From Rhodospirillales bacterium (GTDB lineage: Bacteria > Pseudomonadota > Alphaproteobacteria > Rhodospirillales > WMHbin7), in the NCBI GenBank assembly GCA_016214125.1, contig JACRPC010000006.1, forward strand, positions 62,001 to 126,000: a stretch of DNA of 64,000 nt, written 5' to 3'. The notes under the pieces were generated by a model. That model searched no databases and was not told where the DNA came from. It saw only the letters and a program-made list of their open reading frames with translations. The stretch's first letter is position 1. The number at the start of each line of letters is the position of its first letter. Positions 1-64,000 of this stretch are shown piece by piece. The translations under genes and the position numbers were made by a program.

Positions 1-239
1 CCGATGTCGATGACGCCGGCGTTCTCGCCCGGGCCGCAGATCACCCAGGGCGCGGTGGTGGGCAGGGTCTTCAGCCACTTCTTCGAGGATTTGTAGGAGC
101 AATGCTCGCTCCACATCACCGAGAAGATGCCAAGCTCGGTGCGATTGGGTTGGCGGCCCATGATCTCGATAACGCGCGCGTACTCGGCCTCGGACAGGCC
201 ATGCGACTTGACGATTTCGGGCGTGATGGCCTCGCTCAC
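1..239 (-). CDS. purL: Phosphoribosylformylglycinamidine synthase subunit PurL (N-terminal part)
   Basis: Large synthase subunit that uses ATP and PurQ-supplied ammonia to convert FGAR to FGAM in purine synthesis. Only the first 79 or so codons lie in the window; the gene runs off the left edge. The visible N terminus has the family landmarks: a GLSEAEY segment, a [11 protein letters not shown] segment and the conserved [11 protein letters not shown] motif. The start is GTG at 239, overlapping the TGA of purQ as GTGA, which implies translational coupling. Being the small bacterial PurL type, it needs the separate PurS and PurQ encoded upstream. Confidence 0.95.
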
Positions 240-925
240 GACAGGGCCTCCAGCAGGCTTTCGAACATCGGCACCCCGTCGGTGCCGCCCAAGGCCGGAT
301 CGGCCAGCCGCTCGGGATGCGGCATCAGCCCCAGCACGGTGGCGGTTTCGTTGTAGAGGCCGGCGATGGCGCGGGCCGAGCCGTTGGGGTTGGCGCGGTC
401 GTCGAGATTGCCGGCCTCGTCGACATAGCGGAAGGCCACCTGGCCGTTGTCCTCGATGCGCTCCAGCGTGTCGTCGTCGGCGAAGAAATTGCCGTCGGCG
501 TGGGCGATGGGAATGCGGATCACCTGATGCTTGCGGTAGCGCCTGGTGAAATCGGTGTCGGCGCGCAGGACCGACAGATGCACGTCCTTGCAGACGAACT
601 TAAGGCCGCGGTTGCGCATCAAGGCGCCGGGCAAAAGGCCCGCCTCGGTGAGGATCTGGAAGCCGTTGCAGATGCCGAGCACCCTTGTGCCTTTGGCGGC
701 GGCCTCCTTGACCGAGCGCAGGATCGGCGAGTGCGCCGCCATGGCGCCCGAGCGCAGATAGTCGCCATAGGAGAAGCCGCCCGGCACCACGACCAGATCG
801 ACCTTGGGAAGCTGGGCGTCGCGGTGCCAGACCATGAGGGGCGGCCGGCCCATGATGTGAGCCAGCGACACCGCCACGTCGCGGTCGCAGTTGGAGCCGG
901 GGAAGACGATGACGGCGGCCTGCAC
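236..925 (-). CDS. purQ: Phosphoribosylformylglycinamidine synthase glutaminase subunit PurQ
   Basis: Glutamine amidotransferase of the PurLQS complex, about 229 residues, cytoplasmic. The N terminus [14 protein letters not shown] is characteristic. The nucleophile cysteine sits in GICNGFQIL and the catalytic His-Glu pair in the C-terminal MPHPER motif. I place the start at GTG 925 because it gives the usual [12 protein letters not shown] start and follows a GGGGG stretch; an in-frame TTG at 934 would add three residues. It lies 22 bases after purS and overlaps purL. Confidence 0.95.
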
Positions 926-947
926 GGACAACAACCCCCGAAACGGA

Positions 948-1187
948 TCAGACGATTTCGACGGTGAAGTTCTCGATCACCGTGTTGGCGAGAAGCTGCT
1001 TGCCCATGTCGGTGACCGCCGCCTTGGCCTTGGCGGGATCGGTCTCGGCCAGCTCGATCTCGATGTACTTGCCCACCCGAACGTCGCCGACGCCTTGGAA
1101 GCCCAGCGATTCGAGGGCGTGGCCGACCGCCTTGCCCTGGGGGTCGAGCACCCCGTTCTTCAGCGTCACATGCACCTTGGCTTTCAC
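948..1187 (-). CDS. purS: Phosphoribosylformylglycinamidine synthase subunit PurS
   Basis: Small (79 aa) structural subunit that bridges PurL and PurQ and helps channel ammonia. The sequence matches the family: [20 protein letters not shown], then the [15 protein letters not shown] strand and a C-terminal [10 protein letters not shown]. Its length is normal. It sits between purC (21 bases upstream) and purQ (22 bases downstream), the usual alphaproteobacterial order. Confidence 0.95.
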
Positions 1188-1208
1188 GTCAGCGGCTCCG
1201 TCCTTCGC

Positions 1209-1973
1209 TCATTGCATCGTCGCCGGACCCTTGAGGTCGCGCGGCCCGCCCTCGGGCAGGATGCCCAGGCGCCGCGCCACCTCCTGATACGCCTCCTCGA
1301 CGTTGCCGAGGTCGCGGCGGAAGCGGTCCTTGTCCATCTTCTCGTTGGTCTTCAGATCCCACAGCCGGCAGGAATCGGGGCTGATCTCGTCGGCCAGCAC
1401 GATGCGCATTTCCTCGCCTTCCCACAGCCGGCCGAATTCGATCTTGAAATCGACCAGCCGAATGCCGATGCCGAGGAAGAGGCCGGTCAGGAAATCGTTG
1501 ATCCGAAGCGCCAGACCCATGATGTCGTCGAGGTCGTGCACGTTGGCCCAGCCGAAGGCGGTGATGTGCTCCTCGCTCACCATGGGGTCGCCCAGCTCGT
1601 CGTTCTTGTAGTAGTACTCGATGATCGAGCGCGGCAGGGCGGTGCCCTCGGCCACCCCGAAGCGCTGGGAGAGCGAGCCGGCGGCGACGTTGCGGATCAC
1701 CACCTCGAGGGGGATGATCTCGACCTCGCGCACCAACTGCTCGCGCATGTTGAGCCGGCGCACGAAATGGGTGGGGATGCCGATCTCGCCCAGCCGCATC
1801 ATCAGATATTCCGAGATGCGGTTGTTCAAGACCCCCTTGCCGGTGATGACGCCGCGCTTCTTGTTGTTGAAGGCGGTGGCGTCGTCCTTGAAGTACTGGA
1901 CGAGCGTGCCGGGCTCGGGGCCCTCGAACAGCACCTTCGCCTTGCCCTCGTAGATCTGTCGGCGTCTGGCCAT
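1209..1973 (-). CDS. purC: SAICAR synthase PurC
   Basis: Phosphoribosylaminoimidazole-succinocarboxamide synthase, 254 aa. It ligates aspartate to CAIR using ATP, one step of de novo IMP synthesis. Visible family motifs are the N-terminal [15 protein letters not shown], the [14 protein letters not shown] loop and the [12 protein letters not shown] segment near residue 200. It is the first gene of the purC-purS-purQ-purL unit. A second reading frame on the same strand is open across it but encodes Arg/Gly/His-rich sequence and is a shadow. Confidence 0.96.
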
Positions 1974-2125
1974 GCATCGTCCCCCGAAAGGAAGGGCCGG
2001 GGAGAACCCCGGCTTGGGAGGACTCTATAGCAGAGGAGGGTCGCCCGATGCCAGTGGTCCCTGGGCCGGCAAACCGAGGAAGCTGGGGATGAATTGGTGC
2101 CCGCTTGGCGCCGCCGCCACCGGCC

Positions 2126-2200
2126 TGGCGCCGATCCTAGCCCGATTTGCGCCCGATTGGCGCCCGATCGGCGCCGATCCAGGCCCGATCGGAACCTTAG
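2126..2200. repeat. Degenerate short tandem repeat, GCGCCCGATCGG type
   Basis: Six imperfect units of about 9 to 12 bases built on GCCCGATcgg/GCGCCGATCC follow each other directly. The unit is partly palindromic (CCGATCGG), so the block can also fold. No coding potential was recognised. The function is unknown; slippage-derived sequence or a protein-binding cluster are both possible. Confidence 0.5.
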
Positions 2201-2490
2201 CGGCGCCGCTTTGACTCAAGTAACATCTTGAAAACGCACGATTCACCCCGGTTTTCGGGCCGTTTCTTTAGCATTATTGCCATTAGCGCCTTGACGTGAA
2301 TGGCAAATTTCCGTCATTCCGAGAACCGTTCGCAACGCCGGCCTTCCCCAACGCGCCATGACCCCAAGAAGGGGGCCTGCAAAGCCTAGGCGGTGGCAAA
2401 AAGGCTGTCAAGAACTTTTACCAGATATTTAATAAACAAATAAGAAACCAATGGGCAGGCGGGGGGGCGGAAAAGTCCCGGCGGCGGGCC

Positions 2491-2524
2491 GGGCCGGGCG
2501 GGGGCGGCTGCCCGCGGCCGGCCC
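2491..2524. repeat. GC-rich inverted repeat
   Basis: GGGCCGG-GCGGG on the left pairs with CCCGC-gg-CCGGCCC on the right around an eight-base loop, giving about 12 GC pairs with a two-base bulge. It has no T-run on either side, so it is not a standard intrinsic terminator. It stands out because it abuts the most AT-rich sequence of the region. Confidence 0.4.
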
Positions 2525-2726
2525 GGGCGTCAAGAATAACCATAAATATCGAGACCGCAAAAGCGCCACGCCTGAAACAAAAATGGATTTTACCCACACA
2601 TTAAGAAGGCAAATATAAATATTCATAATAATTATACAGATAATCGCAAAGAAATCGGGCGACGGGGTTGAATCGTCGCCGGCCGGCGCCCAACTATGCC
2701 TTCTTGTTGTTAACCAGGAGATCATC

Positions 2727-3008
2727 ATGAAACGGACCATGCTTGCTGCCGCCGCCATTCTGGCGCTCGGCTTTGCCTCGCCCGCCTTTGCCGCCGATAG
2801 CTGCAAGGACGAAATCGCCGCCGTCGAGATGAAGTGGAAGAACTTCGTCCACGAGACCCTCGGCACCGATGGCGGCGCCTGGCAGACCGTCGGCTATGCG
2901 ATCAACTTCGCCAAGAAATACTGCGCCGAAGGCCGCGACAACGAGGCCTTCCAGACCGTCAATCTGATGCACCGTTGGATGGGCGACAAGGAACATCAAA
3001 TCCACTAA
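2727..3008 (+). CDS. Small secreted protein, copy 1 of a tandem duplication
   Basis: A 93-residue protein of unknown function. A typical Sec signal peptide (KR, then an Ala/Leu core, cleavage after AFA near residue 22) leaves a mature protein of about 70 residues with two cysteines, in DSCKDE and KKYCAEG, so one disulfide is possible in the periplasm. The C terminus is polar with several histidines (MHRWMGDKEHQIH). An AGGAG ribosome-binding site lies just before ATG 2727. A paralogue lies at 3494-3775; 20 of the last 22 residues are identical. I do not recognise the family. Confidence 0.8.
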   Translation: MKRTMLAAAAILALGFASPAFAADSCKDEIAAVEMKWKNFVHETLGTDGGAWQTVGYAINFAKKYCAEGRDNEAFQTVNLMHRWMGDKEHQIH

Positions 3009-3048
3009 GAGACCGACGGTAGACTCGTCGACGACGACCCGAGAACAG

Positions 3049-3087
3049 GCGCGGCTTCCCGGACCCATCCGGCGAGCCGCGCTTTTT
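3049..3087 (+). terminator. Intrinsic terminator after secreted protein copy 1
   Basis: Stem GCGCGGCT / AGCCGCGC with an inner CCGGA-CCCA-TCCGG stem, followed directly by TTTTT. An almost identical structure follows copy 2. A small hairpin (CGACG / CGTCG) just before it, starting near 3014, is also conserved between the copies. Confidence 0.85.
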
Positions 3088-3493
3088 CGTGAGTTGGGGC
3101 GCCGGGAGGTGCCATCGATGCCAACCGTTAACCCGATCGGCGTCGCCCATGCGGGGGCCGATCATAAGGCCGACACCAAGGTCGCCCGGCGCGTCAAGGG
3201 CGCTCAGGGGAAGCGAAACTCCCACGATGGCACCGAAGGGCGGTTGCCCGAGCGCGCGGGGGACGGCGAATTGGCCGGCCAATTCCGGGGGCCAGGGCCT
3301 AAAGAATTCGTTCTCGTCGTTGAAATAATAATTTGATACGTATAAAATAAAAATAAATTAACGTAAAAAATATTATAAAAAACGCGGTCTTACTAAAAGA
3401 TCAGAAATTAACAAACGTAAATAAAATTAAAATATTTCTTGTAATGCCGGCGGCGAAAGCCTATTTGTGGCTCCTGCTTAACAGGAGATCATC
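3088..3493. other. Intergenic region with AT-rich leader
   Basis: The first 220 bases are G+C-rich with no gene I can support; short open frames here have no start signal or family match. From about 3305 to 3450 the DNA is very A+T-rich, strikingly unlike the genome average, and ends just before copy 2. The same arrangement precedes copy 1, so these blocks probably hold the promoters, perhaps silenced or activated by a nucleoid protein. No clean -35/-10 pair could be chosen. Confidence 0.6.
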
Positions 3494-3775
3494 ATGAAAC
3501 GTACGAATCTTTTTGCCGCCGCGGCGATCTTGGCGTTGAGTGCCGCTCCGGCCTTTGCTGCCAACACCTGCAAGGACGAAATCGCCGCCGTCGAGATGAA
3601 ATGGAAGGGCTTTTCTTCCGAGGTGACTGGCATTGACGGCAGTTCGTGGAAAAGCGTGGGCGATGCCCTGGGCTTTGCCAAGACGTCGTGCAACGCCGGC
3701 CGCGAGAACGAGGCCTTCCAGACCGTCAATCTGATGCATCGCTGGATGGGCGACAGCGAACACCAAGTCCACTAA
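3494..3775 (+). CDS. Small secreted protein, copy 2 of a tandem duplication
   Basis: Also 93 residues, with signal peptide (MKRTNLFAAAAILALSAAPAFA) and the same two cysteine positions (NTCKDE and KTSCNAG). The CKDEIAAVEMKWK block and the C-terminal NEAFQTVNLMHRWMGD block are shared with copy 1, while the central 25 residues differ, so the copies have diverged under constraint on both ends. The ribosome-binding region (acaggagatcatc) and the terminator are conserved as well. Unknown function; probably periplasmic. Confidence 0.8.
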   Translation: MKRTNLFAAAAILALSAAPAFAANTCKDEIAAVEMKWKGFSSEVTGIDGSSWKSVGDALGFAKTSCNAGRENEAFQTVNLMHRWMGDSEHQVH

Positions 3776-3815
3776 GAGACCGACGGAAGAACCGTCGACG
3801 ACGACGTTCGAACAG

Positions 3816-3854
3816 GCGCGGCTTCCCGGACCCATCCGGCGAGCCGCGCTTTTT
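3816..3854 (+). terminator. Intrinsic terminator after secreted protein copy 2
   Basis: Stem GCGCGGCT / AGCCGCGC with inner CCGGA-CCCA-TCCGG, followed by TTTTT; same sequence as the terminator at 3049-3087. Preceded by a CGACGG / CCGTCG mini-hairpin near 3780-3797, the counterpart of the one after copy 1. Confidence 0.85.
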
Positions 3855-3893
3855 CGTGGGTGCCGGCCGTCGCCTCCCTCGAATGCGCAAGCC

Positions 3894-4520
3894 CTAGGGC
3901 GTCGTCCGGCCTGCCCGCCATTGGGCGTAGCTTGGGCGCGGCTTGTCGAAGCGATCGGTGGTGCGGCAGTAAAGCGAGGGCGAGCCCAAGCGCCCGATCG
4001 GCGCGAAATCGCGCACCCGGCCCTTGGCGTCGAGAAACGCCGGGGCGACATGGAACATCACCACTTCGCCGATGAAGAGCGTGCTGGAGCCCAAGGGTTG
4101 GGCGGAATGGAGGCGGCATTCCAAGCTGGCCGGCGCCTCGGCCACCCTCGGCACCTGAATGCGGGCCGAGGGCGCCGCGCTTAAGCCGGCCGCCTCAAGC
4201 TCGCTTTGATCGGCGGGAAAGCTGGCCGACGAAAGGTTCATGGCGTCGAACAGCTCCTCGCTCACCAGATTGACCACGAATTCGCCGCCGGCCTTGATGT
4301 TGCGCGCCGTGTCCTTGGGCTGGCCGGATTCGAGATTGCCGACGCTCAAGACCAGATAAAGCGGATCGCCGCCCACCGCGTTGAAGAAGCTGAAGGGCGC
4401 CAGATTGACGACGCCCTGGGGCCCCAGACTGGTCACCCAGGCGATCGGGCGCGGCACCACCAGGCTGGTCAAGAGCGCGTAATTGTCGGCGGGCGATGTC
4501 TGGCTTGGATCGATGCGCAT
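3894..4520 (-). CDS. Flavin reductase-like (FMN-binding split-barrel) protein
   Basis: 208 residues. The N-terminal half shows the family pattern: NYALLTSLVVPRPIAWVTS, then NLAPFSFFNAVGGDPLYLVLSVG, the flavin-contacting region of the split barrel. Such proteins bind FMN and reduce it with NAD(P)H or act as flavoprotein oxidoreductases; the specific substrate cannot be read. Cytoplasmic, no signal peptide. It stands alone between the terminator of the secreted protein and the toxin-antitoxin pair. Length and motifs fit the DIM6/NTAB-type subgroup. Confidence 0.85.
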   Translation of the reverse strand: MRIDPSQTSPADNYALLTSLVVPRPIAWVTSLGPQGVVNLAPFSFFNAVGGDPLYLVLSVGNLESGQPKDTARNIKAGGEFVVNLVSEELFDAMNLSSASFPADQSELEAAGLSAAPSARIQVPRVAEAPASLECRLHSAQPLGSSTLFIGEVVMFHVAPAFLDAKGRVRDFAPIGRLGSPSLYCRTTDRFDKPRPSYAQWRAGRTTP

Positions 4521-4626
4521 GGGTCCCCTCTCCCTTGGCTGGCCAAGCGTGGCCGACCCGAGCTAAGCGCGGATCGGGCGGCAGGGGCAAGGGGGAAGGC
4601 TGGGGGGGGTGGGGCGAGGGCGCGGC

Positions 4627-4935
4627 TCAGCCGGCGAGCGCGCGGGCGACCGCCTCGGGCTCGCGATCGATCACCGTGAGCAGCACGCGCGCGGCGCGAT
4701 CGGGAACCCGACGGCCCTGCTCCCATTCCTGCAGGGCGCGGATATCGAGACCGAACCGTTCGGCAAAGGCCTGGCGGGTGAGCTTGAGCCGCTTTCTCAC
4801 CTTGCGGATACGCTGGGCGGACGGGTCGTCGATCAGGCGGCGGGCAAGCTTGCGCCGACCCCGCACATGATCGAGCACTTCGCTTAAGGCCGCTTCCACC
4901 TCGCGCCCAAGGGCGCTGCGCGCTTTGGTCATCAT
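4627..4935 (-). CDS. Antitoxin, XRE/HigA type helix-turn-helix
   Basis: 102 residues. The C-terminal half carries a helix-turn-helix with the pattern [25 protein letters not shown], typical of HigA/NadS-like antitoxins that bind the cognate toxin and repress the operon. The N-terminal half (about 50 residues) is Arg-rich and probably contacts toxin. The start is ATG 4935 (or 4932), overlapping the toxin stop as ATGA, so the order is toxin then antitoxin as in higBA loci. Confidence 0.85.
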
Positions 4936-5264
4936 CGGCTCTCCTCGTCCTTCTTGATCGCCGCCACCAACCGCGCCCACGCTTTGCGGTCGGCGGCGGT
5001 CAGGTCGTCCCGCTCGGCCTTGGCGTAGGCGGTGAGCAGGTAAAGCGTGTCGGGGCCGGCGTGATAGAAATAAATCGTTCGAATGCCGCCCCGCTTGCCC
5101 CGCCCCGATCCCGCCCAGCGCAGCTTGCGGATGCCGCCGCTGCCCGGAATGACCGGCGCCGCCTGGGGCGCCCGGGCGATGGCGGCCTCCATGGTCTGAC
5201 GTTCCGCCTCGGCCAGGAGCTTGGCGATGGCCCGCTCGTAGGTCTTGGTGGTAAAGACATCCAT
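4932..5264 (-). CDS. RelE/HigB-type toxin
   Basis: 110 residues with the fold signature of RelE-superfamily mRNA interferases: [12 protein letters not shown] near residue 45, GGIRTIYFY near residue 60, then a [16 protein letters not shown] strand-turn and a C-terminal helix. The predicted activity is ribosome-dependent mRNA cleavage, neutralised by the antitoxin encoded downstream. It overlaps that gene by four bases. The pair lies immediately next to the SIR2-HerA genes, consistent with a defence island. Gene order and the GGIR..Y motif support HigB-like rather than a random basic ORF. Confidence 0.85.
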
Positions 5265-5370
5265 CGCCGCCCATTATGCGGCAATGCCGCAGTAGGGGCA
5301 AGGGGGGAGAGGGGGATGGTAATGAGCGTCTAACCACCACCTAAGTTGCAAGAGCGCAGCTATGTGGGAA

Positions 5371-7071
5371 CTATTCAGACCGTTCCTGGCGTCTCCAGCG
5401 GTCAACGATCTGATTAACGTCGATATCATCTGGGCCGTCGATCCAGCGCCTAAAGAAGTCGATATCATTACTGTTCGGCTCGGGACTAGCTCGATGAAAC
5501 TGAACGCGAGAGGGCAGGGGTACTGCTTCGCCCAGGGCCATGGCCTCGCCTCTTCCCAAACCCGCAAGAACGTCAACCAAGTCGCGTTCCGCTTCGGGTA
5601 CGAGGTTCTTCACATAGGCTTGATCAGTTGGGTTGGTAATGCACAAGCAAATAAACGAACCGCACTGAGCCAACACGGTCTCGGATAGCTCATGAGGACG
5701 CTGACTTACGACGCCAAGCCCAACACCATACTTGCGTCCTTCCTTGGCAATCCGCTCCATGGATTTTCGTGCTCCGGCATATTGCCCAGCATCTGCCCGA
5801 GGAATGTAGGCGTGAGCTTCCTCGCATATAAGAAGGAGTGGGAAATCCCTGTATTGGGGGTTCCAGTAATTGAATTCAAAAGCAAGCCGACCGATCTGAG
5901 CTGCAACGGTTGGACGTACGTCAAATGGGACGGAGCTTAGATCAATGATTGTAACGGGCCTTTTGGGATCACCAAGCCCAACAAAGTCACGCAAAAGGGC
6001 TTCAAGCGTGTTAGATGTCTTTCGTTGTTTCGGCTTTAACAAGAAATCATATCGGACATCATTCAGTTTGCTATTGAGGCGAATTAGGAACCGATCAAAT
6101 GTTCCAAACAGCGGGCCATTCTTTAATCCTTTTTCACCCTGAACTTTCTCGCTATTCTTCTTCTCAATAGTCGTTACAAGACGCTCTAGTGAAAAGAAAA
6201 TTGGAGTGTCAACGGAAATACGATCAAGATTGACGTTTTCTTTTTCAGCTTCCTTAAGCTGAAAAAGCGTATCCCGAAAATACGCAATTTGATTCGCAGC
6301 TTCACGTTCGGAATGGTCAACAAGTAGGTCGCAAAGCTCGGAAAATGTCATAAGCCAATATGGTACTTCAAGTTCCCTCGCATCAACATATCTCGCAATG
6401 CCGTCGTCAAAGGCGTGTTGGCGCATGCCGTGGCTATCGATCCAGCTATATTCTCCATGAAGATCAAGAAGGATGATGTGAGATTTAGGCATGATCTTGA
6501 CAGCTCGTTGAAGCAGGCTTGCAACGGTATGGGACTTGCCAGCGCCGGTCTGGCCCAAGATTGCAAAGTGACGACCGAATAGACCGGTTGGGTCGAAGTA
6601 GACGCCTTGGGATGGGGCGGAAGGTAGATAGCCAACCTCATACCCTTTGGACTGAAAGCGATTGAACATCTTGCCGATGGCTTTCGCTCCTAGGGCGTGT
6701 GCTTCGGCTCCGGTGGTTGGGAAGGTGCTCACGCCCCGCTGAAATTCGCCGTTATTGTCCAACACACCTAATGGCGTGACGCTCAGTTCCCGGCAGACCT
6801 TGATTACCCGGATGGCGTCTTGCCCCGCCTGTCCAGGTTCCAGCGGAACAAGCTTTTCGTTTTCGCTCATTCTCGTGACCATCGCCAGTGTGGCGATATT
6901 TCGTTGAACAATGGCGACGTAAGAGCCGACGCGGCCGACAAGGACGTCTTCATCGCCAATGGTAACGATCAGAGGGCCAACCTCCTCGATATCGCTCAAA
7001 GTAACGCCGACAGTTCCCGCTTGAACATCGGTGACGTAGCCAATGCGCGTTTCTTCGGCAAAATTCATCAT
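5371..7071 (-). CDS. HerA-family hexameric ATPase of a SIR2-HerA defence system
   Basis: 566 residues. An N-terminal HAS-barrel-like region (residues 10 to 60) is followed by a RecA-type ATPase core with Walker A GQTGAGKS at 173-180, ILLDLHGEY downstream, and a Walker B-like LLLICEEAHAYIP near residue 415. HerA proteins form DNA-translocating hexamers. Paired with SIR2 they make a large complex known from recent antiphage work as SIR2-HerA or Nezha. ATG 7071 overlaps the SIR2 stop as ATGA. The codon pattern and base composition are more A+T-rich than surrounding genes, suggesting transfer. No conjugation genes are nearby. Confidence 0.92.
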   Translation of the reverse strand: MMNFAEETRIGYVTDVQAGTVGVTLSDIEEVGPLIVTIGDEDVLVGRVGSYVAIVQRNIATLAMVTRMSENEKLVPLEPGQAGQDAIRVIKVCRELSVTPLGVLDNNGEFQRGVSTFPTTGAEAHALGAKAIGKMFNRFQSKGYEVGYLPSAPSQGVYFDPTGLFGRHFAILGQTGAGKSHTVASLLQRAVKIMPKSHIILLDLHGEYSWIDSHGMRQHAFDDGIARYVDARELEVPYWLMTFSELCDLLVDHSEREAANQIAYFRDTLFQLKEAEKENVNLDRISVDTPIFFSLERLVTTIEKKNSEKVQGEKGLKNGPLFGTFDRFLIRLNSKLNDVRYDFLLKPKQRKTSNTLEALLRDFVGLGDPKRPVTIIDLSSVPFDVRPTVAAQIGRLAFEFNYWNPQYRDFPLLLICEEAHAYIPRADAGQYAGARKSMERIAKEGRKYGVGLGVVSQRPHELSETVLAQCGSFICLCITNPTDQAYVKNLVPEAERDLVDVLAGLGRGEAMALGEAVPLPSRVQFHRASPEPNSNDIDFFRRWIDGPDDIDVNQIVDRWRRQERSE

Positions 7072-8093
7072 TTCATCAACTCCTCAACGATGCCTTCAAA
7101 TGTCGAAAGCGCCTCATGGCCTTCACCGATTGTTCCGTAATGCGATGACCTATCTTTAGTCACAACGATGGCGTTTTTGTACTTTGACCAACGTTCAAAA
7201 TCTTGGTCGTGAAGGGCCTTTGTTGCGATGATTAGGGTGAAATTGGTACGGGTAAGTGCAGCCTCAATCACATTACTCACATGCTCATCAGCCATACCGT
7301 AGCCGATACAGACCAGACGGTTAATGTAGTCCGGGCCGTGAATAAGGCTCCCACGGAATTCCGTCCAGAGCCGGGCGTAGGGTGCGGTGACGGTATCGGT
7401 GGCCTTGCGGTGCTGTGGCGGGATCATGAGGCGTTGTGCCGGAGCGTTCACGGGGGCATTGAATGCCCCGCGTCGTAATCCAAATTCTGGATCATCGTAC
7501 CAGCCCAATGAGCCATGCAATTTTACCAGCTTTATCCATGTTGGAATGGCTCGTCGTAGCCCTCCTTGGTAGCTCGACTGGATAATTGCAATGTCATGGG
7601 TAAAAACAGATTGATCAAAGAAAGCTCTGTCATGCCCGGTGAAGCCGTCAACCAATCTAATACATTCGATTTCCGCAGAGCGTTCAATCAACGGGTCATA
7701 ATTTAGTGAGAAAACAAGAACCTTTCTCTCTGCCGAATAACTCAACGCCTGGACAAACCGTCTGTGAACGGCAAGATCCGGGTTGAGTTCCGAGAAGTAT
7801 TCGCCAATGGCCCGGACAACGCTATGCCGATGAGGTCCTTCATTATGTTTTCCCACATCGAGGAGGTCGAGGGCTTTCTCGATGCCGATGTTTTCCGAGT
7901 CCAGCTTGGATTGAATATCAGCCCGCTGATCGGCGGGAACCCGATCCTTGATATATTCCCAGAGATCGAATGCCAGCGGGTAGCCCTCGCCATTGAGGTA
8001 AGAAGACCCGGCCCCAAGTAGAAAGCCAACTTTGCTGGCCTTCATTTGTTCCCGAACCTTTGCCGCCAAGCGGTTCAAAAAACCCTCCGCCAA
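7068..8093 (-). CDS. SIR2-domain NADase effector of a SIR2-HerA defence system
   Basis: 341 residues. Sirtuin-fold signatures are all present: GAGSS at 27-31 (NAD phosphate loop), NYD at 131-133, catalytic histidine in KLHGS (H193), and a late GYGMAD loop near residue 265. In defence systems this fold depletes NAD to abort infection rather than deacetylating proteins. The start is TTG 8093, chosen because GGAGG lies six bases upstream and the next frame starts lack one. First gene of the pair, coupled to HerA by ATGA. The region is markedly lower in GC than the genome. Confidence 0.92.
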   Translation of the reverse strand: MAEGFLNRLAAKVREQMKASKVGFLLGAGSSYLNGEGYPLAFDLWEYIKDRVPADQRADIQSKLDSENIGIEKALDLLDVGKHNEGPHRHSVVRAIGEYFSELNPDLAVHRRFVQALSYSAERKVLVFSLNYDPLIERSAEIECIRLVDGFTGHDRAFFDQSVFTHDIAIIQSSYQGGLRRAIPTWIKLVKLHGSLGWYDDPEFGLRRGAFNAPVNAPAQRLMIPPQHRKATDTVTAPYARLWTEFRGSLIHGPDYINRLVCIGYGMADEHVSNVIEAALTRTNFTLIIATKALHDQDFERWSKYKNAIVVTKDRSSHYGTIGEGHEALSTFEGIVEELMK

Positions 8094-8317
8094 ATCGCTC
8101 CTCCCCCAACATAGAAATGGACTTCGCTAAAGAATGTACGATTTTTGCGCGTATCTCAAGTGGTGGACATTTGACGTGGCGGATGGAGGTTCGCACAATT
8201 AAGCGTCTGCCGCCTATATTGGCTTTAATTACGACGCGAAGCAGCGTGTCGAAGTGCAGAAAATCCGATGAAAGCACAGCTAACAATCGATCAAGCCAAC
8301 TCGGTCCCCCTTTTTCG

Positions 8318-8680
8318 TTACCCCCCGCCGCCCTTGAGCAGCATGGTCAGCGCCGCTTCGTCCATGTTGGGCACCAGCAAATGATGGAGCGCCTGGGGGA
8401 CCAGGAATTTCAGCACCGTCTCGGCCAGCATGGGAATGAGGGGCGCGGTGGGCAGCAACAGAAGCGAGGTTTCGCCGCCCTGGCGGGCAAGCGAGACCAT
8501 GCCGTTCTCCTGCTCGGTCAGTTCCAGGCCCTGGGCGCTGCGCAAGACCTCGAACAGCCGGGCCAGCTTGGCCTGGCCGTCGGCCCTGGCGATCAGCACC
8601 GCCAGCTTGCGGGCGATTTCCGGCTCGTAGGGAAAGGAGCTGGCCGGCTGGACAATCATCATCAGATCGTTGTCGTTCAT
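8318..8680 (-). CDS. Hypothetical protein downstream of gatB
   Basis: 120 residues, unrecognised. It begins four bases after the gatB stop, so it is probably the last gene of the gatCAB unit. The sequence is mostly helical and leucine-rich (LLLLPTAPLIPMLAETVLKFLVP near residues 72 to 95) and ends in four glycines. No signal peptide and no cysteine. The coding bias looks native, unlike the neighbouring SIR2 gene. Confidence 0.65.
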   Translation of the reverse strand: MNDNDLMMIVQPASSFPYEPEIARKLAVLIARADGQAKLARLFEVLRSAQGLELTEQENGMVSLARQGGETSLLLLPTAPLIPMLAETVLKFLVPQALHHLLVPNMDEAALTMLLKGGGG

Positions 8681-8684
8681 TGCC

Positions 8685-10148
8685 TCACCCCGCCAGTTTC
8701 CGTTTCAAAAGATCGTTGACCAGGGCCGGGTTGGCCTTGCCCTGGGTCGCCTTCATCACCTGGCCGACGAAAAAGCCGAACAGTTTGTCCTTGCCGCTTC
8801 GGTATTCCGCCACCTTGTCGGCGTTGGCGGCCATCACCTGATCGATCGCGGTTTCGATGGCGCCGGTGTCGGTCACCTGCTTTAGGCCCTTCTCGGCGAT
8901 CAGCGCGTCGGCATCCTTGCCGGTTTCCACCATCAGCTCGAACACCTCCTTGGCCAGGCGGCCGGAAAGGGTGCCGTCGCCGATGCGGTCGATCAACTGG
9001 CCAAGCGCTTGGGCGGCGACCGGCGGGTTCTCGATGGTGCGCCCGGTGCGGTTTAAGGCGCCGAACAGATCGCCCATCACGTAATTGGCCGCTGTTTTCG
9101 GATCGCGGCCCTTGGCCACCGCTTCGTAGTAATCGGCCGCCGCGCGATCGGTGACCAGCACGCCGGCATCGTAGGGGGAAAGCCCGTAATCCCGCATGAA
9201 CCGCTCCTTCTTCTCGTCGGGCAGTTCGGGCAGGCTGGCCTTGATGCGGGCGACGAAATCGGGCGCCAGCACCAGGGGCAGAAGATCGGGATCGGGGAAA
9301 TAGCGGTAATCGTGGGCGTGCTCCTTGGAGCGCATCGAGCGCGTCTCGCCCTTGGCCGGATCGTAAAGCCTGGTTTCCTGGACCACGGTGCCGCCCGATT
9401 CGTAGAGTTCGACCTGGCGGGTGGCCTCGGCCTCGATCGCTTGCATGACGAAGCGGACCGAGTTGACGTTCTTGACCTCGCAGCGGGTGCGCAGGGGCTC
9501 GCCCGGATGGCGGACCGAGACGTTGATGTCGCAGCGCATGGAGCCTTCCTCCATGTTGCCGTCGCAGGTGCCGAGATAGCGCAGGATCGAACGCAGCTTG
9601 CGCAAATAGGCGCCGGCCTCCTCGGGCGAGCGCAGATCGGGCTTGGAGACGATCTCCATCAGCGCCACCCCGGCGCGGTTGAGATCGATGTAGGATTTCG
9701 AGGGGTGCTGGTCGTGCAGGCTTTTGCCGGCGTCCTGCTCGAGATGCAGGCGCTCGATGCCCACCGCCCGGGTCTTGCCGTCGGCGAGATCGAGGAGCAC
9801 CGTGCCCTCGCCGACGATCGGTTTGTCGTACTGGCTGATCTGATAACCGGCCGGCAGATCGGCGTAGAAATAATTTTTGCGCGCAAAAACGCTGATCGGG
9901 TTGATGGCGGCCTTGAGGCCCAGCCCGGTGCGCACCGCCTGCTCGACGCAGGTTTCGTTGATCACCGGCAGCATGCCGGGAAAGGCGGCGTCGACGAACG
10001 ACACCTGGCTGTTGGGCAGGGCGCCGAAATCGGCGGCGGCGCCGGAAAACAGCTTGGCCTTCGAAATCACCTGGGCGTGCACCTCAAGCCCGATCACCAC
10101 TTCCCAGGTGCCGGTCTGGCCCTCGACGCGATAGGCGCTGTCGCTCAT
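8685..10148 (-). CDS. gatB: Asp-tRNA(Asn)/Glu-tRNA(Gln) amidotransferase subunit B
   Basis: 487 residues. GatB is the kinase and tRNA-binding subunit of the GatCAB transamidosome, which converts misacylated Glu-tRNAGln or Asp-tRNAAsn to the amide form. The N terminus has [12 protein letters not shown] and the [13 protein letters not shown] region; the middle has [24 protein letters not shown]; the C terminus is a YqeY-like domain ending [16 protein letters not shown] 10148 overlaps the gatA stop as ATGA. A frame open through this gene and gatA on the same strand is not a single protein. Confidence 0.97.
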
Positions 10149-11620
10149 GGCCGGCCTCCCGCCACCGGAAACAGCCCGGCCGCGTTCTCGATCACCTGGG
10201 CGGCGGCGAACAGGGTTTCCTCGTCGAAGGGCCGGCCGATCAGTTGCAGGCCCAAGGGCAGGCCGTCGGCCGACAGGCCGGCCGGCAGCGAAAGGCCGGG
10301 CAGGCCGGCCAGCGAGGTCGGCACGGTGAAGACGTCGTTCAGATACATGGTGATCGGGTCGTCGCTGTTGGCGCCGATGGCGAAGGCCGCCGAGGGCGCG
10401 GTGGGGGTTAAGAGGCAATCGACCTGGTCGAAGGCCTGGCGGAAATCCTTGGCGATCAAAGCCCGCACCTTCTGCGCCTTGGCGTAATAGGCGTCGTAAT
10501 AGCCGGCCGACAGCACATAGGTGCCGATCAGGATGCGCCGTCGCACCTCGGTCCCGAAGCCCTCGGCGCGGGTCTTGCGGTATAGATCGTCGAGCGTTTC
10601 GCCCCCCACCCGCAGGCCGAAGCGCACGCCATCGTAGCGGGCCAGATTCGACGACGCCTCGGCCGGGGCGACGATGTAATAGGTGGCCAGCGCATAGGAG
10701 GTGTGCGGCAGGCTCACCGGCACCACCTTGGCGCCGGCCGCCACCAGCCATTCCAGCCCCTGATCCCACAGCCGGGCGATGGCGGGATCGAGCCCGTCGG
10801 GCCGGTATTCCTTGGGCACGCCCACCTTCAGGCCCTGGACGCCGCGGTTGATGGCGGCGGCGAAATCGGGCACCGGCTGGGGCGCCGAGGTCGAATCCAA
10901 GGGATCGTGACCGGCCATCGCCACCAGCATCAGGGCGGCGTCTTCCACCGTGCGGGCCATCGGTCCCGCCTGGTCGAGCGAGGAGGCGAAGGCGACGATG
11001 CCATAGCGCGAGCAGCGGCCATAGGTGGGCTTGATGCCGACGATGCCGCAAAACGAGGCCGGCTGGCGGATCGAGCCGCCGGTGTCGGTGCCGGTGGCCG
11101 CCAAGGCGATCTTGGCCGCCACCGCGGCGGCCGAGCCGCCCGAGGACCCGCCCGGCACCAGGCGCGCCTGGGGATCGCGCTTCGATTTCCAGGGATTTTC
11201 GACCGGGCCAAAATGGCTGGTGATGTTGGCCGAGCCCATGGCGAATTCGTCGAGATTGGCCTTGCCCAGCATGACCGCGCCGGCGGCTTTCAGTTTGGCG
11301 CTGACCGTCGATTCGTAGGGCGGCACGAAACTTCCCAGAATTTTCGAGCCGGCCGTGGTGCGCACGCCCGCCGTGCAGAACAGATCCTTGATGGCGATCG
11401 GCAGGCCCTCGAGCGCCCCGGCCTCGCTTTTGGCCAGGCGGGCGTCGGCCGCCTTGGCTTGGGCCAGCGCCAGTTCCGGCGTCTCGGTGATGTAGGCGTT
11501 CAAAGGCTTGGCCTTGGCCATCGCATCGAGATAGGCCTGGGTCAATTCGACGGCCGAGAAGTGCTTGTTGCGAAGGCCCAGCCGGGCGTGGGCCAAGGTG
11601 AGATCGGTGAGCTGGGTCAT
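10145..11620 (-). CDS. gatA: Asp-tRNA(Asn)/Glu-tRNA(Gln) amidotransferase subunit A
   Basis: 491 residues, the amidase-signature subunit that hydrolyses glutamine and passes ammonia to GatB. The Ser-cisSer-Lys triad is visible: lysine in [12 protein letters not shown] (about residue 77) and the two serines in [15 protein letters not shown] (about residues 150 to 160). ATG 11620 lies five bases after the gatC stop. Length is normal. Confidence 0.97.
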
Positions 11621-11625
11621 CGGCC

Positions 11626-11916
11626 TTACTCGACCACCTTGGGCACCAGGAAGAAGCCGTTCGCCGCCTCGGGCGCGTTGGCGAGAATTTTGTCGGGGTA
11701 GGCGCCGTCGGTGACCGCGTCGGCCCGCCAGGGCAGCGCCAGCTCGCCGGTGACGCTGGCCAGCGGCGCCACGCCCTCGGTGTTGACTTGGCCCAACTGC
11801 TCGACCCAGCCCAGAATGGTCGACAATTCCTTGGCCAGATGGGGCAGATCGGCCTCGGGGACCTCGATGCGGGCCAGATTGGCAATGGTGCGGACCGTGG
11901 CGTTGTCGAGCGACAT
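11626..11916 (-). CDS. gatC: Asp-tRNA(Asn)/Glu-tRNA(Gln) amidotransferase subunit C
   Basis: 96 residues. The small subunit wraps around the GatA-GatB interface and stabilises the complex. Family features: [23 protein letters not shown] at the N terminus, a [11 protein letters not shown] helix and a C-terminal [15 protein letters not shown] tail. First gene of gatCAB, divergent from ruvX with about 50 bases between the start codons. Confidence 0.95.
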
Positions 11917-11966
11917 CGGCTATTGATCTCCGGGTGACGGGAATGGCGCGGAAGGTAGCATCTGGC

Positions 11967-12440
11967 ATGACGGACCGCAACCTTGCGGCGTTCAAGAAAG
12001 CCCTGGCGCCCGGCCAGCGGCTGCTGGGAATCGATCACGGATCGAAGACCCTGGGGCTGGCGCTGTCCGACGTTTCGCGGATGATCGCCACGCCCATGGA
12101 AACCCTGATCCGGGCCAAGTTCGCCCAAGACGCCGAACGCCTGGCGGCCTTGATCGAGGCGCAGGGCGTGGGCGGGCTGGTGATCGGCCTGCCGATCGAG
12201 ATGGACGGCGCCGAAGGGCCGCGCTGCCAATCGGCCCGCCAGTTCGCCCGCAATCTGGCCAAGGTGATCGAACGCCCGGTGCTGTTCTGGGACGAGCGGC
12301 TGTCGACCGCCGCCGTCCTGCGGATGATGGTCGACGAGGCCGACCTCTCGCGCGCCAAGCGCGCCCGCGCCAAGGACAAGATGGCCGCCGCCTGGATCTT
12401 GCAAGGCGCGCTCGACGCCCTGGCGCGCACCGCCGATTAG
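11967..12440 (+). CDS. ruvX: Holliday junction resolvase-like protein RuvX (YqgF)
   Basis: 157 residues from ATG 11967; an upstream in-frame ATG at 11934 lies too near gatC and lacks a ribosome-binding site. It has the RNase H-like fold motifs [28 protein letters not shown] and WDERLST, with acidic residues in the expected places. The family is implicated in pre-16S rRNA 5-prime processing. The stop TAG overlaps the stop of the convergent cytochrome gene. Confidence 0.93.
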
Positions 12441-13570
12441 GGCCGTTCGAGCACGGTCTCGAACAGGCGGTAGCGCCGCGCCTGGGCCTCGGCGTCGGCC
12501 TTGGCGATCAGCCGCGCCGCCGGGCCGCCCTTGGGCAGCGCCGCCAACAGCCCGTCATAGACCTCGTGGTCGTAAAAATCGTCGGGATGGATGTCCAGCC
12601 AGAAGCGGACGCTGCGCGCCCGCCCCCAGGCGATCTCCAAGATCGCGGTCTGGCCGGGCAGCAGGCGGGTGTCGGACAGCTCGGTCCATTCCCCATCCTT
12701 CTCGATCACCCGGCGCTGGATGACATGCTGGGCGGTGCGGCCGTCCGAGGTCTCGGCGCGCAGCACCGCCTTCGGCGTCACATAGGTGGGAAAGGCGTGG
12801 CCGACCCGCACGCTGGTCAGCTCGAAGCGCGCCCGGTCGGCTTGCGCCAGGGCGCGGGCCTCCAGGCCCGATCGGGTCATCTCGGGATCGTGGATGCCGC
12901 GCCAAAGATGGCGGCGATCCGGCATGTGGCAGCCCTGGCAGGCAAGGCCCTGTTTGGCAAAGGGGCTGGCCTGCCACTCGGCCAGCGTGTTCTCGAGCGG
13001 CTTGCCGTTGATCGCCTGGTCCTGGGAAAACTGGTGGCAGACCGCGCAGAATTCCGAGGCCGAGAAATCCGGGCTTCGGAAGACGCCGCCATGCGGGCGG
13101 TCGTTGGCGCTGGGGCCGGTCTGGCCGCTGGCCCGCTCGGGCGGGCCGAAGCGGCGGTGGCCGCGCACATGGCAGGCGGCGCAGGCGATGCCCGCCGCCG
13201 CCAGCCCCTGCGCCTTGGGATCGTGGGCGCGCTTCTGCCGGCGCGCCGCCTCGAAGGCCTGGGCCTGCTCGGCCAAGGGGGCGTGGCAATTGAGGCATTC
13301 GCGGGTTTCCGGGGCGGTCATGTCGAGCAATTGGCCGACCAGACCGGGCGAGAGCGCCTGGGCGTGCAGCGAGGTTTTCCAAGCCTCGTATTGCTCGGCG
13401 TGGCACTGGCCGCAATCCTCGGGCTTCAAGGATTGCTCGAGCGGCTCCCAAAGGGCTGGCGCCTTGCCTTGCGCCGCCAGGGGCTGGCGCCAATGATCCT
13501 TGGGCAGGGATTGCGCCAAGGCGCCGCCGGCCAACAGAAGAGCAAGCAGAAGGCCTACCAGCGCCCTCAT
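12437..13570 (-). CDS. Periplasmic pentaheme cytochrome c
   Basis: 377 residues with a signal peptide ([19 protein letters not shown]). Five CxxCH haem sites are visible: CGQCH, CLNCH, CAACH, CAVCH and CQGCH, all in the first 245 residues. The C-terminal domain has a VGHAFPT segment and a beta-rich stretch seen in the multiheme c554/hydroxylamine-oxidoreductase-like family. It overlaps the NrsF gene (ATGA) and so lies in the ECF sigma operon. The physiological partner is unknown; an electron donor or acceptor in the periplasm is the likely role. Confidence 0.88.
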
Positions 13571-14226
13571 GCCGGGCGGACGGTCCGCCAGGTGAGGAGC
13601 AGGCGTCCCAGCCCCCAGCCCAGCCCGGCCAGCGCCGCCACCGAACCGAAATGCCAGACCAGAACCATCAGGCCGGAATTCTGCTCGTGCGTCATGCTGT
13701 GGCCGACATTGCCCAGCGCCGCCGCCGCCAAGGCGGCCAGCGCCAGGGTCAGGCCGGGCCTGAGCGGCGCGCAGCGTTTCACCATCCAATAGATCGCCAG
13801 ACAGGGTACCGCGCCCACGGCAACGATGCTGGGCAGGCACTCAAGCTCGGGCTCGAAGGCGAGCCCGGCCGATTCGCGGGCCAGCCAGGATCGCAGGCAG
13901 CCGATTCCCAAGGTGCCGAGCCAGATCAGGAAGGGCGCCAGCGGCAGCCACGCCACCTGGCGCGATCGGCCGGGCACCACCAGGGAAAAGGCGGCGTAGG
14001 CGGCCAACAGCGCGGTGAGGAAGGCGGCGCCCTGTTCGATCAGCCAGGGAAGCTCGGTGACTTTCAAGGCGAGATCGGGGCGCGGCCGGCCGATCAGCAC
14101 CGCCACCGCCATGGCGGGAATGCCGATCGCCAGCCAGAGGCCAAGCCGTTGCGCCGGCGGCGGCAAGGGCGCGACCGGCCGGGCGTCGGCCGCCAGGGCC
14201 TCGATCAACCGTTCCGTCGTCATCAT
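13567..14226 (-). CDS. NrsF-type (DUF1109) membrane anti-sigma factor
   Basis: 219 residues. A short cytoplasmic N terminus (MMTTERLIEALAADA) precedes six predicted membrane segments, for example LGLWLAIGIPAMAVAVLIG and the later ALAALAAAALGNVGHSM. Two conserved-looking cysteines occur in GIGCLRS and in the ELECLPS / VPCLA region. This matches the NrsF family that inhibits SigF-type ECF factors in Caulobacter, where cysteines are tied to stress sensing. Overlaps the sigma gene upstream and the cytochrome downstream, both by ATGA. Confidence 0.85.
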   Translation of the reverse strand: MMTTERLIEALAADARPVAPLPPPAQRLGLWLAIGIPAMAVAVLIGRPRPDLALKVTELPWLIEQGAAFLTALLAAYAAFSLVVPGRSRQVAWLPLAPFLIWLGTLGIGCLRSWLARESAGLAFEPELECLPSIVAVGAVPCLAIYWMVKRCAPLRPGLTLALAALAAAALGNVGHSMTHEQNSGLMVLVWHFGSVAALAGLGWGLGRLLLTWRTVRPA

Positions 14227-14804
14227 TCCGTCGTCTCCTTCGACAGCACGCCCCGCAAGGCCCTTAGGCCGCGATGCACCGCCACCTTGAGGGCGGCGAC
14301 GCTTTGTCCGCTGGCGTGCGAGGCCTCCTTGAGCGAAAGGCCCTCAAGCTTGGTCATGGCGATCGCCTGGCGCTGGCCCTGGGGCAACTCGGCCATGGCC
14401 TGGCGGAGCGCCTGCGGGTCGCCGTAACCCTCCTCTTCCTCCTTCGCCGCAACCCCCAAAAAGGTTTCATCGAAAAAATCGAGCGCGGTTTCGCGCCCGC
14501 GCAGCCGCCGGTTCTTGCGCAGGCCATCAAGGACCCGATGCTTGGCGATCGCCATCAGCCAGGGGCCGAAGGGGCGGGCGGGATCGTAGGTGTGGCGGAC
14601 CGCATGCAGCGACAAAAGGATATCTTGCACCAGATCCTCGGTTTCGATGCCGAAGGAGGCCGGCACCACCCGGCGCACCCGGGCGCGCAGCAAGGGCAGG
14701 ATGGCGGCGAGCAGGCGGGCATAGGCCCGGCCATCGCCCCCTTGAGCGGCCCGCATCAGCTCGGCCCATTCCCGCTCGCGTTCGTCGGCTTGCGCTTGGC
14801 TCAT
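14223..14804 (-). CDS. ECF-family RNA polymerase sigma factor (SigF-like)
   Basis: 193 residues from ATG 14804. Region 2 contains AEDLVQDILL-type sequence (here TEDLVQDILLSLH) and PFGPWLMAIAKHRVLDGLRKN; region 4 contains LPQGQRQAIAMTKLEGLSLKEAS and a VAALKVAVHRGLRALR helix. Together with the DUF1109 partner it belongs to the SigF/NrsF-type systems that respond to heavy metals or oxidants. An acidic insert (AAKEEEEGYGD) separates the two regions. First gene of the minus-strand operon; divergent from the thioredoxin operon. Confidence 0.93.
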   Translation of the reverse strand: MSQAQADEREREWAELMRAAQGGDGRAYARLLAAILPLLRARVRRVVPASFGIETEDLVQDILLSLHAVRHTYDPARPFGPWLMAIAKHRVLDGLRKNRRLRGRETALDFFDETFLGVAAKEEEEGYGDPQALRQAMAELPQGQRQAIAMTKLEGLSLKEASHASGQSVAALKVAVHRGLRALRGVLSKETTE

Positions 14805-14836
14805 CGCCCGTCCCTGACCGCGTCCTTGCCGGCGAC

Positions 14837-14863
14837 TGTAACCTTTTTCCAAGACCGGGCGAA
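14837..14863 (+). promoter_or_regulatory. Candidate ECF sigma promoter for the thioredoxin operon
   Basis: TGTAACC (14837-14843), exactly 16 bases, then CGAA (14860-14863), 57 bases before ATG 14921. A GTAACC-type -35 with a CGAA-type -10 is what I remember for SigF-like ECF factors with NrsF partners, so this fits direct control by the adjacent sigma gene. No mirrored copy was seen facing the sigma operon. Confidence 0.55.
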
Positions 14864-14920
14864 GGACGAAGGGAGAGGCGGATTTGACCGCCTCGCTCGT
14901 CGCCAACCGGGAGAGGAACC

Positions 14921-15307
14921 ATGACCCCCATGAAATCGATTGCTGGCGTGTTGGGCGCCGTGCTCTTGCTTCTGGCCTTCGCCGTGCAGGCCGCCACCCC
15001 CTTCGACGCCAAGATGTTCCAAAGCGCCCAGGAGTCGGGGAAGACCATTCTGGTCGATGTCACCGCCTCGTGGTGCCCGGTCTGCGCCAAGCAGCAGCCG
15101 ATCATCCAAAGCCTGGAGAAAGACCCCAAATTCGCCGGGGTTGCGGTGATGAAAGTCGATTTCGACACCCAGAAGGACGCGCTCAAATCCTTCAAGGTGA
15201 CGTCGCAAAGCACGCTCATCGTCTTCAAGGGCAAGACCGAAATCGCCCGTTCGACCGGCGAGACCGATGCCGCCCGCATTCGCCTGCAGCTCGAAAAGGG
15301 GCTTTAG
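14921..15307 (+). CDS. Periplasmic thioredoxin-family protein
   Basis: 128 residues. A signal peptide or N-terminal anchor (GVLGAVLLLLAFAVQA) precedes a thioredoxin fold with active site SWCPVC near residue 52, then a PIIQSLEKD helix and the cis-proline-type region QSTLIVFKGK. It resembles the C-terminal domain of DsbD, encoded separately. The next gene, two bases downstream, is the CcdA/DsbD-type membrane protein that would supply its electrons. The probable role is reduction of periplasmic disulfides or stressed cysteine proteins. Confidence 0.9.
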   Translation: MTPMKSIAGVLGAVLLLLAFAVQAATPFDAKMFQSAQESGKTILVDVTASWCPVCAKQQPIIQSLEKDPKFAGVAVMKVDFDTQKDALKSFKVTSQSTLIVFKGKTEIARSTGETDAARIRLQLEKGL

Positions 15308-15309
15308 CC

Positions 15310-16038
15310 ATGTCGGCAGCGGTCGGCAGTCTGGCGTTCGGCTATCTGGCCGGTGGGCTGTCGACCCTGTCGCCCTGCGTGCTGCCCCTGCTGCCGCTGC
15401 TGCTGGTGGGAGCGTTCGACGAGCACCGACTGGGGCCGCTGGCCCTGGCGGGCGGTCTGGCGGTCTCCTTCACCCTGCTCGGCCTTGGTCTGGCGACGGT
15501 CGGGCTGGCGGTCGGGCTCGATTCCGGGCCGGTGCGTCTGGCGGCCGCGCTTCTGATGATCGCCTTCGGCGCCATCCTGATCGCGCCCCGTCTGCAACTG
15601 GCTTTCGCCGGCTGGGTGGCGCCGCTTTCCGGCGGCGCCAACGGCATGCTTGAACGCCTGACGCCCAAGGGCCTTTCCGGCCAATTCCTTCTGGGTTTGG
15701 TGCTGGGCGCCGTCTGGGCGCCTTGCACCGGGCCGACCCTGGGCGCCGCCGTCGGGCTGGCGGCGCAGGGCCAGACCCTGATCTACGCCGCCTCGGTGAT
15801 GGCGGTGTTCAGCCTGGGCGCCGCCACCCCGGTGCTGGCGCTGGCCTATGGCTCGCGTCAGGCGATGCGCCAACGCCGCGACCGGTTGGCCCAATTCGCC
15901 AAGAAGGCCAAGCCGACGATGGGCGCGATGCTGCTGCTGATCGGCGTGCTGGTCGCCGCCGGCTGGGACAAGGTCCTGGAAACCCAATTGGTGGCGATCA
16001 TGCCCGCTTGGCTGGTCGACCTCACCACCCGTTTCTAA
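15310..16038 (+). CDS. CcdA/DsbD-type transmembrane electron transporter
   Basis: 242 residues with six or more membrane segments. The two redox cysteines lie in the family motifs STLSPCVLPLLPLLL (near residue 22) and GAVWAPCTGPTLG (near residue 140). These proteins move electrons from cytoplasmic thioredoxin across the membrane to a periplasmic thioredoxin-like partner, here the product of the preceding gene. ATG 15310 lies two bases after that stop, so co-translation is likely. The two genes together reproduce a split DsbD. Confidence 0.9.
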   Translation: MSAAVGSLAFGYLAGGLSTLSPCVLPLLPLLLVGAFDEHRLGPLALAGGLAVSFTLLGLGLATVGLAVGLDSGPVRLAAALLMIAFGAILIAPRLQLAFAGWVAPLSGGANGMLERLTPKGLSGQFLLGLVLGAVWAPCTGPTLGAAVGLAAQGQTLIYAASVMAVFSLGAATPVLALAYGSRQAMRQRRDRLAQFAKKAKPTMGAMLLLIGVLVAAGWDKVLETQLVAIMPAWLVDLTTRF

Positions 16039-16084
16039 TCGTGCGTTGCTTCGTCTTCCTTTCATCCACACACGGAGAATCATC

Positions 16085-16291
16085 ATGAATCGTCTTGCCA
16101 TCGCTCTCGGCACCCTGTTGGTCGGCGGCCTGTTGGTCGGCGCTCCCGGCGAGGCCTATGCCCAAGCCGCCAATCCCTGCAAGCCGAAAGCGGCCAATCC
16201 GTGCGCGCCCAAGGCCTCGAATCCGTGCGCGCCCAAGGCCGCCAATCCCTGCGCGCCCAAGGCTTCCAACCCCTGCGCCCCGAAGAAATAG
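16085..16291 (+). CDS. Secreted NPC-x-PK octapeptide-repeat peptide
   Basis: 68 residues from ATG 16085, after a GGAG ribosome-binding site. A signal peptide ends at AYAQA; the rest is five units of the octapeptide (A/S)-A/S-N-P-C-(A/K)-P-K. Each unit has one cysteine and one or two lysines, and nothing else. The mature peptide of about 40 residues, with five evenly spaced cysteines and a strong positive charge, suggests metal binding or thiol buffering in the periplasm. It is the third gene of the thioredoxin operon. Similar short NPC-repeat peptides exist in other bacteria, but I know of no assigned function. Confidence 0.8.
   Translation: MNRLAIALGTLLVGGLLVGAPGEAYAQAANPCKPKAANPCAPKASNPCAPKAANPCAPKASNPCAPKK
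16172..16288 (+). repeat. 24-base coding repeat encoding NPC-x-PK units
   Basis: Five in-frame units starting at 16172, 16196, 16220, 16244 and 16268. The units differ at synonymous positions (ccctgc/ccgtgc, gcgccc/gccccg), so the protein repeat is conserved more tightly than the DNA. Confidence 0.85.
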
Positions 16292-16304
16292 CGCGCCCGT
16301 AATC

Positions 16305-16334
16305 CCGCCGGCGGCGCCCAGGCGTCGCCGGCGG
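16305..16334 (+). other. GC inverted repeat between operon genes
   Basis: CCGCCGGCG and CGCCGGCGG separated by 12 bases lie between the repeat peptide and the next gene. There is no T-run. It could attenuate transcription or protect the upstream mRNA, favouring high output of the small peptide. Confidence 0.4.
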
Positions 16335-16369
16335 CGCTTGCCGATCCCCTCATCGTTCGGAGTCCGGCC

Positions 16370-16828
16370 ATGCGATTTCCCCGACCCTCGCGCCAGCATC
16401 TGCTCTTGGGCACCGCTTGCCTGGCGACCTTGGTGCTGGCGGCCTCGTTCGGCACCGCGGCGCCCGCCCCACCCCGGCGGGTCACCCTGACCGGCGAACT
16501 GGTCGACAGTTGGTGTCAGGCCACCGGCATCATGTACGCGCTGGGCACCGCGCATCACCAATGCGCCGTCTGGTGCGCGGCGGGCGGGGTGCCGACCAGC
16601 CTGCGCGCCGCCGACGGCACGCTCTACACCATTCTGCGGGTCGAGAAGGATCAGGCCAACGTCGCCAATCCGCGTCTGCTGTCCATCCAAACCCATCAGG
16701 TGACGGTCGAGGGCGACGTGATCGAGCGCGACGGGCTGCGCTATCTTCTGATCGACCAGGTGCGAACCGATCAGGGCATCGTCAACCACACCGATGCCGA
16801 ACACGGCATCCAACCGTTCGGGGAGTAA
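16370..16828 (+). CDS. Secreted cysteine/histidine protein of unknown function
   Basis: 152 residues. An N-terminal signal (ACLATLVLAASFGTAAPA) is followed by one compact domain. The striking part is residues 43 to 75: GELVDSWCQATG, then TAHHQCAVWCAAGGVP. Three cysteines and a His pair in 25 residues look like a metal or haem site. The rest is beta-rich (TLYTILRVEKD, HQVTVEGDVIERDGLRYLLI). Family not recognised. It ends four bases before the next gene start, so the two are co-expressed. The next product has the same GxxVDxxC opening. Confidence 0.75.
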   Translation: MRFPRPSRQHLLLGTACLATLVLAASFGTAAPAPPRRVTLTGELVDSWCQATGIMYALGTAHHQCAVWCAAGGVPTSLRAADGTLYTILRVEKDQANVANPRLLSIQTHQVTVEGDVIERDGLRYLLIDQVRTDQGIVNHTDAEHGIQPFGE

Positions 16829-16832
16829 GACC

Positions 16833-17339
16833 ATGCGCGCGTTTCTGGCGATCCTCGCCTTGATGCTGGCCGCCCCGACGGCCTGGGCGGCCGAATCCTG
16901 GGGCCTGCCCAACGAACAGCCGGCGATGATCGAAGGCAAGGTGGTCGATGCGCTTTGCGTGCTGGTGGGCGATTGCCCGAAGGGCTGCGGCGCGGGCAAG
17001 CGGCAATTGGCCATCCTCACGCCCGCGGGCAAGCTTGTTCTCGCCATGAAGAACGCCGATCCCTTTGCCGGCGCGGTGCGCGACCTGCTGCCTTATTGCG
17101 GTAAAAGCGTTACCGCCGACGGTCTGTTCGCCACCAACGAGGGCGTTACCGTGTTCGCGCTTCAGCGCGTCAAGCCCAAGGGCGGGACTTGGATCGCCGC
17201 CAACGGTTTTGTCCGCGACTGGGCCAAGGCCCGTGGCCTGGCCGCCGACGATCCCAAGATCGAGGAATGGTACCGGCACGATCCGACGGTGGCCACGATC
17301 ATCGCCAAGGACGGCAAATTGGGTTTGGGGCCGCCCTAA
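16833..17339 (+). CDS. Secreted cysteine protein, probable relative of the preceding gene
   Basis: 168 residues. Signal peptide MRAFLAILALMLAAPTAWA. After it, MIEGKVVDALCVLVGDCPKGCGAGK parallels the ELVDSWC opening of the upstream protein; further cysteines include one in LLPYCGK. The cysteines are placed for a metal centre or disulfides. The central region LAILTPAGKLVLAMKNADPF resembles a small beta-barrel. Unknown family. ATG 16833 was chosen over an upstream in-frame ATG inside the preceding gene because it gives a clean signal peptide. Last gene of the operon. Confidence 0.75.
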   Translation: MRAFLAILALMLAAPTAWAAESWGLPNEQPAMIEGKVVDALCVLVGDCPKGCGAGKRQLAILTPAGKLVLAMKNADPFAGAVRDLLPYCGKSVTADGLFATNEGVTVFALQRVKPKGGTWIAANGFVRDWAKARGLAADDPKIEEWYRHDPTVATIIAKDGKLGLGPP

Positions 17340-17432
17340 CAGACGGCGGCAAATCTCGATTGTGGGGGCCCATCATTCGACCGGCGAACGTCGCTCGCCG
17401 CTCAGGATGAGGCTGTATAGCCTGAACCCGTC

Positions 17433-19394
17433 CTAGCGATTTTCCCAGCGGGCCGGCACCAGGAGCCGGGCGCTCTTGCGGCTCCACAGCAGCGCTTCGC
17501 GGGCGAAGCGCACCCGATCGCCGGCGTAATCGAGGGGGTCGAGGATCAGGCGCTGCGGCCGGGCCGCCAGCGCCGGGCGGTCGGCGTCGAAAAAGCGCTC
17601 GAACCATTCGGGCAGGTTGAGCGTGAAATCCCATTCCCGCTTGGCAGGCGCCGTGGGGGCGGGCAGGCGCAGGCGCTGATAGAGCAGCACCTGGGACAGC
17701 TCGGCCGGATCGCAGGTCAGGCCCCGCGCCGCCAGAAGATCGGCGATCTCCCCTTCCAGTTCGGCGAAAACGGACTCGAGATCGATCGAAAGTTCGAGGA
17801 AGGCCGCCTCTTCCTCTTCCCAGTAGAGATCGCCGAAGCCTGCCATCGCCGTGCCGCGCCCGCCGCCGGCCAACAGCGAATCGACCTTGGCCTCGAGCCC
17901 GGCCACCAGTTTGGCCAGGCGGGGCGCTTGGTGGGGTTTGGCGCGGCCCTCGGCCAACCAAGCCGCCAGCGCCCGATAGGGCACGCCCAGCCTGGCGAAC
18001 AGCCATGCCTGAAGGAAGAAGCCGAATTTCAGGCTGTGCAGCAGCATGACCAGCCAGGAAAAGACCAGCATGCGCCGCCAATCGGAAAGCGGCATGCTCG
18101 CGGTCGCCACCAGGATGTCCTCGTACTCGTCGACCCATTCCGGATCGCGCACGCTGCCATGCACCGGGTTGGCGACGATGCGCCGCGTTTGGATGCCGAA
18201 GCGCGCCTGTTCGGCCGGATCGGCCAAATCGGTGTTGGGCAGCACCTGGCAGATGTAAAGATAGAGCTGGTTCTTCAGGCCCGAGGCCAGCACGGTGTCG
18301 ATGCCGTGTTGCCAGCTTTCGGCGGTTTCGCCGGGCAGGCCCAGGATCAATTCCGTGTAGACCGGCACCCCGGCCTCGTTGAAGGCGTGCTGCAGGCGCT
18401 CGGCCACCGCCAGCTTGATGTTGTCGCGCTTGATGTTGGTCTGCACCTGCGGATCGAGGCTTTGATAGCTGATGGTGATGCCCTTCTCGATGCCGTGGGC
18501 GTGCAGAAGGGTGCCGATCTCCAGGATCTTGTCGTTGGTGTTCTTGCCGTAGCAGCTACGGAAGGCCTCGGGGAAGCCGGTGCGCGTCTTGACCGCGACG
18601 ATCTTCTTGGCGATGTCGAGATCGCGCTTGTTCATGCCGAAATTGGAATCGGCGTTGAAGAGATAGCGGATGCGGTGCGCCCCCATCCACTCGATCTCGG
18701 CGAAGGTGCGCTCGAGGCTGGTGTAGCGGTATTTGCGGCTCAAGCCGCCTTTGCCCCAATAGCAGAAGGTGCAGTGGAAGGGGCAGCCGCGGTTGGTTTC
18801 GATGATCGCCTGGAAGGTCATCTCCGGATGGGCCGCCATCAGCGATTCGTAATGACCGCCGAGATAGGGCGAGGGATAGACGTCGAGATCGCGGTTGAAG
18901 GGGCGCTCCTCCTGGCTCACCCGCACCTCGCCCATGGGCGTACGCCAGGCGATTCCCGCTAGGCCCTCGACATCGTGGCCAGCGTCCAGCCGTTCCAGGA
19001 TGTCGGCGAAGGCCTCTTCGCCCTCGCCGCGCACCGCGATATCGAGGAAGGGATGGGCGGCGAAGAAGGCGCGGGGATCGTGCGGCACCTGGGCGCCGCC
19101 CATGACGATGGTGCAGGCGGGAAAGCGCGCCTTGACGGTGCGGGCCACCGCCAGATTGAGCTGTTCGTTCCAAAGCGAGAGCGAAAAGGCGGCGAGGAAA
19201 GGCCGGTCGTGGCGCTCGACGATGCGGCCCGGCCGATCGATGTGGAAGTGATAGGGCATGAAGGCAAAGCCATCTTGAAGCGCCGGGCGGGTTTCGGCAT
19301 AGGCCTGCAGTAGGCCGGAGACCAGCGGCAGATAGGTCGTCTGCCCCATCAGCAAATTGAACTCGTTGAAATAGACCCTGCGCTCGCCGGTCAT
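17433..19394 (-). CDS. B12-binding-domain radical SAM protein (653 aa)
   Basis: The N-terminal 150 residues form a Rossmann-like cobalamin-binding type domain (TIVMGGAQVPHDPRAFFAAHPFLDIAVRGEGEEA). The radical SAM core follows, with the CxxxCxxC iron-sulfur motif CPFHCTFC near residue 210 and LILGLPGET near residue 355. About 190 further residues contain a hydrophobic LLHSLKFGFFLQAWLFARLG stretch and an acidic EEEEAAFLELSIDLES segment. Such enzymes catalyse C-methylation or rearrangement chemistry; the substrate is unknown. Last gene of the run that includes glycosyltransferases, six bases after the methyltransferase-like gene. Confidence 0.85.
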   Translation of the reverse strand: MTGERRVYFNEFNLLMGQTTYLPLVSGLLQAYAETRPALQDGFAFMPYHFHIDRPGRIVERHDRPFLAAFSLSLWNEQLNLAVARTVKARFPACTIVMGGAQVPHDPRAFFAAHPFLDIAVRGEGEEAFADILERLDAGHDVEGLAGIAWRTPMGEVRVSQEERPFNRDLDVYPSPYLGGHYESLMAAHPEMTFQAIIETNRGCPFHCTFCYWGKGGLSRKYRYTSLERTFAEIEWMGAHRIRYLFNADSNFGMNKRDLDIAKKIVAVKTRTGFPEAFRSCYGKNTNDKILEIGTLLHAHGIEKGITISYQSLDPQVQTNIKRDNIKLAVAERLQHAFNEAGVPVYTELILGLPGETAESWQHGIDTVLASGLKNQLYLYICQVLPNTDLADPAEQARFGIQTRRIVANPVHGSVRDPEWVDEYEDILVATASMPLSDWRRMLVFSWLVMLLHSLKFGFFLQAWLFARLGVPYRALAAWLAEGRAKPHQAPRLAKLVAGLEAKVDSLLAGGGRGTAMAGFGDLYWEEEEAAFLELSIDLESVFAELEGEIADLLAARGLTCDPAELSQVLLYQRLRLPAPTAPAKREWDFTLNLPEWFERFFDADRPALAARPQRLILDPLDYAGDRVRFAREALLWSRKSARLLVPARWENR

Positions 19395-19400
19395 GACCGT

Positions 19401-20336
19401 TTAGCCCAGGGGTCGCCAGGCGACATGGCTGTGGCCGTCATGGAACAGGCTGCCATAGGTGCGTCGGCGATCGAGGATTTCCAATTTGCCCTGACCGGCC
19501 AGCTCGTCCAGCCGGGTGATCCAGCCGAAAAGGTAGTTGCGCTTGCGGTCGTAGCGCAGCGCCAGGGCGTCGGTGAGGCGATCGGGATCGTAAAGCTCGT
19601 TGAAGCTGTCGACATTGACGACGATGGCGGGCCGCTGGGCGAGCAGAAAATCGAGGAAGGGGCCGAAGCCCGTGCCCAATTGTTCGAGCGAGCCGATGGT
19701 GATCACGCCGGCGCCCGGCGCCAGCCGCAGCAGGGGATCGGGGTGGAAGAGATCGAACACCCGGCCCTGGATGGCGAAGCCGTGATGGGTGGCAAGATCG
19801 GCGATGATGTCGCGGCTGGCCTTGGCCCAGTCGTAGCCGAACAGCGGCCGGCCGGGATAAAGCCTTGCCGCCGGCACCAGATTCTGCGCCGTGCCGCAGC
19901 CGAACTCGTGGATTTCCGAGACCTCGGCGAAGAAGCGGGCGTAAAGCCAGGTGACGAGCAGGCGGATGTAATCGACATCGAAACGCTCGGAGAGCGGCTG
20001 AATGTAGTCGCCCAGCATGCGCACCGGCTCGCCCCTGCGCACGAATTTGGGCACCAAAGCGGCCAGATCGTAACCCGAGGCGCGGAAGGCGTCGCGGTTC
20101 TCGCTCCAGCCCTCTTCCCAGCGCGCCTGACGATGCGCGCCGGCCGCTTCGAGATCGCGTTCAAGCTCGCGCAGCGCCCGCAGCAGGATGGCGTCGCGCG
20201 CCGCACCGATGATTGGGCGGTGGCGCAAATCGCTGGCGGCGAGAAGGGTCCGCACCGAGGCCGGCAGATCGGCGGGCCCGATGCCGAAATGGCCGGCCAG
20301 GGCGGCTTCGTCGTAGGTGGCAATGGGCAAGCTCAT
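19401..20336 (-). CDS. Class I SAM-dependent methyltransferase-like protein
   Basis: 311 residues. The SAM-binding glycine motif is HEFGCGTAQN near residue 147, followed by an acidic strand end LFGYDWAKAS. The later part has VITIGSLEQLGTGFGPFLDFLL, a plausible post-motif region. The N terminus (about 130 residues) is helical and unique. ATG 20336 overlaps the GT61-like gene stop by ATGA. The acceptor is unknown; the setting suggests a sugar or other surface metabolite. Confidence 0.75.
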   Translation of the reverse strand: MSLPIATYDEAALAGHFGIGPADLPASVRTLLAASDLRHRPIIGAARDAILLRALRELERDLEAAGAHRQARWEEGWSENRDAFRASGYDLAALVPKFVRRGEPVRMLGDYIQPLSERFDVDYIRLLVTWLYARFFAEVSEIHEFGCGTAQNLVPAARLYPGRPLFGYDWAKASRDIIADLATHHGFAIQGRVFDLFHPDPLLRLAPGAGVITIGSLEQLGTGFGPFLDFLLAQRPAIVVNVDSFNELYDPDRLTDALALRYDRKRNYLFGWITRLDELAGQGKLEILDRRRTYGSLFHDGHSHVAWRPLG

Positions 20337-21568
20337 CCGTCCTCCCTTTGCCGGGCGCGGGCGCGGGCGGCGATGCCAGCGGCCGGCTTTTCGGCCAGCA
20401 GCAGCGCCTGGTCGATCGCCGCCAAATCATAATGGGCGGGAACGTCGTGGGCGCCAAGCCCGTGCTGGGCGGCGAAGGCCCGCTCGGCCGGACCGACGCG
20501 GCCATAGACCAGAATCATCCGCTCGCGCATCGGGTAATAATAGCGCATCCAACCGATCAGCAAATCGTGACGCCCGACCTCGCCCATCAGCCAATCGGGC
20601 ATCAAATGGAGAAAGGTCGCGTCGGGCGGGGCGAGGACGAAATTGCCCAAGGCGCCGCCGAGCGGCGCGGCGACGATCTTGGCTCGGCCCAGGCGGCGGA
20701 TCAGCGCCGCGACCCCCAGCGTTTCCGGCGCGATCACCGCGAAGCCGCGCGAGGCGAACAGCGCCTCGACCGAGTCCTCGTTGGCGACGCGATGCACCGG
20801 GTGGAAGGTGCGCCGCGAGAGATAGACCCGCTCGGGGGCGTCGGCGTCGGGCGGGCCGGCGGCGGCGCGCAGCACCCGCCCCACCCAGTCGATGCCCAAC
20901 GTCAAGGGCGGGGCCGAAAGGAACGCCAGATCGGCCGCCGGCAGCAAGGCGGCGTCGGTGCCCTGGCGGTCGATCAGCGTGCGTCGGCTTGAATCGAAGC
21001 CCAGAAGATCCAGACATTCAGCCTGGAGGGGATCGAGGTGACCAAGAAGGAGCGGCCGCTCGGCCAATTCGGGAAAGAAATTGCGGACGGCGAGCAGGGG
21101 CAGGATGTCGGCGATCCAGTGGCCCCATTTCGGCGACCCGCCGAGATAAAGATGCGGCGCCGCCAAGGGCGGCAAATTTGCGTAGCCGGACGAATCGAGG
21201 CGGCAGCTCTGGCCGTCGGCGTCGAGCGCCGCGATCAGGCCGCGCCCCAGCAGATGCGCCGCCCAGTGCGGCGGATCGAGCAGCAGATCGTGGTCGGACG
21301 AAACCGGAAGCAAGGTGAGATCGATGCCGTTGGGATAGCGCCAGAGATTGAGGTGGAGCGACACCTGGCGGGCCCACACCGCCCACAGGCCTTTGGCGTA
21401 ACTTTCGCTTTCCAACAGCGCGAGGGTTTGCCAGGCGGGGACGAGCGAATCGGCCTCCAGGCCTTGGGCGGGCGGCGCCAGGGCACAATGACGGCGTCGA
21501 TCGCCCGCTCCTTCGCCGAAATGGGCCAGATCGGTGATGCGCCCGGTTCGGCCGGCTGCGGAACTCAC
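20333..21568 (-). CDS. Glycosyltransferase family 61 (DUF563) protein
   Basis: 411 residues. The family core is visible: YLGGSPKWGHWIADILPLLA near residue 145, a PERVYLSRR segment near residue 245, and KIVAAPLGGALGNFVLAPP near residue 315, the nucleotide-sugar binding part. Family 61 includes xylosyl- and other inverting transferases; bacterial members occur in surface-polysaccharide loci. It overlaps both neighbours by four bases. Cytoplasmic. Donor and acceptor cannot be deduced. Confidence 0.82.
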   Translation of the reverse strand: MSSAAGRTGRITDLAHFGEGAGDRRRHCALAPPAQGLEADSLVPAWQTLALLESESYAKGLWAVWARQVSLHLNLWRYPNGIDLTLLPVSSDHDLLLDPPHWAAHLLGRGLIAALDADGQSCRLDSSGYANLPPLAAPHLYLGGSPKWGHWIADILPLLAVRNFFPELAERPLLLGHLDPLQAECLDLLGFDSSRRTLIDRQGTDAALLPAADLAFLSAPPLTLGIDWVGRVLRAAAGPPDADAPERVYLSRRTFHPVHRVANEDSVEALFASRGFAVIAPETLGVAALIRRLGRAKIVAAPLGGALGNFVLAPPDATFLHLMPDWLMGEVGRHDLLIGWMRYYYPMRERMILVYGRVGPAERAFAAQHGLGAHDVPAHYDLAAIDQALLLAEKPAAGIAARARARQREDG

Positions 21569-22416
21569 GGTCGGAAATCCTTGAGCAGATCGGCCAGGCC
21601 GCTGAAATGGAGGAAATAGGCGTTGTCATAGATCGCCTTCAGGCAGGCGTCGAAAACCAGACGCTGCAGGGCCTGGGCGGCCGCCTCCTGGCCTTGGGCC
21701 AGCACCGGGGCGAAGAGATTGCCGTGCAAGAAGGGATAATGATGGGCGATCTGATCGGACAAAATCAGATTGAAGCGGCAATCGAGCCAATGAGCGTGGC
21801 CGCCGGCGACGATTTCGGCGCTCAAGGGCGCCCATTCGTAATTGGCGAGCTTGCCGCCCTGATCCTCGTAGCCGTCATAGACGGTGCGGAACAGCCGAGC
21901 GTGATGGCGGGGCGAGGCCACCAGCACGCCGGTGTGCATCACCCGCTCGGGCCCCTTGGCGAGGCCGCGGTTGCGGTAGAACAGGTCCGGCGTCGAACTG
22001 TCGAGGAAGGCGGCGCCCATCGCCCGCCAGGCCGCGTACATGCGGGCCAGCACCTCGGCGAAGATTTCCGGCGTCGGCATGGCGTAGGCGTCGACCCCGC
22101 CCACCTTGTCGTCGGGCACCGTTGCACCGACCGCGGGGGCGCGGTCGATATTGAGCACGATGTCGCTGTCGATCCAGACCAGTTGGCGGTAATGGGTCAG
22201 CTCGGGGCGCTCGAAGATCAGGCATTTCTGCCAAGCGGGGGAGCGCGCCTGGGCGCGGGCGCTGTCGTCGAGCGGGCGATCGAAGACCACCAGATCGTAG
22301 TCGTGGCGAGCGGCATAGGCTTGCCAGTTGGCGCGCAGGCGCGATTCGAACAACGCCTGGTAGTCGTCGCCGATCGTCAGGGTGACCAGCGCCCGCTCGC
22401 CCGTCATGCCCGGCAT
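21565..22416 (-). CDS. Glycosyltransferase-like protein with DxD motif
   Basis: 283 residues. RQLVWIDSDIVLN near residue 80 is a classic DxD-type metal and nucleotide-sugar site of GT-A enzymes (galactosyltransferase GT34/GT8-like). The order is then a VGGVDAYAMPTPE loop, HTGVLVASPRHHARLF, and YEWAPLSAEIV. No membrane segment. Placed between radical SAM and GT61 genes, 21 bases after the former. Function inferred from fold pattern only. Confidence 0.7.
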   Translation of the reverse strand: MPGMTGERALVTLTIGDDYQALFESRLRANWQAYAARHDYDLVVFDRPLDDSARAQARSPAWQKCLIFERPELTHYRQLVWIDSDIVLNIDRAPAVGATVPDDKVGGVDAYAMPTPEIFAEVLARMYAAWRAMGAAFLDSSTPDLFYRNRGLAKGPERVMHTGVLVASPRHHARLFRTVYDGYEDQGGKLANYEWAPLSAEIVAGGHAHWLDCRFNLILSDQIAHHYPFLHGNLFAPVLAQGQEAAAQALQRLVFDACLKAIYDNAYFLHFSGLADLLKDFRP

Positions 22417-22437
22417 CCCTGGCGGCGGGCCGTCATC

Positions 22438-23922
22438 TCATTGACCGAGAATCTTGCGCTTGAGCGGCATCGCCACCATGCGGGCGATGTGCTCGATCAC
22501 CGGGGCGCCGAATTTCTCGCGCACCATCGCCAGATAGGGTTGGTGGGTGAAGTAGGTCATCCAGGCCTGGTCGCGGAAACCCAGGATGTCGGCCGAGCTG
22601 CAATAGCGGTTGGAGAGCGGCAGGGTTTCGTAGCCGTGCTGGGAATAATGATGCCATTCGGCCGGCAATTCGCGGCCCTCGGCCTTGGCCTGCTCGTAGA
22701 GCTTGGAACCCGGATAGGCCATCGCCGAATAGAAATTGGCGAATTCGCAATTGAGATCGAGGGCGAGATCGAGGGTTTCTTGCATGCGGGCCAGGGAATC
22801 GTCGGGCAGGCCGAAAACGTAATTGCCGATGATGCGGATGCCCGCCGCCTGCACCCGGCGCACGGCGGCGGTAATGTCGTCGTTGCCGAATTTCTTCTTG
22901 GCGCCGTCGCGGACATGGTCGCTGGCGCTTTCGATGCCCAGGCACAGCCAATGGAAGCCGGCCGCCTTGAGCTTGGCCAAGAGCGCCTCGTCCTCGACGG
23001 TGTCGACCCGGCCATAGGCCCAGATGTTGAGATCGTGGCCGCGTTCGATCAGGCGGTCGCAGATGCCGCCGACATGGCGCTTGTTCAAGACGAACATCTC
23101 GTCGACGATCTTGATGTTCTTGACGCCGTAGCGCTCGACGAGATGGTCGATCTCGGCCACCACCGCGTCGGGGCTCCACATCCGGTAGCCGGGCTTGCCG
23201 AACGGCGCGTTGATGCAGCAGAAGCTGCAGGAATAGGGGCAGCCCAGGCTGGTGTGGATCGAGGCGTAGGGCTGGCGCCGGTCGATATGGGCGAAGCAGT
23301 GCCAATTGTGGGCGCGGTAGCGCTCCATCGGCAGCAGATCCCAAGCCACGCCCGGCATGGCGCGGTCGAGATCGGTCACCAGCGCTTCGGCCGAACCGGG
23401 CGAGCGAATGCGGCCTTCGTCGCGCCACCACAGGCTGGGGACGTTGGAGAAATCCCCAACCCCGGCCTTGATCGCCTCCAGCGTCTTGACTATGGTCACC
23501 GGACCTTCGCGGTCGCAGACGAAATCGATCGCCTCGTCTTGCATGGTGCGCAAGGGCAAAGCGGCCGGATGGGTGCCGGTCATCAGGATCGGCAGGTTGG
23601 GTTTGGCCTCCTTGATGCGGGCTGCGATCTTGCCGGCCGAACTCATGGTGTGGGTGGAGGCCGAGGGCTGAAAGCCGTAAACCGGCAGCACGACCAGCTT
23701 GGGGGCGAAGTCGACGGTTGCCGCCTGGGCGGCCATCTCGGCCGAGGCCATCAGGGCGGGCGCGTCGTAAATGGCGACGCGGGCTCCCTGGGCGCGGGCG
23801 TAGGCGGCGAAGAGGCCGGCGAAGACCGGCGGCTCGACGGCGCCGAATTCGTCGGCCAGATTCTGGTAGACCTGCTTGCGGTCGCCCGGATTGATGAACA
23901 GGATGTCGATTTCTTCGGCCAT
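22438..23922 (-). CDS. B12-binding-domain radical SAM protein (494 aa)
   Basis: An N-terminal cobalamin-type domain (IDILFINPGDRKQVYQNLADE, then PILMTGTHPAALP) is followed by the radical SAM motif CPYSCSFC near residue 216, and then INAPFGKPGYRMWSP and YVFGLPDDS. The pattern is that of the large BchE/MiaB-like radical SAM group, members of which occur in lipid, hopanoid and polysaccharide loci. The length is normal. It precedes the DxD glycosyltransferase and follows the GT2 gene. Substrate unknown. The two radical SAM proteins of this locus share architecture but little sequence. Confidence 0.88.
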   Translation of the reverse strand: MAEEIDILFINPGDRKQVYQNLADEFGAVEPPVFAGLFAAYARAQGARVAIYDAPALMASAEMAAQAATVDFAPKLVVLPVYGFQPSASTHTMSSAGKIAARIKEAKPNLPILMTGTHPAALPLRTMQDEAIDFVCDREGPVTIVKTLEAIKAGVGDFSNVPSLWWRDEGRIRSPGSAEALVTDLDRAMPGVAWDLLPMERYRAHNWHCFAHIDRRQPYASIHTSLGCPYSCSFCCINAPFGKPGYRMWSPDAVVAEIDHLVERYGVKNIKIVDEMFVLNKRHVGGICDRLIERGHDLNIWAYGRVDTVEDEALLAKLKAAGFHWLCLGIESASDHVRDGAKKKFGNDDITAAVRRVQAAGIRIIGNYVFGLPDDSLARMQETLDLALDLNCEFANFYSAMAYPGSKLYEQAKAEGRELPAEWHHYSQHGYETLPLSNRYCSSADILGFRDQAWMTYFTHQPYLAMVREKFGAPVIEHIARMVAMPLKRKILGQ

Positions 23923-23953
23923 GAAGGGATTCTCCCTTATTCTCGGCAGGCGA

Positions 23954-24790
23954 TCAATCGCCCTCCTGAATCAAGATGGTGCGCGGACCGGCTTCGTTGA
24001 AGGGCGGCCCGCTCCAGGGAAGGGCCATTTTGGCGACCAGGCGCTGGCGCCTGGCCTCGTAAAGGGCGGTGACCTCGGGGTAGGCGGCCCGTTCGGCGGG
24101 CGTCATCGAATCGATGGCCTGCGCCGGGTCGGCCTCGAACTTGGCTCGCTGGCGGTCGAAGGCGTTGCCCGGAAAACGGTAATGGCGGACCGTGACCTTG
24201 GGCCGGCGCAACTGGGTGAAGAAGGTCATCAGGAGGCCCGAATAAAGGGCGTCCTCGGCGTGCAGCGCCCGGAAGGGCGGCTCGTCGAAGAAGCCTTCGA
24301 TGAACTCGTGGCAGGCCCGGCGCACCGCCAGATTGATGACGATGCTGTTGGCGATCGATTCCCGCCAGGCCGGATGCAAGGCGCCCGGCGCGTCGATCGC
24401 CACCCCAGTCTTGACGAAGCCGGCTTCGGCCAGCCGATCGAGCCCGTCGGCGCATTCGAGCAGATGGTCGGGCAGAAACTCGTCGTCGCCGTCGAGATAG
24501 AACAGGTACTCGCCGATGGCGGCCCGGGCGCCGGCGTTGCGGGCCGCGCCGGGGCCGAAATTGCCGGGCAGGCTTAACAGGGCCAGATCGGGATGGCGGG
24601 CCGCCCAGTCCCTGGCGATGGCGGCGGTGGCGTCGGTGGAGCCGTCATCGACCACGGCGATGGCGAAATCGCCCGAACCGCGCGCGTCGCGGTAGCGAGC
24701 GATGGCGGCGAACACGCTGGTCAGCGCCCGGACCAGCGTGGCGGCGCAATTGTAGGCCGGGATGACGATGGTGCCCAGCGTGCGCGCCAT
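23954..24790 (-). CDS. Family 2 glycosyltransferase
   Basis: 278 residues. GT-A fold with TIVIPAYNCAATLVRALTSV at the N terminus, DDGSTD near residue 48, and the catalytic-metal motif YLDGDDEFLP near residue 94. The C-terminal part (HYRFPGNAFDRQRAKFEADP) is probably acceptor-specific. Cytoplasmic, inverting type expected. First of the glycan genes, 18 bases after the spermidine synthase stop, suggesting read-through from speDE. Confidence 0.88.
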   Translation of the reverse strand: MARTLGTIVIPAYNCAATLVRALTSVFAAIARYRDARGSGDFAIAVVDDGSTDATAAIARDWAARHPDLALLSLPGNFGPGAARNAGARAAIGEYLFYLDGDDEFLPDHLLECADGLDRLAEAGFVKTGVAIDAPGALHPAWRESIANSIVINLAVRRACHEFIEGFFDEPPFRALHAEDALYSGLLMTFFTQLRRPKVTVRHYRFPGNAFDRQRAKFEADPAQAIDSMTPAERAAYPEVTALYEARRQRLVAKMALPWSGPPFNEAGPRTILIQEGD

Positions 24791-24808
24791 CGCCCGCCTC
24801 CGGCCCGG

Positions 24809-25657
24809 CTAGGCCTGGGCCAAGAGGTCCAGGATGAAGCGGGGCAGGGCGAAGCAGGCGACGTGAATCTCGGGCGTGTAATACTGGGTGGGGAAGGGAT
24901 TGGCCTGGTAGCGCCGGCGGATTTCCTCAACCGGGCGGGCGCGGTGCGCCGGATCGTGGCTGGCCCAGCCCAGCCCCATGAAGCCGCCGACATAGGTGGG
25001 CACGGCGGCGACGAAGAAGGCGCAATCGGCGAAGTGCGGCTTGCGCCGCTTCTGGGTGTAGACCAACTCCTCGCGCTGCATGTAGGGCACGCCGTTCTGG
25101 CAGGTGAGGATGCCGCCCGGCGTCAGGCGCTTGGCGCAGTTCTTGTAGAACTCCTCGGTGAACAGGACTTCGCCGGGACCGACCGGGTCGGTGGAATCGA
25201 TGATGATGACGTCGAATTTGGGCTCGGCGCGGGCCATGTAATCGACGCCGTCGGCGATCACCACCTCGGTGCGCGGATCGTCGAAGGCGCCCTTGGAGAT
25301 GCCGGGCAGGTGTTCCTTGCTCATGGCGACCACGCTGGCGTCGATCTCGACCAGCACCGCCTTCTCGACCGGGTGCTTCAAAACCTCGCGCAGGATGCCG
25401 CCGTCGCCGCCGCCCACCACCAGCACCCGCTTGGCGCGCCCATGCGCCAGCATCGGCACATGGGTGAGCATTTCATGGTAGACGAACTCGTCGCCCTCGG
25501 TGACCTGGACGACGTCGTCGAGCGCCATCACCCGGCCGAAGGTCGGGTTGTCGAAGATCACCAGATGCTGGTGCTCGGTCCGGGCCTCGAAGTAGATCCG
25601 GGTCGATTCGTAGATTTGGCGCCAGTGCGGATAGAGTTTTTCGTGGACCCAGGTCAC
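24809..25657 (-). CDS. speE: Spermidine synthase SpeE
   Basis: 282 residues. Aminopropyltransferase that makes spermidine from putrescine and decarboxylated SAM. Family motifs: YEMLTHVPMLAH-like start (YHEMLTHVPMLAH), GGGDGGILREVLKH for dcSAM binding, DGVDYMA, IIIDSTDPVGPGEVLF with the catalytic aspartate, and the C-terminal PTYVGGFMGLGWAS. The start is GTG 25657, overlapping the speD stop as GTGA. Confidence 0.97.
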   Translation of the reverse strand: MTWVHEKLYPHWRQIYESTRIYFEARTEHQHLVIFDNPTFGRVMALDDVVQVTEGDEFVYHEMLTHVPMLAHGRAKRVLVVGGGDGGILREVLKHPVEKAVLVEIDASVVAMSKEHLPGISKGAFDDPRTEVVIADGVDYMARAEPKFDVIIIDSTDPVGPGEVLFTEEFYKNCAKRLTPGGILTCQNGVPYMQREELVYTQKRRKPHFADCAFFVAAVPTYVGGFMGLGWASHDPAHRARPVEEIRRRYQANPFPTQYYTPEIHVACFALPRFILDLLAQA

Positions 25658-26151
25658 GTGATGGTTCCGCGCTTCTGCTCGTCCAGATCGACCCGTTGCG
25701 GCTTAAAGGCGCGCTTCAAGATCGGAATGGTCTTGAAGGGATCGCACTCGCCGCACATGAAGACGTCGAGCGCCGCGAACGAGCGCTCGGGCCAGGTGTG
25801 GATGCTGATGTGCGATTCCGCCAGCACCAGAACGCCCGAGATCCCGCCGTTGGGCGAGAAATGGTGCAGGTGACAGTGCAGAAGGGTGGCGCCGGAGGCC
25901 TCCGCCGCTTCCTTGAGCGCATCTTCGACGATCTCGAGCTGATCGAGATTCGTGGCGCCCCACAGATCGATCAGCAGATGCGTCCCGGCGAATTTCACGC
26001 CGTCGCGCTCGATGAAGTAGTCCTTGCCGTTGTCGACCACGGGCCAGAGCTTGCGCTCCTCGCCCGCCGGCTCGGTCTCGCGTGTGCCTTGGGTAGTCCT
26101 CGGAAAAGCCCCCGAGTTCATCCCCAGTTGGGCCAGAACGACTTTCGACAT
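25654..26151 (-). CDS. speD: S-adenosylmethionine decarboxylase proenzyme SpeD
   Basis: 165 residues from ATG 26151. A class 1B bacterial pyruvoyl enzyme: self-cleavage occurs before the serine of AESHISIHTWPE, generating the pyruvoyl group; the conserved cysteine lies in FMCGECDPF. It supplies decarboxylated SAM to SpeE. The first 45 residues extend beyond the compact core, a common alphaproteobacterial feature. The upstream 140 bases hold a T-rich stretch and a GGGGG/CCCCC hairpin on the coding strand. Confidence 0.95.
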   Translation of the reverse strand: MSKVVLAQLGMNSGAFPRTTQGTRETEPAGEERKLWPVVDNGKDYFIERDGVKFAGTHLLIDLWGATNLDQLEIVEDALKEAAEASGATLLHCHLHHFSPNGGISGVLVLAESHISIHTWPERSFAALDVFMCGECDPFKTIPILKRAFKPQRVDLDEQKRGTIT

Positions 26152-26295
26152 CGCCCCACTCCTAACCAGTAGATGGACCAACGAAATTTGGGGGCTTATC
26201 CATGATTTAACCCCCCAGAGCAAGAAAAAAACGCACCCGGGTAAAAAAAATCCCGACCGACTCGCCGAGGGCGGGGTCAGGACGTTGATTCCCAA

Positions 26296-29200
26296 TTAAT
26301 TTATAGCACTCAAGCGCTCGCTGCGCAAGCGGTCGCGATAGCCGGCCATGAAGCTTTGAAAATTCTCCACTTCCTTGATGCGGCTCAGGCCGCGGCCCGA
26401 GTCGACGCCGTCGGCGTTGGGCTCGTTGGTCATCAGATGGAAGGCATCCTTGTAGGCGGTCGCTTCCATGTAGGGCAGGAAGGTGCGGCGCAGTTTGGCC
26501 AAGCCGCGCTCGTCATTGCCCATGATCAGCGCCACCGCCCAATTGAGGACGAAGCGGGCCTGCTGATCGGTGAGCTGGCCGCCTTTTTCCACCTTGGCCT
26601 CGGGCTTGGGCACCAGGGCCTCGAAGGTTTGCGCCACCGGGCCCCATTCGCGCCGCGTCCAATGGATTTCCGCCTTGAGAAGCAGGGCGTCGCGGTGGGT
26701 GTCGGCGCCGATGGCGGTCAGGGCCTCGGGCACCCGGTTGAGATCGGCGAGCGCCCGGGCTTTCAAGAGGCGGCGCGAGCGCTCGAGGTCCTCGGGCATG
26801 CCTTGGACGTCGCTGGCGGCCAGGGCTTCCAGCGCCTTCTCGGGCTTCTTGTCGAGGACGTTGAGCAAGGCCTGGCGGAAGCCGATGCGGCTTTTCTCCG
26901 CCCCGTTCAGGCGGAAGCGGACTTGCTGGCCCAGAAGTTCGGCGGCGCGGTCCAAGAGATCGACGGCGGCCAGCCGGTCGGCCAGTTTGCGGATCATCTC
27001 GTCGCCGCGCGGCCCCACCGGCGTCAGTTCCTTGAATTCGTCGTAAAGCGCGATGGCCGTGAAGGGCGGCAGGGCGTCGGCGTCGCCTTCGAGATAGAGG
27101 CGGGCAAAGACGTCGGTCATTACCGCGGCGGCGCTTTCCACCTCGCGGTGCTCGCGGAAGCCGGCCACCGCCAGCTTCAAGGTGCGCAGGCCGTTGACGT
27201 AGTCCTTTTCCTCGAGCTGCAGTTCGGCCAGGCGGCGAAGCAGGTTGAATTCGAAATCGTCGCCCCGCCAAGCGAAGCGCATGCGTTCGAGATCGCGGAT
27301 CGCCTCCTTGCGCTCGATGCGCTTGTTGCGCAGCAGAAGCTCGATCCGGCCCAGTTGCGCCTTGGCGCGCTCGAGCCGGCCGGGGCCGTCCTCGGCCTTC
27401 TTGTATTTCTCGAGCGCCGAATCGGTGGCGCCGGTGATGTCGTCGAAGCCGCCTTCGAGAAGGGCGAGGCGGGCCTTGTCGAGCGGCGTTTCCACCAGGG
27501 GCTGAAGCACCTCCATCAGCCTTTGCACGGTGAGATCGTCGGCCGCCGCCACCGCCGCCTCGGCGGCGATCATGCCGGCGCGCAATTTGAGCGCTCTCGG
27601 ATAGCCGCCGAGACTGCCCAGCCCCTCCTTGAGGGCTTCGTTATGGCGCTCGGGCCGGCCTTCCGATTCGGCGATGGCGATCGTCTTCCAGAACTGCGCC
27701 TCGGGCAGGTTGGCCAGGCTCGGATGGGTGAGGTCGTCGAGCGCGTCCTGGGTGCGGTGCTGAAGGACGTTGGCAACGGCGCGCACGGCGCGGAAGGGCG
27801 CCAGTTCGGCCGCCGACGGCTCGGCCAGGATGTGGGTGCGCAGAACGCCCAAGGCCTCGGCGCCGTGGCCGTTGGCGACCAGGAAGCGGGCCAGGGTGAG
27901 CCTGGCCGGGCCGCGCTGCTCGGGCAACAGATTGCCGGCGGCGACCGTGAGGTCGTGGAAGGTGTCGAGGAACTTCTCGGGCTCGCCCTGCTGCCAGCGG
28001 TCGATGCCGAAGGCCGCGCTGTCGACCGGGGCGGCGGCGTAGGCGCCGCCCAGCCGGTCGGCGTCCTTGGTGAAATGCAGCCCGCCCGGCACCCGCACCA
28101 CCTCGATGCCGGCGCGCGACGAGCGCGCCTCGACGCCGTCGGCCCGCTTGACCACCGCGATGCCCTGGGCGGTGGGCAGGATCTCCGCCTCGGGCAGGTC
28201 GAGGCCCGGATAGACGCCCACCCCCAGCGTCACCACCGGCACCACGAAGATGGTGTCGCCCATCTCGGGATCGACCAGGGGCAGCGCCGAGCCCGCCTCG
28301 GCCACGTTGATCATCACCCGGGGGCCGGTGACGCTTTCCGCCTGCGGCTTGACCTCGACCGGCTTGACCGGCCGAAGCGGCCCGCGGCCGAGATCGAGAA
28401 TCCACAGCAGGTTCTCGCGCCGCAGCGTCGGGCTGTAGCCCTGCTCGAGCACCATGCGCAGGATGGTGAAATTCTTGCTGGGCATCTGCTCGACCGAGCG
28501 GACGATTTCGTTGCCCAACTGGCGTTGCAGGCGAAGATCGATTTCCTGGTAACGGTCGAACATCACCCACAGATAGCCGGCGCGGCGGAAGACCGCCGCC
28601 GCCGTGGCCTGGCTCCAGGTGAAGCTCAAGGAGGCGGTGCGCGGCGGCCCGGTACTGGGCAGAGCCTCGATCTCCTCGTCGTCAAGGACCGGTGCCGGCA
28701 GGGGCGGCGGGGTAGCGGCCATCGGCTGGGCGGGGGCGGCTTGGCCGCCCATGCCGACGGGCGGCGCCGGGGCGGGGGCGTCGCTCACCGGCTCGCGGCC
28801 GGCGGTGGCCGGAGCGGGCGGTCGCGCGCCGTTGCCCGCCGCGCCCTTGGTGGGCGGCGCGGCCGGGGCGGGTTGGCGGCCCTTGGCCAGCGCCAGGAGA
28901 TCGGTGGGCAGGCCGGAATCGGTGATCGGCGGCGCCGCCTTGGCGGCCGGCTCGGCCGCGGGGGCGCGGCGGGCAGCGCTGGACGGTTCGGCACCGGCCG
29001 GCTTCAGGATGTCGACCACCACCTTGGGGCCGCTGGTGAAGTGGCGCACCCGCGAGGCCTCGGGCACGAAGAGGGTGACGGTGAGGCCGCCGCGCTGGGG
29101 CGCCACATCGATGCCGGACAGGAATTGCGGCAGGCTGGCCTTCACCGCCTCGGTGTTGACGCGCCCCGGACGCTGGAAGACCACCGACACCTGTTCGCCC

Positions 29201-29757
29201 TGCTTGGTCACCTGATAGCCGACCGGGCTTGGCCAATCGAAGACCAGGCGGCTGAAATCGTCGTGATCGCCGACGCGCACCGGCACCGTGCCCTGGGCGT
29301 CGGCCATCGGCGCCGGGCGGGCGGCGGGCTGACCCTGGGCGGGCGTGTTCGCCGACACCGCGCCCTGATGGCGCTGCAAATCGACCACCACGGCGCCGCC
29401 CACCGTGTAGGTGCGCATCTGCACCGGCTGGGCCAGGGTGAAGCTGGCGCTTTTGCGGTCGAGCGCCACCTGAACGTCGGCGAGATAGCCGGCAAGCGCC
29501 CCCACCAGGGCGCGCGGATCGCCGGGCAGGGGCCGGTCGAAGGCGACCAGCAGGCGGTTGCCGGCGATCTCGGCGGTGTAGGTGACCGGCTCGTCCCATT
29601 CAAAGACCAGGCGGCCGAAATCGGCATGGGCGGCGCCACGCAGCCCGGCCGCCTGGGCGACCCCGGCCAGACCGAAAAGACCGAAGGCGGCGATCACCAG
29701 GGCACGCAGAAGACCCCGGCAACCAAGGTCAGGGAAGGGGCGATCGGCGCCGATCAT
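26296..29757 (-). CDS. Large secreted multidomain protein with TPR-like half, in the motor/chemotaxis operon
   Basis: 1153 residues, unrecognised as a whole. A signal peptide (ALVIAAFGLFGLAGVAQA) is followed by two related beta domains (about 36-130 and 155-255; both have a DFxRLVFxW and a VVVDxxxxxG pattern). A Pro/Ala-rich linker follows (255-365), then a third domain containing LWVMFDRYQEIDL. The remaining 650 residues are helical with TPR-like ARFLVANGHGAEAL and KALEALAASD repeats. It lies seven bases after cheZ and is thus expressed with fliL-fliM-motE-cheY. Probably a periplasmic scaffold; a motor-associated role is inferred from position only. Confidence 0.75.
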   Translation of the reverse strand: MIGADRPFPDLGCRGLLRALVIAAFGLFGLAGVAQAAGLRGAAHADFGRLVFEWDEPVTYTAEIAGNRLLVAFDRPLPGDPRALVGALAGYLADVQVALDRKSASFTLAQPVQMRTYTVGGAVVVDLQRHQGAVSANTPAQGQPAARPAPMADAQGTVPVRVGDHDDFSRLVFDWPSPVGYQVTKQGEQVSVVFQRPGRVNTEAVKASLPQFLSGIDVAPQRGGLTVTLFVPEASRVRHFTSGPKVVVDILKPAGAEPSSAARRAPAAEPAAKAAPPITDSGLPTDLLALAKGRQPAPAAPPTKGAAGNGARPPAPATAGREPVSDAPAPAPPVGMGGQAAPAQPMAATPPPLPAPVLDDEEIEALPSTGPPRTASLSFTWSQATAAAVFRRAGYLWVMFDRYQEIDLRLQRQLGNEIVRSVEQMPSKNFTILRMVLEQGYSPTLRRENLLWILDLGRGPLRPVKPVEVKPQAESVTGPRVMINVAEAGSALPLVDPEMGDTIFVVPVVTLGVGVYPGLDLPEAEILPTAQGIAVVKRADGVEARSSRAGIEVVRVPGGLHFTKDADRLGGAYAAAPVDSAAFGIDRWQQGEPEKFLDTFHDLTVAAGNLLPEQRGPARLTLARFLVANGHGAEALGVLRTHILAEPSAAELAPFRAVRAVANVLQHRTQDALDDLTHPSLANLPEAQFWKTIAIAESEGRPERHNEALKEGLGSLGGYPRALKLRAGMIAAEAAVAAADDLTVQRLMEVLQPLVETPLDKARLALLEGGFDDITGATDSALEKYKKAEDGPGRLERAKAQLGRIELLLRNKRIERKEAIRDLERMRFAWRGDDFEFNLLRRLAELQLEEKDYVNGLRTLKLAVAGFREHREVESAAAVMTDVFARLYLEGDADALPPFTAIALYDEFKELTPVGPRGDEMIRKLADRLAAVDLLDRAAELLGQQVRFRLNGAEKSRIGFRQALLNVLDKKPEKALEALAASDVQGMPEDLERSRRLLKARALADLNRVPEALTAIGADTHRDALLLKAEIHWTRREWGPVAQTFEALVPKPEAKVEKGGQLTDQQARFVLNWAVALIMGNDERGLAKLRRTFLPYMEATAYKDAFHLMTNEPNADGVDSGRGLSRIKEVENFQSFMAGYRDRLRSERLSAIN

Positions 29758-29764
29758 CGATGGG

Positions 29765-30427
29765 CTAGTCGGAGTTGGAGAACAGGGCGTCGATCTCGGC
29801 CTGGTTGCTGGCCTTGTCGGGCAATTGCGGACCGTTGAGGAGATCGGCCTCGTTGGTGATGTCGACCGCCTTCTCGGCCCGTGGCGCCTTGGCCGCCGCC
29901 TTGGCGATCGCCGCCTCGCCGCTTAAGGCGGTCACCAGGGCTTCGATCTTGTCTTCGATGTGCTTTAGGGCCTTCACCACCTTGGTGATCCGCTGGCCGG
30001 TGATGTCCTGGAAATTGCAGGCTTCGTAAATGCGGGTCGTGCAATCGGTCAGTTGCTGGGCCAGCTCCTCGGGCGCCTTGGCGGCCAGGGATTCCACCAT
30101 TTCGACGGCATCAAGGATCGAGTTGGTCGCCGATTCGGTGGCGTCGACGATGGCGTCAAGCTCGTCGGTGGCCGAGGGGATGAATTCGGTCTGGATGTCC
30201 TGGGGCCGAAGCTGGGCGATCTCGGCCCGGGCGGCGTGGATGTAGGAGACCAGCCCCTCCAGCTCCTGATAGACCCGCAGATCGGCGGCGGTGAGATCGC
30301 CGCGCAAGGAATCGAGCAGCGCCGAAACCACCAGGCCCACCTGACCGAGGGCGACGGTGTCGCCCTGGCGTTCCTTGAGTTCGGTCAGTCGCCTTTCCAG
30401 ATCGCGATCGATGGTCGCCGCCGGCAT
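29765..30427 (-). CDS. cheZ: Chemotaxis phosphatase CheZ
   Basis: 220 residues. The long helical hairpin carries the catalytic motif ACNFQDITGQRITKV near residue 140, with the Asp and Gln that attack phospho-CheY. The C-terminal tail NQAEIDALFSNSD is the CheY-binding peptide and looks strikingly like the N terminus of FliM. CheZ is found only in some alphaproteobacteria. Follows cheY by about 40 bases. Confidence 0.9.
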   Translation of the reverse strand: MPAATIDRDLERRLTELKERQGDTVALGQVGLVVSALLDSLRGDLTAADLRVYQELEGLVSYIHAARAEIAQLRPQDIQTEFIPSATDELDAIVDATESATNSILDAVEMVESLAAKAPEELAQQLTDCTTRIYEACNFQDITGQRITKVVKALKHIEDKIEALVTALSGEAAIAKAAAKAPRAEKAVDITNEADLLNGPQLPDKASNQAEIDALFSNSD

Positions 30428-30468
30428 CCCCGAACCCTTCCGTTCCGCCGGTCCCCGGGGGACCGGGA

Positions 30469-30855
30469 TCAGAATTCGCCCAGCACGCTCACCATCTTAC
30501 CCTTGAGCGTCTCGGCGTTGAAGGGCTTGACGATGTAGTTGGACACGCCGGCCTGTTTGGCGGCGATGACGTTTTCCGACTTGCTCTCGGCGGTGACCAT
30601 GATGAAGGGGGTGGCCTTCAGCTTGGGGTCGGCCCGCACTTCCTTCAAGAGCTGGAGGCCGGTCATCGGTTCCATGTTCCAGTCGGAGATGACCAGCCCA
30701 TAGGTTCCGTTGCGCAGCAATTGCAGGGCCATCGAGCCGTCGGTGGCCTCGTCGACATTCATGAAGCCGAGCTGCTTCAAGAGATTGCGGACGATGCGGA
30801 GCATCGTCTTGTAGTCATCGACGATCAGGACTCGCATGTTGATGTCGACAGCCAT
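30469..30855 (-). CDS. cheY: Chemotaxis response regulator CheY
   Basis: 128 residues, a single receiver domain. Acidic pair IVDDYKTM (12-15), phosphorylation site [10 protein letters not shown] (D58), MVTAES threonine and VKPF lysine are all in place. Phospho-CheY binds the FliM N-terminal peptide to switch rotation. ATG 30855 follows a GGAG site; a second ATG six codons later would also give a full domain. Confidence 0.95.
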
Positions 30856-31000
30856 TCAAAACTCCATCCAAATCGGATTCCAAGAATCCACCTATGCCCC
30901 CGAATCGGCGGGGGATTCCGACGAAAGTAAAGGAAACGCCGGGTCTTGCGCAAGACTTTTCAAGGATTTCCCGGTTGAATTGGACGATTCCATTTCGTTC

Positions 31001-31750
31001 TCAGGGCCGCTGGGTGGGCTGCGGCAGGCGGCGGCGTTCGGCCAGCTCGCCGGTGATGGTCTTGGCCTTCTGGGCGTTCATCTCGGCGATCACCGACGCG
31101 GCCTTCTGCTCCTTCATCCGCTCGATGACGCCCAAAAGGACCGGCAGCTCCAATTCCTCGAAGATGCGGGCGGCGTCCTTGGGCTTCATGGTTTCGTAGA
31201 TCTTGACCAGGCTCTTCATCTTGGCGTCTTCCTGCTCGTCATGCTTGCGCAGGAGACCCTCGATGGTGGTCTGCATCTGCTTCAATTCGGCCAGCTTCTT
31301 GTCGACCCGGACCTCGGCCGCCTTGGCCATGGTCTCGCGCAGTTCGATCTCCTTGGCCCGGGCGTCGAGTTCGTCGCGCCTGGCCGCCAGCTTCTGAAGA
31401 ATCTCAAGCTCGCCCTGCGAATAGGCGCCGGGCTCGCCGGTGATCAGATTGACCGGCGCCACCTTGTCGGGTCCGCCCGGAGAGGTGAGGCCGGGTGGGG
31501 GCGGCGGCGGGGTTTCCTTGCCGGCGGGCGGCGCGGGCGCCGGGGCGGCGGCCTCCTTGCCCTTGGCCGGGCTGGTGGGCGCCTTGGCGGGCGGCGGCTG
31601 GGTGGCCTGCTGGGCCTGGCTGGCCGTCAAGCCAAGGCGCGGCGCGTTGGCGAAGCCATCGATCAGGCCGCCCACCTTCAAGGACATCAGGAGCACGCCC
31701 ATGAAGATCATGACCGGCAACAGGCGGATGCGGGCGAACAGTTTTTTCAA
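31001..31750 (-). CDS. motE: MotE-like flagellar motor stator chaperone
   Basis: 249 residues. One N-terminal membrane anchor (RLLPVMIFMGVLLMSLKVGG), a Pro/Ala-rich periplasmic linker (50-95), a coiled coil (about 115-170), and a MgtE-N-like domain whose core is YETMKPKDAARIFEELE. This is the organisation of MotE, which supports folding of the MotC component of the stator in rhizobia. It sits between the PflI-like gene and cheY. No motC is in this window. Confidence 0.85.
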   Translation of the reverse strand: MKKLFARIRLLPVMIFMGVLLMSLKVGGLIDGFANAPRLGLTASQAQQATQPPPAKAPTSPAKGKEAAAPAPAPPAGKETPPPPPPGLTSPGGPDKVAPVNLITGEPGAYSQGELEILQKLAARRDELDARAKEIELRETMAKAAEVRVDKKLAELKQMQTTIEGLLRKHDEQEDAKMKSLVKIYETMKPKDAARIFEELELPVLLGVIERMKEQKAASVIAEMNAQKAKTITGELAERRRLPQPTQRP

Positions 31751-31759
31751 CGCCCCCTC

Positions 31760-32404
31760 CTAACGGACCGATTGCAGGGCCTTGAGCAAGGCCCGCTCGG
31801 CTTCCGAGCGTTCGTCGAGATCGGCTTCCAGGCGGCGGAATTCATCAAGGCGCGGCTCGGCGGCGCGTCCCGGCCGGGCGGCGCCGTTGCGGGCCTCGGT
31901 GGGCTTGGCCTCGCGCAGCCGGGTTTCGCCGCGTCCCGGCTCGACGGCCCTTGCTTCGGGGATGCGGGGCTCGGTGGCGCGGGGTTCGGGGGCGCGGACC
32001 GGCGTTTCGACATAACGGGATTCGGCCCGCGATTCGGCCCGCGAGTCGGCGGCGCGCGGCGCCACCGCCGGCATCGATTCGCCCCTCGCCATGCGGACCG
32101 AGCTTTCCAGCCGGTTGGCCATGCTCTCGCCGCGATCGATCATGAAGGCGAGGTCGTCCTTCAGGGTCTGGGCCTTGTCGAGCTTCTCCTGCAGATTGGT
32201 CTTGGCGTCGTCGGCGGCCTTGCGCAGCCGGGGAATGCTCGATTCGGCGCGCACCGTGGCGTCGTTGAAATTGGCGATCAGGCGGGCCAGCTCGCTTTTG
32301 TTGTCGCGCAGCTCGCCCAACTTGCGGTTGAGCAAGATGGCGTAGACCAGGACGGCGCCCAGCAGCAGGACCAGCAGCAGATCGACGACGAGCGACCAGG
32401 TCAT
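31760..32404 (-). CDS. DUF6468/PflI-like flagellar membrane protein
   Basis: 214 residues. An N-terminal hydrophobic anchor (VVDLLLVLLLGAVLVYAILL) is followed by a coiled coil (residues 30 to 95) and a low-complexity Glu/Pro/Arg/Ala tail (105-185). In Caulobacter the gene after fliM encodes PflI, a polar-localised, proline-rich anchored protein needed for flagellar positioning. Gene order and architecture match. ATG 32404 overlaps the fliM stop as ATGA. Identification rests on layout more than on sequence. Confidence 0.7.
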   Translation of the reverse strand: MTWSLVVDLLLVLLLGAVLVYAILLNRKLGELRDNKSELARLIANFNDATVRAESSIPRLRKAADDAKTNLQEKLDKAQTLKDDLAFMIDRGESMANRLESSVRMARGESMPAVAPRAADSRAESRAESRYVETPVRAPEPRATEPRIPEARAVEPGRGETRLREAKPTEARNGAARPGRAAEPRLDEFRRLEADLDERSEAERALLKALQSVR

Positions 32405-33639
32405 GACGATGCCTGCTTCCCTTTCTTGGCCTTCTCGGCCTCTTCGACGGTGCCCTTGCCCTCGATGCGGATCGCCATGTGGGTACCCTTGCGCCCCATG
32501 CGGCCGTGAAACATGCCGACCTCGCCGCATTTGAGATCGACCCGCGATTCCGGGGTGGCGTTGAGCATGATCTGCGAGCCGACCTTGAGGTTCAGCACCT
32601 CGTGCAGGCGCATGATCTGGCGGTCGAGCACGGCGTCGAGATTGATGTTGGTCATCCACAGCTCTTCGGCCAAGTGGGTTTCCCAGATCGAGTCGCGGCC
32701 GAACTTCTCGCCCATGAACATCTGGAGCAAGAGCTCGCGCACCGGCTCCAAGGTGGCGTAGGGCAGCATGAGTTCGAGCCGGCCGCCGCGATCCTCCATG
32801 TCGATGCGAAGCTTGGCGACGATGGCGGCGTTGGAGGGCCGGGAGATGGTGGCGAAGCGCGGGTTGGTTTCCAGGCGGTCGAAGCGGAAGGTAACCGGCG
32901 ACAGCGGATCGAAGGCGGCGGAGAGGTCGGAGAGCACGACATGGACCATGCGCTCTACCAGATTGCGCTCGATGGTCGTGTAGGGCCGGCCCTCGATGCG
33001 CATCGCCGCGGTGCCGCGCCGGCCGCCCAGAAGGACGTCGACGATCGAATAGATGAGCGAGGAATCGACGGTGAGGAGGCCGAAATTGTCCCATTCCTCG
33101 GCCTTGAAGACGGCGAGCATGGCCGGCAGCGGGATCGAGTTCAGGTAGTCGCCGAAGCGCAGCGACAGGATGTTGTCGAGCGAAACCTCGACGTTGTCCG
33201 AGGTGAAGTTGCGCAAGGAGGTCGACATCATGCGCACCAGGCGGTCGAAGACCACCTCGAGCATCGGCAGGCGTTCGTAGGAGACCAGAGCCGAATTGAG
33301 GATGGCCTGGATGCCGGATTTCTCGGCGATCTTCTCGTGGACCTCGTCGAAGCCCAACAGGCTGTCGATTTCGTCTTGATTGAGGACCCGGGTCGATTCG
33401 CGGGGCGCGCCGTCGCCGCCTTCGCCCCCGCCTTCGCCCCCGCCTTCGCCGCCCAGCATGGCTTCCCATTCGGCGGCGCCCTTGTCGCCCTCGCCGCCGC
33501 CACCGCCACCGCCACCGCCACCGTCGGCCTTCGCGTCGCCGCCCTTATCGCCCTCGTCGGCCATGGCGGCCCATTCGGCCATCAGGGCTTCCTCGTCGGC
33601 GGCGCCTCGCTTTTCGTCCTTGGTATCGGTCTCGGCCAT
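32401..33639 (-). CDS. fliM: Flagellar switch protein FliM
   Basis: 412 residues. C-ring protein that binds phospho-CheY and FliG. The CheY-binding peptide NQDEIDSLLGF lies unusually far in, near residue 90, after an extension with a ten-glycine run, Glu/Gly repeats and two AEW-x-AM motifs. The core follows: SLRNFTSDNVEVSLD, GGRRG with the Gly-Gly switch region, and a C-terminal SpoA domain (LDAVLDRQIMRLHEVLNLKVG). Overlaps the PflI-like gene by four bases. Confidence 0.96.
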   Translation of the reverse strand: MAETDTKDEKRGAADEEALMAEWAAMADEGDKGGDAKADGGGGGGGGGGEGDKGAAEWEAMLGGEGGGEGGGEGGDGAPRESTRVLNQDEIDSLLGFDEVHEKIAEKSGIQAILNSALVSYERLPMLEVVFDRLVRMMSTSLRNFTSDNVEVSLDNILSLRFGDYLNSIPLPAMLAVFKAEEWDNFGLLTVDSSLIYSIVDVLLGGRRGTAAMRIEGRPYTTIERNLVERMVHVVLSDLSAAFDPLSPVTFRFDRLETNPRFATISRPSNAAIVAKLRIDMEDRGGRLELMLPYATLEPVRELLLQMFMGEKFGRDSIWETHLAEELWMTNINLDAVLDRQIMRLHEVLNLKVGSQIMLNATPESRVDLKCGEVGMFHGRMGRKGTHMAIRIEGKGTVEEAEKAKKGKQASS

Positions 33640-34194
33640 TTATTGAACCAGCATTTCCTTGAACAAGACGTCGTTGACCTTGGCGGGTCGCACCGCGGTG
33701 TTGACCCGCGAGAGAAGCTCTTCGCGCAGCCGGTAGACGCCGGCGGCGCCCTGGAGGTCTTCCAAGCGCAGTTCGCGCAGATAGACCTGGAAGTTGTCGA
33801 CGATGCGCGGCATCACCTGTTCGATGCGGGGAATGTCGGTCGCCTTCTCAAGCTCCAGGCTGACGCGGATCTTCAAAAAGGCCTGGCGCCGACCGGTGGC
33901 GTTCAGGTTGACCAGCATGTCGGGCAGATCGTAGAACACCGCCGCCTGCACGGATGCCGGCTTGTCCTCGCCCTTGGCCGCACCCGGTTCCTTGCCGGTG
34001 ACCGCGCCCAAGATGGGGTCGGCCAAGCCGGAGAAATAGAGGCCGGCGGCGATGCCGATAACCAGCACCAGGGGCAGGACGATGAAGAGGATGAGCTTCT
34101 TGGCGCCGCTTTTCTTCGCGGGCGCGCCTTCGCCATCGCCTTCGTCGTCGCCCCCGCCGCCTTCGCCTTGGGTTTCGTCGAGATCCTGGACCAT
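33640..34194 (-). CDS. fliL: Flagellar basal-body protein FliL
   Basis: 184 residues. A charged cytoplasmic N terminus (acidic GEGGGGDDEGDG, then KKSGAKK), one membrane helix (LILFIVLPLVLVIGIAAGLYF) and a periplasmic domain with FYDLPDMLVNLN and AFLKIRVSLELE, ending MLVQ. FliL binds the stators and supports torque. First gene of the minus-strand operon; the stop abuts fliM by one base. Confidence 0.95.
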   Translation of the reverse strand: MVQDLDETQGEGGGGDDEGDGEGAPAKKSGAKKLILFIVLPLVLVIGIAAGLYFSGLADPILGAVTGKEPGAAKGEDKPASVQAAVFYDLPDMLVNLNATGRRQAFLKIRVSLELEKATDIPRIEQVMPRIVDNFQVYLRELRLEDLQGAAGVYRLREELLSRVNTAVRPAKVNDVLFKEMLVQ

Positions 34195-34513
34195 GCCCTC
34201 TTCCCGCTGGTGGACCGCGCGGCCCGCGATCCGTCCCGAGGGTGGAATCCTAGCCGGCGGAGGTTAACAACCGGTAAGCCCGGGCATTTCTTGCCGGCCT
34301 TGCCTATGGCGAGGCCGGACAAGCCCTTTGGCTCCGGCCGTTCTTTAAGGAACGCGCACCATAGAACAGGCGGGGGGGGCGGGCAATAACTGCCGGGCAG
34401 GGCTTGCCAAGGCCCGGTCGGCGCCGCGCCCGCTTTCGGAAATAGGCGTTTGTTTTCAACAAATTCGCCTCTGGCATGGGCCGTGCAACGGTCCGGCCGG
34501 ATTGACCGTTGGG
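34195..34513. other. Divergent fliL/flgF control region
   Basis: About 320 bases between divergent flagellar operons with no gene. It contains a sigma-54 type promoter toward flgF and a G-run near 34370. A matching promoter toward fliL was sought and not found; two GG...GC pairs here have 9 rather than 10 bases between them and were not accepted. Confidence 0.6.
34472..34487 (+). promoter_or_regulatory. Sigma-54 type promoter of the flgF operon
   Basis: TGGCAT-GGGCC-GTGCA matches TGGCAC-N5-TTGCA with the invariant GG and GC at the correct 10-base spacing. It lies 35 bases before the preferred flgF ATG. In alphaproteobacteria the middle flagellar genes use sigma-54 with the activator FlbD, controlled through FliX, whose gene is in this window. 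Confidence 0.8.
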
Positions 34514-34522
34514 ATGAATTCC

Positions 34523-35260
34523 ATGGACAGCGCCTCGTATATCGCCCTATCCCGTCAGACCGCCCTGTGGCGGCAGATGGACATGGTGGCCAACAATCTG
34601 GCCAACATGAGCACGCCCGCCTTCAAGGGCGAGCACATGATGTTCAACGAGTATCTGGTCAACAGCCGGACCGGCGACCGCCCCTTCGGCGACAAGATCG
34701 CCATGGTCCAGGACCGCGCCATCTACCGCGACATGCGGGAAGGCGCCTACACCCAGACCGACAACCCGCTCGACATCGCCGTGCATGGCGAGGGGTTCCT
34801 GGTCGTCGATACCCCGGCCGGCCCCCGCTACACGCGGAACGGCCATCTTAGGCTCGACGAGGCCGGCCAGTTGGTGACCCAAGAGGGCCATCCGGTGCTG
34901 GCCTCGAACGACCAGCCCTTCTTCTTCGCCCCCACCGAGCGCTCGATCTCGATTGGGCGCGACGGCACGGTGGCGACCGAAAACGGCCGGGTGGGCCGGC
35001 TGCGCGTCGTGCGTTTCGACAATCCCCAGGAGCTGCGCAAGACCCAGGGCAGCCTCTACGAGACCGGGGCCAGGCCCCAAGACGTCGATCGGCCGGAAAT
35101 CGCCCAGGGCATGATCGAGGAATCGAACATCCAGCCGGTCTTGGAACTGACCTCGATGATCCAGGTGCAACGCAGCTACGAGGCGGTGCAGCGGATGATC
35201 GAGGCCGAACACGAACGCTCGCGCAAGGCGGTCGACGTGCTCGGCCGCACCTCGCGCTAG
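34523..35260 (+). CDS. flgF: Flagellar proximal rod protein FlgF
   Basis: 245 residues from ATG 34523, giving the usual short N terminus before YIALSRQTALWRQMDMVANNLANM. The rod signature NNLANMSTPAFKGE and the C-terminal QVQRSYEAVQRMIE pairing helix are present; IAVHGEGFLVV marks the central domain. An upstream in-frame ATG at 34514 is possible. First gene of flgF-flgG-flgA-flgH. Confidence 0.95.
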   Translation: MDSASYIALSRQTALWRQMDMVANNLANMSTPAFKGEHMMFNEYLVNSRTGDRPFGDKIAMVQDRAIYRDMREGAYTQTDNPLDIAVHGEGFLVVDTPAGPRYTRNGHLRLDEAGQLVTQEGHPVLASNDQPFFFAPTERSISIGRDGTVATENGRVGRLRVVRFDNPQELRKTQGSLYETGARPQDVDRPEIAQGMIEESNIQPVLELTSMIQVQRSYEAVQRMIEAEHERSRKAVDVLGRTSR

Positions 35261-35290
35261 ACCTTAAGAGAGTAAGGAAGGACGGACGCC

Positions 35291-36076
35291 ATGAGGTCCC
35301 TCAACATCGCCGCCACCGGGATGCTGGCCCAGCAGACCAACGTCGAGGTCATCTCGAACAACATCGCCAACATGAACACCACGGCGTTCACCCGCCGGCG
35401 TCCCGAATTCAACGACCTGCTCTATCAGAATCTGCGCCGGGTGGGCGCCACCTCGTCGGACACCGGCACCATCGTGCCCTCGGGCGTGCAATTGGGCCTA
35501 GGCGTCAAAACGGTGGCGGTCTACCGCATCACCGAGCAGGGCAGCCTGCTCAACACCGACAACACCTTCGACGCCGCCATCCAGGGCAAGGGCTATTTCC
35601 AGATCACCCTGCCTTCGGGCGACACCGCCTATTCCCGCGACGGTTCCTTCCAGCTCTCGCCCAATCGGGTGATCGTCACCCATCAGGGCTACACGGTGCG
35701 GCCCGGCATCACCATTCCCGCCAACGCAGTGAGCGTCACCATCAATTCCTCGGGCCAGGTGCTGGTCAAGCTCGACGGCCAGGTGACGCCGCAGAACGCC
35801 GGCCAGATCCAGTTGGCCAATTTCCCCAACGAGGCCGGCCTGGAGGCGATCGGCGACAATCTGTTCATCGAGACGCCCTCTTCGGGCACCGCCACCGCCG
35901 CCAATCCCGGCCAGCCGGGCTACGGCTCGCTGCTCCAGGGCTTCTTGGAAACCTCGAACGTCAACGTGGTGGCGGAAGTCACCAACCTGATCAGCGCCCA
36001 GCGCGCCTACGAGATGAATTCCAAGGTCATCAAGGCCTCGGACGAGATGATGTCGTCGGTGAGCAACCTCAAATAG
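35291..36076 (+). CDS. flgG: Flagellar distal rod protein FlgG
   Basis: 261 residues, normal for FlgG. MRSLNIAATGMLAQQTNVEVISNNIANMNT is the conserved N-terminal helix, and FTRRRPEFNDLLYQNLR the FlgG-specific loop that stiffens the rod relative to the hook. The C-terminal LISAQRAYEMNSKVIKASDEM helix closes the coiled coil. Follows flgF by 30 bases with an AAGGACGGA ribosome-binding site. Confidence 0.97.
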   Translation: MRSLNIAATGMLAQQTNVEVISNNIANMNTTAFTRRRPEFNDLLYQNLRRVGATSSDTGTIVPSGVQLGLGVKTVAVYRITEQGSLLNTDNTFDAAIQGKGYFQITLPSGDTAYSRDGSFQLSPNRVIVTHQGYTVRPGITIPANAVSVTINSSGQVLVKLDGQVTPQNAGQIQLANFPNEAGLEAIGDNLFIETPSSGTATAANPGQPGYGSLLQGFLETSNVNVVAEVTNLISAQRAYEMNSKVIKASDEMMSSVSNLK

Positions 36077-36090
36077 ATCGGATCGCCGCC

Positions 36091-37077
36091 ATGACCCGCG
36101 TCCTCGCCCTGTTGTTGCTTTTCCTCGGCCTCGTTCGGGCCGGCTTGGCCCAAGCCGCCGAGCCCGAGGCCCGCCTGGCCCTGGCGCCCATCCCGCCCAT
36201 GCTCAAGGCGCAGGCGGTGGTCGAGGGCGAGCTGATCACCCTGGGCGACCTCTTCGACCATCTCGATCCGGCCAAGGCCAAGATGGCGGTGGCCTACGCG
36301 CCCCAGCCGGGCAAGCGCGTCACCTACGACGCCAACTGGCTTTTCGGCGTGGCCCGGGCGCAAAGCGTGGCCTGGCGGCCGATGACCGCCTACGAGCGCA
36401 TCGTCGTCGACCGGCCGGGCCAGATGATCGCCCGCGAGGACATCGATTCGGTGCTCCTGTCGGCCTTGGCCTTCCACGGCATCGAGGGCAACGCCGCCAT
36501 CGAACTGGCCAACCGCGGCATGCAGATCTTCGTGCCGATGGACGCCAAGCCGGTGGTCGCGGTGCGCGACCTTTCCTACGACCCGCGCGCCCGGCGCTTC
36601 GCCGCCACCCTCGAGGCGCCCGCCAACGGGGCCAACGCCCAGCGCATCAAGGTGAGCGGCCGGGTCTTCCAGGTCGTCGAGGTGCCGGTGCTGGCCCGCA
36701 ACATCGGCAAGGACGAGCGCATCGCCGAAAAGGACATCCGCTGGACGCCGCTGGCGGTCGAGCAGGTGCGCGAAGACATGATCACCGACGCCGGCCAGTT
36801 GATCGGCAAGATGCCGCGCCGGCTGATCCGCGCCGGCCAGCCGATGACCCAGAACGACGTCCAGCGCCCGGTGCTGGTGGCGCGCCACAGCCTGGTCACC
36901 ATGATCGTCCAGCAGGGCGGAATGACCATCACCGCCCAGGGCAAGGCGGTCGAGGATGGCGGCGCCGGCGAGACCATCCGGGTGCTCAACACCAACAGCA
37001 ACGCCACCGTCGAAGCGACCGTCAACGGTCCGGGTCTGGTTTCGGTCCGGTCCGGGCGGCGCACGCTGGCCAATTGA
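36091..37077 (+). CDS. flgA: Flagellar P-ring assembly chaperone FlgA
   Basis: 328 residues, longer than the 219 of E. coli but usual in alphaproteobacteria. Signal peptide LLLFLGLVRAGLAQA, then an N-terminal domain, and the SAF-type domain from about residue 200 (VPVLARNIGKDERIAEKDIRW, IRAGQPMTQNDV). The C-terminal GETIRVLNTNSNATVEATVNGPG is typical. It helps FlgI, encoded later in the window, form the P ring. Confidence 0.93.
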   Translation: MTRVLALLLLFLGLVRAGLAQAAEPEARLALAPIPPMLKAQAVVEGELITLGDLFDHLDPAKAKMAVAYAPQPGKRVTYDANWLFGVARAQSVAWRPMTAYERIVVDRPGQMIAREDIDSVLLSALAFHGIEGNAAIELANRGMQIFVPMDAKPVVAVRDLSYDPRARRFAATLEAPANGANAQRIKVSGRVFQVVEVPVLARNIGKDERIAEKDIRWTPLAVEQVREDMITDAGQLIGKMPRRLIRAGQPMTQNDVQRPVLVARHSLVTMIVQQGGMTITAQGKAVEDGGAGETIRVLNTNSNATVEATVNGPGLVSVRSGRRTLAN

Positions 37078-37091
37078 TCGAGGAGGCCGCC

Positions 37092-37844
37092 ATGACCACC
37101 CGTCCCATCCTCACCCTGATGGCCCTGTTGGCCGCCGGCACCGCGCTTTCGGGCTGCAACGTCATGAACCGCCTGTCCGAGGTGGGCGAGCCGCCCAAGA
37201 CCTCGAAGGTTCAGGACCCCACCCAGGCCGCCAACTACCGCCCGGTCAGCATGCCGATGCCGACCCCGAAACCCACCGTCACCCAGGCCAACTCGCTATG
37301 GCGGCCGGGCGCCCGCGCCTTCTTCAAGGACAATCGGGCGAGCGAGGTGGGCGACATTCTCACCGTCGCCGTCAGCATCAAGGACAAGGGCGTCTTGAAC
37401 AACAAGACCACCGAGGCCCGCAACAACAGCGAAACCACGGATGCCTTCAACCTCCTGGGCTACGAGACCAAGCTCTTCAAGCTGTTCGGCAACGCCGCCA
37501 ACGCCTCGAACCTGGCCGCCATGGGCAGCGATCACGCGGTCTCGGGCGAAGGCAAGATCAACCGCGACGAGGAGGTGAGCGTCACCTTGGCCGCCGTCAT
37601 CACCCAGATCCTGCCCAACGGCAATCTGGTCATCCAGGGCAAGCAGGAAGTGCGGGTCAACGCCGAGTTGCGCGAACTCACCGTTTCGGGCGTGGTGCGG
37701 CCCTCCGACATCACCTCGGCCAACACCATCAAATCGGAACAGATCGCCGAGGCCCGCATCACCTATGGCGGTCGGGGCACCCTTTCCGACCTCCAGCAGC
37801 CGCGCTACGGCCAGCAGATTTTCGACATCATCTTCCCCTTCTGA
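37092..37844 (+). CDS. flgH: Flagellar L-ring lipoprotein FlgH
   Basis: 250 residues from ATG 37092, preceded by GAGGAGG. The lipobox LSGC (cysteine near residue 22) marks it as an outer-membrane lipoprotein. Core motifs: SLWRPGARAFFKDNRASEVGDILTV, GEGKINRDEEVSVTLAAVI, LPNGNLVIQGKQEVRVN, and the ending RYGQQIFDIIFPF. Complete and ordinary in length. Confidence 0.96.
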   Translation: MTTRPILTLMALLAAGTALSGCNVMNRLSEVGEPPKTSKVQDPTQAANYRPVSMPMPTPKPTVTQANSLWRPGARAFFKDNRASEVGDILTVAVSIKDKGVLNNKTTEARNNSETTDAFNLLGYETKLFKLFGNAANASNLAAMGSDHAVSGEGKINRDEEVSVTLAAVITQILPNGNLVIQGKQEVRVNAELRELTVSGVVRPSDITSANTIKSEQIAEARITYGGRGTLSDLQQPRYGQQIFDIIFPF

Positions 37845-37862
37845 GCCCCCTGCGGACCCCTT

Positions 37863-37885
37863 GGGGGGAAAGACCCTTTTCCCCC
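37863..37885 (+). other. Hairpin after flgH
   Basis: GGGGGGAAAG and CTTTTCCCCC around a three-base loop, 18 bases past the flgH stop. No T-run follows, so it is a weak terminator candidate or an mRNA-end stabiliser. Confidence 0.45.
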
Positions 37886-37965
37886 GCAAAGGGCAATTCA
37901 CAAGGCCCGCGAATCCTGCTAGCGTGACCGCCATGATTGCTTGATTGCAGGGGAGGAGGTTACCG

Positions 37966-38637
37966 ATGGCGCGTATCGATTTGAATCTTCTGAGCAAGGG
38001 GGAAGAGGACGCCCTGGCCTTGGCGCAGGCCGCCGTCCAGATCGTCGAAGGCCGCAAGAAAGGCGGTCCCGTGCTGACCGAGGCGCTCGATCACAACCTG
38101 AAGCTTTGGGTGGCGATCCGCACCATGATGCAGCAGCCCGACTGCACGATGCCCCAGCCGATGCGCGACAATTTGATCCGGCTTAGCCAATACGCCGCCC
38201 AGAAGACCTTCGAAATCGCCAACGGGGTCACCGACGAGATCCTGGACAGCCTGGTCAATCTCAATTTGCAGATCTCGGAAGGCCTCTTGGAAGGGGTCAC
38301 CAACTACAAGATCCGCGAGCGCGCCTACAAGCTTTGGGAAAAGGGCGGCCGGCCGCTGGGCAAGGACCTCGACAATTGGCTCAAGGCCGAATACGAGGTG
38401 ACCAACGCCGCCGACTACGCCAACGCCGTCAAAGAATTCGCCCGCATCATGGGCGGCGGCAAGCCGAAGAAGGCCGCTCCGCCGGCCAAGAAGGCGGCGC
38501 CGGCCAAGAAGGCGGCGCCGGCCAAGAAGGCGGCACCCGCCAAGAAGGCCGCGCCGGCCAAGAAGGCGGCGCCCGCCAAGAAAATGGCCGCGCCGGCCAA
38601 AAAGAAGGCCCCGGCCAAGAAGAAGGGCAGGCGCTAG
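37966..38637 (+). CDS. FlaF-like protein fused to DUF2934 and a Lys/Ala/Pro tail
   Basis: 223 residues from ATG 37966 (GGAGGAGG six bases before). Three parts. Residues 1-110 align by eye with the FlaF of this window: ALDHNLKLWVAIRTM, then P-x-x-x-R-x-N-x-x-x-LS, then ILDSLVNLNLQISEGL. Residues 115-150 show a DUF2934-like pattern (IRERAYKLWEKGGRPLGKDLDNWLKAE). The rest is a KKAAPA repeat of about 55 residues ending KKKGRR, like bacterial histone-H1-type tails. This suggests a flagellin-regulator domain joined to a nucleic-acid-binding tail; the function is unknown. Confidence 0.8.
   Translation: MARIDLNLLSKGEEDALALAQAAVQIVEGRKKGGPVLTEALDHNLKLWVAIRTMMQQPDCTMPQPMRDNLIRLSQYAAQKTFEIANGVTDEILDSLVNLNLQISEGLLEGVTNYKIRERAYKLWEKGGRPLGKDLDNWLKAEYEVTNAADYANAVKEFARIMGGGKPKKAAPPAKKAAPAKKAAPAKKAAPAKKAAPAKKAAPAKKMAAPAKKKAPAKKKGRR
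38463..38634 (+). repeat. Coding KKAAPA tandem repeat
   Basis: An 18-base period (aagaaggcggcgccggcc type) repeats about seven times and encodes the KKAAPA tail of the FlaF-DUF2934 fusion. Units differ mostly at synonymous sites and degrade toward the 3-prime end. Confidence 0.8.
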
Positions 38638-38663
38638 ACCGCCCTTCGCGAATCCTCGATCGG

Positions 38664-38693
38664 AAAAGGCCGGGAGCGCTCCCGGCCTTTTTT
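38664..38693 (+). terminator. Intrinsic terminator of the FlaF-like fusion gene
   Basis: AAAAGGCCGGGAG-CG-CTCCCGGCCTTTTTT: a 13-base perfect stem followed by T residues. Its symmetry (A-run before, T-run after) lets it act in both directions, so it could also end the convergent regulator transcript at 38731. Confidence 0.9.
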
Positions 38694-38730
38694 GCGCCTT
38701 GGGTCCGGCGGTGCCCCGAGCGGGGGGCGC

Positions 38731-39324
38731 TCAGGCCAGGGCGATCAGTTCTTCCAGGGTCTTGGTGCCCAGCTTGCGCAGGATGTTGGCGCGGTGAAAC
38801 TCCACCGTGCGGGCGCTGATCGCCAGATCGGCGCCGATCGCCTTGTTGGTCTTGCCCCGCACCAGGGCGGCGAAGACCTCCTGCTCGCGCCGGGACAAGA
38901 GCGCCAGCTTCGGATTGTCGCGGTCGGCCAAGCCGGCCATGGGCGCCGGCGTGTCAAAGGCCGCCAGGATGGTTTCCCGGAACTGGACGGCATCGACCGG
39001 CTTTTCCAGGAAGTGAAAGGCGCCGTTGCGCAAGGCGGTCACCGCCGTGCGCACATCGCCATGGCCGGTGACGAAGATCACCGGATCGGTATTGAACCGC
39101 CGGTTGAGTTCGGCCTGCACCGCCAAGCCGTTCATCGCGCCCAGGCGCAGATCGAGAACGACGCAGGCCCGGCCCTCGGGCCGATCGGCCTCGAGAAAGG
39201 CCTCGCCCGAGGGGAAGAGGCGGCGCGCCAATCCCATATGGCCGACCAGGGCGTCGAGCGCCGCCCGATGCTGGTCGTCGTCTTCGACGATATCGACCCG
39301 GGCCGGCTGCTCAAGCTCTGGCAT
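38731..39324 (-). CDS. FixJ-family two-component response regulator
   Basis: 197 residues. Receiver domain with DIVEDDDQHR, the phospho-acceptor in VVLDLRLGAMNG (near residue 58), VTGHGDV and EKPVD. A LuxR-type helix-turn-helix follows (LSRREQEVFAALVRGKTNKAIGADLAISARTVEFHRANILRKL). ATG 39324 overlaps the end of the kinase gene by 14 bases, so the two form a cognate pair. The target genes are not known; the pair separates flagellar blocks. Confidence 0.93.
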   Translation of the reverse strand: MPELEQPARVDIVEDDDQHRAALDALVGHMGLARRLFPSGEAFLEADRPEGRACVVLDLRLGAMNGLAVQAELNRRFNTDPVIFVTGHGDVRTAVTALRNGAFHFLEKPVDAVQFRETILAAFDTPAPMAGLADRDNPKLALLSRREQEVFAALVRGKTNKAIGADLAISARTVEFHRANILRKLGTKTLEELIALA

Positions 39325-40972
39325 GCGCGCCTTCCCAAAGAGTCGAGACGCAATCGAGTTCGATCGTGAAAGTGGCCCCCTGGCCGGGCGGCGAGGCCAC
39401 GGAAATCCGCCCGCCCAGGCTTTCGACGATGGTTTTGCAGATGGCGAGCCCCATGCCATATCCCTTGAGCTTGGTGGTGAAGAAGGGCTCGAAGATGGCG
39501 GCGAGCGATTCCGGGGCAATGCCGGCGCCGGAATCGGCGATCGTCACCCGAACCCGTCCCGCCGCCGGATCGAAGGCGGTGGCGACCTCGATGGCGCGCC
39601 GGGGCGATTGCGCCTCGCCGATGGCGTCGCGGGCGTTGAGCATCAGGTTGACGATCACCTGCTGGAAGGCGACCTCGTCGATGAGGAGCGGCGGCAGCGC
39701 CCAGGCGTAGCGCTTGTTGACCGCGATCCGGCCGATTTTCATGTGCGGCGAGACGAAATCGAGCGCCTTGTCGATCACCACGTTGAGGTCGGCCGAGGTC
39801 GGGGTCGGCGGCTTGGCGCCCAAGAGCGATTTGATTTTCTGCTGGACGTCCTGGGCGCGTCGGGTCGACGCCGCGATGGCGGCCAGGCTTTCCGCCACTT
39901 TGGCGCGGTCGAAGGTGGGTTGCGCCAACTGTTCCTGGAGAAGATAGGCGTGAATACCGATCACCGACAGCGGCTGGTTGATCTCGTGGGCGATGCCGGC
40001 GTTGATCTGATCGACGATCGCCTGGCGGGAGAATTGGTTGGTGGCGTCCTGCCGGTCGGCGACCAGCTTCAACAGCCGTTCGTTTTCGATGTTGGCGGAA
40101 ATGTCGATATGGGTGGTGACGAAGCCGCCATCGGGAAGCGGCGTTTCGGTGATCTCGTAGGTGACGCCCTGATGATTGGTCCGGCGGAAGTTTTTCAGAT
40201 GGGAGTCGGTCTTTCCTTGCCGCAGGGCGCGCAGGCGGGTAAGAACCCCTTCGCGGGCATCAAGCCCCCCATATTCGCCGCGTGCGACCAGCGCGCCCAG
40301 CACGTCCTCGATGGTCGGGTGGGTGTCTTTGAAGCTGGGCGGAAACTCGAACATCCGTTCGGCGGCGGGATTGAAGGTCACGATGCGGAAATCGCGGTCC
40401 CAGAGCGTGACGCCGATCGGCAAATTGTCGATCAGGGTCTGGAATTCGATGTTTTTTTGCACCGTCTGCGCGTAGAGGGCGGCGCTTTGGGCGAGCAACG
40501 CCTGAAGCTTCCGTTCGTCGATCCTGGCCTTGGTGACGTCCTGATAGGTGTAGACGACGCCGCCTTGCGGCAGATGGATGCCGGTGACCAGAACGAAACG
40601 GTCGCCGACCGGAACTTCGAGATCGATCGGCTGGCCGGTGCGGACGACGCTCATCCGTTCCTTAATAAAACTCTCAAGATCGACGGGGCCGTAAACGCCG
40701 TGGCGAGCGTTGTAGTTGATCACGTCCTCGAGCGGGGCGCCGGGCTTGCACAGCGCCAAGGGCAGATTCATCAGCCGCTGGTAATTGTGGTTGCAGGTGA
40801 CCAAGCGGTAATCGGGATCGTAAAGCGCGACGCCGATTTTGGTGTTGGCGAAAATGATCTGCAGAATGGCCGCCTGCTGCGCCGCCCTGTCGGGTGCGCC
40901 GGCCACCCCGGCGACGCCGGTCAGGCGATCGTCGAGCCAATCCCAATAGGGGCTCACCTGCTGCGTCGGCAC
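39311..40972 (-). CDS. PAS-domain sensor histidine kinase
   Basis: 553 residues from GTG 40972 (CCGGAGG about eight bases before; an in-frame TTG at 40990 would add six). No membrane segment, so a soluble sensor. Two PAS-type domains (about 40-155 and 180-300; ILQIIFANTKIGVALYD and LIDNLPIGVTLWDRDF), a phospho-acceptor helix AGIAHEINQPLSVIG near residue 330, and an ATPase domain with NLMLNARDAIGEA, ADSGAGI and GYGMGLAI boxes. It resembles FixL/DctB-type kinases. It feeds the overlapping FixJ-type regulator. Confidence 0.9.
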   Translation of the reverse strand: MPTQQVSPYWDWLDDRLTGVAGVAGAPDRAAQQAAILQIIFANTKIGVALYDPDYRLVTCNHNYQRLMNLPLALCKPGAPLEDVINYNARHGVYGPVDLESFIKERMSVVRTGQPIDLEVPVGDRFVLVTGIHLPQGGVVYTYQDVTKARIDERKLQALLAQSAALYAQTVQKNIEFQTLIDNLPIGVTLWDRDFRIVTFNPAAERMFEFPPSFKDTHPTIEDVLGALVARGEYGGLDAREGVLTRLRALRQGKTDSHLKNFRRTNHQGVTYEITETPLPDGGFVTTHIDISANIENERLLKLVADRQDATNQFSRQAIVDQINAGIAHEINQPLSVIGIHAYLLQEQLAQPTFDRAKVAESLAAIAASTRRAQDVQQKIKSLLGAKPPTPTSADLNVVIDKALDFVSPHMKIGRIAVNKRYAWALPPLLIDEVAFQQVIVNLMLNARDAIGEAQSPRRAIEVATAFDPAAGRVRVTIADSGAGIAPESLAAIFEPFFTTKLKGYGMGLAICKTIVESLGGRISVASPPGQGATFTIELDCVSTLWEGAHARA

Positions 40973-41287
40973 CCAACACCTCCGGCTCAAGGGCCCGGTT
41001 TCCTACCAGCCATGATAGCCCAGCTTGCCGGACGGCGAGAACGCAGAGATCAAGGCTGGTGTCGATTGCAACCCATGGATCGAAGTCGCCGTCTTCATTC
41101 GCTCGCTAATAGTTTTCATGCCCATCAACCATCGCTTGGCGACAGGAGAAAACCGCATGAATTTCGACCGTTAGTACGTTTGGAGGGGAATCGCCCGACC
41201 TCGGAATCATCCCGAGGTTTCATGGCGGCGCCAGGTCGATAGCATGATTGGCGGGGGAGCGCGACCAACCATAAGAGGGGACCGTCC

Positions 41288-41746
41288 GTGAATTACCAGA
41301 AGGCTTCGGAAATTGCGATCGCAGAAGGCGCAACCACCACCAAGGCTTCCCGCCCCGATCGGCCCCGTCAACGAACCAATCAGGCCGTTTCCCAAAGAAC
41401 GCCGCCGACCGGCCTCGATCTGCATGTCGGGCGACGCCTGCGCGAAAGGCGGACCATGCTGGGCTTGAGCCAGGAGCAGTTGGCCCAGCTTCTCGGCATC
41501 ACCTATCAGCAGATCCATAAATACGAGCGCGGCATGAACCGTATTTCGGCCGGCCGGCTGTTCGAGGCCGCCCAGGTTCTTTCGGTGCCGATCGACTATT
41601 TCTTCGCCGGCGTCGACGCCCCCCCGACCGAGGCGCCGTCCAAACGCCAGCGGATGTGCCTGGATTTGGTGCGCAACTTTGCCCAGATCGACGACGAGCC
41701 GATCCGTCTGGCCTTGAGCCAGATGGCGCGGGTGCTGGCGGAATAG
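41288..41746 (+). CDS. XRE-family transcriptional regulator
   Basis: 152 residues from GTG 41288. A disordered Thr/Arg-rich N terminus (1-45) is followed by a helix-turn-helix (VGRRLRERRTMLGLSQEQLAQLLGITYQQIHKYERGMNRISAGRLFEAAQVL), then PIDYFF and a C-terminal helix. This is the compact type widespread in alphaproteobacteria. Divergent from the kinase operon across 315 bases. Binding site not identified. Confidence 0.88.
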   Translation: MNYQKASEIAIAEGATTTKASRPDRPRQRTNQAVSQRTPPTGLDLHVGRRLRERRTMLGLSQEQLAQLLGITYQQIHKYERGMNRISAGRLFEAAQVLSVPIDYFFAGVDAPPTEAPSKRQRMCLDLVRNFAQIDDEPIRLALSQMARVLAE

Positions 41747-42520
41747 TCCTGGCCGACGCCCCGCATGCTTCGTGACGGCCGCCGGGCGGTGGCGTTCCTT
41801 GGCTCGTCATGCGCAAGCTTGACCCGCGCATCCACGTCTTTAGGAGATCATTATCCTCACTCCGAGGAGGACCGCAGGTCCGTCGCGAAGGGTGAGGCGC
41901 GAAGGGACAAGAATTCTTCAGTCGGCTGCCAAAAGGACAAACGAACCACCAAGACACGAAGGCACAAAGATCATCGATCCTTCGTGTCTTGGTGTCTTGG
42001 TGGTTCCGCCTTTTCTGAAAATCATTGGCGCTGGCCGGTGGAGGGCGGCGGCGCTTCTTTCCTTGTCATGCGCGGGCGTGACCCGCGCTTCCACGTCTTT
42101 CTTGTCGTTGGCGCCGATAAGGCGTGGATCGCCGGGTCAAGCCCGGCGATGACGATTGGGGAGATCGAGGGGAAGGAAGACGATGAAACGCCAAGACCGC
42201 GAGCTGTTGATCCGTGTGAATCCGTGTTGATCCGTGTCTTCAATCCCGGGGCCGGGCGATAAGGACACGGATAAACACGAATGGACTCGGATGAACACGG
42301 GCAGGCTGGTCGCCGCCCTTGGCGCCCGCATGCTTCGTGACGGCCGCCGAAGGGTGGCCTCCTCAGCATGAGGAAAGCGGGAGTTTCAGCCGACTGCCAG
42401 ACGGCGGCCTTCTCGGCATGAGGAAAGCGGGAGCTTCAGCCGACTGCCAGACGGCGGCCTCCGCAGTATGAGGAAAGCGGGAGTTTCAGCCGCCCGCCCG
42501 CCGATGGCCCCTTTCGGGGC
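41747..42520. repeat. Cluster of dispersed intergenic repeat elements
   Basis: About 770 bases without a gene but full of repeats. Two near-copies of a GTCATGCGC-GTGACCCGCGC-CCACGTCTTT element (41806-41841 and 42066-42101) are accompanied by an inverted copy (42118-42153). There is an inverted repeat AACCACCAAGACACGAAGG (41944-41962) against 41979-42005, a set of ATCCGTGT / ACACGGAT inverted motifs (42209-42301), and a GCATGCTTCGTGACGGCCGCC element at 41764 and near 42329. The first element resembles palindromic intergenic units common in alphaproteobacteria. Confidence 0.7.
42356..42500. repeat. 50-base tandem repeat
   Basis: The word AGGAAAGCGGGAG-TTTCAGCCG recurs at 42371, 42421 and 42471 with an exact 50-base period. 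The intervening ACTGCCAGACGGCGGCCT is shared by the first two units; the last unit is cut short after CAGCCG. No open frame was recognised and no spacer diversity as in CRISPR. Confidence 0.8.
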
Positions 42521-43240
42521 TCAATCGTCGCGGTGGGTGCGTTCCATGCGCTCGTGGCGTTCCTGGGCCTCGATGCTCAAGGTGGCGATCGGGCGGGCTT
42601 CCAGCCGGCGCAGGCTGATCGGCTCGTTGGTTTCCTCGCAATAGCCGTAAGAGCCGTCATCGATCCGCTGCAAGGCGGCGTCGATCTTGGCGATCAGCTT
42701 GCGCGCCCGGTCGCGGGTGCGCAGCTCAAGGGCGCGCTCGGCTTCGGCCGAGGCGCGATCGGCGATGTCGGGTTCCTGCAGACCGCCTTCCTGAAGATGC
42801 ATCAGGGTTTCGCTCGATTCGTGCAAAAGCTCGGATTTCCAGCGCAACAGCTTCTGGCGGAAATAGGCCCGCTGGCGTTCGTTCATGAACGGCTCTTTTT
42901 CGCTCGGGCGGTAATCAGGCGGCAGCGTCACGGTCATGCGTTTGCCTCGCGGCTCCGGAGTACGGATTTTGCGGGGCGGACTATAGGAATCGGAGGCGTG
43001 TTTCGCAAGGGCCGCCTTCGCGGGCGATACCAGAGCCGAGGGCAGGGCCTTTTTTCCCTTGCCGTTCACCTTGGCCGGCACGGCTTTGGGCTTCGCCGCC
43101 TTGGCGGGTTTCGGGGGGGCCGGCTTCTTCGGGGAGGCTTTCTTGGCCGGGGCCGCCTTGGGCTTCGCCGCCGTCTTCGCTTTCGGGACCGCCTTGGGTT
43201 TGGCGGGGGACTTCGCTTTTCTATCCGGTTTCTTCGCCAT
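42521..43240 (-). CDS. dksA: DksA-family transcription factor with a long basic N-terminal extension
   Basis: 239 residues against about 150 for E. coli DksA. The first 105 residues are Lys/Ala/Pro-rich. The C-terminal 135 residues are DksA: FMNERQRAYFRQKLLRWKSELLHES, a coiled coil with DIADRASAEAE at the tip, and YGYCEETNEPISLRRLEARPIATLS. Only the first of the four zinc cysteines remains (then T, S, A), the usual alphaproteobacterial state. DksA works with ppGpp at RNA polymerase. The start ATG 43240 overlaps the fliX stop and follows GAGGAG. Confidence 0.9.
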   Translation of the reverse strand: MAKKPDRKAKSPAKPKAVPKAKTAAKPKAAPAKKASPKKPAPPKPAKAAKPKAVPAKVNGKGKKALPSALVSPAKAALAKHASDSYSPPRKIRTPEPRGKRMTVTLPPDYRPSEKEPFMNERQRAYFRQKLLRWKSELLHESSETLMHLQEGGLQEPDIADRASAEAERALELRTRDRARKLIAKIDAALQRIDDGSYGYCEETNEPISLRRLEARPIATLSIEAQERHERMERTHRDD

Positions 43241-43689
43241 CAGCTCCTCGGCGCCATTTTTGCCAGTTCGACTTCGGCCCGCAGTTCGATCTCGTCCAAC
43301 ACCTGGGCCAACAGCGGGTCGTCCACCTGATCGCGCTTGCCGCGCACCAATTGCGCCAGCTCGATGATGCGCTGGCGGGGGATAGTGCCCATTAACAGAC
43401 CGTGACGCAACTCGTCTAGATGCTGAAGGATGGTTTCGCCCCGTTCGTAAAGACGTTTGCGGGCCCGGCGGCGCGCTTCCTGGTCGGTGGCGTCGGTCGC
43501 CGCCTGGACGGTGAGGAGCGCGTCGACCCCGGCAACCGGATTTGCCGTGTCGACTCCGTGGGTTAGCTCGGCTCCCTCGACCGCATCGACCAAATGGCGG
43601 GCAAACTCGTCCCCCGGCTTGGCCTTGGCGGCGCCGGCGCGGCGGGTGGTGCCGGTGGCTCCGGTCGAACCGACTCCGGAAACCTTCAT
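43240..43689 (-). CDS. fliX: Flagellar assembly regulator FliX
   Basis: 149 residues from ATG 43689, a start that gives MKVSGVGS. FliX in Caulobacter couples basal-body assembly to the activator FlbD, which drives sigma-54 flagellar promoters. Visible features: a low-complexity Thr/Ala/Gly N terminus and a helical C-terminal domain (LYERGETILQHLDELRHGLLMGTIP, VRGKRDQVDDPLLAQVLDEIELRAEVELAK). Divergent from flgI, the known Caulobacter order. Confidence 0.88.
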   Translation of the reverse strand: MKVSGVGSTGATGTTRRAGAAKAKPGDEFARHLVDAVEGAELTHGVDTANPVAGVDALLTVQAATDATDQEARRRARKRLYERGETILQHLDELRHGLLMGTIPRQRIIELAQLVRGKRDQVDDPLLAQVLDEIELRAEVELAKMAPRS

Positions 43690-43937
43690 CGCGAACGGTC
43701 CTCGCAAAAAAAACCTGTGGTCCCAGCCTCACTCTGCCAGGGGGCCGTTAAGATGCGGTAAATCGCCCGATTAGGAAAGTGGGCAGAACTTGCCGCCTTA
43801 AGGGGGCTTAATCTGCCGGTCGGGCGGCCGGCGGGCCGCCAAGCCTGATAAAAAATCCTTTTCAAACAACGCGGTGTTTGATGGCATGGACTTCGCAAGG
43901 CTTGGAGCGGATTCTAGATTTGTCGATGGACCCCGCC

Positions 43938-45065
43938 ATGCGCACGACCCTCATCCGCCGGATCGCCGCTTTTCTCCTGGCGCTGGGCCTTGCCTTCGCC
44001 CCGGCGCCGGCGGCTCTTGGCAATTCGCGCATCAAGGATATCGCCGATTTCGAAGGCGTGCGCGACAACATGCTGATCGGCTACGGTCTGGTGGTGGGCC
44101 TGAACGGCACCGGCGACGCCAGCGAAATGGCCTTCACCCGCCAAAGCCTGATCGCCATGCTGGAACGCCTGGGCGTCAACACCCGCGATTTGTCGAGCGA
44201 TTTGAAGGCCAAGAACGTGGCCGCGGTCATGGTCACCTCCAAACTGCCGCCCTTCACCCGCCAAGGCACCCGGATCGACGTGCAGGTGAGCGCCATGGGC
44301 GACGCCAAGAGCCTGCAGGGCGGCACCCTCTTGGTCACCCCCCTGGTCGGCGCCGACGGCGAAGTCTATGCGGTGGGCCAGGGCTCGGTGGCCAGCGGCT
44401 TCACCGCCTCGGGCCAAGGCGCCTCGATCACCAAGAACGTGCCGACCAGCGGCCGCATCGCCAGCGGGGCGATCGTCGAGCGCGAAATCAATTTCGATCT
44501 CGGCCGCATGGAAAACGTCCGCGTCACCTTGCGCAATCCCGATTTCACCACCGCGAGGCGCACCGCCCAGGCGATCAACGCCTTCCTGGGCCAGGCGGCC
44601 GCCCGGCCGACCGATCCCGGCACCGTCGAGGTGCAGGTGCCTGGCAGCTATCGCGGCAACGTCGTCGGCCTCTTGACCGACATCGAGCAGTTGCGCATCC
44701 AGCCCGACCAGATGGCCCGGGTGGTGATCGACGAGCAGAACGGCGTCATCGTCATGGGCGAGAACGTGCGCATCAGCACGGTGGCGATCGCCCAGGGCAA
44801 CCTGACCATCCGCATCACCGAAACGCCGCAGGTGTCGCAGCCGCAGCCCTTCTCGACCACCGGCACCACGACCACGGTGGCGCGCACCGACATCCAGGTC
44901 GACGAGGGCGCCGACCGCAAGCTCTCGATGCTGCAGACCGGCGTCAACATCCAGGAGCTGGTGAACGGCTTGAATTCGCTGGGTGTGGGCCCGCGCGACA
45001 TGATCACCATCTTGCAAGCCATCAAGGCCGCCGGCGCGCTGCAGGCCGAAATCGAGGTGATGTGA
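43938..45065 (+). CDS. flgI: Flagellar P-ring protein FlgI
   Basis: 375 residues from ATG 43938, close to the 365 of E. coli. Signal peptide RRIAAFLLALGLAFAPAPAALG. Core motifs are all present: SRIKDIADFEGVRDNMLIGYGLVVGLNGTGD, NVAAVMVTSKLPPF, GASITKNVPTSGRI, and the C-terminal LVNGLNSLGVGPRDMITILQAIKAAGALQAEIEVM. An upstream ATG at 43926 is an alternative. Stop overlaps flgJ as TGATG. Confidence 0.96.
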   Translation: MRTTLIRRIAAFLLALGLAFAPAPAALGNSRIKDIADFEGVRDNMLIGYGLVVGLNGTGDASEMAFTRQSLIAMLERLGVNTRDLSSDLKAKNVAAVMVTSKLPPFTRQGTRIDVQVSAMGDAKSLQGGTLLVTPLVGADGEVYAVGQGSVASGFTASGQGASITKNVPTSGRIASGAIVEREINFDLGRMENVRVTLRNPDFTTARRTAQAINAFLGQAAARPTDPGTVEVQVPGSYRGNVVGLLTDIEQLRIQPDQMARVVIDEQNGVIVMGENVRISTVAIAQGNLTIRITETPQVSQPQPFSTTGTTTTVARTDIQVDEGADRKLSMLQTGVNIQELVNGLNSLGVGPRDMITILQAIKAAGALQAEIEVM

Positions 45066-45400
45066 TGACCGTCCAGGCCACCCTGCCCGGCGCCGCCCTC
45101 AACCTGGCCGACCAAGCCGCCGCCCGCCAGCCCAAGGTCGGCGGCGCCAGCAAGGCCCAGATCGAAAAGACCGCCCGCGATTTCGAATCCTTCTTCTTGT
45201 CCCAGATGTACCAGCACATGTTCGCCGGCATCGCCACCGACGGCGTCTTCGGCGGCGGTCACGGCGAGGAGGTGTTCCGCTCCTTCATGCTCGACGAGTA
45301 CGCCAAGCTGACGGCGCGCACCGGTCGGGTGGGTTTGTCGCAGAACATCGCCGCCCAGATGTTGCGTCAGCAGGAGGTTGGCCATGCCCGCGCCCGGTGA
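45065..45400 (+). CDS. flgJ: Rod-binding protein FlgJ (short form)
   Basis: 111 residues, corresponding only to the N-terminal rod-capping domain: KTARDFESFFLSQMYQHMFAGI, then GGGHGEEVFRSFMLDEYAKL and VGLSQNIAAQMLRQ. The muramidase domain of the enterobacterial protein is absent, as usual in alphaproteobacteria, where a separate lytic enzyme is used. The start overlaps flgI and the last 17 bases overlap flgN. Confidence 0.92.
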   Translation: MTVQATLPGAALNLADQAAARQPKVGGASKAQIEKTARDFESFFLSQMYQHMFAGIATDGVFGGGHGEEVFRSFMLDEYAKLTARTGRVGLSQNIAAQMLRQQEVGHARAR

Positions 45401-45902
45401 TCGGTTCCAACGCCCCGCCAAGCCCGCCGCCCCGCCGCCCGCCAAGCCCGCGGCCGCGCCGCCCGCCAAGCCGGACCGAGTCGACGAAATTTTCGACGTC
45501 GCCCAACATCTGGCCAAGCTTCTGGAGCGGGAAAATCAGGCGCTCGGCCAGCGCCGGCCGGCCGAGGTCGCCGGCCTCCAAGACGAGAAGGCCAAGCTCA
45601 CCAAGCTTTACGACTCGCATCTGCAGGCGCTGGCCAAGGCCCCCGATCTGCTGGCCAAGGTCCGGCCGGAGCGGCGCGAGGCCCTGAAGGCGCTGGCCAA
45701 GAAACTGGACGGCTTGGTGGCGGTGAACGGCCGGCTCCTGAAAAGCTCGATCGAGGCCAACCAGCGGGTCTTGAAGGCGGTGATCGAAACCGCCAAGCGC
45801 CTGCAGAATCGCGGCGCCGTCTATTCGCGCGACGGCCAGATCGGCGGCACCGCCGCCAAGGGACTGCGCACCGTGTCGGTGTCGGTCAATCAGACCCTTT
45901 AG
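45384..45902 (+). CDS. flgN: Flagellar chaperone FlgN-like protein
   Basis: 172 residues from ATG 45384, preceded by AGGAGG inside flgJ. A Pro/Ala/Lys-rich N terminus (1-30) is followed by a long helical region (VAQHLAKLLERENQALGQRRPAEVAGLQDEKAKLTKLYDS) that matches FlgN, the export chaperone for FlgK and FlgL. Position directly before flgK and flgL supports this. Sequence conservation in FlgN is low, so the call rests partly on context. Confidence 0.8.
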   Translation: MPAPGDRFQRPAKPAAPPPAKPAAAPPAKPDRVDEIFDVAQHLAKLLERENQALGQRRPAEVAGLQDEKAKLTKLYDSHLQALAKAPDLLAKVRPERREALKALAKKLDGLVAVNGRLLKSSIEANQRVLKAVIETAKRLQNRGAVYSRDGQIGGTAAKGLRTVSVSVNQTL

Positions 45903-45917
45903 GGAAGGACACCCGCG

Positions 45918-48392
45918 ATGTCGCTCACGCTCGGCCTGCAAAGCGCGATCAGCGGCCTTCTGGTCTCTCAGCGCGCGCTCGATGTCACCTCGCACAACAT
46001 CGCCAACGTCAACACCCCGGGCTTTTCGCGCAAGTCGCTCGACCGCGAATCGCGGGTGCTGATCGGACGCGGCGCCGGCGTGCAGGTGGCTCAGGTGAGC
46101 CGTGCGGTCGACGAGTGGCTGAACAAGGACGTGCGCACCGAAACCGGCATCTGGGGCAAGGTCGACACCCTGAAGACCTATTACGACCGCATGCAGGACA
46201 TGTTCGGCAAACCGGCCGAGAACCGCTCGGTCGCCCACAAGATCGACGAACTGGGCCAGGAATTCGAGCAGCTTTCCGTCCAGCCCGAGAAAAGCACCTC
46301 GCAATGGGGGGTGGCGCTGGCCGCCGACACCCTGGCCCGCCAGTTCAACCAGATGTCGACCGACATCCAATCGCTGCGGCTCAACGCCGAGAAGGAAATC
46401 GGCCAGATCATCAGCACCATCAACACCAAGCTCGCCAACATCAAGGACCTCAACGACAAGATCGTCCGCGAGGCGGCGGTGGGCCATGAGATCGTCGACC
46501 TCGAAGACCAGCGCGACAAGGCGCTGGCGACGATCGCCGAATACATCGACGTCACCACCTTCGAGCGCGAGGATCAGACGCTGGTCATCTTCACCGGCAC
46601 CGGCCGGACGCTGCTCGACAACGAGACCAATCCCTTGGCGCACGTGCCCTCGAGCCTGCTCAACAGTTGGATGACCAAGGCGGGCGGCGACATTCCCGAC
46701 ATCACGGTGGCCAACGCCGACATCACCACCGAGATCACCAGCGGCCGCCTCAAGGCGCTGATCGACATCCGCGACACCGAGCTGCCCAACCTGCAGGCCG
46801 AGTTGGACGAACTGGCCTATCAGTTGAAGAAGGAGCTGAACATCGTCCACAACCGCGGCACCAGCTACCCCAATCTGGTCAACGAAATGGACGGCACCCG
46901 GGTGTTTATCGAATCCGCCACCCAGACGATGACGCTGACCGACGGCGATGTCGCCATCAGCCTCTACAATTCGAGCGGCACCATCACCGCCACCACCACC
47001 CTCAACAAGCTGATGATCGCCAACGGCGACCCGATGAACAGCGCCTGGGTGATCGACGACGTCGCCAGCGTCGTCCAGACCTGGTTGCAGGCCAACGGTG
47101 CCGCCTCGGCCACCGCGGCGGTCAGCGCCACCACCGGCCAGCTCAGCGTCACCCTCAACGCCACCGACCTGGGGCTGACCTTCCGCGACCAGTCGGCCGA
47201 CGAGCTGCGTTCGATCAACTTCAGCGCCACCACCTCGGTGCCCGGCCAGGCGGGAAATCTGGTGTTCTACGATCAGTCGGGCGTGGGGGCGCTCGCCACC
47301 ATCGCGGTGGGCGCCGGCCAAAGCATCGCCACCATCGCCGCCAACATCGACGCCGACGCCAATCTCATCGCCACCGTCATCCAGGACGCCAACGGCTACC
47401 ACATCCGGGTTACCCACGCCACCTCGGGCCGCGACCTGACCGTGAGCCCCTCGACGGCGGCCTTGGGCAACGCGCTCGGCTTCGGTTCGGCTGCCCAGGA
47501 CACCACGATCTCGTTCGACAAGGACGGCAACGGCACCAACGACGAGACCGGCCTTAAGGGCTTTGCCAATTTCTTCGGCCTGAACGATTTCTTCGTCACC
47601 GGCAAGCCCAACGACATCTGGGAATCGGCCATCCAGTCGAATCGCTGGGTGGCGGCGGCCGGCGGCACCTGGTCGTTCGGCAACCTCACCAACGGCGTCG
47701 GCGGCCTGGGATCGATCACCATCGCCGCCGGCGCCTCGCTCGACCAGATCGTCGACGCCATCAACAACAACGACACCAACGCCGGCGTCACCGCCAACAC
47801 GCTCACCGGCGTCACGGCGAGCAAGGTGCCCGAGGGCTCGGGCTACCGCCTGCGTCTGGTCGACGACACCGGCGAGGAGCTGGTGATCACCCAGACCGCC
47901 GGCACGCTGATCACCTCGCTCACGCTGCAGCCGGCGGCGGTGCGGACCTCGTCGGCCCTGATGCTGCGCACCGATCTGCGCACCGCGCCCGGCCTGATCA
48001 GCCGCGGCATCACCCAATACAATCCCGACACCGGCGTCTTCTTCCTCTCGGCCGGCGACAACACCACGGCCCTCGAACTGGCCGAGAAGATGACCAACTC
48101 AATCAGCTTCCGCACCGCCGGCGGCATTGCCGCCCAGTCCTTCAGCCTCGAGGGCTACGGCGCCACCCTTCTGTCCAACAATGCCTCGGACGCCGACAAC
48201 AACAAGCTCCAGCTTGATTACCAGACCGAACTGAAGGAGAATCTGGAATTCAAGGCCTCGGAGATCAGCGGCGTCAACCTCGACGAGGAGATGTCGAACA
48301 TGATTCTTTATCAGCAAGCCTACACGGCGGCGGCGAAGATCATCACCACGACCCAGCAGTTGTTCGACATCCTGAACAACGCGGTCCGCTGA
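45918..48392 (+). CDS. flgK: Hook-filament junction protein FlgK (HAP1), long form
   Basis: 824 residues, much longer than the 547 of E. coli. The N-terminal SAISGLLVSQRALDVTSHNIANVNTPGFSRK and the C-terminal SGVNLDEEMSNMILYQQAYTAAAKIITTTQQLFDILNNAV are typical. The extra length lies in the central part (about 310-640), which is Thr/Ala/Asn-rich and carries an EF-hand-like DKDGNGTNDE segment. This insert is probably surface-exposed. Confidence 0.95.
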   Translation: MSLTLGLQSAISGLLVSQRALDVTSHNIANVNTPGFSRKSLDRESRVLIGRGAGVQVAQVSRAVDEWLNKDVRTETGIWGKVDTLKTYYDRMQDMFGKPAENRSVAHKIDELGQEFEQLSVQPEKSTSQWGVALAADTLARQFNQMSTDIQSLRLNAEKEIGQIISTINTKLANIKDLNDKIVREAAVGHEIVDLEDQRDKALATIAEYIDVTTFEREDQTLVIFTGTGRTLLDNETNPLAHVPSSLLNSWMTKAGGDIPDITVANADITTEITSGRLKALIDIRDTELPNLQAELDELAYQLKKELNIVHNRGTSYPNLVNEMDGTRVFIESATQTMTLTDGDVAISLYNSSGTITATTTLNKLMIANGDPMNSAWVIDDVASVVQTWLQANGAASATAAVSATTGQLSVTLNATDLGLTFRDQSADELRSINFSATTSVPGQAGNLVFYDQSGVGALATIAVGAGQSIATIAANIDADANLIATVIQDANGYHIRVTHATSGRDLTVSPSTAALGNALGFGSAAQDTTISFDKDGNGTNDETGLKGFANFFGLNDFFVTGKPNDIWESAIQSNRWVAAAGGTWSFGNLTNGVGGLGSITIAAGASLDQIVDAINNNDTNAGVTANTLTGVTASKVPEGSGYRLRLVDDTGEELVITQTAGTLITSLTLQPAAVRTSSALMLRTDLRTAPGLISRGITQYNPDTGVFFLSAGDNTTALELAEKMTNSISFRTAGGIAAQSFSLEGYGATLLSNNASDADNNKLQLDYQTELKENLEFKASEISGVNLDEEMSNMILYQQAYTAAAKIITTTQQLFDILNNAVR

Positions 48393-48413
48393 CGATAGGG
48401 GCAGGAGGCGCGC

Positions 48414-49460
48414 ATGACCCGCATCGGCACCTACGGCTCGCATCTGTCGCTCATTGCGCGGATGCTGAACACCCAGCGCTCGGTCCATGACTCGCAGGCC
48501 CAGGTGGCGACCGAAAAGAAATCGCAGGACTATGCGGGCCTGGCGACCTCGTCGTTCCGTCTGGTTTCGCTGGAGAACGAGCGGGCGCTCTCCGAGCGCT
48601 TCGTCGAGACCAACCAGACCGCGATAACCAAGCTCAACGTCATGGAAACGTCCCTGAAGGCGGTCGACAAGGTGATCCGCACCTTCCGTTCGGAATTGCA
48701 GGCCTTCCAGGCGGTGGGACCCTCAGACCCGCAGAACCTGCAACAGATGCAGGCCCGCGCCTGGGACGCGTTGCAGCAGTTGCAATCCTATCTCGACGTC
48801 AAGGTCGAGGGCGATTACGTCTTCGGCGGCGGCAAGACCGACACCATGCCGGTGCAGATTCCCTGGGGCTCGCTGGCCGAATTCCAGGCCGATTACGCGA
48901 TCGATTCCTCGGGCACCGCCGGCGCTGCCTTTCCCACCACCCGGTCGGGCCATCTGAGCGCCACCTACAACGGCGGCGCCGCCGGCACCGGCTATTACTA
49001 CGAGGGCGACACGCTTCAGCTCGAGCATCGCCTGGACGACATCCGTTCGATCACGCTGGGCATCAACGCTGCCGACCCGGCGATCGAGAAGGCCATGCGC
49101 GCCATGCTTATGATGGCCCAAGGTGCCATGAGCCAGCAGGAGACCCTCGCCCCCAATCTGGTGAGCCAATCGATCACCCTCTTGAACGATTCGATCATGC
49201 ACGACGCCGCCAACACCGCCGAGAAGACGAGCGACCTGACCGGCATGCTCTACAATGTCGGCGCCAACAAGAGTTCGATCAGCCGCGCCATCAGCGAACA
49301 CAAGGAGTTCGTCGACACCACGGAAATGCGGCTTTCCGAGCTTGAGAATGTCAACATGCTGGAGGCGGTGACGCGGCTTAACGACAACGTCCGGGCGCTC
49401 GAAACCTCCTACACCTCCTTTGGCCGCATCCGCCAGCTTTCCCTGGCCCAGTTCCTGTAG
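48414..49460 (+). CDS. flgL: Hook-filament junction protein FlgL (HAP3)
   Basis: 348 residues. N-terminal coiled region with RMLNTQRSVHDSQAQVATEKKSQDYAGLA and a C-terminal SISRAISEHKEFVDTTEMRLSELENVNMLEAVTRLND that mimics flagellin. The central domain contains EGDYVFGGGKTDTMP, the hallmark of FlgL. Starts 21 bases after flgK. Likely chaperoned by FlgN. Confidence 0.94.
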   Translation: MTRIGTYGSHLSLIARMLNTQRSVHDSQAQVATEKKSQDYAGLATSSFRLVSLENERALSERFVETNQTAITKLNVMETSLKAVDKVIRTFRSELQAFQAVGPSDPQNLQQMQARAWDALQQLQSYLDVKVEGDYVFGGGKTDTMPVQIPWGSLAEFQADYAIDSSGTAGAAFPTTRSGHLSATYNGGAAGTGYYYEGDTLQLEHRLDDIRSITLGINAADPAIEKAMRAMLMMAQGAMSQQETLAPNLVSQSITLLNDSIMHDAANTAEKTSDLTGMLYNVGANKSSISRAISEHKEFVDTTEMRLSELENVNMLEAVTRLNDNVRALETSYTSFGRIRQLSLAQFL

Positions 49461-49588
49461 AAGCGGGCCGGCGGCCGGCAAACGGTTAACTTTTTCGTAA
49501 CCTCAAGGGGTTAAGATCATGGTTCGAGTCGGCGGCCAAGCGGCGAATCCCCGCTTTGGGGCCTTGGTCTTTGACCGAAAGGAATGCA

Positions 49589-49616
49589 TTGACAGGACTA
49601 GGCGCGGTGCTATTAT
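49589..49616 (+). promoter_or_regulatory. Promoter of the flagellin gene
   Basis: TTGACA (49589-49594), 16 bases, TATTAT (49611-49616): a near-perfect sigma-70-type promoter, about 100 bases before the flagellin ATG. No sigma-54 or FliA-type element was found between flgL and flagellin. Confidence 0.7.
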
Positions 49617-49625
49617 TTTAAAGAT

Positions 49626-49671
49626 TAGGGGTATTCCATAGTTCCTTCTCGGTGGGAATGCCAAACCCCTA
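49626..49671 (+). promoter_or_regulatory. Hairpin in the flagellin mRNA leader
   Basis: TAGGGGT-ATTCC pairs with GGAAT-(gccaa)-ACCCCTA, 12 pairs with a bulge, around a 17-base loop. It lies in the untranslated leader between the promoter and the ribosome-binding site (aaaaggag, near 49703-49710). In Caulobacter the FlbT protein binds the flagellin leader to repress translation; flbT is encoded 1.3 kb downstream, so this hairpin is a natural target. Confidence 0.55.
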
Positions 49672-49717
49672 GGCAGGCAGAAGCGCCTACCGAACGGCCT
49701 AGAAAAGGAGATCTCTC

Positions 49718-50539
49718 ATGGCTACCGACGTCACACTGACATCCGCGATCCGCACGAACCTGCTGAGCCTTCAGAAGACGGCTTCGCTGATTTCGCGCAC
49801 CCAAGACCGCCTGTCGACCGGTCGAAAGGTCAACTCCTCGCTCGACAACGCGCAAGCGTTCTTCAAGTCGTCCGGCCTCAACAACCGCGCGACCGACTTG
49901 GCCAACCTCAAAGATACGATGGACCAGTCGATCAGCCAGATGAAGGCGGCGACCCAGGGCATCGACGGTTTGACCAAACTGGTCGAGCAAGCCAAGGCGC
50001 TTGCGGTGGCGGCCCAGTCGACCACCGACACCGCCCAGAAGACCAAGCTGGCCAGCTCCTACAACAAGCTGGTCACCCAGATCAACGATCTGGCCTACGA
50101 TTCGAGCTTCGGCGGCAAAAACCTCGTCAACGGCACCAGCGCCTCGCTGGTCGTCGTGTTCGACGAATTCTCCAGCCACAAGCTCACCATCTCGGGCGTT
50201 CGTCTCGATGCCTCGGGCATGACGATGATGACGATCGCCGCCGCCAACTGGACCGATTCGTCGACCATCGAATCGGGCATCGCCCAGATCGACGCCGGCT
50301 TGAAGTCGCTGCGCGCCGAAGCGGAAACCTTCGGCACCAACAACGCGGTGCTGTCGATCCGCTTGGACTTCACCAAGAACCTCATCAACACCTTGGAAGA
50401 CGGCGCGGCCAAGCTGGTCAACGCCGACATCAACGAGGAATCGGCCAACCTGCTGAGCTTGCAGACCCGCCAGCAGTTGGGCATCACCGCGTTGAGCCTG
50501 GCCAACCAGTCCGAACAGTCGATCTTGAAGCTGTTCTGA
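49718..50539 (+). CDS. fliC: Flagellin
   Basis: 273 residues, the short D0-D1 type common in alphaproteobacteria. N-terminal ALTSAIRTNLLSLQKT-like start (here TLTSAIRTNLLSLQKTA), RLSTGRKVNSSLDNAQAFF, and the C-terminal INEESANLLSLQTRQQLGITALSLANQSEQSILKLF that packs the filament core. The middle 60 residues are short, with no D2/D3 domains. Strong AGGAG site before ATG 49718. Confidence 0.97.
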   Translation: MATDVTLTSAIRTNLLSLQKTASLISRTQDRLSTGRKVNSSLDNAQAFFKSSGLNNRATDLANLKDTMDQSISQMKAATQGIDGLTKLVEQAKALAVAAQSTTDTAQKTKLASSYNKLVTQINDLAYDSSFGGKNLVNGTSASLVVVFDEFSSHKLTISGVRLDASGMTMMTIAAANWTDSSTIESGIAQIDAGLKSLRAEAETFGTNNAVLSIRLDFTKNLINTLEDGAAKLVNADINEESANLLSLQTRQQLGITALSLANQSEQSILKLF

Positions 50540-50563
50540 TCGCTCACGGTTTCGTTCGATCGG

Positions 50564-50590
50564 GAGGGCGCCTTCGGGCGCCCTCTTCGT
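50564..50590 (+). terminator. Terminator after flagellin
   Basis: GAGGGCGCC-TTCG-GGCGCCCTC, a nine-base perfect stem with a stable TTCG tetraloop, then ttcgttt. The T-run is broken, but the structure and the place 25 bases after the stop support termination. Confidence 0.8.
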
Positions 50591-50630
50591 TTGTGCGCCT
50601 CTCATTGTATTGACCGGGCACCCCAACGCG

Positions 50631-50656
50631 AAAACGCCGGCCCCAGGGGCCGGCGT
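50631..50656 (-). terminator. Terminator after flaF
   Basis: Read on the minus strand, ACGCCGGCCCC and GGGGCCGGCGT form an 11-base perfect stem (single unpaired base between the arms, so the innermost pairs open) followed by TTTT. It ends the flbT-flaF transcript about 27 bases after the flaF stop. Confidence 0.85.
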
Positions 50657-50682
50657 GGCGGTTCCTTATTATGGCAGGCCGG

Positions 50683-51066
50683 TTACGGTTTGGCGGGGTC
50701 GGCGCCCGGTGCCCGCAGGCCTTCGGCCAGATTGCGGTTGATGTTGATCAGCACGTCGAGCGACTTGGCGGTGCCGTCGGCCAGGGCCTTGGCGGTCTGC
50801 TTGTCGACGAAGATCGACAGGCTCATGATGTTGGCCTTGATCTCGGGCGGCAGCAGGTTGTTCTTGTCGGTGATGTCGGTCTGGATGATCGTCCACAGAA
50901 GATGGTTGAAGCGCAGCGCCTGGCTGTAGGCCTGGTAGTTGGCGACGTCCTTCTTCGCCTCCTCCATCAGGAAGGCGGCCTTGGTGAGCGCCATCGCCTC
51001 GACCTCGCGCGGCGACATGGTCGCGCGCTGGGCATCTTGATAGGCGCTAACTTTTTCTTTTGCCAT
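50683..51066 (-). CDS. flaF: Flagellar biosynthesis regulator FlaF
   Basis: 127 residues. FlaF promotes flagellin synthesis and secretion and acts opposite to FlbT in Caulobacter. Sequence hallmarks: AYQDAQRATMSPREVEAMALTKAA, then ALRFNHLLWTIIQTDITDKNNLLPPEIKANIMSLSIFVDKQT, and INRNLAEGL. The start at 51066 overlaps the end of flbT by 20 bases. A second FlaF-like domain exists at 37966. Confidence 0.94.
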   Translation of the reverse strand: MAKEKVSAYQDAQRATMSPREVEAMALTKAAFLMEEAKKDVANYQAYSQALRFNHLLWTIIQTDITDKNNLLPPEIKANIMSLSIFVDKQTAKALADGTAKSLDVLININRNLAEGLRAPGADPAKP

Positions 51067-51451
51067 GGTCGAGCACCTCCTTTTCGTAATCTATCAGCTT
51101 TCGGCACACCTTCAAAGCCTGGTAGTGATCGCCTTCCAGGATCTTCTGCGACATCTCCATGAAGAGACCCAGGACCTTTTCGTTCGGCACCGCGTCGATG
51201 AACTGGCGGATGAGCGAGAAATAGAGATCGTGGTAGTCGCGCTCGTTGCGCGGATTGGCGTACATGTTGAGGATCGAGACGTAAATGCGCTTGGCCGGCG
51301 TGTCGGCCTCGTCGGCGGTGATGATCTCGCGTTCCTTGAGGACCGGCACCTTGTTCAAAATCACCAACTCGGCCTTGGTGCTGCCGTTGGCGATGACGGC
51401 GGTGCCGATAAGAGCCTTTTCGTGCGGCTTGAGGGTGATTTTGAGCGGCAT
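51047..51451 (-). CDS. flbT: Flagellin synthesis repressor FlbT
   Basis: 134 residues from ATG 51451, which gives the usual MPLKITLKPHEKALIGTAVI start. FlbT is a small RNA-binding regulator that destabilises or blocks flagellin mRNA by contacting its 5-prime leader. Conserved parts: NGSTKAELVILNKVPVLKEREII, RIYVSILNMYANP, and the C-terminal YQALKVCRKLIDYEKEVL. Overlaps flaF. Confidence 0.94.
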   Translation of the reverse strand: MPLKITLKPHEKALIGTAVIANGSTKAELVILNKVPVLKEREIITADEADTPAKRIYVSILNMYANPRNERDYHDLYFSLIRQFIDAVPNEKVLGLFMEMSQKILEGDHYQALKVCRKLIDYEKEVLDHGKRKS

Positions 51452-51545
51452 GTCTCGCAAGTCTCGTGAAGAGGTGATTATGCCCGATTCGCCCTCCGGG
51501 CAACAGGGAAATGCAAAGCCGGCGGCAAAAGGGTAAGATCAGACA

Positions 51546-52169
51546 ATGTTGGAATTATTCCTCTATTCCGCCACCGCCTTTTTCGTGGTGCTCGATCCGG
51601 TCGGCACGGCGGCGATCTTCGCCGCCATGACCCACGCCTTTGCGGCGCCCCGCAAGCGGCGCACCGCCCTCAGGGCGGTCGGGCTGGCGGCCACCATCCT
51701 GGCGCTGTTCGCCCTGTTGGGCGAGGCTTTGCTGGCCGGACTGGGCATCAGTCTGGCGGCGCTTCGTCTGGCCGGCGGAGCGCTGCTGTTTCTGCTGGCC
51801 GCCGACATGGTGTTCGCCCGGCCCTCGGGCCTGCGCTCGATGACCGCCGACGAGGACGCCGAGGCCAGCCACCGCCACGATCTTTCGGTCTTTCCGCTGG
51901 CCTTTCCGCTGATCGCCGGGCCGGGCGCCATGACCACGTCGGTGCTGCTGATGACCCGGGCCGGGCCCGATGCGCTGCGCATCGGCTTGGTGCTGGGCGT
52001 GATGGCGGCCATGCTGGCCATCACCTTGATCTTGCTCTTGCAGGCCGAGCGGATCGCCCGTCTTCTCGGGGTGACGGGGTGCAACGTCATCAGCCGGGTG
52101 TTGGGCATCATTCTGGCCGCCCTGGCCGCCCAATTCATGCTCGACGGCCTCAAAGTCGCCCTGAGTTAA
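51546..52169 (+). CDS. MarC-family integral membrane protein
   Basis: 207 residues, six predicted membrane segments. LYSATAFFVVLDPVGTAAIFAAMT at the N terminus and FPLAFPLIAGPGAMTTSVLLM near residue 118 are family signatures, with an acidic loop (TADEDAEASHRHD) between halves. MarC/YchE proteins are of uncertain transport function. Divergent from flbT by about 95 bases. Confidence 0.88.
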   Translation: MLELFLYSATAFFVVLDPVGTAAIFAAMTHAFAAPRKRRTALRAVGLAATILALFALLGEALLAGLGISLAALRLAGGALLFLLAADMVFARPSGLRSMTADEDAEASHRHDLSVFPLAFPLIAGPGAMTTSVLLMTRAGPDALRIGLVLGVMAAMLAITLILLLQAERIARLLGVTGCNVISRVLGIILAALAAQFMLDGLKVALS

Positions 52170-52215
52170 GAGAAAAACTTTATTTTTCAGCAAGGTATTC
52201 CGAGTCGGATTTTTG

Positions 52216-52232
52216 TTGCGAATCATTCGCAA
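52216..52232 (+). promoter_or_regulatory. Perfect inverted repeat, possible iron-regulator site
   Basis: TTGCGAA-TCA-TTCGCAA, seven-base perfect arms around three bases, about 130 bases upstream of the iron-binding protein gene. The AATCATTCGCA core overlaps the Fur pattern; it could be a second, weaker Fur-type site. Confidence 0.5.
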
Positions 52233-52278
52233 TTGTCGTTGCGCCGAGCCCCCACTTTTGTTAGGGTGGCTGCCATTC

Positions 52279-52297
52279 GAGAATGATGGTCATTCTC
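52279..52297 (+). promoter_or_regulatory. Fur box
   Basis: GAGAATGATGGTCATTCTC matches GATAATGATAATCATTATC at 15 of 19 positions and is itself a near-perfect palindrome. It lies 52 bases before ATG 52350 and so predicts iron-repressed expression of the binding protein. Confidence 0.85.
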
Positions 52298-52349
52298 AAC
52301 ACGAGCAGCCGATGCCGCTCCAGGCGGTCCGGCGGAACAGGAGCGAAAG

Positions 52350-53399
52350 ATGGCAAGGTGCGGGATGAAGGGATATTCGGTGCGGGTTGGCCTTCTCGGC
52401 CTTGCTCTGGTGGTGGCGACGACCTGGACGGCGGCCGCCCAAGCGGCGCCGTCGATCAATGTCTATTCGGCGCGCAAGGAAGCGCTGATCAAGCCCCTGA
52501 TCGACGAATTCACCCGCACCACCGGCATCGCCGTCAATCTGCTCAACGCCGAGGCCGACCAATTGTTCGAGCGGCTGAAAAACGAAGGCGCCAACAGCCC
52601 GGCCGACGTGCTGCTCACCGTCGATGCCGGCTGGCTGGTGCGCGCCAAGGAAGCCAATCTGCTGCGGCCGATGCGGTCGACAGTCTTGAGCCAAGCCGTT
52701 CCCTCGCAATGGCGCGATCCGAACGGCGCCTGGTACGGTCTGTCGATGCGGGCGCGGGTCTTCTTTTACGCCAAGGACCGGGTTAAGCCGCTTGAGCTCA
52801 CCAGCTATGAGGATTTGGCGCTGCCGCACTGGAAAGGGCGGCTGTGCATCCGCTCCTCGAACAACGTCTACAACCAGTCGCTTTTGGGCGCGCTGATCGC
52901 CCATCATGGCCCGGAGAAGGCCGAAGCCTGGGCCAAGGCGGTGGTCGCCAATCTGGCTCGCAAGCCGCAAGGCGGCGACACCGACCAGATCAAGGCGGTG
53001 GCGGCCGGCGAATGCGATCTGGCGCTCGCCAACACCTATTACTATGCCGGCATGCTGACCTCGACCGACGCCAAGACCCGCGAGCAGGCCGCCAAGGTGG
53101 CGCTCTTCTGGCCCAATCAGGGCGATCGCGGCACTCATGTCAACATCTCGGGCGCCGGCGTGGTGGCGGCCTCCAAGCAGCCCGAGGCGGCACTGAAATT
53201 CATCGAATTCCTGGCCTCCGACGCCGCCCAGCGCCTTTATGCTGAGGTCAATTTCGAATTTCCGGTCAAGTCCGGCGTGGCGCGCTCCGGCCCCTTGGCC
53301 GAGTGGGGTCCCTTCAAGATGGACCCGCTCGACGTCGCCCTCTACGGGGCGCGCAACGCCGAAGCGGTGCGCATCTTCGATCGGGTGGGCTGGCGGTAA
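52350..53399 (+). CDS. Periplasmic Fe(III)-binding protein of an iron ABC transporter
   Basis: 349 residues. Signal peptide VGLLGLALVVATTWTAAAQA. The mature part begins INVYSARKEALIKPLIDEFTRTTGI, the FbpA/FutA family start, and contains a Tyr-Tyr-Tyr iron-ligand segment (LANTYYYAGM near residue 228) and GVVAASKQPEAALKFIEFLAS near the end. No permease or ATPase gene is adjacent, so it must act with a transporter encoded elsewhere. A Fur box precedes it. Confidence 0.92.
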   Translation: MARCGMKGYSVRVGLLGLALVVATTWTAAAQAAPSINVYSARKEALIKPLIDEFTRTTGIAVNLLNAEADQLFERLKNEGANSPADVLLTVDAGWLVRAKEANLLRPMRSTVLSQAVPSQWRDPNGAWYGLSMRARVFFYAKDRVKPLELTSYEDLALPHWKGRLCIRSSNNVYNQSLLGALIAHHGPEKAEAWAKAVVANLARKPQGGDTDQIKAVAAGECDLALANTYYYAGMLTSTDAKTREQAAKVALFWPNQGDRGTHVNISGAGVVAASKQPEAALKFIEFLASDAAQRLYAEVNFEFPVKSGVARSGPLAEWGPFKMDPLDVALYGARNAEAVRIFDRVGWR

Positions 53400-53417
53400 T
53401 AAGCGCGTTGCGCGCGT

Positions 53418-53918
53418 CTAGGTCGTCCGCGCCCAGAAGCCGTCGCTCATCTGGCAGGCGGTGCCGCTGATCGCCTTGGCTTCGTCCTTGGCGGTGTAGC
53501 TGGCCTGGAAATCGCGGCACAGCGTGCCGTCGGCCAGCCGATAGGTGGAGACCGGCACGAAGGCGCCGGAATGGCCGGTCTCTTCATTGTACCAGCCGCG
53601 CGGATTGGCATCGGGCGTTTCGACCAGCGCCAGTTCGGCGGCCATCGCGGCCCGGCGCACATCGCCTTGGGTGAGCACGCGGCCTGCATACCAGCCGCCC
53701 GTCGCGCCGACGACCGCGCCGGCGGCGGCGAAGGCCACCTTGCCCAGCCCGGCGCCCAGGAAGTGATAGCCCAGCATGGCGCCGGCGGCGGCGCCCGCCG
53801 CGGCGCCCAGAATTTCGGCCGGTGGCCGGTTGCCGGGTTGGCTCATATGGGCGTTCAATTGGGCGCAGCCGCTTGTTGCGAGGGCGGCCACCAGCACCAG
53901 GGCGATCGGTTTCTTCAT
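53418..53918 (-). CDS. Outer-membrane lipoprotein with glycine-zipper domain
   Basis: 166 residues from ATG 53918. Lipobox ATSGC (cysteine 17). A Gly/Ala-rich zipper (EILGAAAGAAAGAMLGYHFLGAGLGKVAFAAAGAVVGATGG) is followed by a C-terminal domain with GTLCRDFQASYTAKDEAKAISGTACQMSDGFW, as in 17-kDa surface-antigen/RT0821-type lipoproteins. Two cysteines there may bond. An ATG four codons upstream is less likely. Convergent with the iron-binding protein. Confidence 0.85.
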   Translation of the reverse strand: MKKPIALVLVAALATSGCAQLNAHMSQPGNRPPAEILGAAAGAAAGAMLGYHFLGAGLGKVAFAAAGAVVGATGGWYAGRVLTQGDVRRAAMAAELALVETPDANPRGWYNEETGHSGAFVPVSTYRLADGTLCRDFQASYTAKDEAKAISGTACQMSDGFWARTT

Positions 53919-54070
53919 CGGATTCTCCAAGGTCGCGTCGTTTCGGGTTGTGGGGGTGCGTTCTGCGCCCGCCCCGAAAATTTATCCACAGGAGACTATC
54001 ATGATTTTCAAGGGAAATCGAGCGGATATGCTTGCCAGAGCGGCAAGGCTTGGGCAGGATTCGTCCCGCC

Positions 54071-54982
54071 ATGACCGCGCCCCTTGCCGCCTATCTCGCG
54101 CCCGACGGCTATCTGGAACCGCTGCTTGAGGAATTGGGCGGATCGGTGCTGGCGGTGCATGAGAGGCTGGTGCTGACCAAGGCGCCGCCCCGGCCCGCCG
54201 CCTGGGCCGCCAACATCTGGCTGGAGCCCGAGCGGATCGCCATCGCCTCGATCGGCGAGGCTGGCAAGGCGCTGCGCGCCCGCCAACGCAACTGGGCCGG
54301 CTATGCCTTCCATCTGCACCGCCGCCAGGCCCTGATCGAGGCCAAGCTGCCCAAGGTTTCCGCCAAGCCGCTGGTCTTTCCCGCGCCGGCGCCCGCCGCG
54401 CCTTTGGGCTCTTGGACGCTGCTCGACGAAACCACGCTTCTGGCCTCGGCCCGTTGCTCCAGCCCTTTCCCCCATGGCGAAATCCGCTTCGTCGAAAACA
54501 AGGAGGTGCCGCCCAACCGCGCCTATTTGAAGCTTTGGGAAGCCTTGACGCTGCTCGGCCGCTGGCCGGGCGCCGGCGAAACCTGCCTCGATCTCGGCGC
54601 CAGCCCCGGCGGCTGGAGCTGGGCGCTGGCCCAATTGGGGGCCAGGGTGATCGCCATCGACCGGGCGCCGCTCGACCCCAAGGTGGCGGCGCTTGCCAAT
54701 GTCGAGGCCCGCCAGGAAAGCGCCTTCGGACTTGATCCCGCCGCGCTCGGGCCGATCGATTGGCTGTTCTCGGACGTGGTCTGCTATCCCGATAAGCTGT
54801 TTGGCCTGATCGAACGCTGGCGCGCCGCCGGCACGGTGCGCCACTTCGTCTGCACCTTGAAATTCCAGGGCGCCACCGACCACGCCAGCGCCGCCCGCTT
54901 CGCCGCCCTTCCGGGCTCGCGGCTCCTACATCTGCACCACAACAAGCACGAACTCACCTGGATGCTGCCGGGCGAGCCATGA
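54071..54982 (+). CDS. RlmM-like rRNA 2-prime-O-methyltransferase
   Basis: 303 residues from ATG 54071. A helical N-terminal region is followed by an FtsJ/RrmJ-type SAM domain with CLDLGASPGGWSWALAQLGARVIAID near residue 185, DWLFSDVVCYPDKL, and VCTLKFQG with the catalytic Lys, then NKHELTWML. This order matches RlmM (23S C2498 in E. coli), which has an N-terminal THUMP-like part. Substrate by analogy. Confidence 0.8.
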   Translation: MTAPLAAYLAPDGYLEPLLEELGGSVLAVHERLVLTKAPPRPAAWAANIWLEPERIAIASIGEAGKALRARQRNWAGYAFHLHRRQALIEAKLPKVSAKPLVFPAPAPAAPLGSWTLLDETTLLASARCSSPFPHGEIRFVENKEVPPNRAYLKLWEALTLLGRWPGAGETCLDLGASPGGWSWALAQLGARVIAIDRAPLDPKVAALANVEARQESAFGLDPAALGPIDWLFSDVVCYPDKLFGLIERWRAAGTVRHFVCTLKFQGATDHASAARFAALPGSRLLHLHHNKHELTWMLPGEP

Positions 54983-54993
54983 AGGAGAACCCC

Positions 54994-55596
54994 ATGAGCG
55001 AACCGAAAACCCTGCTTGAAATCGCCGGCGCGCCCCGGAAGATCGCCCGCTGGTCAACGGCGGCGCTGGTGCTGATCGATCACCAGAACGAATATGTGGC
55101 TGCGGGCAAGCTGCCGCTGTTCGGCGTCGAGGCGGCCAGGGACGAGATCAAGCTTCTTCTGGCGGCGGCGCGCCGCCACCAGGCGCCGGTCGTGCATGTG
55201 GTCCACCACGCAAGGCCGGGCGCGCCCCTGTTCGACCCCGAGACGGCCAACGCCGCCATCATGGCTGGCGTCGAACCCATCGAAGGCGAGGCGGTGATCG
55301 TGAAATCGATGCCCAACGCCTTTGCCCGCACCGATCTGGCCGAGCGCCTGAAGGCCTTGGGCCGTCCCGAGCTGATCGTCGCCGGTTTCGCCACCCATCT
55401 GTGTGTCAGCACCAGCGTGCGCGCCGCGCTCGATGTCGGCCTGCCGACCACCGTGGTCGCCGCGGCCTGCGCCACCCGCGATCTGCCCGACGCCTGCGGC
55501 AATCGCATTCCCGCCGACGTCGTCCATCAGGTGGCGCTGGCCGAATTGGCCGATCGCTTCGCCACCGTGGCGATGGCCGAGGACGAGATCGAATAG
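54994..55596 (+). CDS. Isochorismatase-like cysteine hydrolase
   Basis: 200 residues from ATG 54994, which follows AAGGAG; an ATG at 54979 overlaps the methyltransferase stop. Cysteine-hydrolase triad visible: Asp in ALVLIDHQNEY, Lys in VIVKSMPNAF, Cys in GFATHLCVSTS. Cytoplasmic. Substrates of this group (nicotinamide, biuret, isochorismate) cannot be told apart here. Probably co-transcribed with the methyltransferase. Confidence 0.88.
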   Translation: MSEPKTLLEIAGAPRKIARWSTAALVLIDHQNEYVAAGKLPLFGVEAARDEIKLLLAAARRHQAPVVHVVHHARPGAPLFDPETANAAIMAGVEPIEGEAVIVKSMPNAFARTDLAERLKALGRPELIVAGFATHLCVSTSVRAALDVGLPTTVVAAACATRDLPDACGNRIPADVVHQVALAELADRFATVAMAEDEIE

Positions 55597-55604
55597 GGAA
55601 AGGA

Positions 55605-55859
55605 TCAGACCGCCAGGGTGGCGTGGGTGATGTAGCGATAGGCCTGGTTGGCCAAAGGGGCGCGATCGATGCGCGCCGGATGGTCGCGGGCGTCGGCCAA
55701 GGTGTGCCAGGCGGCCGGGGAAAGATCGATCACCAGATCGGCGGCGCGATCGCGCCCGCCGGTCAGGGCTTGCGGGGCGGCGCCCGGGGGCAGGGCGGCC
55801 GGCTGGGCGATAACCCGCCCGGTCATCGGCATCGCCAAACTGAGAGCACCCGGTTTCAT
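55605..55859 (-). CDS. Small hypothetical protein
   Basis: 84 residues from ATG 55859, unrecognised. A Pro/Ala-rich start (MTGRVIAQPAALPPGAAPQALTGGRD) precedes a compact C-terminal segment (AADLVIDLSPAAWHTL, then APLANQAYRYITHATLAV). No signal peptide, no cysteine. Stop lies eight bases from the stop of the convergent hydrolase gene. A longer upstream frame exists but has no good start. The coding call rests on codon pattern and position. Confidence 0.5.
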   Translation of the reverse strand: MKPGALSLAMPMTGRVIAQPAALPPGAAPQALTGGRDRAADLVIDLSPAAWHTLADARDHPARIDRAPLANQAYRYITHATLAV

Positions 55860-55975
55860 GTTCGCCTCGAATTCGCCGGCGGCACCTTGCCGCCACGATC
55901 CGAAGCTAGCCCAAAAGAGGCCGGGCGGCTGTGATCTTGCGCACCGCCCCGCTGTGACGGCGATCACCGGGGGGT

Positions 55976-55997
55976 GTTGGGCGCCGGGGCGCCCAAC
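55976..55997. repeat. Perfect GC palindrome
   Basis: GTTGGGCGCC-GG-GGCGCCCAAC, ten-base perfect arms, in the 214-base gap between the small hypothetical gene and the caspase gene. No T-run on either side. Confidence 0.5.
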
Positions 55998-56073
55998 GTC
56001 GCCGGAGACCGGCCCGGCAGGAATTGCCCTTCGGAATCGGCCTTCATGACCGGCCGGCTGGCGAAGACCCTGT

Positions 56074-58389
56074 TCAGGGGCTGACGCGGGCCAACGTGAA
56101 ATCGACGCCCCGGGAGAACGCCACCGGCCATTGCTGGTGCTTGGCGAAGCGCTCGCTTAAGATCGGCACCTCGCGCTCGGTGAAGCCGAGAAGTTCCTTG
56201 ACGGTGAGCAAGCCGTCCTGGGGCGCGTGGTCGGCTTCGCCGGCCAGACCGCGGGTAAGGGCGTAGGTGAACACGCCGTGCCCCAGCTTCTTGACCTCGA
56301 CGGCGAACTGGTCCTGGGTGGTTGCCGACACGACATGCAGGCCGATCGCCATGCCCAGGCGGCGGATGGCCCGATTTTCGTCGTCCTGGCTGCGCGAGGT
56401 CACGGCGGTTCCCGACTTGCAGGCATCGATGAACATGACGATGCGCTGGGCGCCGACCCGTGACAGGGCGCGTTGAATTTCCGAAAAGGACAGGCCATGC
56501 CGGTCGAGATCCGCTTCGCCCGCCTTAGCCGGGAAGTCGTAGGGAATCATGTAGTATTCCTCGCCCTTCGCTTCGCCGTGGCTGGCCATGTAGATCACCA
56601 CCACGTCCTCGGGCGCGGTCGCGGCGAGCTTTTCCAGGGCGGCGATGATGCCCAGGCGCGACGCTTCGGCGTTGCGGACCTCGATGACGTCGATGTCGCG
56701 GAACCCCGAGGCGACGTTGCCGCTTTTCAGCGCCTTAACCACGGCCTGGGCGTCGGCGACCGCGTAGTTGAGATTCAGGCGCTCGTCCTTGTACTGGTCG
56801 AGCGCCAAGGCGAGAACGTAAAGAGTCGGCTGGCGGGCGGGAAGATCGACATCGAGCACGACCCGGTGCGGCGGCCCCAGAATGCGTTCCGCGCTTGCCG
56901 CTTCCGCAAGAAAGCTGTTGCGGCCCGAGACCAGGCGCAGCCGGAAGACGGCACGCAAGGTTGTGCGCCCCCGCGCCGTCTTGCCCTGGGTGGTGGCGAT
57001 GACGTTGTCGGGATCGACGATTTTCCCGTTGTGGAACAGATTGATCTTCGAGACGCCGCCGCCAAGATCGGTCACCTGCACCGGCAATTCGATGATTCCG
57101 TCGGCCGGAATGGCGACTTCGCCCTCCATCTGAATCTGCGCCAGGGGCGGCGGGAGAATGCCCCCCTTCACCAATTCGCCGGGCCGAGACGCCCACGCCG
57201 CCAGACCCTCCAGGCGCTTTCGAAGAAGATTGGGCTCGTACAGCGCATCGCTGAAATTCTCGATCGGCAGGGCGGTTCGGGCGATGGCCCAGCGGATGTT
57301 CTCCAGGCCGGTGCCGTTGCCGTCAAAGCGGCCATCCTCGTCGATCACGGCCCAACCGGCGCTGCCGGCGACCAGGGTGGTGGGGCCCCGGCCGGTCGCC
57401 GTGTCCCAGATCTTGACGAGGCCGTCGGCGCCGCCGGAAAAGACGAAGCGTCCTTGCGGTTCAAGCATCACGCCGGCGGCGCCGCCCGCGTGCGCCTTGG
57501 GGACGGCCAAGCGCGGCGTGCCGTCGAACGACCAGGCGTGAACGCCCTCGCCGATTGCGGCGCCGACCATGTCGCCGGCGCTGGTCAGGGCGGTGGCGCC
57601 TTGGCTTGCTGAAAAGACGCGCACGGGTTGGGTGCCGCCAACCCGCCACAGCGTCACGCCGACAGTCGCCGTCACCGCCAGGAAGTGGGTGGCGCCCTTG
57701 ACGAATCGGATCGGCCCGCCGCCCGAGGCTGCGCCTGGGTGGCTGGCGACGCGCACGCCGGTCGAGCTTTCCCAGACCGCCGCCGTCCCGTCGGCGCCCG
57801 AGGAAATCGCAACCGCCGCATCGTCGGAGAGGTCGAGGGCGCGCACCGGCCCCGCATGCGCCTTGATCCGGCGCAATTCCTTTTGCTGGGCGAGATCGAC
57901 CAGAACGATCTCGCCCGTCGCCGAACCGACGGCGACCGTGGTGCCGTCCGGCGCCACCGCGAGGCTGGTGGGGCGGATGCCCAAATTGCGGATTGGAATC
58001 CATTCGGCCTTTTGCGGCAGCCAATGCAGAAGCGCGCCGCTGTCGAGGACAGCGACGCCGCCCTTGGCCCCCGGCAGAAGCGCCGTGGCGACGGCGGCTC
58101 CCGGCGAGGGGAAGCCCCGCGCCGGCCGGCCGGCATCGAGACTCCAGATTTGCGATCGGCCGCCGGCCAGATTGGCGACCAACAGGCGCCCGTCGCGGCT
58201 AAGGTCGAGGCCGACAATCGGCTCGTGATCGCCCCGCAACTCCAGCAAGATGGGAACCCGGGCCGCGTAGGCGTCGGTGCTGGCTTCGAACACCCGCATC
58301 CAGGTTTGCGCCGAGGCGGCGGGAACGACGAGGAGATGAACTCCCAATCCGACCAGGGCCAAGAATCGCCGTTGCGGAGCGCTCGTCAC
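56074..58389 (-). CDS. WD40-caspase (peptidase C14) protein
   Basis: 771 residues from GTG 58389, chosen because it yields a proper signal peptide (RRFLALVGLGVHLLVVPAASA); an in-frame ATG at 58467 lies inside the upstream gene. WD40-type repeats fill about residues 50-340 (HAGPVRALDLSDDAAVAISSGADGT, SGGADGLVKIWD). A beta-sandwich (430-510) precedes the caspase domain, with catalytic His in YMASHGE (about 604) and Cys in FIDACKSG (about 657). Exported and likely periplasmic. Target unknown. Encoded downstream of an outer-membrane barrel. Confidence 0.85.
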   Translation of the reverse strand: MTSAPQRRFLALVGLGVHLLVVPAASAQTWMRVFEASTDAYAARVPILLELRGDHEPIVGLDLSRDGRLLVANLAGGRSQIWSLDAGRPARGFPSPGAAVATALLPGAKGGVAVLDSGALLHWLPQKAEWIPIRNLGIRPTSLAVAPDGTTVAVGSATGEIVLVDLAQQKELRRIKAHAGPVRALDLSDDAAVAISSGADGTAAVWESSTGVRVASHPGAASGGGPIRFVKGATHFLAVTATVGVTLWRVGGTQPVRVFSASQGATALTSAGDMVGAAIGEGVHAWSFDGTPRLAVPKAHAGGAAGVMLEPQGRFVFSGGADGLVKIWDTATGRGPTTLVAGSAGWAVIDEDGRFDGNGTGLENIRWAIARTALPIENFSDALYEPNLLRKRLEGLAAWASRPGELVKGGILPPPLAQIQMEGEVAIPADGIIELPVQVTDLGGGVSKINLFHNGKIVDPDNVIATTQGKTARGRTTLRAVFRLRLVSGRNSFLAEAASAERILGPPHRVVLDVDLPARQPTLYVLALALDQYKDERLNLNYAVADAQAVVKALKSGNVASGFRDIDVIEVRNAEASRLGIIAALEKLAATAPEDVVVIYMASHGEAKGEEYYMIPYDFPAKAGEADLDRHGLSFSEIQRALSRVGAQRIVMFIDACKSGTAVTSRSQDDENRAIRRLGMAIGLHVVSATTQDQFAVEVKKLGHGVFTYALTRGLAGEADHAPQDGLLTVKELLGFTEREVPILSERFAKHQQWPVAFSRGVDFTLARVSP

Positions 58390-58414
58390 CAATCCGTGCC
58401 GCGGCGCCCGGTCG

Positions 58415-59371
58415 TCAGAAGGTGACGCGCAGGGTGAACATGCCGCTCCAATCGCTGGTCTGTTCATTGCCTTTGAAGGTGGTGAATTCCAGGGCGGAAG
58501 TCAGTCCCTTGATCGGATCGTACTCGATCCCGCCGCCCAGCCGCCAGCCGTCGGGATCGTTGTGCGCGCCGGTGGCGTTCAAGAGCGGGTTAAGTTCCCG
58601 CTCATAATCGACGAAGGCGTTGGGGCGAAAATCGCCGAACCGATACCCGGCGCGCAGGCCCGCCCGAACGATGCGGCTGTAGACGTAATCGTGGTTGAAG
58701 CGGGTGCCGTTGGTTTCGGTGTAGGCCTCCTCCTCCAACCGCATCCAGTTGTAGCCAAGTTTGGCGCCGTAATCGAAATTGCCGACGTTGTCGCCGAAGG
58801 TAAGCGCGATGGGCAGCGAAAAGACCCAGATATCCTGGTCGCCGCTTGACCGCTGGTTGTTGGTTCGGTTGCGCGTTTCGTCGGAATATTTGACAAGCCC
58901 GTAAATCGGCGTCGCGCTGATGGAAAATTGCCGGTTGATGAGGTACGAGCCGTGGAGGGCGCCGAAATTGCCGTCCTGGTCGATGTCGGTGTCCGAATCG
59001 GCCCGCCAGCGCGAGGTGCCCGTGGTCAGATATTTGGTGTAAGCCGCGCCCAGGATGAAGGTCTTGTCGATCATGACGCCGCCCGCCACCGTCGTGATGT
59101 TGGTGTGCAGGCGCATGCGCTCGATCGTGTCGTAGAACCGGTTGTTGGTGTATTGGTGGCTGATCCAGCCGGCGAAATTAAAGCGCTCGGCCGCCTTGTC
59201 GGGGGCTGGCGTCGCTTCGGCGAACATGTCTTCGTCGGTGAAGGATTCGACGCTCTTCGCCACCCCCTTCAGCGGCTCCGGCTTTTGTGCCGCAAAGGCC
59301 GATCCGGCGATTGACGCGCCGATAAGACCGTACACACAAAGCCTTAATAGGAATCCAACGCGCCCGGCCAC
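58415..59371 (-). CDS. Outer-membrane beta-barrel protein, autotransporter-domain type
   Basis: 318 residues from GTG 59371, strongly supported by GGAGGGG seven bases upstream and the signal peptide VGFLLRLCVYGLIGASIAGSAFA. About 60 linker residues (ESFTDEDMFAEATPAPDKA) precede roughly twelve amphipathic strands, e.g. FILGAAYTKYLTT, FDYGAKLGYNWMR, GLRAGYRFGDFRPNAFVDYE, ending in a terminal phenylalanine (TLRVTF), the barrel-assembly signature. An ATG at 59482 would add 37 residues without a signal. The caspase gene follows with 25 bases between. Confidence 0.85.
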   Translation of the reverse strand: MAGRVGFLLRLCVYGLIGASIAGSAFAAQKPEPLKGVAKSVESFTDEDMFAEATPAPDKAAERFNFAGWISHQYTNNRFYDTIERMRLHTNITTVAGGVMIDKTFILGAAYTKYLTTGTSRWRADSDTDIDQDGNFGALHGSYLINRQFSISATPIYGLVKYSDETRNRTNNQRSSGDQDIWVFSLPIALTFGDNVGNFDYGAKLGYNWMRLEEEAYTETNGTRFNHDYVYSRIVRAGLRAGYRFGDFRPNAFVDYERELNPLLNATGAHNDPDGWRLGGGIEYDPIKGLTSALEFTTFKGNEQTSDWSGMFTLRVTF

Positions 59372-59653
59372 TTTTTTCCCCTCCAAAGCTCCCGGATTCG
59401 GCACTGAAAACACGCCCCTCCATCCTCCGGAACCAAGATATGGGAGCATGCGAACGTTAAAATATCGATATGGGGGCGTCAAGTTATTCCCCCTACCAAA
59501 CGTTGGATTAAATGGTTATCGATCGCTAGGTTCTTGGTGTTTGCCTTGGAGGCCGGCGTCCGATTGACCTTGGCAAAAGGATGGTGTCCATCCGATGCTC
59601 GGTTATACTTTGGCGGCGGCAAGCGAGGCCAAGGAGCGCAAAGGGGAGGCTTC

Positions 59654-60421
59654 ATGATCAGGCGGGCATGGACTCGGATCGCGGGCGGAATCGGCGTCGC
59701 GGCGCTGGTCTTTTTGGCCTCGGCGGCTTTCGCCCAAGGCGAATTGGTCATCCTTTCCGTCACCGGTCTTGTCCTCGATCTGCGCGAAGGCCAGTCGGTT
59801 GCCGCCGGCGCGACGATCCGCCTTCCCGCGGCCTCGACGGTACGGCTGCTCGCCGCCTCGGGCAAGGTCGTGACGGTCCAGGGGCCGTTCGCCGGTCCCG
59901 TTCCGCTGCCGGACGACGTCAAGCCCGCCGAAAGCGGGACGCAGGGGCTTGCGCGTCTGGCGCGCTTCCTGATCGAGCGCCCGCAGGGAACCGAAGCGTC
60001 GCTTGGCGCGGTGCGCGAAGTGTCGCTTGGCGCCGTGCGCTTGACCGAGCCGGCGCGACCATCGCGCGAGCCCAGCGATCCCTGGCAGGTTGTGGCCGAA
60101 GAGGCCGGCGCCCAGTGCGCCAGGCCGCCCGAAATCGTTCTTTGGCGCAAGAACGCGGGCCCGGCGGCGCCCTATGAAATGCGCGCCCAGCCGGGACCCA
60201 GCGTCAAGGCGGTCTGGCCGGAGGGCGAGTATCGCCAGTCATTGCGGCCCGAATTCGCGGTCGACGGCATGAAGCTGCAGGTGACACTGGGCGGGCGGGC
60301 GAGCGCCATCACGTTGCACCTGCTGCCGCCGGCCCTGACCAACCCGGTCGATATCGCCAATTGGATGCTCGACAAAGGCTGCCATCGGCAGGCGGCGCTT
60401 TATCTCGAAAAGTTGCCCTGA
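59654..60421 (+). CDS. Secreted FecR-like-fold protein
   Basis: 255 residues from ATG 59654 (GGGGAGG nearby). Signal peptide RIAGGIGVAALVFLASAAFA. The N-terminal domain is a small beta-barrel (GLVLDLREGQSVAAGATIRLPAASTVRLLAASGKVVTVQGPFAG), resembling FecR-like domains that occur beside caspase and CHASE2 genes in alphaproteobacteria. The C-terminal half has an IVLWRKN segment and two cysteines. Divergent from the barrel gene across 282 bases that probably hold both promoters. Function unknown. Confidence 0.7.
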   Translation: MIRRAWTRIAGGIGVAALVFLASAAFAQGELVILSVTGLVLDLREGQSVAAGATIRLPAASTVRLLAASGKVVTVQGPFAGPVPLPDDVKPAESGTQGLARLARFLIERPQGTEASLGAVREVSLGAVRLTEPARPSREPSDPWQVVAEEAGAQCARPPEIVLWRKNAGPAAPYEMRAQPGPSVKAVWPEGEYRQSLRPEFAVDGMKLQVTLGGRASAITLHLLPPALTNPVDIANWMLDKGCHRQAALYLEKLP

Positions 60422-60558
60422 CCCAAGGCCGTCGCGTCGCCGCCCTGATCCAAGGCACCGGGAAACCGGCCCCGGGGCGGTGATCCACCCTCGCCGGTCC
60501 TTCCCTGGGCGACGTGCGGCCCGACCTTGTTCGTGAGCCGGTGTTGGCGAATGGCCCC

Positions 60559-62586
60559 CTACAACCCCCGGCCGATGCCGAATTTTTTCAAGATGCCCTG
60601 CCAGATGCCTTCCTCCTCTTCCTCCTTCGAGGGCGGCGCGGCGGGCTGGGGCGGCGGGCTGGGCGCACCCAGCACCGAGGGCGGGGGTTGGTCGGGCAAA
60701 GGCTCGTGCCAAGGACCGGCCAGCGGCCGGGCCGGACGGCCCTGGTGGGCGATCTCCATCACGTCCCGCCACAGCCTTGCGGGCAGGCCGCCGCCCACCA
60801 CCCGCTTCATCGGGCTGGTGTCGTCGTTGCCCATCCAGACCACCGCCAGGCGCTCGGCGGTGAAGCCGGCGAACCAGGCGTCGCGGTAATTCTGGCTGGT
60901 GCCGGTCTTGCCGGCGGCCGGACGGTCGAGCTTGGCCGCCTTGCCGGTGCCTTCGGCGATCACCGCCTGCATCAGCGCCTGCATGCCCAACAGCGATTCC
61001 GGCGCCACGACACGGGCGGGCAAGGGCTCCTGGCGTCGCCAGAGCACCGGTCCGCCGGTTTCCACCACCTCGATCAGCCCATAGGGTTCGGCGCGCAAGC
61101 CCCCATTGGCAAGGGGCAGCAAGGCGCCGGCCAATTCCAGGGGCGTCACTTCGCTCGAGCCCAGGGCCAGGGTGGCGTCGCGGCGCAGCTCGGATTGGAT
61201 GCCCAGGCGCTTGGCGGTGGCGATGACGGTCTTCAGGCCCACCCGATCGGCCAGCCGCACCGCCGCCGTGTTGATCGATTGGGCGAAGGCGGTGGAGAGC
61301 GGAATCTCGCCCAGATATTTGCCGGTGTAATTGTCGGGGCTCCAATCGCCCAGGCGGACCGGCGCGTCCAGCACGGTGTCGGTTTGGGTAAGGCCAGCGT
61401 CGAGCGCCGCCAGATAGACGAAGGTCTTGAAGGCCGAGCCGGGTTGGCGGAGCGCCTCGGTGGCGCGGTTGAACTGGCTGTCGTCGTAATCGACGCCGCC
61501 GGCCAGGGCCTTGACGGCGCCGTCGGGCGCCAGCACCACCAGCGCCGCCTGGCTGGCGTTGGCCGCCGGCCCCTGGCTTTCAACGAGCGCCTTCAAGCGC
61601 GCCTCGGCCTTGGCCTGAAGAACCGGATCGAGCGTGGTGGCGAGCGTCAGATCCTTGCCCTTGGTCTCCGCCAAGAGGGCCGACTGCGCCAGCGCCCAAT
61701 CGACGAAATAGCGCCCGATGTTGGGCCGCACCCGCGCCACCACTTGGCCGCCGAGGCGTTTGGCCATGTCGGCATCGGCCTGGGGCAGCACGCCCGCCTC
61801 GACCATGTTGGCCAGCACTTGGGCGGTGCGGGCGCGCGCCCGCTCGGGGTCGGCGACCGGATTGAAGCGCGACGGCGCTTTCAACAGCCCGGCCAACAGG
61901 GCCGATTCGTAGAGATTGAGATCGCGCGCCGATTTGTCGAAATAACGCCGTGCCGCGGCATCGACGCCGAAAGTGCCCGCCCCCAGATAGACCCGGTTGA
62001 GATAGATGGTCAGCAGCTCGCGCTTGGAAAAACGGCGTTCGAGCGAGAAGGCCAGGATCGCTTCCTGCACCTTGCGCTTTAGGGTGCGCTCGGGCTTGAG
62101 GAACAGCACCTTGGCCAATTGCTGGGTGATGGTGCTGCCGCCCTGCTGCACCGACCCGGCCAGCGTGTTGCGCGCCAAGGCGCGCAATAGGCCGATCGGA
62201 TCGACGCCGTGATGGCGGTAGAATCGCCGATCCTCGGTGGCCAGCACGGCGGCCGGCAGCACCGAGGGCAGATCCTCCAAATCCATCGGCTCGCCATAGA
62301 CGTCGCCCAAGGCGGCCAGCACGGTGCCGTCGGCGGCGAGAAGGGTGATCGCGGGGCGGCGGGTGCCGCCGCCCAGAGCGTCGATGTCGGGCAGATCGCG
62401 GGCGTACCAGAAGACCAGCCCCGCGGTGCCGGCGCCGCCCAGCAGAATCAGCAGGATCAGAAGGCGCAGCAGGAAGGGGCGCCGCCTTGGGCCCTTGGCG
62501 GGCGGCTTGGGGCGGGCGGGCTTGCGATCCTTGCCGCTTTCGACATAGGGGCGCTCGCTCTTTTCGGCGCGAAGCTCCGGGGCCAT
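60559..62586 (-). CDS. Class A penicillin-binding protein (PBP1-type)
   Basis: 675 residues, bifunctional. A basic cytoplasmic tail (1-40) and a membrane anchor (LLRLLILLILLGGAGTAGLVFW) precede the glycosyltransferase domain, with catalytic Glu in ATEDRRFYRHHG and GGSTITQQLAK. The transpeptidase domain has SAFK, SIN and KTGTS. A Pro/Glu-rich C-terminal tail ends IGRGL. It polymerises and crosslinks peptidoglycan at the inner membrane. A TTG at 62601 is a possible alternative start. Confidence 0.95.
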   Translation of the reverse strand: MAPELRAEKSERPYVESGKDRKPARPKPPAKGPRRRPFLLRLLILLILLGGAGTAGLVFWYARDLPDIDALGGGTRRPAITLLAADGTVLAALGDVYGEPMDLEDLPSVLPAAVLATEDRRFYRHHGVDPIGLLRALARNTLAGSVQQGGSTITQQLAKVLFLKPERTLKRKVQEAILAFSLERRFSKRELLTIYLNRVYLGAGTFGVDAAARRYFDKSARDLNLYESALLAGLLKAPSRFNPVADPERARARTAQVLANMVEAGVLPQADADMAKRLGGQVVARVRPNIGRYFVDWALAQSALLAETKGKDLTLATTLDPVLQAKAEARLKALVESQGPAANASQAALVVLAPDGAVKALAGGVDYDDSQFNRATEALRQPGSAFKTFVYLAALDAGLTQTDTVLDAPVRLGDWSPDNYTGKYLGEIPLSTAFAQSINTAAVRLADRVGLKTVIATAKRLGIQSELRRDATLALGSSEVTPLELAGALLPLANGGLRAEPYGLIEVVETGGPVLWRRQEPLPARVVAPESLLGMQALMQAVIAEGTGKAAKLDRPAAGKTGTSQNYRDAWFAGFTAERLAVVWMGNDDTSPMKRVVGGGLPARLWRDVMEIAHQGRPARPLAGPWHEPLPDQPPPSVLGAPSPPPQPAAPPSKEEEEEGIWQGILKKFGIGRGL

Positions 62587-62715
62587 GGGGCTGGATAGCA
62601 AGCGAAGATGGCGAAGTCAAAGCCGCCAAAGGGTTTTTTTGAGGCAAACGCCACTTTACAACCCCCCGGGCAAGGAGGATAGTTCGCCCGTTCGCAACAA
62701 TTCCGTACCCGGCGT

Positions 62716-64000
62716 ATGGACTTCCGGCCGATTTTTCTGGTTCTGGGTCTTCTGGTGGCGGCGCTGGGGCTGGTGATGTTCATCCCGGCCATCGCCGATC
62801 TGGTCGCCGATCACGAGGACTGGCGGATTTTCACCGCCTCGGGCTTTGCCACGCTTCTGATCGGCGCGCTCACCATGCTGGCCAACCGGGGCGGCCCGAC
62901 GACGCTCACCGTCCGCCAGGCCTTTCTGCTCACCACGCTGGCCTGGGTGGCTCTGGCGGCCTTCGGGGCGCTGCCTTTCGTCTTTTCCCATCTGGGTCTT
63001 TCCTACGCCGAGGCCTATTTCGAGGCGATGTCGGGGCTGACCACCACCGGGGCGACGGTGATCGTCGGGCTCGACGAGGCGCCGCCCGGCATTCTGCTCT
63101 GGCGGGCTTTGTTGCACGGCGTCGGCGGCATCGGCATCGTGGTGATGGCGGTGGCGGTGCTGCCCTTCCTGCGCGTCGGCGGCATGCAGCTCTTCCGCAT
63201 GGAATCCTCGGACAAGTCGGAAAAGCTGATGCCGAAGGCCGCGCAAATGGCCTTGGCGATCATCCTGGTCTATTTCGGCCTGGCGATTCTGTGCACGCTG
63301 GCGCTGTGGCTGGCCGGGATGAACGCCTTCGACGCCGTCTGCCATGCCCTGGCCACGGTTTCGACCGGCGGCTTTTCGACCAAGGACGCCTCGGTCGGTT
63401 ATTTCGACAGCGACGTCATCGATTGGATTCTGGTCGTCTTCATGCTCTCGGGCGGCCTGCCGCTCACCTATTATGTGCGGGTGTTGGGCGAGGGCTGGGG
63501 GGCGGCGCGCAAGGAAAGCCAACCCCGCACCTTCCTAAGCGTGGTGGCGGTGATCGTGGTCGTGCTTTCGCTGTGGGCCTGGCAAGTGGCCGATTATCCG
63601 CTCGATTACGCCTTCCACCACGTCGCCTTCTCGGTCGCCTCGATCATCACCACCACCGGCTTCGTCACCGTCGATTACAGCGAATGGGGCGACGCCATGA
63701 TGCTGGCGATGCTCCTGGTCACCTGCATCGGCGGCTGCACCGGCTCGACCTCGGGCGGCATCAAGATTTTCCGCTGGCAGATTCTGCTCCGCTACATCCG
63801 TGCCCAGCTATCCTTGATGTTCCAGCCCAACCGGGTGATCACGCTCCGCTACGACCAGACCGCCTACACGCCTGAGGTGACGCTGTCGGTGATCACCTTC
63901 ATCGCCGTCTATTTCGTCTCCATGGGCGGCTTGTCCATGCTGGTGGCGCTCACCGGGGTCGATTTCCTCTCGGCCCTAAGCGGCACCGCGGCGGCGATGG
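62716..64000 (+). CDS. trkH: Trk-type potassium uptake protein TrkH (truncated by window edge)
   Basis: 428 codons visible; the gene runs off the right edge, and about 55 residues are probably missing. Membrane protein with repeated pore loops: GLTTTGATV, STGGFST, TTTGFVT and the start of a fourth (SALSGTAAAM), each holding the selectivity-filter glycine. GGCTGSTSGGIKIFRW is a family hallmark. It forms the K+ channel-like subunit that works with TrkA. The start ATG 62716 lacks a strong ribosome-binding site. Confidence 0.95.
   Translation, partial: MDFRPIFLVLGLLVAALGLVMFIPAIADLVADHEDWRIFTASGFATLLIGALTMLANRGGPTTLTVRQAFLLTTLAWVALAAFGALPFVFSHLGLSYAEAYFEAMSGLTTTGATVIVGLDEAPPGILLWRALLHGVGGIGIVVMAVAVLPFLRVGGMQLFRMESSDKSEKLMPKAAQMALAIILVYFGLAILCTLALWLAGMNAFDAVCHALATVSTGGFSTKDASVGYFDSDVIDWILVVFMLSGGLPLTYYVRVLGEGWGAARKESQPRTFLSVVAVIVVVLSLWAWQVADYPLDYAFHHVAFSVASIITTTGFVTVDYSEWGDAMMLAMLLVTCIGGCTGSTSGGIKIFRWQILLRYIRAQLSLMFQPNRVITLRYDQTAYTPEVTLSVITFIAVYFVSMGGLSMLVALTGVDFLSALSGTAAAM

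Follow-up and report, generated by a model that had tools for sequence, protein, structure and literature searches.

Within the window, the whole 64,000-nt stretch of contig JACRPC010000006.1 (Rhodospirillales bacterium) whose positions are used as coordinates here, we found a sigma factor locus that, judging from its sequence, resembles a modified form of the envelope defences by which bacteria are known to counter oxidants or toxic metals. Our preferred reading, a tentative one held at somewhat less than even confidence, is that it constitutes an ECF16 regulon that would build a recyclable periplasmic pool of reduced thiols and thereby trap oxidants. The locus has the following features:

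12437-13570, minus strand: secreted pentahaem c-type cytochrome; exactly five CxxCH motifs
13567-14226, minus strand: NrsF/DUF1109 anti-sigma factor; PF06532, 103.9 bits (cut-off 26.8)
14223-14804, minus strand: ECF sigma factor (SigF/ECF16-like), first gene of a three-gene operon; PF04542 and PF08281 above cut-off
14837-14863, plus strand: ECF16-type promoter TGTAACC-N16-CGAA; no other match in the window; trx follows 84 bp downstream
14921-15307, plus strand: periplasmic thioredoxin (WCPVC), DsbD-gamma-like; PF00085
15310-16038, plus strand: CcdA-like DsbD-beta membrane electron transporter (DsbD_TM); PF02683 above cut-off
16085-16291, plus strand: secreted NPC-x-PK repeat peptide of 68 aa; five NPC repeats
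16370-16828, plus strand: S1, secreted OB-fold-like Cys protein (alignment, predicted model)
16833-17339, plus strand: S2, secreted paralogue of S1 (alignment, predicted model)

The gene content proposed in the initial annotation was recovered gene by gene, positions included, as were the overlaps within the sigma-nrsF-cytochrome operon, both of 4 bp (14223-14226 for sigma/nrsF, 13567-13570 for nrsF/cytochrome), and its proposal that these genes form a single regulated envelope module is supported. The sigma factor has regions 2 and 4 and is followed, with the 4-bp overlap, by DUF1109/NrsF, and with all three Pfam models above cut-off the claimed SigF-type sigma/NrsF pair holds. This NrsF, the only one of its genome, keeps Cys130 and has Cys110, and His180 occupies the canonical Cys181 site (alignment of 27 NrsF proteins). 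Since His180 replaces Cys181, we classed it as NrsF-like only, not as the canonical two-Cys NrsF/OsrA switch (C131 and C181). C110 occurred in 23/24 His-type versus 0/3 Cys-type NrsF proteins, counts that are uncorrected for relatedness. As judged by alignment, the combination of His at the sensor site Cys181 with a second Cys near Cys130 is new. A Caulobacter-type NrsF equivalog (NF042994) was rejected at 22.8 bits against a threshold of 300 bits.

The consensus tGTAACc-N16-CGAA was taken from PMC3420878 and PMC8315932. Boxes of this type also occurred in related loci, where 15 of 17 unique cases preceded trx-ccdA, NPC, sigma or cytochrome genes, and the pattern gave 28 raw matches in 1.15 Mb versus 0 on reversed sequence; we count the match facing trx, with the same boxes in relatives, in favour of a thiol pool. 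No ECF16 box could be recognised for the sigma-cytochrome operon of the window, which counts against such a pool, and membership of the cytochrome in the sigma regulon of its own genome is putative. Genome-wide, a loose ECF16 pattern was uninformative in this organism (33 matches versus 45 for the reversed control), and the two next-best sites were rejected, one overlapping a haemerythrin start codon and the other lying inside valS. One related genome (G083) carries sig-nrsF and trx-ccdA on one contig, with a GGTAACC variant as the trx box, and NPC-S1-S2 with its own box on a second contig, an arrangement suggesting regulon linkage in trans.

The thioredoxin aligned to residues 466-570 and the CcdA-like protein to residues 176-398 of the DsbD model PRK00293, i.e. 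to the gamma and beta parts of one model, bearing out the description of a split DsbD, and the pair is predicted to work like the beta-gamma half of DsbD. Its likeness to the DsbD, ScsB and CcdA-Trx pathways lies in these membrane (beta) and thioredoxin (gamma) parts; it differs in that it lacks an alpha domain, is divided over two genes and appears dedicated to a stress regulon, and DsbD proper (alpha, beta and gamma in one protein) was rejected. The CcdA-like protein is the third DsbD_TM protein of its genome, which also encodes another CcdA, a full-length DsbD and a Ccm system (CcmE); the window pair is therefore an extra set, and this too we count for a thiol pool. On the other side, no orthologue of the window CcdA was found in four genomes that keep NPC and cytochrome (G164, G026, G077 and G052), so recycling by that CcdA is not obligatory, and ccdA of Paramagnetospirillum caucaseum (G109) has a large internal deletion.

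The predicted mature part of the NPC peptide (42 aa) contains five Cys with a repeat period of 8 residues. Codon differences between the repeats were mostly synonymous (29 versus 16 non-synonymous), indicating that the repeat is kept at the protein level. A DNA pattern for NPC arrays was found in 87/317 genomes of the order, the reversed-pattern control giving one match in all, and similar peptides are present in related loci, where the Cys spacing varies (3, 6, 7 or 8 residues). In P. caucaseum and P. kuznetsovii the peptides include a Met-rich stretch, KAMDDKAMMDKK, similar to MXKDX peptides, and elsewhere c-type haem proteins carry NPC arrays as fusions (with cytochrome c and P460-like domains); we count both the hybrids and the fusions for a thiol pool. 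NPC loci elsewhere also contained Sulf_transp, DUF302, EgtB-like FGE-sulfatase and P460-like domains. Two known peptide types were rejected for the window: a Met-rich MXKDX peptide of MrpX/BcrX type, as its mature part has five Cys and no Met, and a bufferin precursor (DUF2282 or EGKCG type), as there was no bufferin/DUF2282 model match and no EGKCG in the sequence. The latter search returned only a cornifin low-complexity match, just below cut-off.

Full-length versions of the cytochrome were found in 16/317 genomes of one order of alphaproteobacteria, and in all 17 homologues from these 16 genomes the five CxxCH are accompanied by exactly five other His that never vary. In 12/16 genomes the cytochrome has an NPC peptide no more than ~3 kb away, and many gene orders occur (for instance, sig-nrsF-cyt-NPC-trx in G198 and cyt-NPC-trx-ccdA in G223); this proximity and the linkage in trans in G083 are counted for a thiol pool. 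The grouping of the genes withstood the refuting condition set in the initial annotation: cytochrome, thioredoxin and NPC peptide recurred in related loci, and on this comparative evidence the grouping is not accidental. The cytochrome tree did not resolve the row of the window or separate vertical from lateral spread of the NPC-cytochrome link; neither the cytochrome nor S2 had a match in plasmid records, which thus gave no hint of spread by plasmids. Three parts are new: the NPC-repeat family, the S1/S2 pair and the linked pentahaem cytochrome. We suggest, with confidence short of even, that NPC-repeat proteins are an undescribed periplasmic Cys-array class, common across this order, acting with haem proteins (the pentahaem cytochrome and the NPC-cytochrome c and NPC-P460-like fusions) and with S1/S2, and that in the lineage of the window they came under ECF16 control, the second sensor Cys of the anti-sigma factor having moved from the Cys181 to the Cys110 site.

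Comparative sequence data support the gene content, conserved linkage, promoter and NrsF Cys change; the stimulus, the release of sigma in this organism, the electron flow, the scavenging chemistry and the role of the cytochrome we infer as follows. Thiol-reactive stress would modify Cys of the membrane anti-sigma factor, probably Cys130 together with Cys110, given that His stands at the usual Cys181 site, and the freed sigma would transcribe trx-ccdA-npc-S1-S2 from the TGTAACC-N16-CGAA promoter. CcdA and thioredoxin would then move electrons from the cytoplasm to the periplasm, keeping the NPC Cys and the CxxxC of S1/S2 reduced. The NPC peptide would serve as a flexible Cys array that oxidants use up and that is then regenerated; with Cys in place of Met, its role would mirror that of the Met-rich, sacrificial MrpX/BcrX peptides in other ECF16 regulons. 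The pentahaem cytochrome may pass electrons to or from the pool.

The initial annotation had known of no described system of this composition, a claim that has to give way to a precedent: in Bradyrhizobium japonicum, the ECF16 pair EcfF/OsrA controls a DsbD-beta protein and a periplasmic thioredoxin (bll1026-bll1027) that are induced by H2O2 (PMC3420878, the sole paper on ECF16 with thioredoxin found in our literature search). That regulon shares with the window the ECF16 sigma, the DUF1109 anti-sigma factor, the promoter type and Trx with DsbD-beta, whereas it targets Met sulfoxide reductases, and NPC, S1/S2 and cytochrome are unreported there (PMC3420878). In Brucella, BcrS/AbcS-BcrXQP places a Met-rich peptide and an Msr system under HOCl-induced ECF16 control (PMC8315932), and in Azospira, according to the same source, SigF/NrsF controls a sacrificial Met-rich peptide. 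Both systems share with the window an ECF16 pair, a small secreted repeat peptide with many oxidisable sulfur residues and a recycling reductase; theirs are a Met-rich MXKDX peptide and MsrPQ, whereas the window peptide has Cys and no Met, with Trx/CcdA as reductase and no MsrPQ in the locus. The H2O2-induced pair and the HOCl-induced peptide are counted for oxidant trapping. Against it stands Cys179 of OsrA, which is required for the H2O2 response and is His in the window NrsF.

S1 and S2, encoded side by side, are paralogous to each other (profile match 94%, E=1e-7). Alignment of homologues showed invariant C49, HH62-63 and CxxxC (C65, C69) in S1, and C42, CxxxC (C48, C52) and C89 in S2. Their predicted models (mean pLDDT 74.5 and 79) gave weak, OB-like fold matches (Z 5 to 7, many unrelated OB folds tied), from which no single fold family stood out, and PDB profile searches with either protein found nothing significant. 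SCO1 is a copper chaperone or thiol reductase. It follows S1-S2 across alphaproteobacteria, often where sigma, NPC or Trx are absent, and this counts against a thiol pool. The invariant CxxxC of both proteins, SCO1 as the next gene and SilF among the fold matches, although under the family-separating level (Z < 7), fit another reading, unlikely in itself yet a close second to oxidant trapping: NPC and S1/S2 would bind copper or like ions as a soft-metal (Cu(I)-type) buffer, an unmodified-thiol counterpart of bufferins, with Trx/CcdA only keeping the ligands reduced. As is proposed for the window, an ECF16 pair controls secreted Cys peptides in Caulobacter, where the DUF692/DUF2063/DUF2282 operons under SigF/NrsF respond to Cr and Cd and not to oxidants (PMC3511200), a further point against oxidant trapping; bufferins chelate copper, Buf1 clusters include NrsF genes (PMC12452194), and G198 has MNIO and DUF2063 genes adjoining the module. 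However, bufferins require MNIO and DUF2063 and carry Cys-derived heterocycles (PMC3511200, PMC12452194), whereas the window locus has neither gene, and a bufferin system was rejected because MNIO (PF05114) had no match in the genome, control genomes being positive. The varying NPC Cys spacing is also unlike a fixed metal cluster, and the locus holds no efflux pump or copper regulator. DUF6969 had no match in this genome in a search run without a positive control, and our literature search found no paper on it.

CcdA with thioredoxin is the classical reductant of apocytochrome c. The locus could thus be a cytochrome assembly or electron-transfer unit, in which Trx/CcdA reduce the CxxCH Cys for haem attachment, NPC, S1 and S2 are chaperones or partners of the cytochrome and stress regulation is secondary; cytochrome and NPC being the most persistent pair, and the haem fusions of NPC arrays, would agree with this, but we consider it improbable, as CcmE, another CcdA and full-length DsbD are already present and boxed trx-ccdA occurs without this cytochrome in G003, G050, G075, G139 and G093. 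The best family match of the cytochrome was the ExtKL/MccSep-type group (60 bits), and it also matched cytochrome c554; these are likewise secreted multihaem c-type proteins whose N-terminal haem region aligns, whereas the window protein is far under the family cut-off (ExtKL, NF040886, rejected with a threshold of 250 bits) and is linked to ECF16/NrsF and NPC peptides. Our literature search found nothing naming MccSep. Least probable of all is that the cytochrome is a reductase by which sulfur, selenium or nitrogen oxyanions or radicals are detoxified or used, NPC thiols carrying the product, since despite these matches and the domains listed above for NPC loci elsewhere, five CxxCH with exactly five other invariant His point to bis-His ligation of all five haems, which would leave no open catalytic site, and the window locus has none of the sulfur genes.

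Three forms of ECF16 regulon are known, with a Met-rich scavenger, with bufferin, or with Trx/DsbD-beta and Met sulfoxide reductases, and the window locus adds three things to a Trx/DsbD-beta target: a Cys-repeat peptide and a protein pair, neither of them studied so far, and a multihaem cytochrome. The Cys-to-His change in NrsF is a natural variant useful for locating the sensing residue, and the locus makes it testable whether the common stimulus of ECF16 systems is an oxidant or a metal, as well as whether a peptide with free thiols may act as a renewable periplasmic buffer.

All genes that the initial annotation had proposed for this locus were found in place, i.e. a minus-strand operon and a divergent plus-strand set consisting of thioredoxin, a CcdA-like transporter, an NPC-repeat peptide and the secreted Cys proteins S1 and S2:

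12437-13570, minus: secreted cytochrome (cyt) with five CxxCH motifs
13567-14226, minus: NrsF/DUF1109 anti-sigma factor
14223-14804, minus: ECF sigma factor
14921-15307, plus: thioredoxin (trx)
15310-16038, plus: CcdA-like transporter (ccdA)
16085-16291, plus: NPC-repeat peptide
16370-16828, plus: S1
16833-17339, plus: S2

The sigma, NrsF and cytochrome genes overlap their neighbours by 4 bp, and no second NrsF was found in the window's genome. A radical SAM gene with a sub-threshold B12-binding match (17433-19394, minus) lies downstream of the module in convergent orientation, and does not belong to it in relatives.

NrsF neighbourhoods were surveyed in 150 genomes of the order, in which trx-ccdA, NPC peptides and the cytochrome recurred, showing that the proposed grouping is not accidental: trx-ccdA adjoin sigma-NrsF both in the window and in six relatives (L034-L038, L043), L046 has them within ~4 kb of it, and an NPC-S1-S2-cyt block is found at most 8.5 kb from the NrsF gene in L039, L042 and L045. 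A scan of named genomes gave 14 S2-bearing loci, including those of Magnetospirillum sulfuroxidans, Paramagnetospirillum kuznetsovii, where the genes form a single line (trx-ccdA-NPC-S1-S2-X-cyt), and P. caucaseum (G109). Among 317 genomes of the order, S1 was present in 18, the full cytochrome in 16 and both in 5; an NPC peptide lies within ~3 kb of the cytochrome in 12 of the 16 (window, G109, G125, G058, G220, G211, G223, G164, G198, G026, G077, G052) and was not found within that distance in G194, G018, G121 and G008. Those 12 are not independent events, because the genomes are related, and a binomial figure calculated for them is not to be taken as a probability, but the linkage survives rearrangement (sig-nrsF-cyt-NPC-trx in G198; cyt-NPC-trx-ccdA in G223; trx-ccdA-NPC divergent from cyt in G220; NPC divergent from cyt in G164, G026, G077 and G052), which argues for function.

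The ECF16 promoter consensus has been reported as tGTAACc-N16-CGAA (PMC3420878) or (T/C)GTAAC-N17-CGAA (PMC8315932). Exactly one such box occurs in the window, TGTAACCTTTTTCCAAGACCGGGCGAA at 14837, 84 bp before trx, and none was recognised for the sigma-nrsF-cyt operon. The strict box matched 28 times in 1.15 Mb of fetched loci and never on reversed sequence; 15 of 17 unique boxes lie ahead of genes for Trx, NPC, sigma or the cytochrome or ahead of a ccdA remnant, and the remaining two stand before a transporter gene that adjoins sigma (L041) and before a gene for a chemoreceptor-like protein (L051). The box in G198 lies within the nrsF end and faces cyt-NPC-trx. In G083, sigma-NrsF and trx-ccdA share one contig and NPC-S1-S2 has its own box on another, indicating that co-regulation outlasts separation.

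Trx and CcdA of the window align to the gamma and beta parts of one DsbD model, and the pair looks dedicated, since another CcdA, a full-length DsbD and CcmE are also encoded in the genome. The link of ECF16 to Trx and DsbD-beta is not new: Bradyrhizobium EcfF/OsrA controls bll1027-bll1026 (DsbD-beta and periplasmic Trx), which is H2O2-induced, ~90-fold up without the anti-sigma factor, and proposed to supply electrons to a periplasmic Met sulfoxide reductase (PMC3420878). Orthologues of the window's CcdA were found in G125, G220, G223, G083, G211, G204 and G208, and not in G109, G058, G198, G164, G026, G077, G052, G008 or G121. In P. caucaseum, a large internal deletion leaves 59 aa of ccdA (L039:4042-4221, L053); the ECF16 box in front of the gene is intact, as is the NPC-S1-S2-cyt block downstream.

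Conserved Cys are located at 131 and 181 in Caulobacter NrsF (PMC3511200) and at 129 and 179 in Bradyrhizobium OsrA, where Cys179 is required for the H2O2 response (PMC3420878). In our alignment, the second Cys is His in the window and most relatives in the order, most of which, like the window, bear an extra Cys ~20 residues before the first conserved one (23/24 His-type vs 0/3 Cys-type NrsF; Fisher p=0.0014, kinship ignored), suggesting that the sensor thiol may have moved. The cytochrome is distantly related to ExtKL/MccSep and cytochrome c554; 17 homologues carry five CxxCH and exactly five further invariant His, the number required for five bis-His haems, so that electron transfer appears likelier than a catalytic role for an open haem.

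The NPC peptide of the window has a signal peptide followed by five repeats of period 8, whose codon differences are mainly synonymous; the predicted mature form (42 residues) contains 5 Cys, 10 Pro and 7 Lys and lacks Met. NPC arrays are common in the order (87/317 genomes), and in genus g30 of family f29 they occur in 29/29 listed genomes, often more than one per genome. DUF6969 (PF22308, ~240 aa), which had no match in the window's genome, adjoins NPC peptides in 21 examined loci (L110, L113, L126, L130, L132-L134 and others). Long arrays also occur fused to a cytochrome c-like part (L113:6225-6899, L152:5054-5914) or to a domain with CAECH and a sub-threshold cytochrome P460 match (L148:5357-6568; similarly L140:5320-6534). 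Around long NPC proteins, a neighbourhood of EgtB/FGE-sulfatase-like protein, Sulf_transp (YeeE-like), DUF302 and cupredoxin-like protein recurs (L121-L123, L130, L137, L140, L141, L145, L148), with SCO1 and S1/S2 in some loci.

S1 and S2 are paralogous (a 94% profile match at E=1e-7), both predicted to be OB-like with only weak structural matches. Both keep CxxxC, with two His shortly ahead of it in S1, and outside the window's relatives SCO1 often follows the pair. In other alphaproteobacterial orders (L169-L178), S1-S2 form a small operon, mostly then SCO1, with no sigma, NPC or Trx nearby. A remote S1-like domain occurs in a membrane-anchored protein of ~255 aa (L179-L184); in L179 and L183, the two of these loci that were scanned, it adjoins a membrane protein that fuses an MsrQ-like ferric-reductase domain to a Rieske domain. 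These features and neighbours of S1 and S2 all point to thiol, metal or electron chemistry in the periplasm.

As to function, we favour oxidant scavenging, in which periplasmic thiols would scavenge oxidants and Trx/CcdA would recycle them. Two observations speak for this: the ECF16 systems of Bradyrhizobium, Brucella and Azospira use Met chemistry for scavenging and recycling, and a Met-rich stretch is found in NPC peptides of Paramagnetospirillum. Nearly as likely, the thiols may buffer copper or other soft metals, as the SigF/bufferin link in Caulobacter, SCO1 beside S1-S2, the CxxxC motifs of S1/S2 and the MNIO adjoining the module in G198 would suggest. We propose that the common denominator would be a periplasmic pool of reduced thiols, made on demand.
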